From Holospora curviuscula (lineage in GTDB: Bacteria; Pseudomonadota; Alphaproteobacteria; Holosporales; Holosporaceae), in contig NZ_PHHC01000080.1 in assembly GCF_002930195.1 (NCBI RefSeq), positions 38,857 to 76,357 on the forward strand: a stretch of 37,501 nucleotides of DNA. The letters run 5' to 3'. Positions 1 through 37,501 of the stretch are shown in pieces. Below the pieces are notes generated by a model. That model was given only the letters and a program-made list of their open reading frames with translations, made no database searches and was not told the DNA's origin. How positions within the stretch are numbered: the stretch's first letter is position 1; each line of letters begins with the position of its first letter. Position numbers and translations under genes: made by a program.

Positions 1-195
1 CCGCTCTAGTCTTTACTGCAGAACCTTCAGTCTTAGATGCCGCTCTAGTCTTTACTACAGAACCTTCAGTCTTAGATGCCGCTCTAGTCTTTACTGCAGA
101 ACCTTCAGTCTTAGATGCCGCTCTAGTCTTTACTACAAGCTCTTCGGTCTTAGATGCCGCTCTAGTCTTTATTGCAGAACCTTCTGTCTTGGATT
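1..195 (-). repeat. 39-bp tandem repeat inside topA (five visible units)
   Basis: Five head-to-tail 39-bp units start at 1, 40, 79, 118 and 157 and continue past the window edge. Units 1 and 3 are identical and unit 2 differs from them by one base, while units 4 and 5 are progressively diverged. This fits recent expansion from the 3' end of the gene. On the minus strand each unit encodes a 13-residue block, VKTRAASKTEGSA or VKTRAASKTEGSV, rich in Lys, Arg, Ser and Thr. Basic tails on topoisomerase I are common and aid DNA binding; the regular repeat structure is the unusual part. Confidence 0.95.
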
Positions 196-2536
196 TTCCC
201 TTGATTTTTGCAGAGCTAATTTCAATCTTGGACCTAGCTTTACTCTTTGAAGTCTTTTTAGCTTGATTCCTAGAAAATCCTCTGTTAGATTCTACTTTTT
301 TTTGTTGAATACGTTCTAAAGCTTTTTCTAAGGAAAAATCCATCAGAGCCTCTTCTCTCTGTTTTAAAGAAAAAAAGGTCTCATTATAGCGCAGATAGGG
401 ACCAAATCGTCCAATATTCAAGATCACTTCTCCCCCATCTGGGTGAGTTCCTAATGATTTTGGTAATTCCAATAACCATAATGCTCTGTTTAAATCTAAT
501 GCTTCAAATTTACAAAATAAATCGCTGGAAACTCGTTTATCTTCACACATAACATATCCACCATAAGGGCCTTGCTTTTTTTCTATGCGATTTCCATTTA
601 TGGGGTGAACTCCAAGATCTCCCTGACTATGGGCGCCTTCTTGTTGAAGACCGGATAAATACGTGCAATCTGGATATCCAGAACATCCTGCAAAGGGACC
701 AGCTTTTCCCAAACGTAGCTCTAAACGTCCTTCTCCACATCTAGGACATTGTCGATGGGGAAGATAAAGATCAAGAATCTGACCTTCCACATGTTCTAGA
801 ACATCGGAAACACTCACAGGCTTTACTTGTTCCAATGCCTGGGAAAAAGGACCCCAAAATTCTTCCAATAAACTGCGCCACGCCAATTCACCGGTAGATA
901 CGCTATCTAACTGATTTTCTAAATTTGACGTAAAGTCGTAGTCCACGTACTTAGAAAAAAATTTTTTTAAAAAAGCACATACCAACATTCCTAACTCTTC
1001 CGGAATAAGACGCTTTTTTTCCTTTCTCACATAGCCTCGATCCTGTAATACTTGTAAAATTCGAGCATAAGTACTAGGACGTCCAATACCTAAATCTTCT
1101 AACTCTTTTACAAGAGACGCTTCGCTGAATCGTGCTGGAGGTTGGGTCATGTGTTGAGAACAGGAAATATCACTCGCTCTTAACTGTTGTCCTTTTTGCA
1201 AAGCGGAAGGGAGAAGTCGATCATTATTTTCCTCTTCATTACTACCACGATAGACCGCAAGAAATCCCAAAAATTGAAGAATAGACCCGGTCGTCTTGAA
1301 TGCTGCTCTACCATCATGAGTTTCAATCACGACCCGAGTCTGTTGGTAGAGCGCATTTTCCATTTGACTGGCCAGCGTACGTCTCCAAATTAGAGTATAA
1401 AGCTTCCATTCCTCCAGGTGGTTTTGACAAAAGGGCTGAATAGCTTCAGGAGACCATTTAAGGTCTGTGGGACGAATGGCTTCGTGAGCTTCTTGAGAAT
1501 GCTTTTTAGCTTTATACTGCCTAGCTTTAGAGGGTAGATAGTCTTTTCCCCAGTTTTCTTGAATGTAGGCTCGAGCTTGATCTACAAATTCCGGTACAAG
1601 ATGTAGACTATCGGTGCGCATGTAGGTAATTAATCCTAGAATTTGTCCATGAATATGGATCCCCTCATATAATTTTTGTGCTAATTGCATAGTTTTTGCT
1701 GGCGAAAAGCCTAAAACACTCGACGCTTCTTGTTGAAGTGAAGAGGTAATAAACGCTGGATGTGGCACTCGTTGAACGTTTTTTTGCTCAATAGAAGCGA
1801 CGTGATAGGCAAGGGGGCGTAAAGTTTCTGCCCAAGCTTGAGCACAGGCCTCGTTGGGAATAGCGAGTTTATCGAGTTTTTCCCCATTAAACTGAATCAA
1901 TTGAGCGTCTAATCCATAAGAAGGGTCATCACATAAAAATTTTCCCTCAATAGACCAGTATTCTTGAGATTGGAACCCAATAATGGCAGTTTCCCGTTCC
2001 GCTACAATCCGCAACGCTGCAGACTGAACTCGACCTGCGGAACGGCTCCCAGGAACTTTACGCCACAACATAGAGGATAATCCTAATCCCGCCATCAAGT
2101 CTAAGGCGGAACGAGCAATTTGTGCGTCTACTAAATCTTGATTAATTTCTTTAGGATTTTCTAGAGCTTTCAGAACGCTTTCTTTCGTCACCGCATTGAA
2201 TACAACTCGCTGCACTCTTAAATTTTTAGGAAGCGCCTCTTGTTCTTTAAGATATTCCAAAATATGCCAGGCGATAGCTTCTCCCTCTCGATCTAAGTCT
2301 GTTGCTAAAATGAGCGTATCTACGGTTTGTACAGCATCTTTAATAGAGTTTAGATTCTTTTCTGTCTTTTCCACCAGTTGCCATGTTAATGCAAAAGAGG
2401 CTTCTGGACGAACTGCAGTGATTTTTGTGGGCAAAGCTCGAACATGTCCTCCGCTTGCCAAAACAATGTCCCCTGGAAGGTATTGGGCGATATTTTTAGC
2501 TTTTTTAGGGGACTCAACAACAATGAGCTTCGACAT
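1..2536 (-). CDS. topA: DNA topoisomerase I, partial (C-terminus beyond left edge)
   Basis: Type IA topoisomerase that relaxes negative supercoils through a transient 5'-phosphotyrosine link. The ATG at 2536 has a strong Shine-Dalgarno (GGAAGGAGG) just upstream. The N-terminal Toprim domain opens with LIVVESPKKAKNI and continues with TDLDREGEAIAWH. The catalytic tyrosine lies in LITYMRTDS, about residue 305. One four-cysteine zinc ribbon (CPRCGEGR...GCSGYPDC) follows near residues 600-630. After it comes a topoisomerase C-terminal repeat, then a basic tail that becomes a 13-residue tandem repeat and is still open at base 1, so 845 codons are visible and the stop is not. The start overlaps the end of dprA by 23 bases, which suggests translational coupling. 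The frame reads without a stop along the whole visible length. Confidence 0.97.
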   Translation of the reverse strand, partial: MSKLIVVESPKKAKNIAQYLPGDIVLASGGHVRALPTKITAVRPEASFALTWQLVEKTEKNLNSIKDAVQTVDTLILATDLDREGEAIAWHILEYLKEQEALPKNLRVQRVVFNAVTKESVLKALENPKEINQDLVDAQIARSALDLMAGLGLSSMLWRKVPGSRSAGRVQSAALRIVAERETAIIGFQSQEYWSIEGKFLCDDPSYGLDAQLIQFNGEKLDKLAIPNEACAQAWAETLRPLAYHVASIEQKNVQRVPHPAFITSSLQQEASSVLGFSPAKTMQLAQKLYEGIHIHGQILGLITYMRTDSLHLVPEFVDQARAYIQENWGKDYLPSKARQYKAKKHSQEAHEAIRPTDLKWSPEAIQPFCQNHLEEWKLYTLIWRRTLASQMENALYQQTRVVIETHDGRAAFKTTGSILQFLGFLAVYRGSNEEENNDRLLPSALQKGQQLRASDISCSQHMTQPPARFSEASLVKELEDLGIGRPSTYARILQVLQDRGYVRKEKKRLIPEELGMLVCAFLKKFFSKYVDYDFTSNLENQLDSVSTGELAWRSLLEEFWGPFSQALEQVKPVSVSDVLEHVEGQILDLYLPHRQCPRCGEGRLELRLGKAGPFAGCSGYPDCTYLSGLQQEGAHSQGDLGVHPINGNRIEKKQGPYGGYVMCEDKRVSSDLFCKFEALDLNRALWLLELPKSLGTHPDGGEVILNIGRFGPYLRYNETFFSLKQREEALMDFSLEKALERIQQKKVESNRGFSRNQAKKTSKSKARSKIEISSAKIKGKSKTEGSAIKTRAASKTEELVVKTRAASKTEGSAVKTRAASKTEGSVVKTRAASKTEGSAVKTRA

Positions 2537-3740
2537 AACTTCCTCCTTCCTGAGGAATCGCAATGATCGCATCTCCAGGATACTGTTCAACCAATCCTTG
2601 TAACTCTAACTCTACCAGAAGAGCTCGTAAACGAATGGAAGAAATTTTTAGCTCTTTTCTGAGCGTTTCAATGGGGGTGGGAACACAACTAATGCGCTCA
2701 AGTAATACGCGAAGCATAGAAGTATGTTCTATTTTTTCTTCCTCGTCTTTTTCTTCCGTGTGAAAAAATAAAGAAGATGGATTAGAAGGCGAAAGATACT
2801 CTTCTTTTTCCTCTTCCTCTTCTTGTGCAAAAAATGTTCTCTTAGAAAGATTCAGAGGATATTCTTTCTGAATATCTGAAGCGGTTTCTACCAAACATGC
2901 TCCCTCCTTAATAAGTTTATTTCCGCCATGAGAGCGGGAATCCAAGGGATGTCCTGGCACCACAAACACGCATCGATTTTGGTCTAATGCGTATTTTGCG
3001 CTGAGCAAAGCTCCGGACTTATAACTTGCTTCAATCACTAAAATTCCCCAAGAAAGCCCAGAAATAATCCGATTTCTTTTGGGAAACAGTTGAGCCTGAG
3101 GAGATAAATGTAATGGATCCTCCGAAATAATAGCACCGTGTTGTGCGATCCTATGATATAACCCTTTGTTTTCTAAAGGATAAATGTGCCCTAAGCCACC
3201 TGCGATAACGGCAATGGTGGGCATTTTTTCTTCTAAGGCAGTTTCGTGGGCCCAGGTGTCGATACCTCGGGCTAATCCTGATGTGATGGTGTACGACGAA
3301 GATTTAAGAGAGGAAATCTGCTGTTTAATCCATGTTCGTGCACTTTGAGAAGCGTTTCTTGCACCCACAACAGCAAAACACGTACTTTTTAAAAGCTCCA
3401 GTTTTCCACATACACTCAAAAATAGGGGAGGATCTTTTAATTGTCGTAAAGTGCTGGGGTATTCAGGTTCGAAATAAGAAATTAAGTGATAGTGCTGTTC
3501 TTGATGCATCTCTAGCTCTTGACGAGCCTCATCTACAGAGCAAATTCGGCCCTTGTAAGCAGGCTGAGTTTTTAACCGAGCTAGCGCGTTTTCTGGGTGT
3601 TTAAATTTTTCAATAAGATGAAAAAACCCCATGGGGCCTATATTTTCTGAACGTGCCAAACGAAAATAAGATAGTTTTGTTTCCAAGTCTAAAGTGGTAG
3701 GAATTTCCAGGCGCTTAGAAGAAGCGTATAGCATGGACAT
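2514..3740 (-). CDS. dprA: DNA processing protein DprA
   Basis: DprA binds single-stranded DNA and loads RecA during uptake of transforming DNA. The 408-residue protein has the expected order: an N-terminal helical region (1-100), a Rossmann-like core with VVGARNAS (124-131), SGLARGIDTWAHETAL (154-169) and FPKRNRIISGLS (219-230), and a C-terminal winged-helix domain (about 340-397). The linker between core and winged helix (about 305-340) is unusually acidic, with EEEEEKEE and a second Glu-rich run. ATG at 3740 or 3734 could be the start; neither has a clear Shine-Dalgarno. The stop lies inside topA, and tRNA-Leu lies 175 bases upstream on the same strand, so the three may share transcription. 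Confidence 0.95.
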   Translation of the reverse strand: MSMLYASSKRLEIPTTLDLETKLSYFRLARSENIGPMGFFHLIEKFKHPENALARLKTQPAYKGRICSVDEARQELEMHQEQHYHLISYFEPEYPSTLRQLKDPPLFLSVCGKLELLKSTCFAVVGARNASQSARTWIKQQISSLKSSSYTITSGLARGIDTWAHETALEEKMPTIAVIAGGLGHIYPLENKGLYHRIAQHGAIISEDPLHLSPQAQLFPKRNRIISGLSWGILVIEASYKSGALLSAKYALDQNRCVFVVPGHPLDSRSHGGNKLIKEGACLVETASDIQKEYPLNLSKRTFFAQEEEEEKEEYLSPSNPSSLFFHTEEKDEEEKIEHTSMLRVLLERISCVPTPIETLRKELKISSIRLRALLVELELQGLVEQYPGDAIIAIPQEGGSYVEAHCC

Positions 3741-3915
3741 AGTGTGTCAATTTGTACTCATGGTAAAGCAAAGTAAGCCGAAGTGCAAGAGCTTATGGAG
3801 TGAACGCTTTTGTTCCCTTTCTCAGTTCAATCCTTTCTCACACACAACACAGTGAATTGTTTTGAAAAACATCAGCACTTATCGCTAACGGCATGCAACT
3901 AAAAAAAGTGTTTTG

Positions 3916-3999
3916 TGCCCAAGAGAAGACTCGAACTTCCACTAAAGTAACCTTTACTAGGATCTGAACCTAGCGCGTCTACCATTTCGCCACTTGGGC
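3916..3999 (-). tRNA. tRNA-Leu (anticodon CAG)
   Basis: A class II tRNA with a long variable arm. The acceptor stem GCCCAAG pairs with CTTGGGC. The anticodon stem CTAGG/CCTAG encloses the loop TTCAGAT, giving anticodon CAG. The T loop is GTTCGAGTC. The discriminator is A and no CCA is encoded (the next bases are CAA), so CCA must be added enzymatically. Confidence 0.95.
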
Positions 4000-4010
4000 A
4001 TAGACCAGTA

Positions 4011-4039
4011 ATTCTAGAAGATTTTTTTATTTTATGCAA
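4011..4039 (-). promoter_or_regulatory. Sigma70-type promoter for tRNA-Leu
   Basis: On the minus strand TTGCAT (4039-4034) is followed after 17 bases by TAGAAT (4016-4011). The predicted start is a few bases before the tRNA 5' end at 3999. No other promoter of this quality lies between here and dprA, so read-through into dprA-topA is plausible. Confidence 0.6.
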
Positions 4040-4054
4040 TAGTTTGTATAATTT

Positions 4055-4288
4055 TTGTACGTTGAGTCTAAGTGGAAAATTCAGGAGGATTACGTCCCAC
4101 AAAAATATCCTTTCCAGGGTATGATGTGGTCTGGAGGTGTTCTATTTACAGTGGAGCAATGTTTAAAAAAAATTGCATCCTTAGACCAAAAAGAATGGTT
4201 TTTTAGAACACTGAAAAACTTTGAGAGAGTATTTCCATGTTTTGATGAGTCGGCTACTACTATTTTGGAAAGGTTTAAACTTGATTAG
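4055..4288 (+). CDS. Hypothetical small protein (up to 77 aa)
   Basis: I do not recognise this frame. It opens with TTG at 4055; an ATG pair at 4121-4126 would give a 55-residue product starting MMWSGGVLFTVEQCLKK. The composition is protein-like (SLDQKEWFFRTLKNFERVF, then FDESATTILERF), with alternating hydrophobic and charged residues suggesting helices. There is no clear Shine-Dalgarno for either start. It lies divergently from tRNA-Leu and convergently with the helicase gene. It could be a real short gene or the 3' remnant of a decayed one. Confidence 0.3.
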   Translation: MYVESKWKIQEDYVPQKYPFQGMMWSGGVLFTVEQCLKKIASLDQKEWFFRTLKNFERVFPCFDESATTILERFKLD

Positions 4289-4441
4289 CTTCATATTATT
4301 GTATGGGACTTTAAAAGTTTTGTATACGACCTTTAAATTGTCTGAAAACATCAGAATCTTAAGATCAGGGTGTTATTGGAGCTAGTCTAATACTTGTGAT
4401 CAGTGCGGTGATCATAACAAGCCTTCACTCTTGAAGCAACT

Positions 4442-6610
4442 TCATTTTTGTTCTGTAAAAAAAAGAAAGCTGTCCATGACACTTTTTGTTCCGTATTGTT
4501 TAAATACCAACTGTACGACATTGCCATGATAGGATTCTACTATACCCCATCCAAAAACCTGATGAAATAATCGCACTCCAGGACGAATAGCCTCTTGTGA
4601 GGAGGAAACTGATACCCCTTTAGGTGCACTAGGAAAATGCTTCATGGAAGAAGCACTGGCTTTTTCCAAAGAAAGACGTAAGTCTATTTCTCCTGCTGGT
4701 AATTCTTGAATAAAGCGAGAAGGAGAAGATGGCATCTGTCCTTGAAGCGTCCGACGATTCCACGCAAACGTGATATTAACACGTTCTTTAGCGCGTGTTA
4801 ATGCTACGTAAGCCAGTCGTCGTTCTTCCTCTAAATCCCGTTCACTTAAACAGCGCGCATGGGGAAATAACTGTTCTTCCCAACCTACTAAAAATGTTTC
4901 TTCGAATTCGAGTCCTTTGGCGGCATGCAAAGTGAGTATCGATACACTATCTTGAGAAGATCTTGCCCGTAATTCTAGAAGAAGACTTACGTGATCTAAA
5001 AAGTCTTCTAAATTTTGAAAGTTTTCTAGAGCTTTTAAAAATTCTTTAACGTTTTCTTGACGAGAAATCCCTTCATTGCCTTGATTTAGAAGATAGGCTT
5101 CATATCCAGACTCTTGAAAAACTCGCGCAGCTAACTGTTCTAAAGGACCCTCATGACGACGCCATTTCTGAACTTGGTGTAATAAAATTCCCAGGGCTGA
5201 AGAAAGTTTTTCTTCTTCGCACAAGATACGACCTGCTTCTTCTAAAGAGCATTCTTTTGCTTTCGCTTTAGAATAAATCTTTCCCAGAGCGCCTGGACCA
5301 ATACCCCGTCTTGGTGTGTTCATAACACGCTCAAACGCTAGACCATCACTGGGATTATGAATCCAGCGTAGATATCCCAACATATCTCTAATCTCTTGTC
5401 GTTCATAGAAATTGATAGATCCAACCACTTGATACGGAATATGTTCCACTAAAAAACGTTCTTCAAATTCTCGGCTTTGAGCGCTGGTGCGCATTAAAAT
5501 CGCCATAGAAGCATAGGGGCGCCCTTTTTGATGAGACGCAACAATTTTTTTAATTACATAGGCTGCCTCTTCTTTTGAGTCCCAGAGCCCTTGAACCTGA
5601 ATTTTTTCTCCATCTCGACGCTGGGTACGCAATATTTTTCCATGTCGTAAATGATTATTGCCAATGAGTGTGCTGGCTGCAGAAAGAATAGCAGGAGAAG
5701 AGCGATAATTTTCTTCCAAAGGAATAATTTGGGCTCCTGGAAAATCTTCTTGGAAACGTAAAATATTTTCAATGCTTGCTCCCCGCCACCCGTAGATAGA
5801 TTGATCTTCATCCCCCACACAAAACAGTCCTTCTGATTGGGCCGCAAGAAGCTTTATCCATCCGTACTGAAGGCTATTAATATCTTGGTACTCATCCACT
5901 AAAATATGTTTAAAATATCGCTGCCATTTAGATAATAATGCTTCATCTGCTTTTAACATATGATAACTTAACAATAATAAATCGTCAAAATCTACACTGT
6001 TGGTTAGTTCAAGCTCTTGCTGGTAATGATGATATAATGTTAGGTTAATCTCGTCATGAGCAGGGGGAACCTGATGCGGAAGCCAGGTTTGGCACTTCCA
6101 CTGACTAATTTGGTGAAGCACAGTTTGGCAAGTATATTGACGCTTTGCTTTGATAGCCTTGAGGAGTTTTCCCATAATACGCCCCTGGTCCTTTGTATCC
6201 AAAACAGAAAATCCTGGTTTTCGTCCTATCCGTTCCGGTGCACTTTTTAATAATCGTAATGCTAAACTGTGAAAGGTCCCAATCCATAAGCTTTTTGTTT
6301 GAATAGACATTAACTGTTCAAGACGTCCTTTCATTTCTTGAGCAGCACGATTTGTAAAGGTTACCGCCATAATGTGGGTTAACGGAATTTTGCAGCTTTG
6401 TACTAAGTAGGCGTACCGAAGCGTTAATACTTTGGTCTTTCCTGTTCCTGCACCGGCAGAAACTAAAACTCGTCCTTTTGCTTGTATGGCGGATTTTTGT
6501 GCATCGTTGAGCGCTGTAACATTTTTAAAAAATTCTTCTGAAGAAAAAGATTCTAGATTTACGCATGGAGAATTTTCTAAGTTTGCGTCAAAAAAAAGAT
6601 TTTTATTCAC
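4442..6610 (-). CDS. uvrD: ATP-dependent DNA helicase, UvrD/PcrA type
   Basis: Superfamily 1A 3'-5' helicase for nucleotide excision and mismatch repair and for removing RecA from DNA. All core motifs are present: Q motif LNDAQKSAI (34-42), Walker A AGAGTGKT (52-59), Ia VTFTNRAAQEMKGRL, II VDEYQD (about 237), III GDEDQSIYGWRG, IV LEENYRSS, V LHAAKGLEFE and VI YVALTRAKERV. The C-terminus (VRLFHQVFGWGIVESYHG) matches the Tudor-like RNA-polymerase-binding tail of PcrA/UvrD. Length, 722 aa, is normal. The start is GTG at 6610 with AGGAG seven bases upstream. A decayed related gene lies just upstream in the same orientation. Confidence 0.96.
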   Translation of the reverse strand: MNKNLFFDANLENSPCVNLESFSSEEFFKNVTALNDAQKSAIQAKGRVLVSAGAGTGKTKVLTLRYAYLVQSCKIPLTHIMAVTFTNRAAQEMKGRLEQLMSIQTKSLWIGTFHSLALRLLKSAPERIGRKPGFSVLDTKDQGRIMGKLLKAIKAKRQYTCQTVLHQISQWKCQTWLPHQVPPAHDEINLTLYHHYQQELELTNSVDFDDLLLLSYHMLKADEALLSKWQRYFKHILVDEYQDINSLQYGWIKLLAAQSEGLFCVGDEDQSIYGWRGASIENILRFQEDFPGAQIIPLEENYRSSPAILSAASTLIGNNHLRHGKILRTQRRDGEKIQVQGLWDSKEEAAYVIKKIVASHQKGRPYASMAILMRTSAQSREFEERFLVEHIPYQVVGSINFYERQEIRDMLGYLRWIHNPSDGLAFERVMNTPRRGIGPGALGKIYSKAKAKECSLEEAGRILCEEEKLSSALGILLHQVQKWRRHEGPLEQLAARVFQESGYEAYLLNQGNEGISRQENVKEFLKALENFQNLEDFLDHVSLLLELRARSSQDSVSILTLHAAKGLEFEETFLVGWEEQLFPHARCLSERDLEEERRLAYVALTRAKERVNITFAWNRRTLQGQMPSSPSRFIQELPAGEIDLRLSLEKASASSMKHFPSAPKGVSVSSSQEAIRPGVRLFHQVFGWGIVESYHGNVVQLVFKQYGTKSVMDSFLFFTEQK

Positions 6611-7189
6611 GAAATTGCTCCTAAATCGTTGCGCTTGAAGGTGTTTTTATTATTTTATTTACTCACAAAAATACATAATATGAGACATAATACATAACAA
6701 TACATTTTTTTGAGAGTAAATCGTTTGTTTTCTAAAAAAGAGCGCTTCTTAATAAAACTAGAGAGAGTAAACTCTTTTAGTTTTCTGTCAGGTTCAACAA
6801 AATGCAGTAAAATAACGCAGATTAAGCGTCGCTCTTCTTAAGCTTTCTTTACTCAAGTATTGAACGTGAGGAAAAAGTCTTTTTTTTACTCTACTAAAAA
6901 GATTTTATTAAGTTTAAATTTTTTCTATTACTAATACTATCATAGAAACCCCTTCTTGAGAAGATGAAGCTTGTAATTTTAAGAATAAATTTATGCGATC
7001 TAAACACGCTTTTAAATTGTTGTTAAAAGGTTTAAAAATACTTTAAAAAGTCTTTAGTCCTAGGTACTAGTGTTTTCTTGTTTAATATAATAGGATTGGT
7101 AGCTAAACTTTTTTTGCTACACGGAAGGGGCATTGGGATACTGTCACATTATTGATGAATATAGTGTAAAAGCGAGGATAGGAGATGCC
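6611..7189. other. Gene-free spacer
   Basis: AT-rich sequence with no convincing reading frame, RNA gene or repeat on either strand. It separates the helicase gene from the helicase pseudogene and may contain the promoter of the former; I could not pick out a credible pair of boxes. Confidence 0.5.
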
Positions 7190-7539
7190 TCATCCTCTCT
7201 TTACACAACGCGCTGGAAGTGCTTTTTCAAAATCATCGTCTGTTTTTTTCTAAAGTGAATGAGCTAAAGCTGTATCTTAGCCGCGGCTTGTAACTTACTT
7301 AAAAAAAAGCTTCATCGTTATTAGAGATATGCATCAAACGAAGATAATCCAAAAGATTTTTAATCTCTTGTTTTGCTCAAGATGAACAAACTCTATACCG
7401 TAGTAAGGAATTTGTGCTGCTAAAAAGTCTGCTTCAAATAATTTTTCGTTCTTATTGGTGAGCGTTAAATTTTCTGTAGAAGCATAAGAGCGACCCCTTT
7501 TGATGAGTGTGAATAATCTGTTTAATTGCAAATCTACTT

Positions 7540-9159
7540 CTATATTTAAGTTTACTTTAGCATTATGAGTGATATAGCCAAATGAAGGAAGGAAAGAAAA
7601 GCGTGTGCAAGTGTATCATATCTGGGTGTAATGCGCCTGAAATAGGTTAATTTGTTGAACATTTGCTCGACTAGAGTGCGTTCTTTATAAAGAGCTGCGT
7701 CAAATTCTTTGGGGTTTTCGCATGAATTGTGGGGGGATGACGGCTTTGTTACTGCCAGCATAATAGACGATGTCATTGACATCGCGTAGCCTCTATCCGC
7801 TACTAGCGCTTTAAAGTCAAAATTTTCCATTAAATCAAGGGCTTTTGTATAATCAGAGCACTGACCAGGTGAGACAATGAATCTGATGGGGTTACTTAAA
7901 GTATCCCATGCAGCGTAAATCTTCGTGCTAAAATTGGCTCTTGTTCTTGGGGACCATTGACTCTATTTTTTTCTGGCGCTTGCGGCGTATTGATGCGCGC
8001 CAATCATTGTGGAATCAATCATGATCCATTGCGTATCAGTATCTGCTGCAAGGGTATTGAAGATCATTTGCCGAAAACTGGCTTTGGACCATCTTATAAA
8101 CCGTTTGTAAACACTCGATCATTTTCCGTAAGATTATGGCAATAGACCTCTTCGAAAACTGGATTGAATTTAAAGTTTGATGTAAACGCTCTATAGAAGG
8201 ATCTGTCATGAACGAGGAAACCATAAAAAATATAGAAGACGAAAAATTTCGTCGTTTAACAGGCGTTAAAAGATCACCTTTTGAAAAGATGCTTGATATT
8301 TTGAGAGAAGTTGAAGGCCTTAAGAAAGCGAAAGGCGGTGGAAAGAACACGCTTATTTTAGAGGATGGCCTTCTTATGGCTCTTGAGTACATCCGGGAAT
8401 ACCCGTACTTATTTCCATATAAGTCAAAGCGATGGGGTCAGTGAGCATACGGCTTATGATACGATTAAATGGATAGAGGGCACGCGTATCAAGCACTCTG
8501 ATTTTGCTTTGCCAGGTAAGAAAGCGCTTTTGAAACGTGATATGAATGATGAAGGGGGGTTAATAGATGCAACAGAACCCCCAATAGAGCGCCCAAAAAA
8601 GACAAAAGCATTACTGCTCAGGGAAAAAGAAAAGACACCCCTTAAACACTCAAGGTGTAGTAACTCAAGAAGGTATATGCACGGCTTTTTCAAAGGGCAA
8701 ACGTCATGATTTCAGGGGTTTTAAAGAATCAAAAACTCATATTCATCCTAAAATTAAGGGTATTACGGATACAGGATATCAAGGCTTGAAAACACTCCAT
8801 AGTAGAACTGACATTCCAAAAAAGAAGGGTAAGAAAAATCCTCTAAATGAAAACGTTATTGGGATACTCAAACGCTTCAAAATCATCTCTGATACATACA
8901 GAAACAGGCGTAACAGATTTAGGCTGAGATTCACGCTCATTGCAGGGGTCTATACCATGGAATTAGAACAATGAGAGTTTCCGAAGAGGTCTATTGCACG
9001 CTGCATCCCCCCCTTGCGGGCAATCCACATTGTTACCAGTACGTGCTGAATCCCCTTCTTTCCCAGGTAAACTTTCTTTTATTTCTTCCCATTTGTTGTC
9101 TCGTATCCCTTTCAATCTTATCTCCTTTTCTAACTCAACACCCTGATCTTAAAACATAG
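7540..9159 (-). mobile_element. IS5-family element (IS427-like), pseudogenised, with a nested IS
   Basis: The transposase remnant reads from 9150 down to 7552: IRDNKWEEIKESLPGKEGD, then (after the nested IS at 8141-8995) SSVYKRF.RWSKASFRQM, TDTQWIMIDSTMIGAHQ, IYAAWDTLSNPIRFIVSPGQ, ALVADRGYAM and FDAALYKERTLVEQMFNKL, ending with LAISLIMLK. These are the DDE and ADRGYD blocks of IS5-family (IS427-like) enzymes. At least one frameshift follows ASARKK, and two in-frame stops lie near SYGK. Imperfect terminal repeats are CTATATTTAAG on the left and, reverse-complemented, CTATGTTTTAAG on the right. A 90-bp fragment of the same end recurs at 22655. Confidence 0.8.
8141..8995 (+). mobile_element. IS5-family element (DDE_Tnp_4 type), copy 1, nested and frameshifted
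   Basis: Terminal repeats AATAGACCTCTTCGAAAACT (left) and its near reverse complement (right) bound an 855-bp element with GC at both flanks. The first frame (8208-8444) begins MNEETIKNIEDEKFRRLTG, a helix-turn-helix transposase N-terminus. The continuation FHISQSDGVSEHTAYD, FALPGKKALLKRD, IDATEPPIERPKK, HDFRGFKESK, TGYQGLKTLHS and IGILKRFKIISDTYRNRR lies in other frames. Lesions: an extra C after EYIREY (shared with copy 2), a 14-base-scale insertion near 8612 and a deletion near 8845. It is inserted in the transposase gene of the surrounding IS5 element. Confidence 0.88.
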
Positions 9160-9857
9160 TAGCGCCAGATAGAATGGCAGGAAAAGATCAACAATTTTCC
9201 TCAGAACAAAATAATTTGAGCTTCTGAAAATTTCTTTTTGGAAGCATAAAATCTGTTCGATACGAAGTCGCTTATTACCCACACACAGCTTTCTCCTCAT
9301 CTTCTACACAAAATGATCCCTCTGCGTAAACAATAAACAAATCTAGGAAAGCTCTAATGTGCTAATAGATTAGCATTTGTCTACCAGAATGTGTCTAAAT
9401 TTTTTTAATAAATGGTAACTTAACAAGAATAAGTTTTTTCCAATGAAGACTCTTTTCTAACATATCTTCCGAAACGATCTGTTGACAGAGAAGAATTTTT
9501 TTATAATATCTTCTTCATCTTGCGTATCCAGAAGAAAGAATTCCTCGCTGCATCCTATGGGCTTTTGAAAACTTTTTAAGATTACTAAGACTAATCTGTG
9601 AAAAATATTAATACAGTTTTGCTAAAAGATTTTGAATGTCGTGGAAAAACCAGTGGCCAAATATTACCACCGTAACGTGAAAGAGAGAAACATCCAAACC
9701 CGTACTAAGTATGGGTAGAATAACATCGTAACTTAATTTTTTTCCTGTTTTTGCTTAAACAGAAACATAACACTCGTCTTTTTTGCTGTAGAGAAAGTCT
9801 GTGTACTTTACTAAGAGTTTTACAGTTACAGGGCTATTTTTCAAAATCATCTCTTCG

Positions 9858-10550
9858 TTATAATCCTATACTCTTTATAGAATCTGATCGTGGGTGAGCT
9901 TGCGTTAATGTTTCCATTTCTTTCTCAATGTATTGGCTAATATGATCCTCCAATTCTCGTAGGTGCTCTGAAAATTTCTCATCTGCTCCAGTAATGAGTT
10001 TTAAGCTAATTTTTTGTCCCCGTTTTTGTGCTGAAAGCTGATACCCCAAACGAACCACCAAGTCGCAGGGAGTTACCGTATCTTCTGTGCCGTGCACAAT
10101 CAATCCTGGGTGAGGGCAAGGCGCTAAAAAATCAAAGGGATAAAGATTAGGACGCAAAGAAACTCCCACAAATCGTTCACATTCTGGACGACGCATTAAG
10201 ATCTGCATGCTGATCCAGGCACCAAAGGAATATCCTGACACCCAGTAACGTGCTTTAGGGGGGTAACGATCGGCAAGCCAGTTTAGACAAGCTTCTGCAT
10301 CAGAAATTTCTCCTTCTCCATTGCTGAAAGTGCCGTCAGATTTACCTGAACCTCTATAATTAAATCGTAAGACATCAAATCCACAGCGCACAAAGCTTCG
10401 ATGAATAGTAAACATAACACTATGATCTAAAAGTCCTTCCCATTTAGGATGGGGGGAGGCTAATAAAACCACCTGGGAAGATTTTTTATTAGTGTAATAA
10501 ATCGCTTCTATTTTGCCTTGAGGGCCTGGAATCATTAAGGGTGAAGACAT
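9858..10550 (-). CDS. Alpha/beta hydrolase (COG2945-like)
   Basis: A 230-residue cytoplasmic alpha/beta-hydrolase fold protein with no signal peptide. It opens with an IPGPQGKIEAIYY strand pair and the oxyanion-region ASPHPKWEG (31-39). Next come RFNYRGSGKSDGTF (62-75), the nucleophile elbow GYSFGAW (Ser108), the acid loop VHGTEDTVTP (Asp157) and a likely catalytic His196 in FSEHLREL. The family is widespread in proteobacteria but its substrate is unknown. The ATG at 10550 has only a weak, distant AAGGA. It sits alone, divergent from maeB and abutting the helicase pseudogene. Confidence 0.85.
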   Translation of the reverse strand: MSSPLMIPGPQGKIEAIYYTNKKSSQVVLLASPHPKWEGLLDHSVMFTIHRSFVRCGFDVLRFNYRGSGKSDGTFSNGEGEISDAEACLNWLADRYPPKARYWVSGYSFGAWISMQILMRRPECERFVGVSLRPNLYPFDFLAPCPHPGLIVHGTEDTVTPCDLVVRLGYQLSAQKRGQKISLKLITGADEKFSEHLRELEDHISQYIEKEMETLTQAHPRSDSIKSIGL

Positions 10551-10779
10551 GTATTCTGTATTTTTAATCCTTATATGCTATCATGATTTTTTTTTTCATT
10601 CTTGTCAATTACATATTTTGCATAAAGTTATACATTTATTTATTCCAAAAGATGTCGCAATATTTAATCATAGGCATGTTTAAGGTGGGAAAGCAACTAT
10701 GATTGTTCTCTTGCCCTTGAAACTGCTGTCATTAAAAACTAAAATTAACGAAAATGTGCACGGGTCAGGAGAATAAGCT

Positions 10780-12627
10780 GTGGTATTTGAAACACCTTCT
10801 TTAAGGTATCATGCCTACCCCAAGGCAGGAAAATGGGAAATGTTGCCTTCTAAACCTTTGGAAGGATGGGAGGATTTAGCTCTTGCCTACAATCCCGGCG
10901 TTGCTTTTGCCTGCGAAGCCATCGTCTCTTGTCAGCATAACGCCTACGACTTAACCAATAAAGGGCATCTTGTGGCGGTCATTACTAATGGAACCGCTGT
11001 ATTGGGAATGGGAGATATTGGTCCCTTAGCCGCTAAACCTGTGATGGAAGGAAAATCTGTCTTGATTAAATATTTTTCCGGTCTCGACAGTATTGATTTA
11101 GAGTTGGCAGAATCCGATCCTTATAAACTCATTGAGCACATTGTAGCCCTGGCACCTTCCTTTGGTGCGATTAATTTGGAAGACATTAAAGCTCCAGAGT
11201 GTTTCATCGTAGAGCAAGCGTTGATAGAACGTCTCACAATTCCTGTGTTTCACGATGATCAACATGGCACTGCTATTGTCGTGTGTGCTGCTATATTAAA
11301 TGGGTTACATTTAAAACAGCTTCCTATTGAGGAAGCTGTAGTGGTGGTGAATGGTGCCGGCGCTGGAGCATTAGCTTCCTTAGAACTGTTGCGTAAATTT
11401 GGATTAAAGCAAGAAAACATATGGTTGTGTGATCAAAAAGGACTTGTGCACACTGAGCGAGCCCATGTTACTCCCCATAAAGCGCCTTACGCACAAAAAT
11501 CTCTCAAACGCACTTTGGGACAGGTCCTGGAAGGAGCTGATGTTTTTCTAGGACTCTCAAGAGGTCGTCTTCTGACAGGGGACATGATTTCTCCCATGAA
11601 TCCTCGTCCGTTAATTTTTGCTTTGGCCAATCCTGTTCCTGAGATTCTTCCCGAAGAAGTGTACGCAGTACATCCTGATGCTTTGGTTGGTACGGGAAGA
11701 TCAGATTATCCTAACCAAATCAACAATATATTGTGCTTTCCTTATATGTTTAAAGGTGCGCTGGCGGTACAGGCTTCTTGTATTGTAGAAGAAATGAAGC
11801 GGGCTTGCGTTGAAGAATTAAAAACTATTGCCCAAGAAGGCGAGTGGGGAGCTTGCGGTGCGTATAAAGGCGCATTGCATCCTTTTGGTCCAGATTATTT
11901 TATTCCAAAAGCTTTCGATCCTCGATTAAGAGCCCGACTGCCTCTTGTGATAGCAGAGGCTGCCATAAAAGCGGGGGTTGCGCGTAAGGGAGTAGATCAT
12001 CTGCGCGATCTGAAAGTTCAGCTGGTCTCCCAAGCTTATGAAGCGTATCCAACTTTTGGTCGTTTATGTGTTGCGCAAAGTATTGGAAACTTACCCCTTT
12101 TAGCTCCCCCGTTAATTTTCAGCTATGCTTTAGAGGCTAAAGATCAGTGGAATGTTTTTAAAAGTGCGTTATTGGCACTGGAGCGTCATAATTTTTGTAC
12201 TGCTCACGTAATTCATCCAGAAGGGAGTCCTCATTCATTAGAGTCCTGTTTTTCTGGCACTCCTTTGCTCTCTAAAGCGTTGCGTATTCATGCGTGCAAT
12301 TTGCCAACTTCAGATAAAAAAATGATGTTACGCAATGAAGTGAAGAACGGACACAACAGCGTATTTCTTTTAGGGCAGCGTGATGAACATACTGAAGACA
12401 GTGTAGTCCGCATTATGAAAGGCGTCTCTACCCTGTATCAAACTGTGTATTCAATAAAAGAAAAAAATCCTTTAACCATAAGCTGGCTGGCTCCTTCAAC
12501 GTTAACCCTCCCCCGAAGCGTTTATATTCAAGGAGACACAGTGTACATTCAAACGTATATATCTATTAGAGATTTCTTAGAGGTAAGCGCTTTGGTGACG
12601 GGATGCGCTTATGAACATGGGTTCTAA
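10780..12627 (+). CDS. maeB: NADP-dependent malic enzyme, MaeB type, with reduced PTA-like domain
   Basis: Converts malate to pyruvate, CO2 and NAD(P)H in the cytoplasm, using a divalent metal. The GTG start at 10780 has AGGAG eight bases upstream. The malic-enzyme part (about 1-420) is well kept: LALAYNPGVAFAC with the catalytic Tyr37, NGTAVLGMGDIGPLA, VMEGKSVLIKYF with Lys97, INLEDIKAPECF, FHDDQHGTAI (157-166), NGAGAGA for the dinucleotide and TGRSDYPNQINN (305-316). MaeB enzymes normally carry a phosphotransacetylase-like domain of about 330 residues; here only about 190 residues follow and none of its usual motifs is obvious. Total length is 615 against about 760. The 3' end overlaps mgtE by 17 bases. 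Confidence 0.94.
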   Translation: MVFETPSLRYHAYPKAGKWEMLPSKPLEGWEDLALAYNPGVAFACEAIVSCQHNAYDLTNKGHLVAVITNGTAVLGMGDIGPLAAKPVMEGKSVLIKYFSGLDSIDLELAESDPYKLIEHIVALAPSFGAINLEDIKAPECFIVEQALIERLTIPVFHDDQHGTAIVVCAAILNGLHLKQLPIEEAVVVVNGAGAGALASLELLRKFGLKQENIWLCDQKGLVHTERAHVTPHKAPYAQKSLKRTLGQVLEGADVFLGLSRGRLLTGDMISPMNPRPLIFALANPVPEILPEEVYAVHPDALVGTGRSDYPNQINNILCFPYMFKGALAVQASCIVEEMKRACVEELKTIAQEGEWGACGAYKGALHPFGPDYFIPKAFDPRLRARLPLVIAEAAIKAGVARKGVDHLRDLKVQLVSQAYEAYPTFGRLCVAQSIGNLPLLAPPLIFSYALEAKDQWNVFKSALLALERHNFCTAHVIHPEGSPHSLESCFSGTPLLSKALRIHACNLPTSDKKMMLRNEVKNGHNSVFLLGQRDEHTEDSVVRIMKGVSTLYQTVYSIKEKNPLTISWLAPSTLTLPRSVYIQGDTVYIQTYISIRDFLEVSALVTGCAYEHGF

Positions 12628-13993
12628 AAGCTTAAATCTTTCTGAGGGAAGATTAGCGCAGATCTTAGCAGAAAAAATTACTGCACTTCAAGTTTTTTTG
12701 GATGGTTCTGAAGACAATAAAACGCTAATAAAACTTATGGAAGGATTATACCCCAGCGAAATTGCTTATTTAATTCAACATTTATCAGAAGATCATCGTC
12801 ATCAATGTGTGATGCGACTGAAAGACCAATTTAATGCAGAAATTCTTCTATTTTTGTCCCCTTCTTTACGAAGAGAAGTGACAAATTGCTTTGATATTTC
12901 TGAATTGAGTAAAATTCTAATGCATTTGGAAAGTGACGATGCGTTGATTATTTTAAGAGACTTAGAAGAGGGGCAACATCAGGAAGTGTTGCGTTATTTC
13001 CCATCAGAAAAATCTCGCTTTTTTTCCGAACGATTGCGTTATCCCCAATATACTGCCAGTGGATTGATGCAAAGTGAAGTCTTGGTCTTTCCAGATCATT
13101 GGAAAGTTTTTCAAGCGCTAGAACATATGCGATCTTGTCATACTCCCAGATTTTATGATGTGTTTGTGGTGGATGCGTCCCGCCGTTTTTTGGGGGCCAT
13201 TGAATTATCTACTTTTGTTAAATGTCAAGAGCAAGAAACGCTCTCAGAAATTATGACGCGCAATGTTCATGCGATTCCTATGGATTGGCGTCAAGAAGAA
13301 ATTACTTTTATGTTTCGGTTGTATGAGCTAATCTCTGCCCCCGTTATTGATACAGCGTCTCGTATTATTGGTGTAATTACAGTGGACGATGTAATGCGCG
13401 TTATTGAGGATAAAGTAGCAGAAGATTTTATGCATCTTGGTGGAATTCACGCCTCAGATTTTCATGAAACCGTTAGGAAAACGAGTTTAGGGCGATTGCA
13501 CTGGTTAATGATTACGGTAATTGATGTAATTTTAATTTCTTTGGTCATTCAGTATTTTGAGGCAGTTTTATATTTTAAACAAGGATTAACAGTATTGATG
13601 CCCATTGCCGCAGCTATGGGAGGAAATAGCGGTATGCAGGCTGCTACCGTGGCTATTCGAGCACTGACAACCCGGGACCTTAATACGCTTAATATGGTAC
13701 GATTTTTATGGAAAGAGGTGAGCGTTTCTTGGTTTAACGGTGGTTTGTTTGGATTGGGGTTGGGGGGGTTAGCATTTTTATGGTTTAAAGACGTGCGCGT
13801 TGCATTAGTTTTAGGGGGAGCCGTATTGTTTAATATGTTGTGGGCAGGTATTGCAGGAACATTGTTTCCTATTGGTATTGCTCGTCTTTCTGGAGACCCA
13901 GCCCTCAGTTCTGGACCATTATTAACGACTACTACCGACGTTTTAGGGTACGGATTATTTTTAGGATTATCCTACTTAGTATTTAGATTATAG
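12611..13993 (+). CDS. mgtE: Magnesium transporter MgtE
   Basis: Inner-membrane Mg2+ channel gated by cytosolic magnesium. The 460 residues show the family order: N-terminal helical MgtE_N domain (about 15-125), a CBS pair (about 135-260; SEIMTRNVHAIPMDW and VITVDDVMRVIED) and five membrane helices from about 293. The pore motif GGNSGMQAATVAIRAL lies at 337-352. The last helix has TTTTDVLGYGLF, keeping the selectivity-filter Asp. The ATG at 12611 (or 12617) lies inside the end of maeB with no strong Shine-Dalgarno, which suggests translational coupling. No terminator hairpin is visible after the stop. Confidence 0.95.
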   Translation: MNMGSKSLNLSEGRLAQILAEKITALQVFLDGSEDNKTLIKLMEGLYPSEIAYLIQHLSEDHRHQCVMRLKDQFNAEILLFLSPSLRREVTNCFDISELSKILMHLESDDALIILRDLEEGQHQEVLRYFPSEKSRFFSERLRYPQYTASGLMQSEVLVFPDHWKVFQALEHMRSCHTPRFYDVFVVDASRRFLGAIELSTFVKCQEQETLSEIMTRNVHAIPMDWRQEEITFMFRLYELISAPVIDTASRIIGVITVDDVMRVIEDKVAEDFMHLGGIHASDFHETVRKTSLGRLHWLMITVIDVILISLVIQYFEAVLYFKQGLTVLMPIAAAMGGNSGMQAATVAIRALTTRDLNTLNMVRFLWKEVSVSWFNGGLFGLGLGGLAFLWFKDVRVALVLGGAVLFNMLWAGIAGTLFPIGIARLSGDPALSSGPLLTTTTDVLGYGLFLGLSYLVFRL

Positions 13994-14128
13994 ATTTTTT
14001 TGTGACTTTGTTGAATTTAAGCTATCCCTTTGCGGAAGGAGAATGAGAAAAAATTCAAAAATTTGTAAAAAAATTTTGCATAGTATGGCGTATAAAAAAA
14101 TATAAAGAAGGTCTTCATGCCCCTAAAT

Positions 14129-14925
14129 AGTATAGTTACGATATTTCGAGCCATAGAATAAAATATCTGATGTGAAAAGAATGGCGAATGAGGATGTGTT
14201 TTTGACATCATGTGTGAAAATTTAGTGCTATTATTTGAGATAAAGGCAGGTATTTTCAACCAAATGATGTAGTTTATAAAAGTTTTTGTCGTAATTTTGC
14301 TGAATTTTTCGGTTTTTTTGTGTTGGAATCATGAAAATCATACCATTTTTAGTCGCTTGATTCACGATATCATCGTTATCATAGGCCTTGTGAGCCAAAA
14401 AATGCTCTACCTCTAGGGGATTTGATACGTTTTTGAGCGGTACTGTACATTCAGCTTGAGCTACCCTTTGTGAGACCCATTTGCACCGGCATGCCAAAGG
14501 AAGGCATTCACGGTTAGGTGTGTCTTGGGGTTAAGCCCTCAATAGCTCATTTCTTGAGTTCCGCAGTATGAGAATGCACTTCGATGTGGGTGAAATCATT
14601 ACAAGTCGCAAAAAATCGGGATGAAAACTGCGTTTTTAAGCAATTTTTCTCAGATTTCCTTATCTCTCAAGCGAATAAATCAGCGATGAGTATTGCTCCA
14701 CTCGCCGTAATCGCGCGGTAATCCCGTCACAGAGCGCCCGTTTTCAAACTTCAAAAACCATATTGATAAATTTCCGGTTGTTTTGGCCAGGCCCCCAAAA
14801 AAAGCTCTTCTCGGCCTGGGAATAAGAGGTGTCAAAACGCTCCAGGCATGATGGCGACGCTAAGCTTTTCAGGGGATTTTTGCATATCCTTCTATTCTAG
14901 TACAATTTACTCTGTGACTACACTT
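14129..14925 (-). mobile_element. IS5-family element, heavily decayed (same species as 15506-16308)
   Basis: Minus-strand fragments spell an IS5 transposase in order: RRHHAWSVLTPLIPRPRR, FFGGLAKTTGN, GLPRDYGEWSNTHR, IRLRDKEI, a GLNPKTHLTVNAF block, AYDNDDIVNQATKNGM, MIPTQKNRKIQQNYD and YKLHHLVENTCLYLK. They are separated by frameshifts and stops. The left end (TAGTTACGATATTTCGAGCC) matches the left end of the copy at 15506, and the right end TCTGTGACTACACT resembles that copy's TCTCGTGACGACAC. The longest open piece is 14231-14497. Confidence 0.7.
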
Positions 14926-14928
14926 TTT

Positions 14929-15365
14929 AGGGACTGTTGCAAGCTAAAGTATGGCCCTAAACCAGTTCAGAAAGCATATTATTGCGATTTAAGGGAAAGG
15001 CAAGAGTAGCGATGGCAAGAATGGGTATTGATGACGATGACAGATTATGAAAAAAAATCAAAGTAGGGTGGTGAGTCAAAGATAGTTTTGTCTTCAGAAG
15101 CAATTTTCTAGGGGGAAGCATCTTGGCGTGATTTAACTAGATACGGGTCGTGGAAAACTACTGCTAATGGCTATAATGGTTGGTATAAAACAGGAGAATT
15201 CGATGGCATACTGCCGGTTTAAAAAGATAGCCACACGAATAGCACATGCTTGATGGCTAACGTTAGAGACAAACAATACGCAGACAGTATAATAAACGGA
15301 CCAAAACCTTCATCCCTTGAAGGTTTTTTCGGCAAAATACACGGAAAGATTGATTTCTTCGCAAC
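14929..15365 (+). mobile_element. IS5-family fragment
   Basis: Plus-strand remnant beginning with GGGACTGTTGCAA, an end typical of several IS5-family elements. It encodes WRDLTRYGSWKTTANGYNGW followed by YKTGEFDGIL, the N-terminal WRDLP-YGSWKTVYNRFNRW block of IS5 transposases. A weak KIHGKID block follows near 15340. It is broken by stops, and its 3' half is missing or unrecognisable before the next IS. Confidence 0.5.
15303..15329 (+). terminator. Perfect 10-bp hairpin with T-run
   Basis: AAAACCTTCA and TGAAGGTTTT form a 10-bp stem around a 5-base loop, followed by two more T residues. It has the shape of a rho-independent terminator and could act on both strands. It lies in IS debris with no intact gene reading into it, so its role, if any, is to insulate the region. 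Confidence 0.4.
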
Positions 15366-15505
15366 GCTATTTATTTTTTAACTCAACAGACGGAGAAAAA
15401 TACGAAGCGCAACAAATAATTTCATTAATTTTTTTGATGATTTTCAACACTTTTCTGCCAAAAAAGTAGAGAACAATGGTAGGCTCAGAAGTTGTTTTAT
15501 TAGAT

Positions 15506-16308
15506 AGTGTCGTTACGAGATATTGAGCCAAAAAGGGCAAGACCGCGTATTTGGGCGGCTGCAAGAAAGGAGGAGCTGTTTTTGGCGTATCGCGTGGCGA
15601 TGCCTCTCCATCGCTTAAGATGCAAGAAGGTATTTCTTGGTCATAGAAGCGCTGTTCTTTTCCCTTCTTTTTTGCAGGAATCACCGCTTGAATGGTGTGA
15701 CTGTTTGCCATGTCTAACACAGCATCTGAATCATAGTCTTTGTCGGCTAAAAGACATTGGGCGTTTATGCCCTCAATAAAAGCCTCAGCCTGTGTACAAT
15801 CAGCTGTGCTATCTTCTGTAACAAGGATTCGCACTGGCATACCAGTCGCATCTACGGCTATATGTATTTTGGAATTGAGTCCCCTTTTGTTCGTCCCATG
15901 GCTTGGTTTCCACCACGCGCTCCTGCTGCATGAGGGGGTACTTTGATAGGGCTTGCATCAAATCATGAGCCACTCAAAATCAGGCTCCATCACAAGCGAT
16001 TCTAACACCCCTTGCCAAACGCCTTTGTCCCGCCATCTGCAAAAGCGTCGATGCGTGTTTTTCCAGTGGCCATAAGTCAGGAGGTAAATCTCTCCAGGGT
16101 GCGCCAGTGCGCAATATCCAAAAGACGGCGTTGATAAAAAGCCTATTATCAGGTGCGATACCTTCCCAGGAACCTTTTCGCCCAGGCAATCGCGGCTCTA
16201 AAAGACTCCATATGTGATCTGACATATCATGGCGTCGGTGAGCGCTTACCTTGCATTGATTCATTCTATACCTCATGCTAGCATAGATTGATTCTCGTGA
16301 CGACACAC
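15506..16308 (-). mobile_element. IS5-family element, pseudogenised
   Basis: Transposase on the minus strand from about 16276: DMSDHIWSLLEPRLPGRKG, APDNRLFINAVFWILRTG, APWRDLPPDLWPLEKH, then after shifts MPVRILVTEDSTADCTQAEA, LLADKDYDSDAVLDMA, QAVIPAKKKGKEQRFYD and finally FLHLKRWRGIATRYAK ending at 15500. About 24 residues (the YKLRHLVENA region) are deleted and at least two frameshifts are present. The ends carry an inverted repeat, AGTGTCGTTACGAGA against GTGTGTCGTCACGAGA. It is the better-preserved sibling of the copy at 14129-14925. Confidence 0.82.
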
Positions 16309-16309
16309 T

Positions 16310-17325
16310 CTAGGTGTTTGATCCCAGAGAGTTGTGGTATATATTATGAAGATAATAATGCATGGAGAAAAAGCTTATGGGACAAGCATTACACGCAAAT
16401 GCCAGAACAACGGAGGCAATCCGTAGAGAGATCCGTGATAGTAAAGAGAGCATAGAAAAAGCGGCTAAAAGATTTAATATTAACCCAAAAACAATCCTCA
16501 AGTGGAGAAAAAGAGAAGATACGAAAGACCTTCCCATGGGACCTAAAAAGATAAAATCTACAGTTCTATCAGAGACAGAAGAAAAGGCGAGTGTGACTTT
16601 CAGACCGCTTACACCATTGCCTCTTGATGATGTTTTGTATAGCTTACAAGAAACTATTCCACATTTAAGTAGAGCAACCCTTCATCGTTGCTTAAAGCGT
16701 CATGGCTGCTCTGTTTTGCCTAAAAAAGAAAGATCTACCTCTGCTGACAAAAAGAAATTTAAACACTATCCTATGGGTTACTTGCATATAGATATAGCAG
16801 AAGTAAGGACAGCTGAAGGTAAGTTATATTTTACGTAGCAATAGATAGAACATCAAAATTTGCCTATGCAGAGCTCCATAAAAGCCAGACTAAGATGATT
16901 GCCGCAGAGTTTTTACGTAACCTTATTAAAGCTCTACCTTATAAAATACATAAGGTGCGCACAGATAATGGGATTCAATGTACCAATCATGATCATCATA
17001 AAAATGCTTTTACTCATATCGTTGAGCGTGTTTACAATGAGCATCAGATAGAGCATAGAAAGACTAAGATCAAGCATCCTTGGACTAATGGGCAGGTAGA
17101 ACGAATGAACAGAACGCTTAAAGAGGCAACTGTAAACAATTTCCATTATGCATCTCATGATGAGCTGAAACAGCATCTGCATGCCTATCTAATGGCTTAT
17201 ACCTTCACTAAACGACTTAAAGCCATCAAAGGCAAAACTCCTTGGCAATTTATTCTAAATCAGTGAACAATTCATCCAGAATATTTTACAATTAATCCTA
17301 ACCATTTCTTGGCGGGACTAAACAT
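16310..17325 (+). mobile_element. IS481-family element, transposase pseudogene
   Basis: The frame 16362-16838 starts MEKKLMGQALHANARTTEAI with a helix-turn-helix (NPKTILKWRKRED) and reaches YLHIDIAEVRTAEGKLYF. One missing base after TTATATTTTAC (about 16835) shifts the frame. The rest reads VAIDRTSKFAYAELH, VRTDNGIQCTNHDHHKNA, KIKHPWTNGQVERMNRTLKE and GKTPWQFILNQ. A stop at 17264-17266 (TGA, probably from TGG) interrupts before the usual end TIHPEYFTINPNHFLAGLN at 17324. The DDE catalytic residues (IDIAEV, TDNG, VERMNRT context) are still visible. Two lesions in an otherwise clean gene suggest fairly recent death. Confidence 0.88.
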
Positions 17326-17337
17326 CTAGAGACTAAA

Positions 17338-17590
17338 ATGACTGCTGTTATTTCCAAAAAAAAGAAGGATAAACACATTGATAAACAAAAAAATTATGTT
17401 GAGCATTTTTTTAATGCCATAAACCTCTTTAGATCAATGGCAATGCGCGATGGATTGATGGAAACAATTTTAGTGGCCAGCATTCTCATTGAGGTGAAAA
17501 GAATAGCAAGGATTAGGCAGTGTCGACATGTTTTTAAAAAATTTCTCTGTGAAAAAGATAATCTACGTCTCATATAAAGCACCTGAGAGA
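17338..17590 (+). mobile_element. IS5-family transposase 3' fragment
   Basis: A 79-residue frame reads AVISKKKKDKHIDKQKN, YVEHFFNAINLFRSMAMRDG and MINLA-like ILVASILIEVKR. This matches the C-terminal AVIP...DK.LYKERHLVENFFNKIKNFRRVAMRYD block of IS5 transposases. The N-terminal two thirds are absent; the fragment starts immediately after the IS481 element. Confidence 0.6.
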
Positions 17591-17593
17591 CAA

Positions 17594-18335
17594 TCAATTT
17601 GAAAAGATATCGGTTAAATTACCTGATTTTTCTGGGATTCTAGAACGTCTTGTGGATGACAAATAGTCGTTTTGTAGACGACGTGATCTGAGAGGGGCGA
17701 AACGGCCGTCGATGGCCCTCTCTCCCAAAAGAGTACGGGGAAGGGGGCAAGTGTTTATAAACCCTTTAAACGCTGGGCATAGAAAGGGTGTGAAAGAGGA
17801 TGTGCAACATCCTCTTGGAAGATGCGGACATGGAATGGGGAATGGATTGATTCCACCATTGTGCTTGAACATCAGCACAGGGCTGGTGGAAAAGGGCTTA
17901 AACCCAAGCATTAGGGCACCCTTGTGATAAATTTTTGACCAAGATCTACGCTGCTTGCGATGCGCTTGGCCACCTCGTTCAATTTGTGTTTACAGGGGGA
18001 GAAGCGTCCGACTACATCATTTCGATGCTTTTGAAAAGTCTGAAAGCCAAAGCTATCTTTTTATCCTGGCAGACAAAGGATATAATGCTGATTATGTAGT
18101 GGCAAAAAGTATGAAAATAAAAAATCAAGCTCTGATTTCTTCAAAATTTCATCCCAAAAATCGCAATATTTTTACAAATACCTTTATAAAAAGCGAAAAT
18201 TTATGGAGTATAGGCTTAATAAAATTAATTACTTTTTGGTGTCTTGCAACAGGATATGACACAATGGAATCGGTTTTCCTGGCTTACGTCACTATCGAGG
18301 GTATCTTCCCTATGGGCTTTTACGCCTTGGAGTAC
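17594..18335 (+). mobile_element. IS5-family element, decayed
   Basis: Plus-strand blocks in order: WPSLPKEYGEG with SVYKPFKRWA, DADMEWGMD, DSTIVLEHQHRAGGKG, TKIYAACDALGHLVQFVFTG, GEASDYI, LADKGYNADYVVAKSMK, SSKFHPKNRN and a C-terminal FLAYVTIEG. These follow the IS5 transposase consensus with several frameshifts. The longest open piece is 17955-18458, whose tail overlaps the end of rmuC on the other strand. The element abuts the rmuC stop codon without visibly truncating that gene. Confidence 0.75.
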
Positions 18336-18344
18336 ATGTTCTCC

Positions 18345-19592
18345 TTAAATCACTGGTTCTTGGGCATAACGCTCCTTTTTATCTTGATTTTCTTTGGCAT
18401 TAGGGACGTGAGCACAAGATTCAAGATCTTTTGCTTTGACCATCACCTGGTGTTTTAAAATATGAGAAGCAGATAAAAATGCTTCACAACTTTGGCGTAG
18501 TTGACGATCTGCTTGATCAAATTTTAGTTCCAAACGATGACAATACTGGAGTAGCTGAGTTGCAATGTCCATAATTTGTTGCGTTTGTTGAGCCAAACGT
18601 TCTTGGCGCCACCCATGGGCAATGGTCTTTAATAATGCGATTAAAAGACTTGGGCTGACTAATACTACGCCGCGTTCACTGGCCCACTCTACAAGTGCTG
18701 GATTGATGGAAAGTGCAGCGCTGAGGAACGTGTCCCCAGGAAGAAAAAGTAGAACAAAATCTACACTCCCAGGTAAATGTTTGGGATAATTTTTTTCTGA
18801 TAATTTTTTTATGTGCTGCATCACTAAACGTGTATGTTCTTGAAGCTTGGCTTGGTAACTTTTTGTATCTGGGGCGTTACAGGCTTCTAGGTAATGAAGA
18901 ATGGGGGTTTTTGCGTCAATAATAATAAAACGCCCTTCTGTTAGATGAATCACCACATCAGGCCTTAAGGTTGTATTTCCTTGTTTCAGTACAAACTGTT
19001 CCTCAAAATCACAATGAGCCAGCATACCGGATAATTCTAGCACGCGCCGAAGCTGCAATTCCCCCCAAGATCCACAGACATGAGGAGAGCGTAATGCTGT
19101 TATAAGGTTTTGCGTGTGCGTACCTAATTCTTTTTGATCTTGACGCATATGTGTGATTTGAGATTTAAGTTGTTCGTAGGTGGAGATACGTTCTTGTTCT
19201 ATTCCTTTCAAGTATTGAAGTACTTGTTCTAATGCTTGCCCTAAAGGATGTGCTGCCTGATTTAAAATATGTTGATGTTCTTGAGATTGTACTTTATTCC
19301 ACTGTTCTACTGTAGGCTTAATCACAGTAATGCAAGCGGTTTGGAACTCGGAAAGCGCTTGATGATGTATAGTTTCTAGTGTACGATGTAAAGACGCATT
19401 CATCTCAGCTTTCTGTATTTCCTGAGCTTGGGTTTCATCCCTTTGAATTTGACACCATCGCAATGCTTCGGCAGTGATCTGAAGGTCTTTTTGGCACAAA
19501 AGCTTTGCTTTATATTCTTTGATGTACAGTCCTAATCCAACACTTGCTCCTAAAAGAATCCCTCCTAAAAATATACTGCTTTCAAGAATCAT
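18345..19592 (-). CDS. rmuC: DNA recombination protein RmuC
   Basis: RmuC limits inversions and other rearrangements at short repeats; it is a predicted membrane-anchored PD-(D/E)XK nuclease. The 415 residues start with a hydrophobic anchor (SIFLGGILLGASVGLGLYI, 6-24). A long coiled coil (about 30-160) follows, then HVCGSWGELQLRRVLELSGM (171-190). The nuclease core has LRPDVVIHL (209-217) and IIIDAKTP (223-230), then FLPGDTFLSAAL and the usual helical C-terminus. The ATG at 19592 has no strong Shine-Dalgarno. The gene stands alone with IS debris on both sides. Retention of a rearrangement suppressor in such a repeat-rich region is of interest, but a causal link is speculation. Confidence 0.93.
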   Translation of the reverse strand: MILESSIFLGGILLGASVGLGLYIKEYKAKLLCQKDLQITAEALRWCQIQRDETQAQEIQKAEMNASLHRTLETIHHQALSEFQTACITVIKPTVEQWNKVQSQEHQHILNQAAHPLGQALEQVLQYLKGIEQERISTYEQLKSQITHMRQDQKELGTHTQNLITALRSPHVCGSWGELQLRRVLELSGMLAHCDFEEQFVLKQGNTTLRPDVVIHLTEGRFIIIDAKTPILHYLEACNAPDTKSYQAKLQEHTRLVMQHIKKLSEKNYPKHLPGSVDFVLLFLPGDTFLSAALSINPALVEWASERGVVLVSPSLLIALLKTIAHGWRQERLAQQTQQIMDIATQLLQYCHRLELKFDQADRQLRQSCEAFLSASHILKHQVMVKAKDLESCAHVPNAKENQDKKERYAQEPVI

Positions 19593-20819
19593 AGAAAAGA
19601 ATTTGCGTATTGTTGTTTTTTAAAGATAGCATAATTTTTTAAAATTTTCTAAAATATGTAGAATTAGCAATTGTTTCCTTTATTTCACATTAAATATATT
19701 GTAATGCGTATTATGGGTGTCAAAATTTTTTACGAACAAGTGCTTAAGCATGTCAACCAAAAAATTTTTTATTTTCTAGATTTCAAGCTCTCTTATAAAT
19801 ATCGATGTTATAGATTAAGTAATTTTTTCTAATAATTATTTATTTTTTCTCTCATAGTAATTTGAAAAAATTATTGCAGTTTAAAATCAGTACAATAAAA
19901 AATAATCTAAAGTTTAAAAAAGAGTTCACGAAACTCTCAGAAAATTTAATGAAAAGCCCTAACGGACTCTTTTTAAAACGCTGAAGGCGGTAATATCCTA
20001 ACTGAGACAGATATGTCGTTAAAAAATTTAGCAAAAATATTCGGGTGTACAGCGAGCTTCTGTGTACAAAAAATTAAGGTTGGAAATAAGTTAGGAGATA
20101 GAAAAAACTAATAAAGTGGGAATTTCCCCTCTAGAAAAAAGAGCCCCTCTAAAAATTCCTCTAGTCCAGGATATAGCATTAGGTGCGAAACCATAGTAGG
20201 ATAAAAGAAAAAATATTCACAAGCCCATGAAGTAACAATTTAATAAAAAAATTAATCTATTCTTTGAGCAAAAAAATACAAAAAGAAATATCAAAAAATC
20301 AAAAATTTTTAGAGTACAGAGAAATATAGTAAGTCGATGGCGTCATAGATCTAAGAAAGACGGAAATTGTTACACTAGAGAACATTTATAGTATAAACGT
20401 AGGTTGACTATTCAAAGAAAAAATTACTTTGGCAAAAACATGAGAATAGTGATTGAAGAATGTTCGGGCTAAGTTTGCTATACGCAAAGGATAAAAGAAT
20501 ACTCTTTTCCTCTGGGAAGTAGAGCAAGACGATCGAAATAGATATCTAAACGTCATAAAAAAATATCACGCACAGTCTTGTAATACTTCTCCTCCCTTAT
20601 TCATCAAAGCTGGATTCGATAGAAAAATTTTGGGCTAATACAAAATAATGCATTCGGGAGATAATTATAGAATTCGCTTAATGATATGGGGCTATACCCT
20701 CCCTTCTTTTCTCCACCTAATACGATATGATGTAGACTCTTTATTTTATGGATAAACGGAGGGAGTATAGTGACGCTAGAAGGTAATAAGAGCGCGTGAT
20801 CCAAGATCCAAGGGATTTA
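19593..20819. other. Long decayed spacer without intact genes
   Basis: About 1.2 kb, very AT-rich up to 19900. A 60-codon minus-strand frame (20034-19852, LSQLGYYRLQRFKKSPLGLF) has faint similarity to the ISAs1 remnants at 22860 and 26720. Around 20240-20400 the plus strand gives pieces such as NTKRNIKKSKIF and SRWRHRSKKDGNCYTRE that loosely resemble an IS630-type helix-turn-helix N-terminus. Neither is strong enough to call. No tRNA, promoter or terminator stands out. Confidence 0.4.
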
Positions 20820-22195
20820 ATAGATCATGCATGGGAGATAATTAAGGATGATTTTGAATGGAGAAAGTATGGTAATAGAAGTAAATACCAGAAGAAAGAG
20901 GTTCTTAATGGAGTAGTTTACATAATAAAGAGCGGCTTCCCATAGCGAATGCTTTCTAAAGATTGTTCCCCGTACTCTATTGTATATTGGTTTTATCGAA
21001 GCTTCAGGATCAAAAGAATATGGGAAAAAGTACTAATCACGCTTGTGAAGATACGTCGGATAAAAGCTGGTTGAAGTAAACCCAGAGCTATCGCAGGATT
21101 GATTCACACAGTGTCAAAATTACCCGGGCTTGTGAACAACGCGGCATTGACGGAGGGAAAAAAATAAAGGAACCTAAACGCCATAATGTTGTGGATATAT
21201 AAGGCACTCTGGTGCACGGTACTGTTCATGACGCTAGTCACAGTAGGGGGGTGCAATGTTTTTCAAGAGGCTATGCAAAGTATCCGACACTCAAAAGCGT
21301 TTTCGTCGATGCCGGGTATGGAAAAACCATGCTAGAGTTTGTGGAAAATCTTCTTAACAAGACAATTGAAATTTCAGAACCCCAGAATGAGCGGTGTTTG
21401 CCAAAAAATGGGTTCTTGAACGAACCTTGGCTTGGCTCAATCATTATCCAAAGAATCTACCCATAGTGTTGTGGATATACAATTCACTCTCATGCACGGT
21501 ACTGTTTATGACGCGAATCAACATGATACAGTAAGGGAGTGCAATGTTTTTCAAGAGCCTCTTAAAAACTATTCGACACTCAAAGGCGTTTGCGCCGATG
21601 CCGAGTATAGAAAAACCATGCTAAAGTTTGTAGAAAACGTTCTTAATCAAAACAATTGAAATTTCAGAACCCCAAGGTAGGATGTGTTCACCAAAAGATA
21701 GGTCGTTGAATGAACTTTGGCTTGGCTCAATCATTATTCAAGATGGTCTAAAGCGTACGAAAGTGCTGTAGCAGCTGTCGAAAATACGGTGATGATCGGG
21801 CTCATTCTATGCTCTGGTTAAAAGCAGATCGCTAATCCATAAATACAGGCTCTAACAAGTCATAACCGTCATAGTGTAAAAGACAGACCAAGTCATCTTT
21901 TTCACGCTAAAGTCTAGGCAGCCCATATTTATAATACGGCTGGAGCTTGTGCTGTTTTTCAAGAAGTCTTAAGAAACGCTCTAACGCTTACGGGTATTTG
22001 CTCGGATGCCGGTTACCAGAAAATAACGGAAGGATACGTTAAAATATCCTGAAGAACATACGTGAGATGCCGACTTCCCTGACTCAAGGGGGGGGCTATT
22101 TGGGAAAAAAATGGGGTGAGAAGCGCATATTGTCTTGGCGTAATCATTTTTCAAGCAACGCTAAAGAGTATGAAAGTTCTATTTTGATGAAGAAG
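20820..22195 (+). mobile_element. IS5-family remnant with repeated C-terminal segments
   Basis: N-terminal pieces EVLNGVVYIIKSGFP, RMLSKDCSPYSIVYW and IWEKVLITLVK lead to DSHSVKITRACEQRGIDGGK, the DSQSVKT-GGK block of IS5 transposases. The following segment VVD...HGTVHDASHSRGVQ...YPTLKSVFVDAGYGKTM occurs twice, at 21188-21385 and 21469-21670. A third, more distant version (IYNTAGACAVFQEVLRN, ICSDAGYQKITEGYV) lies at 21890-22050. The last two end in WLNHYSRWSKAYES (about 21720) and WRNHFSSNAKEYESS (about 22137). Stops and shifts are frequent. Confidence 0.7.
21188..21670 (+). repeat. Imperfect direct repeat of about 200 bp, period 281 bp
   Basis: GTTGTGGATATA starts at 21188 and again at 21469. 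Each is followed by GCACGGTACTGTT, GTGCAATGTTTTTCAAGAG, GACACTCAAA, GAAAAACCATGCTA and GAAATTTCAGAACCCC in the same order. The copies have clearly diverged, with small indels near 21520 and 21650. Confidence 0.85.
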
Positions 22196-22205
22196 AGGAT
22201 ACATA

Positions 22206-22650
22206 CGGTCAAATAATTATAGAGTAGTTTTAGAGAATAGCGGCTAAATTGAAGAATTTCTAGAGCGTCGCATCTGTTTAGGATGAACTCATTGTTTCTC
22301 AATGGGATTAAGGTCTGGATAATAAGGCGGTAGGTAAAATAAAGTATGACCAGCATTCTTAATTATTTTCTGCATAGCTTTACCTTGATGGAACGCAGTA
22401 TTATCCATGACAATACCACAATTTTCTGGGATATTGGGCAGGAACATTTGCGCTACCCAACACATCAATACCTCTACAGAATCCGTAAGCAATCTAATTG
22501 CCCCTAAATTAGAGCCCATTAAAGCACCTAGAGCATTTGGATTTGTTCTATTTTTGGCACCCCAATCCTGTTTTTCGTAACAACGCTGCACTTTTACAGA
22601 ATGCCCGTGAATTTTTGGCGTATCATAAGAAACTCCACGTTCATTAGGGC
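22206..22650 (-). mobile_element. IS630-family element (type A), 3' half
   Basis: Minus-strand frame 22591-22289 reads QRCYEKQDWGAKNRTN, ALGALMGSNLGAIRLLTDS, IVMDNTAFHQGKAMQKIIKN and HTLFYLPPYYPDLNPIE, the C-terminal DDE domain of an IS630 transposase. The end near 22206 follows a TA and matches the end of the type A copy at 25645. The N-terminal half is missing: the element stops at a foreign IS5 end at about 22655. Confidence 0.85.
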
Positions 22651-22654
22651 ATGT

Positions 22655-22745
22655 CGATATTTAAATTTACTTTAGAACTATGAGTGATGCAGCAAAATGA
22701 ACGAAGGAAAGAAAAGCGTGTGGAAATTTGTCATATCTGGGTGCA
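22655..22745 (-). mobile_element. IS5-family end fragment (same as 7540 end)
   Basis: About 90 bases (GATATTTAAATTTACTTTAG, then ATGAGTGAT and GGAAAGAAAAGCGTGTG) match the left end of the element at 7540. They encode the last residues of its transposase. Nothing else of that element is present here. Confidence 0.75.
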
Positions 22746-22756
22746 ACGCGTCTGAA

Positions 22757-23226
22757 CTGTATCATTATAAGAGATCAAAGATTGAGAAAATGATGATAAG
22801 AGAAACGCTAGGATTGAAGTTAAAAAATACTCGGTAAGTCAGAATATTAAATGGCTAATCTTCAATACCCCTAACGGGCTTTCTATTAAAAGCATTGCGC
22901 GGATAGAATCGGTTCGTGAGATAAAAAGTAAGTTTTCTAGTGAAGTACAATATCTTCTTTAGAAGTCACCCCTGAAATAATGCTCTCATATATTAAAAGT
23001 TATTGGGCCTTACATTGGGTAGTAGATAGGTCATTTGGTGAGAATCAAAGAAGAATACGAAAGAAAAACGCTCCCCACGTTAGGTAATAATCGGAATATA
23101 GCTCTGAACGTATTACGGTTAACAAAAGCTCAGATGCCAAGAAAATCAATCAAGACGTTCAGAAAAATGGGGGGAGCTGGGAGTCACGACATACTTCTGC
23201 GTATCTTGAAACAAAATTTTTCATGA
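22757..23226 (+). mobile_element. ISAs1-family transposase 3' remnant
   Basis: Pieces WLIFNTPNGLSIKSIARIES, VREIKSKFSSEVQYLL, MLSYIKSYWALHWVVDRSFG, ENQRRIRKKNAPHV and NVLRLTKAQMPRKSIKTFRK match the C-terminal third of ISAs1 transposases (I-HW-IEN-LHWVLD-F-ED-RIR-GNAP consensus). Several frameshifts are present. A minus-strand sibling lies at 26388-27250, and both share the same 3' end (TTGAAACAAAATTTTTCATG). Confidence 0.75.
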
Positions 23227-23517
23227 GGTAGCCCTAACTCTCGTACACTTTATTCTCACTGCATATCAAACTATGAAGATAAATTTTTAACCTTACCCAA
23301 AAAAAATAAGCCCAAATTAAAATAAGACAGCAAAAAAATTAGAGAGAGCTTTGATGTGTTTTTTTAAATTTAATATTTATAATTATTTTATTTTTTAAAA
23401 TTATATCATGAATATTATTATATTTTATTAATTAAGTTATTTATAAAAAGTAAGATGTTAAATTTTTTTTAAGCGTTGATTAGATCAATTTAGGAAGGGT
23501 GGAGAAAAAAGATAGAT
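23227..23517. other. AT-rich spacer
   Basis: Very AT-rich, with no frame or RNA found. It leads into the strong promoter before tRNA-Thr. Confidence 0.5.
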
Positions 23518-23545
23518 TTGACGCTTTTATAAAACACTGTATAAT
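23518..23545 (+). promoter_or_regulatory. Near-consensus sigma70 promoter of tRNA-Thr and rapZ
   Basis: TTGACG (23518-23523), a 16-base spacer and a perfect TATAAT (23540-23545). Start is expected near 23552, about nine bases before the mature tRNA. This is the best promoter in the window. No separate promoter fits between the tRNA and rapZ. Confidence 0.85.
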
Positions 23546-23560
23546 GGAATTTAATGTAGC

Positions 23561-23633
23561 GCCGAAGTAGCTCAATTGGTAGAGCAACTGATTCGTAATC
23601 AGTAGGTAGGGTGTTCGATTCACCTCTTCGGCA
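23561..23633 (+). tRNA. tRNA-Thr (anticodon CGT)
   Basis: Acceptor GCCGAAG pairs with CTTCGGC. The D arm is GCTCAATTGGTAGAGC. The anticodon stem ACTGA/TCAGT encloses TTCGTAA, giving anticodon CGT, and the T loop is GTTCGATTC. Discriminator A is followed by CCC, so CCA is not encoded. Confidence 0.97.
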
Positions 23634-23651
23634 CCCAAACGATACTCATAA

Positions 23652-24494
23652 ATGTACCCCAAAATATTTTTTATTACTGGGCTATCAGGTTCGGGAAAAA
23701 CGATGGCTTTAAAGCTTTTGGAAGACTTAGGCTGTGAGGTTGTAGATAATATTCCTATCGCTTTGTGTGCTGATTTAATTTCAGAAAAAGTAACACAACA
23801 CCCTCTAGGTATAGGCCTTGATCTTCGTACGCGAGATTTTAGCACAGAAAAATTTCATCACTGTGTAGAAATGATTCGAAAAAAAAATATTGTAAGGGTA
23901 GTGTTTTTGAATGCTAGCACACAAGTTTTGTGTGCACGATATCGAGAAACGCGTCGAGGCCATCCTCTTGGAAATGCGGCGTACATTGAGGGGTTGATTG
24001 AAAGGGAAAAAAAACTTTTAGATTCTGTGCAGAATCGAGCAGATGTTGTTTTTGATACTTCGACTTTTTCTCCACCTGAAATGCGTAGTAAACTTCAGCA
24101 GCTTCTTGAGATACCCTCTCTTCAATTATGGGTGTACTTATTATCTTTTTCTTTTCGTAGAGGCATTCCTTTACAAAGCGATTTTGTATTTGATATGCGG
24201 TTTTTACCTAACCCGCATTACAATCATGACATGCGAACCCTTACAGGGGAGCACGGGTATATTCAATCCTATTTAATGCAGGATTCAAAATTTAATTCTT
24301 TTTTTGAACATGTAACTTACTTATTTTCTTCTGTAATCTTACCTTCGTATACTCAAGATCGGCGCTTGAATTCTACCCTGAGTTTTGGATGTACTGGAGG
24401 AAGACACCGCTCTGTTGGTACAGCAGAATTGGTGGCAAAATTTTTAAAAGAAACAAACAATATGAATGTATTGGTGTACCACAGAGATCTTTAA
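23652..24494 (+). CDS. rapZ: RapZ/YvcJ-family nucleotide-binding RNA adaptor
   Basis: In enterobacteria RapZ senses glucosamine-6-phosphate and directs RNase E to small RNAs that control GlmS. Other members (YvcJ) are GTP/ATP-binding proteins of less certain role. The 280 residues show a Walker A GLSGSGKT (10-17), DNIP (about 32-35), a DLRTRDF segment, FLNAS...RYRETRRGHPL (105-128) and DTSTFSPPEMR. The C-terminal domain has FDMRFLPNPHY and the signature FGCTGGRHRSV (245-255). The ATG at 23652 lies 18 bases after the tRNA and has no Shine-Dalgarno. The usual alphaproteobacterial PTS partners (HPr kinase, EIIA, HPr) are not next to it. Confidence 0.94.
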   Translation: MYPKIFFITGLSGSGKTMALKLLEDLGCEVVDNIPIALCADLISEKVTQHPLGIGLDLRTRDFSTEKFHHCVEMIRKKNIVRVVFLNASTQVLCARYRETRRGHPLGNAAYIEGLIEREKKLLDSVQNRADVVFDTSTFSPPEMRSKLQQLLEIPSLQLWVYLLSFSFRRGIPLQSDFVFDMRFLPNPHYNHDMRTLTGEHGYIQSYLMQDSKFNSFFEHVTYLFSSVILPSYTQDRRLNSTLSFGCTGGRHRSVGTAELVAKFLKETNNMNVLVYHRDL

Positions 24495-24783
24495 CACATG
24501 ATTACAGATACAAACATGAAAATTATCCAAAAAGAATCTTTTTATTAAGAAAGAGTATCGATGGGATAGAGATTATTCGGGGTTCTTGTATAAAACGGCG
24601 CAAAGTAATGCCCAAACGTGATCTTAGATTTTTTCAGGAGAATCCTTACCCTCTTTGTATGCTAAATGAAAATAAAAAGGGAACGACAGTTTAAGTACGT
24701 CCAAAAAAGTTGTATTGATTTTTTATAATGTGAGCTATTTTTAGATTAGAAGTATAGAAATGTCTTTAGCGTTAGGATCTATA
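24495..24783. other. Spacer after rapZ
   Basis: A short frame begins with ATG at 24498 (MITDTNMKIIQKESFY, then stop). Another frame contains LLRKSIDGIEIIRGSCIKRR, ending at 24694. I cannot assign either. They may be remains of a gene that once followed rapZ, but no PTS motif (such as the HPr GLHARA box) is visible. No terminator hairpin is clear. Confidence 0.3.
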
Positions 24784-25645
24784 GAAAACTAACTATAAAA
24801 CGGTTATATTAAAAGAAAAGAGAAGAATATTTAAAAGTGTCGTATTTCTTATCATAAGGGTTTAGGAATTAAGAAGAAAGAAGGATTCAGCGATGAGGAC
24901 TCTGGTAAACGTTTTAGAATGGGTGATTATAGAGGGAATACACGTTTAGAATCCCACTTAGTGCCCTCTAAGCTAGCCAGAACAATAGATATGGACTGTT
25001 TAGAACACGGTATCACGATATATCCTGATGCGCCGATCAGCCAGAGTACGCGGAGCGCTTTGGGGTAAGGGCTATTAGTCTCTTGAAAGCCCTGAGACGT
25101 CTTGGGGTTGGCTATAAAAAAACCCTTAAATTATCTAAAGGCGGATCCAGAAAAAAGATCTGTATTGTACCAAAAGCGTGATGAATTAAACAGAAAAGTT
25201 GATGAACGTAGAGTTGCGCATAATATGTCAAGAATTCACGGGTATTCTGTAAAAGTGCAGCGTTGTTACGAAAAACAGGATTGGGGTGCCAAAATAGAAC
25301 AAATCTATAGAATAAATGCTCTAGGTGCTTTAATGGGCTCTACTTTAAGGTCCATTGGATTCCTTACGGGTTCTGTAAAGGTATTGATGTGTTGGGTAGA
25401 GAACATGGTACTCACCAATATTTCAGATAAAAAGAGGTAGCGTCATGAATAATGCTGCCTTCCATCAAGGTAAAGCTAAGTAGAAAATGATTAAGAATAC
25501 TGGTCACAATTTACTTTAACTACCTCTTTATTTTCCTGATCTTAATTCTATTGAAAAATAATGCGCTGACGCTAAACAGATACGACGTTCTACACATTGG
25601 TCAATTCCCGCGCTATTCTCTATAACCGTTCTGTAGTTAGTGGGC
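24784..25645 (+). mobile_element. IS630-family element (type A), full length but dead
   Basis: An 862-bp element flanked by TA on both sides, as expected for IS630. Its inverted ends are GAAAACTAACTATAAAACGG and GCCCACTAACTACAGAACGG. The transposase reads DSGKRFRMGDYRGNTRLES, CLEHGITIYPDAPISQ, LRRLGVGYKKTLKLSKADPE, VQRCYEKQDWGAK, ALGALMGSTLRSIGFLTGS and a damaged NNAAFHQGKAK...PDLNSIEK block. At least three frameshifts or stops are present, so the element cannot encode a complete enzyme. Confidence 0.88.
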
Positions 25646-25649
25646 TATA

Positions 25650-26087
25650 TAAGTTTTTTTAGAATATGTACCACGCTTTTTATCAATCAATTTTTTATTT
25701 TTCTTACCCCCAATTTCTGTCTTTGCAAATGGTTCATCTTTATACCAATTTTATCACTCTATATAAGACTTTTAGGAGCTATATTGTTGATCATTTCTTG
25801 ATAATTTATTTTGAGCTGATTTTAGATCTATGGTTTCTTTGCTGCCCAATCGTGTTTTAGGCTTGATAGCTCCTTCTTTTTCGCACCGTATCCGCTCTCT
25901 GTTTACGCTATTTTTATTCACCATAACGATTGTTGCGCTCATGTTTTGATTTTTACTTAAGTGTATGTATTCTACGCTTCTTTCCTTTAATTCTAAGCTG
26001 CTTTTGTATTTTTGTAATCGTTTATGGGCTTTTTTTCATTTTTTGAGAGATATAATAAATCTCTTATTTTTAAGTTAAATTACTATA
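25650..26087 (-). mobile_element. IS630-family element (type B), N-terminal half
   Basis: The sequence parallels the type B copy at 36670-37174, including ATGTACCACGCTTTTTA and GGATCTATGGTTTCTTTGCT-like stretches. The outer end (TTAAGTTAAATTACTATA) at 26087 is the type B end. The other half is missing at the junction with the type A element at 25645. No open frame remains. Confidence 0.65.
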
Positions 26088-26387
26088 CCTCCATTGAAAA
26101 GAAATGGTGCCACGCAAGCGCTGTTTACGGAAAACTCATCCGTACTATTGCAAAATTATTTACAAAATATTTATTGTAATTATTTTATAGTGCGTTTTTT
26201 ATAAATAATTTCAAGAATTATCACAGTACCCAAAAGCAATAAGTTTTAGAAAAGCCTAGAGAGCAGTCTCTGCACTGATCTTGATCCTTCCTGAAGAGAC
26301 TTTAGCGCAAGTCTTGTCGCTTTCTTTGAGAACCAAGGACTCTACTTTTTGTTCTATTCTTTGAAAAGGGTATAGACTAGCACCACC
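26088..26387. other. Spacer with a possible orphan gene 3' end (minus strand)
   Basis: On the minus strand, about 26375-26265, there is a coding-like stretch QRIEQKVESLVLKESDKT followed by CAKVSSGRIKISAETAL and a stop. It lies directly downstream of the ISAs1 3' end at 26388 and has no start of its own. It may be the tail of a gene cut by that IS. I do not recognise the family. The rest of the spacer shows nothing. Confidence 0.3.
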
Positions 26388-27250
26388 TCATGAAAAATTT
26401 TGTTTCAAGATACGGGAAAGTATGTCATCACTCCAGCCCCATCCCATTTTTCTGAACCGCTTGATTGATTGTCCTGGCACATGAGCTTGTTCAGAGCTAT
26501 ATGCTTGATTATTGCCTATAGCGTGGGGAGCGTTTTCCTTGCGTATTCTTCTTTGATCCTCACCAAATGACCTCTGTACTAGCCAATGTAAGGCCCAATG
26601 ACCTCTAATATATGAGAGCATTGTTTCAAGAATGACTTCTAAAGAAGATTCATACTACCGCACTGCACTAGAACACTTGCCGTTTATCTCACAAGCCGAT
26701 TCTATCCGCGCCATGCTTTTAATGGAACGCCCATTAGGAGTATTTAAGATTAGCTATTTATTATCCTGACTTACCGAGCATTTTCTAACTTCAATCCTAG
26801 CTTGCCCTTTATCATAATTTTCTGATTAGCTTTGAGAGAGAATATATAATGTCCTCCTTTACCCATGATTTTATCTGCAACGTTATAGTGACAATAGATC
26901 TTTTACGATTCAGCCAATCCAATATTTTCGGTATTACTGGTGAGCGCGTTACTTTTATCCCTTCTCTTGGCCTAGCCTCTGTAGAAAACGTGCGTATTCT
27001 ATGTAACATCTCAACTGCGCCTTGAGACCTTTTCATCGATTGCTATAATATTGCCGGGCTATTTTTACTTATGACCCAGGGAAAAAACAGATCTTGAAAC
27101 TCAACATTTTGCCATCCCTCAGCCCCGCATAGCGCTGCGCACAAAGTCGCTAAGAATACCTCAGACGTATCATGCACCTATTCTTTACTCGATCTAGGAT
27201 CTTTTAGGGGTTTAAAATGATCTAAACCCCCTTCTTCTACTTCTTTCATG
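26388..27250 (-). mobile_element. ISAs1-family element, nearly full span, internally deleted
   Basis: The minus strand from 27250 begins MKEVEEGGLDHFKPLKDPRS and LATLCAALCGAEGWQNVEF, the ISAs1 N-terminus. After a deletion, IIAIDEKVSRR (the first DDE Asp block) appears, then SPVIPKILDWLNRKRSIVTI, ADKIMGKGGHYI and SLKANQK. The end is SIKSMARIES, MLSYIRGHWALHWLVQRSFG and EDQRRIRKENAPHAIGNN. Frameshifts break it throughout. Confidence 0.8.
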
Positions 27251-27340
27251 AACCTTACCTTAAATGGTTCACCCTTCAAGGCATTCCCTTATTATTTTTC
27301 TTTTTTCAAATATTTATTGTTATGAGGGGGCTCTGGGGTA

Positions 27341-27370
27341 TAGACAACACGGACAAATTTATCGTAGAAT
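27341..27370 (+). promoter_or_regulatory. Sigma70-type promoter of tRNA-Asn (and lptE)
   Basis: TAGACA (27341-27346), an 18-base spacer and TAGAAT (27365-27370), ending 10 bases before the tRNA 5' end. It is weaker than the tRNA-Thr promoter. The lptE start lies 9 bases after the tRNA, leaving no room for a separate promoter except inside the tRNA gene. Confidence 0.55.
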
Positions 27371-27380
27371 GAAAACGTAT

Positions 27381-27452
27381 TCCTCGGTAGCTCAGTGGTA
27401 GAGCATGCGGCTGTTAACCGCCAGGTCGCTGGTTCGAGTCCGGCCCGGGGAG
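27381..27452 (+). tRNA. tRNA-Asn (anticodon GTT)
   Basis: Acceptor TCCTCGG pairs with CCGGGGA (one T-G pair). The D arm is GCTCAGTGGTAGAGC, and the anticodon arm GCGG-CTGTTAA-CCGC gives anticodon GTT. The T arm contains CTGGTTCGAGTCCGG. Discriminator G is followed by TTA, so no CCA is encoded. Confidence 0.96.
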
Positions 27453-27461
27453 TTAAAAATA

Positions 27462-27953
27462 TTGAACGTAAAACATTTTTTTTTATTATTGTTCGGTTTT
27501 TTTTTATTGAATTCTTGTGATTCTGTGTTTACCCCCCAAGTTCAAAAGTATTTTTCTAGCGTGTATGTGGATACCATTCCAGAACACTCAGGATTTTTGT
27601 TGCGATCCGTTTTGCAACGCATGTTTCTTGGCACTCGCTGTCCCAAAGCCTATACATTAACGGTAAAAATAGAAACTTTAGAGCGCGCTTTGGAAATGGG
27701 GGAAGATGCGAAAATTACTTTACTTCATGTAGTTGTGAGAGCTCCCTTTACCTTAACCTATGGCCAAACCCTGGTGTATCAAGGACAAGCAGTAACGTAC
27801 TATTACCGTACATTAACGCCATCTTTTTATGGCCAAACTACCACACAATATTACATTTCTCAAGAAAGTGCGCAACAGTTGGCACAACAGATTTTTTTGG
27901 AATTGGGAAATTTTTTCGCACAAACTCAAAAATCTACTGATATTAAAAAATAA
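27462..27953 (+). CDS. lptE: LPS-assembly lipoprotein LptE, probable
   Basis: LptE is the outer-membrane lipoprotein plug of the LptD translocon that inserts lipopolysaccharide. The product (about 163 aa) has a lipoprotein signal: N-terminal MNVKH, a hydrophobic FFLLLFGFFLLN run and a lipobox LNSC with Cys19. The mature part shows the LptE pattern: a strand YVDTIPEHSGFLLRSVLQRM, YTLTVKIETLERALEM, a run of alternating strands with TLLHVVVRAPFTLTYG and VYQGQAVTYYYRT, and a C-terminal helix SAQQLAQQIFLELGNFF. The only plausible start in frame after the tRNA is TTG at 27462, with no Shine-Dalgarno. The usual neighbours leuS and holA are absent. Family assignment rests on pattern, not on strong motifs. 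Confidence 0.72.
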   Translation: MNVKHFFLLLFGFFLLNSCDSVFTPQVQKYFSSVYVDTIPEHSGFLLRSVLQRMFLGTRCPKAYTLTVKIETLERALEMGEDAKITLLHVVVRAPFTLTYGQTLVYQGQAVTYYYRTLTPSFYGQTTTQYYISQESAQQLAQQIFLELGNFFAQTQKSTDIKK

Positions 27954-28249
27954 TTAAAAGTCAATAGGGTGTTTACTGATTGTATTATAATATGTTCCGC
28001 TTCATGGGGGTAGTGTCTACATATAATTAAAAAATTTTTTTAATTATATTTTTTTTGTTTAATACAAGTTATTTTATTTTTGATTATTATTATAAAATTA
28101 TAAAAAATAGACTTAAATATGGGATTTAAAAAATGTTGTAAAAAAACATTGTTAAGAGTTTATTGCTAAAAAATTACGATTTTTTCTGGTTATTTTTTAA
28201 TTTTTTTGACAAAATACTAATGTTAATTAAAAATAATAGGACATTGAAA
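27954..28249. other. AT-rich leader of the beta-barrel gene
   Basis: Extremely AT-rich. TTGACA occurs at 28206-28211, but the only -10-like sequence (AATAAT, 28232-28237) is 20 bases away, so it is a poor promoter candidate. No frame or RNA gene is seen. Confidence 0.4.
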
Positions 28250-29113
28250 GTGCATAAAAATTTTAAATTAGTATATTTTTTGTTTCTTGCGACAACTTCG
28301 CTTCAAGCAGGAGAAGAAATAGAAGGAAGTTCTTCTTTCCAGTCTGGGATTGGTATCACCATGGGATTGGGAGTAGCAAATTCTTCCACAAGTGCAAAAG
28401 ATGGCACCGCCTCTAATAACCTAAAATTATCTGGATACTATTATAGGCAAAACCCACAGGCACCGTTTCGGAGAATTGGGAATCCCAATGAATTGATAGA
28501 CTTTTCCAATGCGTTAAAGGTAAAAAACAAGTCTGGGGTTGCTTGGACTATGGGTGCGCTCTTTCAAAAGAGAATGGGGTTTTACACTATGGGCTTGCGG
28601 TGGCTTTTTGGATCTTTGGCAAATTCTTCCCGTATAGCATACTCGAGCGGTTTTTGGCATTACAAAAATAATCCTGATATAAACAATGCCTATAATGGTT
28701 CTGAATCAAGCATTTCTGAAAATAATATCACAGCTTTTCAGTTGAAGAACAAATGGTTTACTTCCTTTATTTTTGAATTTGGCTACATTATTGGAAATCG
28801 GATTCAACTGTTTGCCGGACCCGGAGTATCTTTTCAGCGTCAAAAATTAGCATCCATTAATTCTTCTGGGAAATCTTCTGGTGGCATCTCCAAAACGGTG
28901 TCGGCTCCCATGGTGGCGCTTGGTGCTCGGTACGCATTAACTCAGCGTATGTCTTTAGGTCTTGAGTATCAGCGTCAATGGATGAGTAAAAAAACTTGGC
29001 ACCAAATTTCCAAAATTGTTCCTGAAAAAACCACTGCTGTTGGTGCGCCCACCTTTAAGACGACCAATAATGTTTTCTTGATGACGCTAACCTATATGTT
29101 TGGCGCTAAATAA
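28250..29113 (+). CDS. Predicted outer-membrane beta-barrel protein
   Basis: I recognise the type, not the family. The start is GTG at 28250 with AGGA eight bases upstream. It gives a clean signal peptide, MHKNFKLVYFLFLATTSLQA, cut before GEEIEG. An upstream in-frame ATG at 28163 would add 29 residues before the signal and is unlikely. The mature protein (about 267 aa) has alternating strands rich in Gly, Ser and aromatics (FQSGIGITMGLGVANSS, SGVAWTMGALFQKRMGFYTM, FIFEFGYIIGNRIQLFAGPG, MVALGARYALTQRMSLGLEY). It ends in NVFLMTLTYMFGAK, a typical barrel-closing strand. It could be a surface antigen or porin-like protein. It stands alone after lptE. Confidence 0.8.
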   Translation: MHKNFKLVYFLFLATTSLQAGEEIEGSSSFQSGIGITMGLGVANSSTSAKDGTASNNLKLSGYYYRQNPQAPFRRIGNPNELIDFSNALKVKNKSGVAWTMGALFQKRMGFYTMGLRWLFGSLANSSRIAYSSGFWHYKNNPDINNAYNGSESSISENNITAFQLKNKWFTSFIFEFGYIIGNRIQLFAGPGVSFQRQKLASINSSGKSSGGISKTVSAPMVALGARYALTQRMSLGLEYQRQWMSKKTWHQISKIVPEKTTAVGAPTFKTTNNVFLMTLTYMFGAK

Positions 29114-29160
29114 GGGTGTCTGTTTAATGAAATTGCATAAAAAGTAAGAAAAATCGCTCA

Positions 29161-29210
29161 AGGACAAGATATTTGTGCACAGGTAACTTGTCCTAGTACT
29201 TCTTTCTTTT
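29161..29210 (+). terminator. Hairpin downstream of the beta-barrel gene
   Basis: AGGACAAG (29161-29168) pairs with CTTGTCCT (29187-29194) across an 18-base loop, followed by a pyrimidine-rich TCTTTCTTTT. It lies 48 bases after the stop of the outer-membrane gene. The loop is long for an intrinsic terminator, so this is tentative. Confidence 0.45.
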
Positions 29211-29229
29211 ACTTAAAATTAGTGACGCA

Positions 29230-29950
29230 AACCATTTTTTTAACCTATAGAAGATTATTTTACTGAAGGATAGTGAAATAAATAATTTGGCTGATGCAGT
29301 AGACCTATCATAAATTTTTGGATAGTCTTCTAAAATAATCTAACTAAGTAAATTAAATCCTCTAGAAGCGATCGCCTTTCTGGACTTTAAACCCCTTAGT
29401 GTGTTGTGCTTGCTTTACAATGCTAAACAAAACCTCTTGCGTATCAAGAAAAAACTACTGCTGTAGATATTCTTGATATGCTAAAATTCTCACCAGCCTT
29501 GGAACTGTTTCCTTCAAGCCAAGTAATACTTTTTTTGCACGTGTGCTATCATGAGCCCTAGCGCTTGTGCACATCAGCATTTCGCCAATAGCCCAAGATG
29601 TTGACCTTCCCCTTTCTTACTTCCATCTCTTCATTATTTAAAAGCGCGTGGGTTCACGCCCTGGATATTGAAGATTCCTATGGTAAGACTTTTGTTTTTT
29701 CTCCTCTTCATTCTGAGGATATCTCTGAGTTTTTTCTATGCTTTAGCCTGTTAAAGCGCCCAAACTCTTTAAGGACATCCCTTCAAAAAAAGCCGTTTCG
29801 TGATATAAACTATGCCATTCCATATCCGCCTAGCACCTTAGGCAGAGAACTCCGTTTGCGTCTCTTTTCTCTCATTGATCCTTTTTTCTATGACTTTCCA
29901 CGCTTGGTCTTTTAGATCACTTGTATAACTTTTTGACCTCTCTCATCTCT
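29230..29950 (-). mobile_element. IS5-family element, heavily decayed
   Basis: Minus-strand pieces follow an IS5 transposase in order: IWNGIVYITKRLFLKGCP, LRDILRMKRRKNKSL with GIFNIQGV (DSQSVKT block), HDSTRAKKVLLGLKETVPRL, VRILAYQEYLQ, IVKQAQHTKGFKVQKGDRF, LDYFRRLSKNL and YDRSTASAK. Each is in a different frame. This type is distinct from the IS5 copies at 7.5 and 14-16 kb. The plus-strand frame 29598-29915 is its shadow. Confidence 0.65.
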
Positions 29951-30535
29951 CTTTGATGTCAATCCTATACTTATTCCTGTTATTTCACTCTTTTATATGC
30001 TTGGTTTTTAGAAAGTACAGGCTACCTCATGAGCACCTCAGAATATTTTGGAAATTATTTTACAGCTGAAAGTACATTTAAAGTTGTGAAGTGCACACAC
30101 TATTTTTTTATGCTTTGATTGGTTATGTTTCCACTATGTAGGGTGCAAAAAGATTTGTTTGAAACTTTAGTGACCAGACAATTTCTTTAAATCGAAGCTA
30201 TAAAGCAAAGCTTTTTTTTATGTGGGGTATACTCATTTTAGAGGCTTAGTGTGTACATATTTACACACATTGTGGAAAAAGATTTTAAAAGTTTAAGGTT
30301 TAAGCTAGAAAGCAAGAGAAACCTCATGAAAAACATTTCATAAAAATGCAACCAAAGCTATGAAACGCCATAAATGGTTAGTTTGACCTGCTACGCTTTA
30401 TAGAGATAAAGTTTGAAAGTGTAACGTCTAGGGAGGTGCCCCAGGAATCGAACACTTGTATGCAAAGCACAGTGGATAATTCTTGAAAGAATCCTACTCT
30501 GGCGCAAAAATATGATCTCAGTTTTCGATACTTAC
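29951..30535. other. Spacer with a tRNA-like remnant
   Basis: Mostly featureless AT-rich sequence. On the minus strand around 30470-30430 there is GTGCTTTGCATACAAGTG followed by TTCGATTCCTGGGGCACC, resembling the anticodon arm (TGC) and T arm of a tRNA-Ala. The variable loop is lost and there is no normal D arm. A hairpin GGATTCTT/AAGAATTATCC sits where the D arm should be. It is not a functional tRNA as it stands. Confidence 0.3.
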
Positions 30536-30539
30536 CACA

Positions 30540-31436
30540 TATAGTAATTTAACTTAAAAATAGGATTTAAAAGAATTGAAGCAAGATCTGATATCATTCC
30601 GTAGCTTGAGTAATATTACGGTCCATCCATCGTTTTATAGTAGCCCAAAATTTTTCAATGAGGGTTAGGTTGGGCTAATATGGGGGTAAGAAAATGAGCT
30701 CGCAGCCAAGCAATTCAATCAATTTTTTTGTCTTATAAGAGTTATAGAATGAGGCATGATCCAAAATCACAGATTATCTGAGTTTGAGCGCTTTAATTCA
30801 ATACTGTTCTCCACGATAATTAAAAATTCGTATTGCAAGAATTATTAAACCCCCTAGGTACTATGGATTGATTATTTACTAAGCTAGCTATAATGATTTT
30901 TTGTAATATATACTAGCAACCAGTTTCTGGTTTTTCATCAACCTCTATCTTTGAAACTTGCCATCTCAATATCACTTTTATCACGATATATAAAACTTTG
31001 ATTCGGTACCTCTTTTATGACTTCTAGATATTTATCTTGCTTTTTTCCCTTTGTCTTTCCAGAGGAAAAGATTTTTTTGTCGCTAAATTTTAGCTTCTTG
31101 AATACTACTTGGGTATATCCTGTGCTTATAGTGCACTCCTCCCCAATATTTTTTTTATCTAGTATTCTCATTACTTTTTGACAAATTGTTCTATTTTTGC
31201 ATGGTCTACTCTATATTTACACTCTAAACATTTTTTAGTGTAGTATTTTTTTTCTTATATCGGGTACTCTTTTTACTTGCTGCATTTCTGTGTCCCTCAA
31301 ACGCTTCTGATAGTTTTTGTGTGGTGTTTTTTTGCGTAAAGAATAGATTACGTTTTGTCTGAAATCGTTAGCGTGTGGATACTTCTCTTTTTCATCCTAT
31401 TATGGTTATGCATCTAATTCAAAGTGATTTACTATA
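30540..31436 (-). mobile_element. IS630-family element (type B), decayed
   Basis: Ends TATAGTAATTTAACTTAAAA (left) and a diverged TTTACTATA (right). On the minus strand the frame 31171-30938 contains DKYLEVIKEVPNQSFIYRDK and SDIEMASFKDRG, the VYIDESGIE region of the IS630 DDE domain. Lower down come DHASFYNSYKTKKLIELLGC, ELIFLPPY and LIEKFWATIKRWM, the final catalytic block. The N-terminal part is unreadable. The region between the two blocks is shortened. Confidence 0.75.
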
Positions 31437-31481
31437 ATATTATTCCATTACGCTTAGATACTTTGTATCCGTACCGCTATA

Positions 31482-32024
31482 TATAGTAATTTAGCTTAAA
31501 AATGGGATGAAATTTGTTATCATTGGAAAAAAAACATGATAAGAAGACAATACAGCCTAGATTTAAAGAAAAGCGTAATAGAATAGATAAAATTGATTAA
31601 TAATCAAAAAATGAACGTAAAATAGTCATCCTGAATAAAAGTAGTGTAAGCAGAGGCTGGATACGCTAAGAAAAAGAAGTAATCATAAACCCTCAAACAC
31701 GATTAGTAAGTAACGAAACTATAGATCCAAATCCGCTAAAACTGTATGTTGAACATAAATAATATAAAATATGAGCAAAGATCGCTAGGCTATTTAATGC
31801 ATGTATTAATTTCTATCTATAGAAGGCTTAAAAAGTGGTGCTTTAGCGATAAATCCTCTTTACCTCTGATTAGACGTGTGAAAAAATACATATCAAGAAA
31901 CAATCCACGATATAGCGCCTAAACGTTTTGTATAAAGTGACGAGAGGGGTATAAAGATGATTATTTACAAAGACAGAGGATGGGCAAGAGAAGTAAAAAG
32001 CTTGTAGGTAAGAAGTATGACATA
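31482..32024 (+). mobile_element. IS630-family element (type B), 5' part, head-to-head with the previous copy
   Basis: The end TATAGTAATTTAGCTTAAAA is followed by MIRRQYSLDLKKSVIE, a helix-turn-helix region, INPQTRLVSNETIDPN with LKLYVEHK, and a late GWAREVKSL (GWGKK-EKLVG block). It stops at a TA where the type A element begins at 32025. Its 3' part is missing. Confidence 0.7.
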
Positions 32025-32470
32025 CAGCAAAATAACATAAAATGCTTATAATAAAAGAAAAAAGAAGAGTATTTAAAGATATCGTATTTATTGAATTTTC
32101 GTCGTAAGGGGTGAAAAATTAAGAAGAAAGAAGGGATGAGCTATGAGAACTCTGGTAAACGTTTTGGAGTGGGTAAGCAGACGATAGAGGGAATGCGCGT
32201 TTAGAACCAAAATTAGTTCGCTCTAAGCCAGCAAGCACAATTAACATGGAATGTTTAGAATACGATATTACACGATATATCCTGATTCCTATCAGGCAGA
32301 GCGAGGGGAGGGTTTTTGGGGTTCTATAAAAAAACCTTAAATTATTCGAAAGCGGATCTTGAAAAAAGATCTGTATTGTGCCAAAAATGTGATGCGTTAA
32401 ACAGGAAAAAAATAGAGTGCTTCCATTGATGAGCGTGGATTTGCGCATCATATAACGAAAGCAATCTAAA
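32025..32470 (+). mobile_element. IS630-family element (type A), 5' part
   Basis: The sequence runs parallel to 24784-25240 (AATTAAGAAGAAAGAAGG, CTCTGGTAAACGTTTT, AAAAAAGATCTGTATTGT). Its left end CAGCAAAATAACATAAAATG corresponds to the type A end after TA. A small insertion and many stops are present. It breaks off near 32470, just after the GCGCATCATATAACGA stretch. Confidence 0.7.
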
Positions 32471-32494
32471 CAGAGCATAATAAGAGTAAGAGAG

Positions 32495-32691
32495 AATTAA
32501 TAGATAGAACATATTCAGTAGATTTTAGAAAAGAAGTATTGAAAATAAACGCTAAAGCAGAACTTTCATAGAGTGAAGTTTCGGATAGATTTAGGATATC
32601 GAGAGCATCAATATTTAGATGGAGCAAGAAGTGACAGCCTCAAAGCACCAGGAATCAGCCTTGAAAAAACCTGAGCAAAGACAGTTTAAGA
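32495..32691 (+). mobile_element. IS630-like transposase N-terminal fragment
   Basis: Reads DRTYSVDFRKEVLKINAKAE, then SEVSDRFRISRASIFRWSKK, the helix-turn-helix N-terminus of a third IS630-like transposase. It is cut by the IS at 32692, and its continuation is not visible beyond 33577. Confidence 0.55.
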
Positions 32692-33577
32692 AATAGACCT
32701 CTTGAGAAACTAGATTAAATTTAAAGTTTGATGTAAACGCTCTATAGAAGGATCTGTTATGAACGAGGAAACCATAAAAAATATAGAAGACGAAAAATTT
32801 CGTCGTTTAACAGGCGTTAAAAGATCACCTTTTGAAAAGATGCTTGATATTTTGAGAGAAGCCGAAGGCCTTAAGAAAGCGAAAGGCGGTGGAAAGAACA
32901 CGCTTATTTTAGAGGATCGCCTTGTTATTTCTCTTGAGTACATACGGCAATACCCGTACTTATTTCCATATAAGTCAAAGCGATGGGGTCAGTGAGCATA
33001 CGGCTTATGATACGATTAAAAATGGATAGAGAGAACGCTTATCAAGCACTCTGATTTTGCTTTGCCAGGTAAGAAAGCGCTTTTGAAACGTGATATGAAT
33101 GATGAAATGGTATTCATAGATGCAACAGAACCCCCAATAGAGCGCCCAAAAAAGACAAAGAAAAGACACCCCTTAAACACTCAAGGTGTAGTAACTCAAG
33201 AAGGTATATGCACGGCTTTTTCAAAGGGCAAACGTCATGATTTCAGGGGTTTTAAAGAATCAAAAACTCATATTCATCCTAAAATTAAGGGTATGATGGA
33301 TACAGGATATCAAGGCTTGAAAACACTCCATAGTAGAACTGACATTCCAAAAAAGAAGGGTAAGAAAAATCCGCTAATGCAAGAAGAAAAAAGGAAAAAT
33401 AGAGAGCTTTCCAGCGAGCGGGTAATGAATGAAAATGGTATTGGGATACTCAAACGCTTTAAGATCATCTCTGATACATACAGAAACAGGCGTAACAGAT
33501 TTGGGCTGAGATTCACTCTCATTGCAGGGGTCTATACCATGGAATTAGAAAAATGACAGTTTCCGAAGAGGTCTATT
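32692..33577 (+). mobile_element. IS5-family element (DDE_Tnp_4 type), copy 2
   Basis: An 886-bp sibling of the element at 8141-8995 with the same terminal repeat (AATAGACCTCTT...AAACT). First frame 32759-32995; second frame 33062-33556 holds FALPGKKALLKRDMND, FIDATEPPIERPKK, ICTAFSKGKRHDFRGFKESK, DTGYQGLKTLHSRTDIPKKK, NRELSSERVMNENGIGILKR and IISDTYRNRRNRFGLRF. It retains the NRELSSERV segment lost from copy 1. It shares the extra C at the first frame change and has a private 2-base insertion near 33020. Confidence 0.9.
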
Positions 33578-34195
33578 ATTGAAATAGCTATTAATTCATC
33601 TGAAAACAGTATTATTATTGCTTACTCCATGACTTTTGTTAAAAAACTTGCCTAATCTGTGAAGATAGGTTCTTAAAATACTGCTCTTGAAGGACGTTAA
33701 TGGCAAGCATCGTATCAATTTTATTGGATTTTCAATGTGACAACGATGCTAAAAAATGAATTATGATGTAGATTTCGATATTTTATATTATTTTTGTCAT
33801 ACATAATTAATGAATTTTGGAATTTAACTAAAAAAATAGCCCCTACTTTATATTTGAAAGACTTTATGGGCTAAGAAAAGGTATTATCGTTTTTATAAAA
33901 ATGAGACAAAAATTATTCTTGGAAAAGCGCGGTTATTTTTTTGCATCCCTATTTTTAAAATTATGATAAAAATCGTAAAAAAGTTAAAAATATTTGTATA
34001 AAATAAATTAGTTCTAAATTAGTAAATGTAGTTGTTATGACATTATTTCTTGTTAATATGGAGTGCTTCCATTGAAAAATTTTATATTTCTATCAAGAAA
34101 AATTTTTAGAAAAATTATTATTATACTTTTTTATTGACTTTTATGACGGTTTATCCCAGACTCAATAGTAATATATTTTTTTGGTTGCCTTACAG
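33578..34195. other. Gene-free spacer upstream of pepA
   Basis: About 600 bases, AT-rich. I see no frame, RNA gene or IS block. TTGACT (34134-34139) is the only -35-like element close to pepA, but no well-spaced -10 follows. Confidence 0.45.
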
Positions 34196-35671
34196 ATGCG
34201 TATTCATATTACAACAGAAACACAAGCTAAAATTCCTATAATTCTAGCTGTGTGTGAAGGAAAAATTTTTGGAAATATTTTGGCTATTTCTCAATTAGAC
34301 GCAGTAAAGTATACACTCTCTACATTGAGCGTCGCAAAAGGAAAGTGGGTTGACATTGAGGTTGAATCAGGTCAAAGGGTGATATTCTGGGGGATTAATT
34401 CCTTTGAATCTATTTATGAAATTCGATGTCAAGGAGGAGAACTGTGGACTCTATGTCAAACTTTACCCTACGACGCAGTACAAATTTTTCCCTGGTCTAG
34501 CTATCCACAAGAGCTTTTGTATGGAATAAAAGTTAGAGACTGGCGGTTCGATACCTATCGAACCAATGCGCATCCTTTACCTAAATTAGGATGTAAAGAT
34601 TTGTATGTGGTTGATCAAGGCTCAGATTTAAGTCACTACATTCAGCGCCATTACGGACGTATTGATAGCCTTCACTGGGCACGGCAGCGCTGTAACGAAC
34701 CCGCTAATGTATTAACACCACAAAAATTTGCTCAACATTTAAAAGAGTTTACGCAATTTGGAATTCAGGTAGAAATTATTGAAAAATCCGCCTTAGAGGG
34801 CCAGGGATTCGGTGCCCTTCTGGGAGTTAGCCAAGGAAGTGCTCAGGACCCCTGTCTTGCGGTACTTCAATGGAATGGTGCCCATTCTTCAGAGGTTCGT
34901 ACGACATTAGTAGGCAAAGGTGTTACTTTTGATACAGGAGGGATTTCTCTCAAACCCTCTTCTGGAATGGAAGATATGAAGATGGATATGTCCGGTGCTG
35001 CAGTGGTGGCGGCAGTGATACGGGCGGCGGCCATAGATAAGCTCCCCTTAAATCTTTATGTGGTGATTCCTTTGGTAGAGAATTCCATTTCAGGTTCTGC
35101 GCAACGTCCTGGTGATATTGTATTTTCTTTATCTGGTAAAAGCATTGAGGTGCTGAACACCGATGCGGAAGGACGATTAATATTGGCAGACGCTTTGTGG
35201 TACGCACAAGAGCGGTTTTCTTCTCAAGTTATTATCGATGTTGCTACATTAACTGGCGCTGTAAAAGTGGCTTTAGGACCTGAATATGGAGGATTGTTTG
35301 GAACCTGTGAAACACTGATTCAAACTCTTAAGTCCTGCGGTGCTTTAGAGGGAGAAAAATTTTGGCCTCTTCCTTTAGATCCTGCCTTTGATCGTTCTTT
35401 GGATAGCGATCATGCAGATATGAAAAATATCGCTAACGTTGGTTATGGCGCAGGAAGTTCTATTGGAGCCCAGTTTTTAAAACGATTTATACGACCAGGA
35501 CAAAAATGGGCTCATTTAGACATTGCCAATGTGGATCATGTCACAGTAGATCATCCGTTGTGTCCTAAAGGGGGGTGCGCCTTTGGTGTGCAAACTCTTT
35601 ATGCATATCTTTTAACCTTGGTTGCTTCTAAGCCGGATACCTCGTGTAACTCCGCTTTAGATCTAAAATAA
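34196..35671 (+). CDS. pepA: Leucyl aminopeptidase (M17), cytosol aminopeptidase
   Basis: Two-zinc aminopeptidase that trims N-terminal residues from peptides in the cytoplasm. Some homologues also bind DNA at recombination sites. The ATG at 34196 gives 491 residues; an in-frame TTG at 34181 would add five. The N-terminal non-catalytic domain spans about 1-165. The catalytic domain has VGKGVTFDTGG (240-249), metal ligands in MEDMKMDMSGAA (258-269) and the signature NTDAEGRLILADAL (321-334). Then come ATLTGAVKVALG and HLDIANVD near the end. All metal-binding and catalytic residues I can locate are present. No Shine-Dalgarno is visible. The gene is isolated, with IS debris on both sides. Confidence 0.95.
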   Translation: MRIHITTETQAKIPIILAVCEGKIFGNILAISQLDAVKYTLSTLSVAKGKWVDIEVESGQRVIFWGINSFESIYEIRCQGGELWTLCQTLPYDAVQIFPWSSYPQELLYGIKVRDWRFDTYRTNAHPLPKLGCKDLYVVDQGSDLSHYIQRHYGRIDSLHWARQRCNEPANVLTPQKFAQHLKEFTQFGIQVEIIEKSALEGQGFGALLGVSQGSAQDPCLAVLQWNGAHSSEVRTTLVGKGVTFDTGGISLKPSSGMEDMKMDMSGAAVVAAVIRAAAIDKLPLNLYVVIPLVENSISGSAQRPGDIVFSLSGKSIEVLNTDAEGRLILADALWYAQERFSSQVIIDVATLTGAVKVALGPEYGGLFGTCETLIQTLKSCGALEGEKFWPLPLDPAFDRSLDSDHADMKNIANVGYGAGSSIGAQFLKRFIRPGQKWAHLDIANVDHVTVDHPLCPKGGCAFGVQTLYAYLLTLVASKPDTSCNSALDLK

Positions 35672-35905
35672 ATATCTGAAAGAACGGTGATTTTAAATCG
35701 TGTACTCATAAAATAAAAGGTATGATATAGGAGTAAAACTATTTCATTATGTTCCAAAGTGTATATTACAGAAGACCTTTTTCGGATCTTAAGGACTAGA
35801 GTAGATTAGAGAGTTGTACCCCAAGATTATAGTGCTCAAAGCAATACGCACTGTCGTTTTATAAGATGAAGAAACCAAAGCGTTTGAGAAAATCCGTGAG
35901 AAAAA

Positions 35906-36091
35906 TTGGGGGATGCGCTCAATTATGAAGGATCGATAAGCGATTTCTGTCATATCAATGTACATTTTCAGCTTCCGAAAACCTGTACAACAGAGGAACC
36001 CCCTCAATTCAATGTAAAAGTAAATTTTTTGCCCAAAATACTTCTGTTGGCAATGAATATTACAGATCCTACTAAGATGGATTGTGTATAA
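35906..36091 (+). CDS. Hypothetical short frame before a terminator
   Basis: A 61-codon frame opening with TTG at 35906, containing FCHINVHFQLPKTCTTEEP and VKVNFLPKILLLAMNITD, with its stop four bases before the hairpin at 36095. I do not recognise it. Upstream, in shifted frames, the sequence remains weakly coding-like (VVPQDYSAQSNTHCRF), so it may be the 3' end of a decayed gene. It has no good ribosome-binding site. Confidence 0.25.
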   Translation: MGDALNYEGSISDFCHINVHFQLPKTCTTEEPPQFNVKVNFLPKILLLAMNITDPTKMDCV

Positions 36092-36094
36092 GCT

Positions 36095-36130
36095 CCAGCA
36101 TTAATCAGAGGGTTAATGCTGGATTGTTTA
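36095..36130 (+). terminator. Intrinsic terminator-like hairpin
   Basis: CCAGCATTAA (36095-36104) pairs perfectly with TTAATGCTGG (36113-36122) around an 8-base loop, followed by ATTGTTTATT. Ten perfect pairs with a T-rich tail suit a rho-independent terminator on the plus strand. It would end transcripts from pepA (420 bases upstream) or from the short frame 35906-36091. Confidence 0.65.
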
Positions 36131-36322
36131 TTAGACGAAAAACCTAATATGTCAATAATCTATTATTTTTTCGGATAGAGCTTTCTTTTCGTTTTCATCT
36201 TTGGCACCTCCTAGAATGAATTTTGTATTTAAAATTAAAAATAATAGACTGTTTAGGAGGTATTTTGAGAAGGACACTTTTTTGGGCTAATCTTTTAGGA
36301 AGATCTATATTTAGCGGGTATA

Positions 36323-37174
36323 TATAGTACCTTAACTGAAGGATAGGCTTTGAAAGAATTGAAGTAAAGCCTTATATTATGCCGTTGAGTAAGGGTAATC
36401 CATCGTTTTATAGTAGTCTAGAATGTCTCAATGGAGTTCACGTCGGGACAATATGGCGGTAAAAACACCCCCGAAACCAAGTGATTCAATTACTTTCTTT
36501 TGGCTTATAAGCATTATGGAATGAGGCATGATCTATAGTCAGACTGGGGGGGTAGCGCTTTCATTCAACACTGTTCTCCTTAATGATGAAAAAGATCCGT
36601 ATTGCAGGGGTATTACCCCCCCCCTAGGAGTAATCGATTGATTATTCCAGGAGGATACTATGGGTTCTGTTGGACTATGTACCACGCTTTTTACCAATCA
36701 GTGTTTTGCTTCTTTTACCTCACTCTCTTTTTTTGCAAAGCGTCATTTCTATAAAATACGTTCAGGCGCTATATCGTTGATTGTTTCTTGAGATGTATTT
36801 CTTCACAAGCCTCCCCAGAGATAAAAGAATTTTTATCACTAAAGCCTCACTTTTTAAGCCTTCTATAGGCAGAAATTAATGCGTGCGTTAAATAGCTTAG
36901 CGATCTTTGCCCATATTTTATATTCTTTATGTTCAACATATTTTTAGCGAATTTGGATCTATGGTTTCTTTGCTTTCTAATCGTGGTTTATGCTTGATGG
37001 TTTCTTTTTTTTAGCGTATCCACCCTCTACTTACGCTACTTTTACTTGCTATAATTCTTTGTGCCCCAATCTTTTGATGGTTACCTCGGTGTATGTACCT
37101 TTTAATTCGAGGTTTTTTGTCATTTTCTGAAGAGTATACCATATCTAATCCCATTTTTAAGCTAAATTACTATA
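36323..37174 (-). mobile_element. IS630-family element (type B), full span, heavily decayed
   Basis: Ends TATAGTACCTTAACTGAAGG (left) and the reverse complement of GCTAAATTACTATA (right). On the minus strand LTIDHASFHNAYKPKES is the remnant of the MDNASFH-SYKTK block, and near 36780-36900 the sequence parallels the type B copy at 31810-31910. Homopolymer runs (nine to ten C near 36611) and stops in every frame show it is long dead. Confidence 0.68.
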
Positions 37175-37501
37175 GCGTGACTCAATCGATTCATTTTGTA
37201 CGCCTACAATCCTACACTTTATGTGTATGGCATATCTTTTTTTTCGCGTTATTTGTTGACATTTGAGTATTATAGGGAGAAAAACCAAACGGAGATATAG
37301 CACAGACTTTTAAATATTTGTAATATATGCACGCAAAAAATCACAAGATTTTTTTACGTGATCGATTCCCACCAGCTGTTAGTGAAGGACATCATTAATT
37401 TTGACGGAAGTCATGTCTAGAGCTCCAAATCCATGGTGGGGGATTAAATTTTGTGATTGGATTGGCTATCGTCTCGTTTTTCCTTAACGTCCCCGGTCTA
37501 A
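37175..37501. other. Unassigned right edge
   Basis: No frame longer than a few dozen codons and no RNA gene seen. Pieces near 37410-37490 are weakly coding-like on both strands but could not be assigned. Confidence 0.35.

Follow-up and report, generated by a model that had tools for sequence, protein, structure and literature searches.

Two intact genes of Holospora curviuscula are separated by 3.2 kb that hold no long open frame: what occupies this gap? The window, by which we mean the whole stretch of 37,501 nucleotides analysed here, is part of contig C86 of a draft genome (G000) of 1.7 Mb, assembled into 152 contigs. On its minus strand, an alpha/beta hydrolase gene is followed by this gap and then by an intact helicase gene (Table 1). 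The original prediction, made by reading the sequence alone, saw in the gap the ghost of a second UvrD-like helicase, left over from a tandem pair that had lost one member. We conclude with high confidence that the ghost is a pseudogene of H2, a copy of UvrD made by tandem duplication, which became truncated, evolved fast and was lost through insertion sequences (IS), frameshifts and AT drift.

Table 1. Features of the helicase locus, in window coordinates.
Feature	Position	Strand	State
UvrD/PcrA-type SF1A helicase, 722 aa	4442..6610	(-)	intact; C-terminal Tudor-like region
Ghost H2, 3' part	6640..7543	(-)	about H2 residues 331-644, including the H2-only C-terminal tail; many frameshifts and stops
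IS A, putative DDE transposase remnant	7544..9156	(-)	degraded; bounds from ~20 partial copies in the same genome
IS B, within IS A	8140..8997	(+)	degraded; many genome copies, up to 98% identical
Ghost H2, 5' part	9157..9840	(-)	about H2 residues 20-300; internal deletions, frameshifted
Alpha/beta hydrolase	9858..10550	(-)	intact; next gene upstream of the ghost; G001 counterpart 85% identical, at the same place

The sequence blocks on which the prediction was based are all present, in order and in the orientation of the intact helicase. Motif III of the ghost reads FCVEDEEKAVCG on the minus strand (cf. FCVGDEDQSIYG in the intact helicase), followed by FSEAQII (cf. FPGAQII), EENC*SFPAILSGAT (cf. 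EENYRSSPAILSAAS) and RGRSYAST...IPYYGIEFVH (cf. KGRPYASM...IPYQVVGSIN). A tblastn search of the gap with the intact neighbour recovered colinear pieces on the same strand, namely residues 110-313 at 9612-9158, 346-482 at 7547-7152 and 533-593 at 7018-6839, with E-values from 1e-6 to 4e-4 and a reading frame that changes between the pieces. We aligned proteins to the gap by a frameshift-tolerant protein-to-DNA alignment with the IS interval omitted, and compared the scores with those of shuffles; in later tests, the two flanking blocks were each treated on their own. The neighbouring UvrD scored 248 (shuffles 53 +/- 7; Z 26.5), and the UvrDs of the genus as queries gave Z of 23-28. The highest score, 312 (shuffles 61 +/- 8; Z 30.9), was obtained with H2, the intact second helicase of a congener (G001) described below. 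Two unrelated proteins stayed at chance level in the same alignment (Z about 1). Homology beyond chance thus covers both helicase domains, and both the alignments (Z 23-31 for UvrD-type queries vs 1.7 for the AddA/RecB-like SF1 helicase of the same genome) and the tree place the ghost nearer to UvrD/PcrA than to AddA/RecB.

At the DNA level, alignment to the intact H2 gene of G001 gave Z of 30.4 for the 3' block and 21.0 for the 5' block. In H2 nucleotide coordinates (h2nt), positions 1007-1999 match 7541-6618 of the window (E 2e-30), 656-911 match 9406-9152 (E 9e-16) and 107-482 match 9787-9437 (E 3e-12). The ghost therefore extends differently from the interval 7190-9835 first proposed. The upper end stood: at ~9840 the ghost abuts the hydrolase gene, as H2 does in G001, and its first ~20 codons would lie there as judged from synteny with G001. 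The lower end did not, as the ghost runs past 7190 to ~6640, so that only ~30 bp, and not 0.6 kb, separate it from the start of the intact helicase. Neither did the middle, where 7544-9156 are nested IS, amounting to 1.6 of the proposed 2.6 kb. The 3' block carries ~15 frameshifts and 6 stops over 291 residues aligned with H2, and both blocks, aligned separately, roughly 21 frameshifts and 8 stops; the remains have a G+C content of 31-33%. Stops, frameshifts, a 1.6 kb nested IS and an intact orthologue in G001 together mark a pseudogene. In a draft assembly, a sequencing error could mimic one frameshift, but not dozens of them plus a nested IS.

A search of the genome with 7520-9170 returned ~60 matches, which fall into two sets, one covering 7544-8142 together with ~8995-9156 (IS A) and the other 8140-8997 (IS B). 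IS B therefore sits in IS A, and IS A in the helicase, where ~0.1 kb of the H2 sequence is absent (h2nt 911-1007). IS A, which reads as IS5-like, shows a weak match to Pfam DDE_Tnp_1 at 7555-7830 (E 1e-3). The terminal inverted repeats of IS B are near-perfect, differing at one position (GCAATAGACCTCTTCG(A/G)AAACT), and its fragments found no match in Pfam. The copies of IS A elsewhere in the genome are mostly 71-87% identical, as compared with up to 98% for those of IS B, which suggests that IS B was active more recently. Dozens of fragments of these two degraded IS families are scattered over the draft genome.

The tandem arrangement is preserved in G001, where the hydrolase gene is followed by an open frame of 647 residues (H2) and then by UvrD, and where the hydrolase is flanked on its other side by malic enzyme and MgtE, as in the window. 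H2 is 58-60% identical to the UvrDs of the genus. The intact UvrD of the window is 84% identical to that of G001 and 82% to that of another congener. A more advanced wreck is found in G002: the 3' end of H2 matches the 490 bp that lie immediately upstream of UvrD (E 7e-16, Z 14.3), and only the decayed 3' third of the gene is left. The hydrolase gene of G002 lies on a different contig, next to a transposase fragment of the ISAzo13 type. The 5' part of H2 was therefore probably removed by a rearrangement; no H2 remnants were found in the first half of the UvrD upstream flank, downstream of UvrD or beside the relocated hydrolase. The region upstream of UvrD in G004 contained no H2 remnant, and each of the other sampled genomes of the order (7/7) has one UvrD-type copy. 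No intact H2 was found elsewhere in G000. When genome contigs were scanned with H2, the matches were ordinary bacterial UvrDs, the best at 46% identity, and among the records covered no H2 turned up outside the genus; a plasmid search returned only generic UvrD relatives below 60% identity. A literature search found nothing specific on the locus or the paralogue. The predicted loss of one member of a tandem pair is thus supported by the congeners, and a heavily frameshifted pseudogene had been correctly spotted by reading the sequence alone.

The malic enzyme of the window (10780-12627) matches the 764-residue NADP-malic enzyme model over its residues 7-420 only; the remaining ~195 residues stand where a longer C-terminal part is usual. 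Its identity to the congeners is 66%, vs 77-85% for its neighbours, and G004 yielded no match. A RapZ-like gene is located near lpxK and UvrD in G001 (L033, 5193-6035), whereas in the window it lies at 23652-24494, with ~17 kb between it and UvrD, which indicates extensive local rearrangement between congeners. Downstream of UvrD, the window has tRNA-Leu (3915-3999), DprA and TopA instead of lpxK. The DNA topoisomerase I of G002 (L152, G002:C18:58159-60738) aligns with one TGA and one TAG inside the match; these may be a genuine lesion, an error of the assembly or the edge of a frame. An open frame of 316 residues at 28163-29113 of the window had no NCBIfam match at E 1e-3.

In the UvrD tree, H2 falls inside the clade of the genus (100/100), on a branch of 1.02 compared with 0.06-0.11 for the UvrDs of the genus. 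H2 and UvrD lie adjacent on the same strand as paralogues within one clade, as tandem duplicates do. A tree including the ghost, restricted to the columns whose alignment is the same with each of the four references, groups the ghost with H2 (100/97). Long-branch attraction between the two could inflate this support; however, the tail shared with H2 alone and the identical position are evidence independent of the tree. The alternative of a recent, independent duplicate of the genome's own UvrD, not orthologous to H2 of G001, is very unlikely, even though that UvrD aligns strongly with the ghost (Z 26.5) and equals H2 over short stretches of the ghost DNA. The ghost scores better with H2, aligns through the private C-terminal tail of H2 that is absent from UvrD, and lies between the same neighbours as H2; a clade of the ghost with the genome's own UvrD was rejected (p-AU 0.0146). 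Diagnostic residues in the ghost lean only slightly towards H2, being H2-like at 19 positions, UvrD-like at 12 and neither at 31.

Another SF1 helicase (Rep, AddA/RecB, or one from a phage or plasmid) might have arrived with the IS elements, as mobile DNA abounds at the locus and plasmids often carry UvrD-like helicases. We consider this origin highly improbable: the AddA/RecB-like helicase of the genome aligned with the ghost at chance (score 66, Z 1.7), the intact orthologue H2 belongs to the genus' own UvrD clade, and the IS units are multicopy and without helicase cargo. Although AT-rich, degraded, low-complexity DNA can produce spurious short matches, chance similarity is next to impossible given that none of 60 shuffles scored above 83 compared with the observed 312, that the reverse complement of the ghost remained at shuffle level, and that an intact orthologue occupies the same position in G001.

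What kind of protein was lost as a pseudogene of H2 can be read from the intact copy in G001. It matches Pfam UvrD-helicase and UvrD_C and keeps motifs I (GAGTGKT), II (DEYQD), III (GDEDQSIYGWRGA), IV (ENYRSS), V (AKGLEF) and VI (ALTRA), whereas motif Ia is altered (TFTRFAAQGV vs TFTNRAAQEM). The Tudor domain is absent, and the ghost has the same short private tail, which makes H2 a truncated paralogue. PcrA/UvrD bind RNA polymerase through the Tudor C-terminus (PMC5397179, PMC7585439). H2 of G001 has kept its catalytic motifs, and its frame is open although its amino-acid branch is ~10x longer than that of UvrD. It contains no stops, vs ~29 expected without selection when the same nucleotide differences are placed at random. 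The dN is 0.30 between H2 and UvrD and 0.08-0.11 between UvrDs; as dS by NG86 is saturated (2-3), we used only the contrast in dN and the absence of stops. Judging from these sequence features, H2 is likeliest a functional helicase under weaker constraint, which would act uncoupled from transcription, overlap in part with UvrD and hence be expendable. It is doubtful, with perhaps a minor chance, that H2 was no mere spare, and that a Tudor-less, RNA polymerase-uncoupled paralogue gained its own role in the genus and later became dispensable in two lineages. The intact Tudor-less UvrD paralogue of G001 is open to testing.

We propose that a tandem duplication of UvrD on the stem of the genus, among intracellular-type Alphaproteobacteria in the neighbourhood of Finniella and Paracaedibacter, gave rise to H2, which shed its C-terminal Tudor domain before the sampled species split and evolved much faster (~10x) than UvrD with its frame still open. 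In G000, the function of H2 was then lost, with a ~1.6 kb nested IS pair in the middle of the gene, frameshifts, stops, deletions and AT drift. Either the IS or a frameshift may have come first, and redundancy with UvrD would be the reason why the loss was tolerated. The ancestral state of the genus is reconstructed from the one intact H2 available and two wrecks. The four-protein tree groups G001 with G002 at moderate support (92/88), so G000 and G002 probably, though not certainly, lost H2 independently. Within one genus, the locus records how a duplicated DNA-repair helicase was born and lost, in three stages: intact, IS-broken and nearly erased.

Among known systems, H2 and the ghost derive from UvrD/PcrA, from which H2 differs by the missing Tudor domain and the changed motif Ia, and the copy in the window is dead. 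The intact UvrD of the window itself matches the profiles of PcrA (TIGR01073, E 1e-191) and DNA helicase II (NF008743, E 1e-184), both under the equivalog cut-offs; with the PcrA model, it reaches 638.8 bits and H2 516.8, both below the NCBIfam cut-off of 911.2, which is uninformative for this clade as the intact UvrD also falls below it. Rep, too, is not known to carry the Tudor C-terminus of PcrA/UvrD. The likeness of H2 to Rep is a convergent truncation, because the PcrA (517 bits) and UvrD (479-491) profile models score higher with H2 than that of Rep (457) and H2 groups with the UvrDs of the genus. The decay of the ghost follows IS-mediated pseudogenisation as known from host-restricted bacteria, with the same multicopy degraded ISs, loss of a redundant gene and AT drift. 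It is a clear case of ordinary reductive evolution and genome erosion with no new mechanism, differing from the known process not in kind but in presenting three stages of decay in three congeners.
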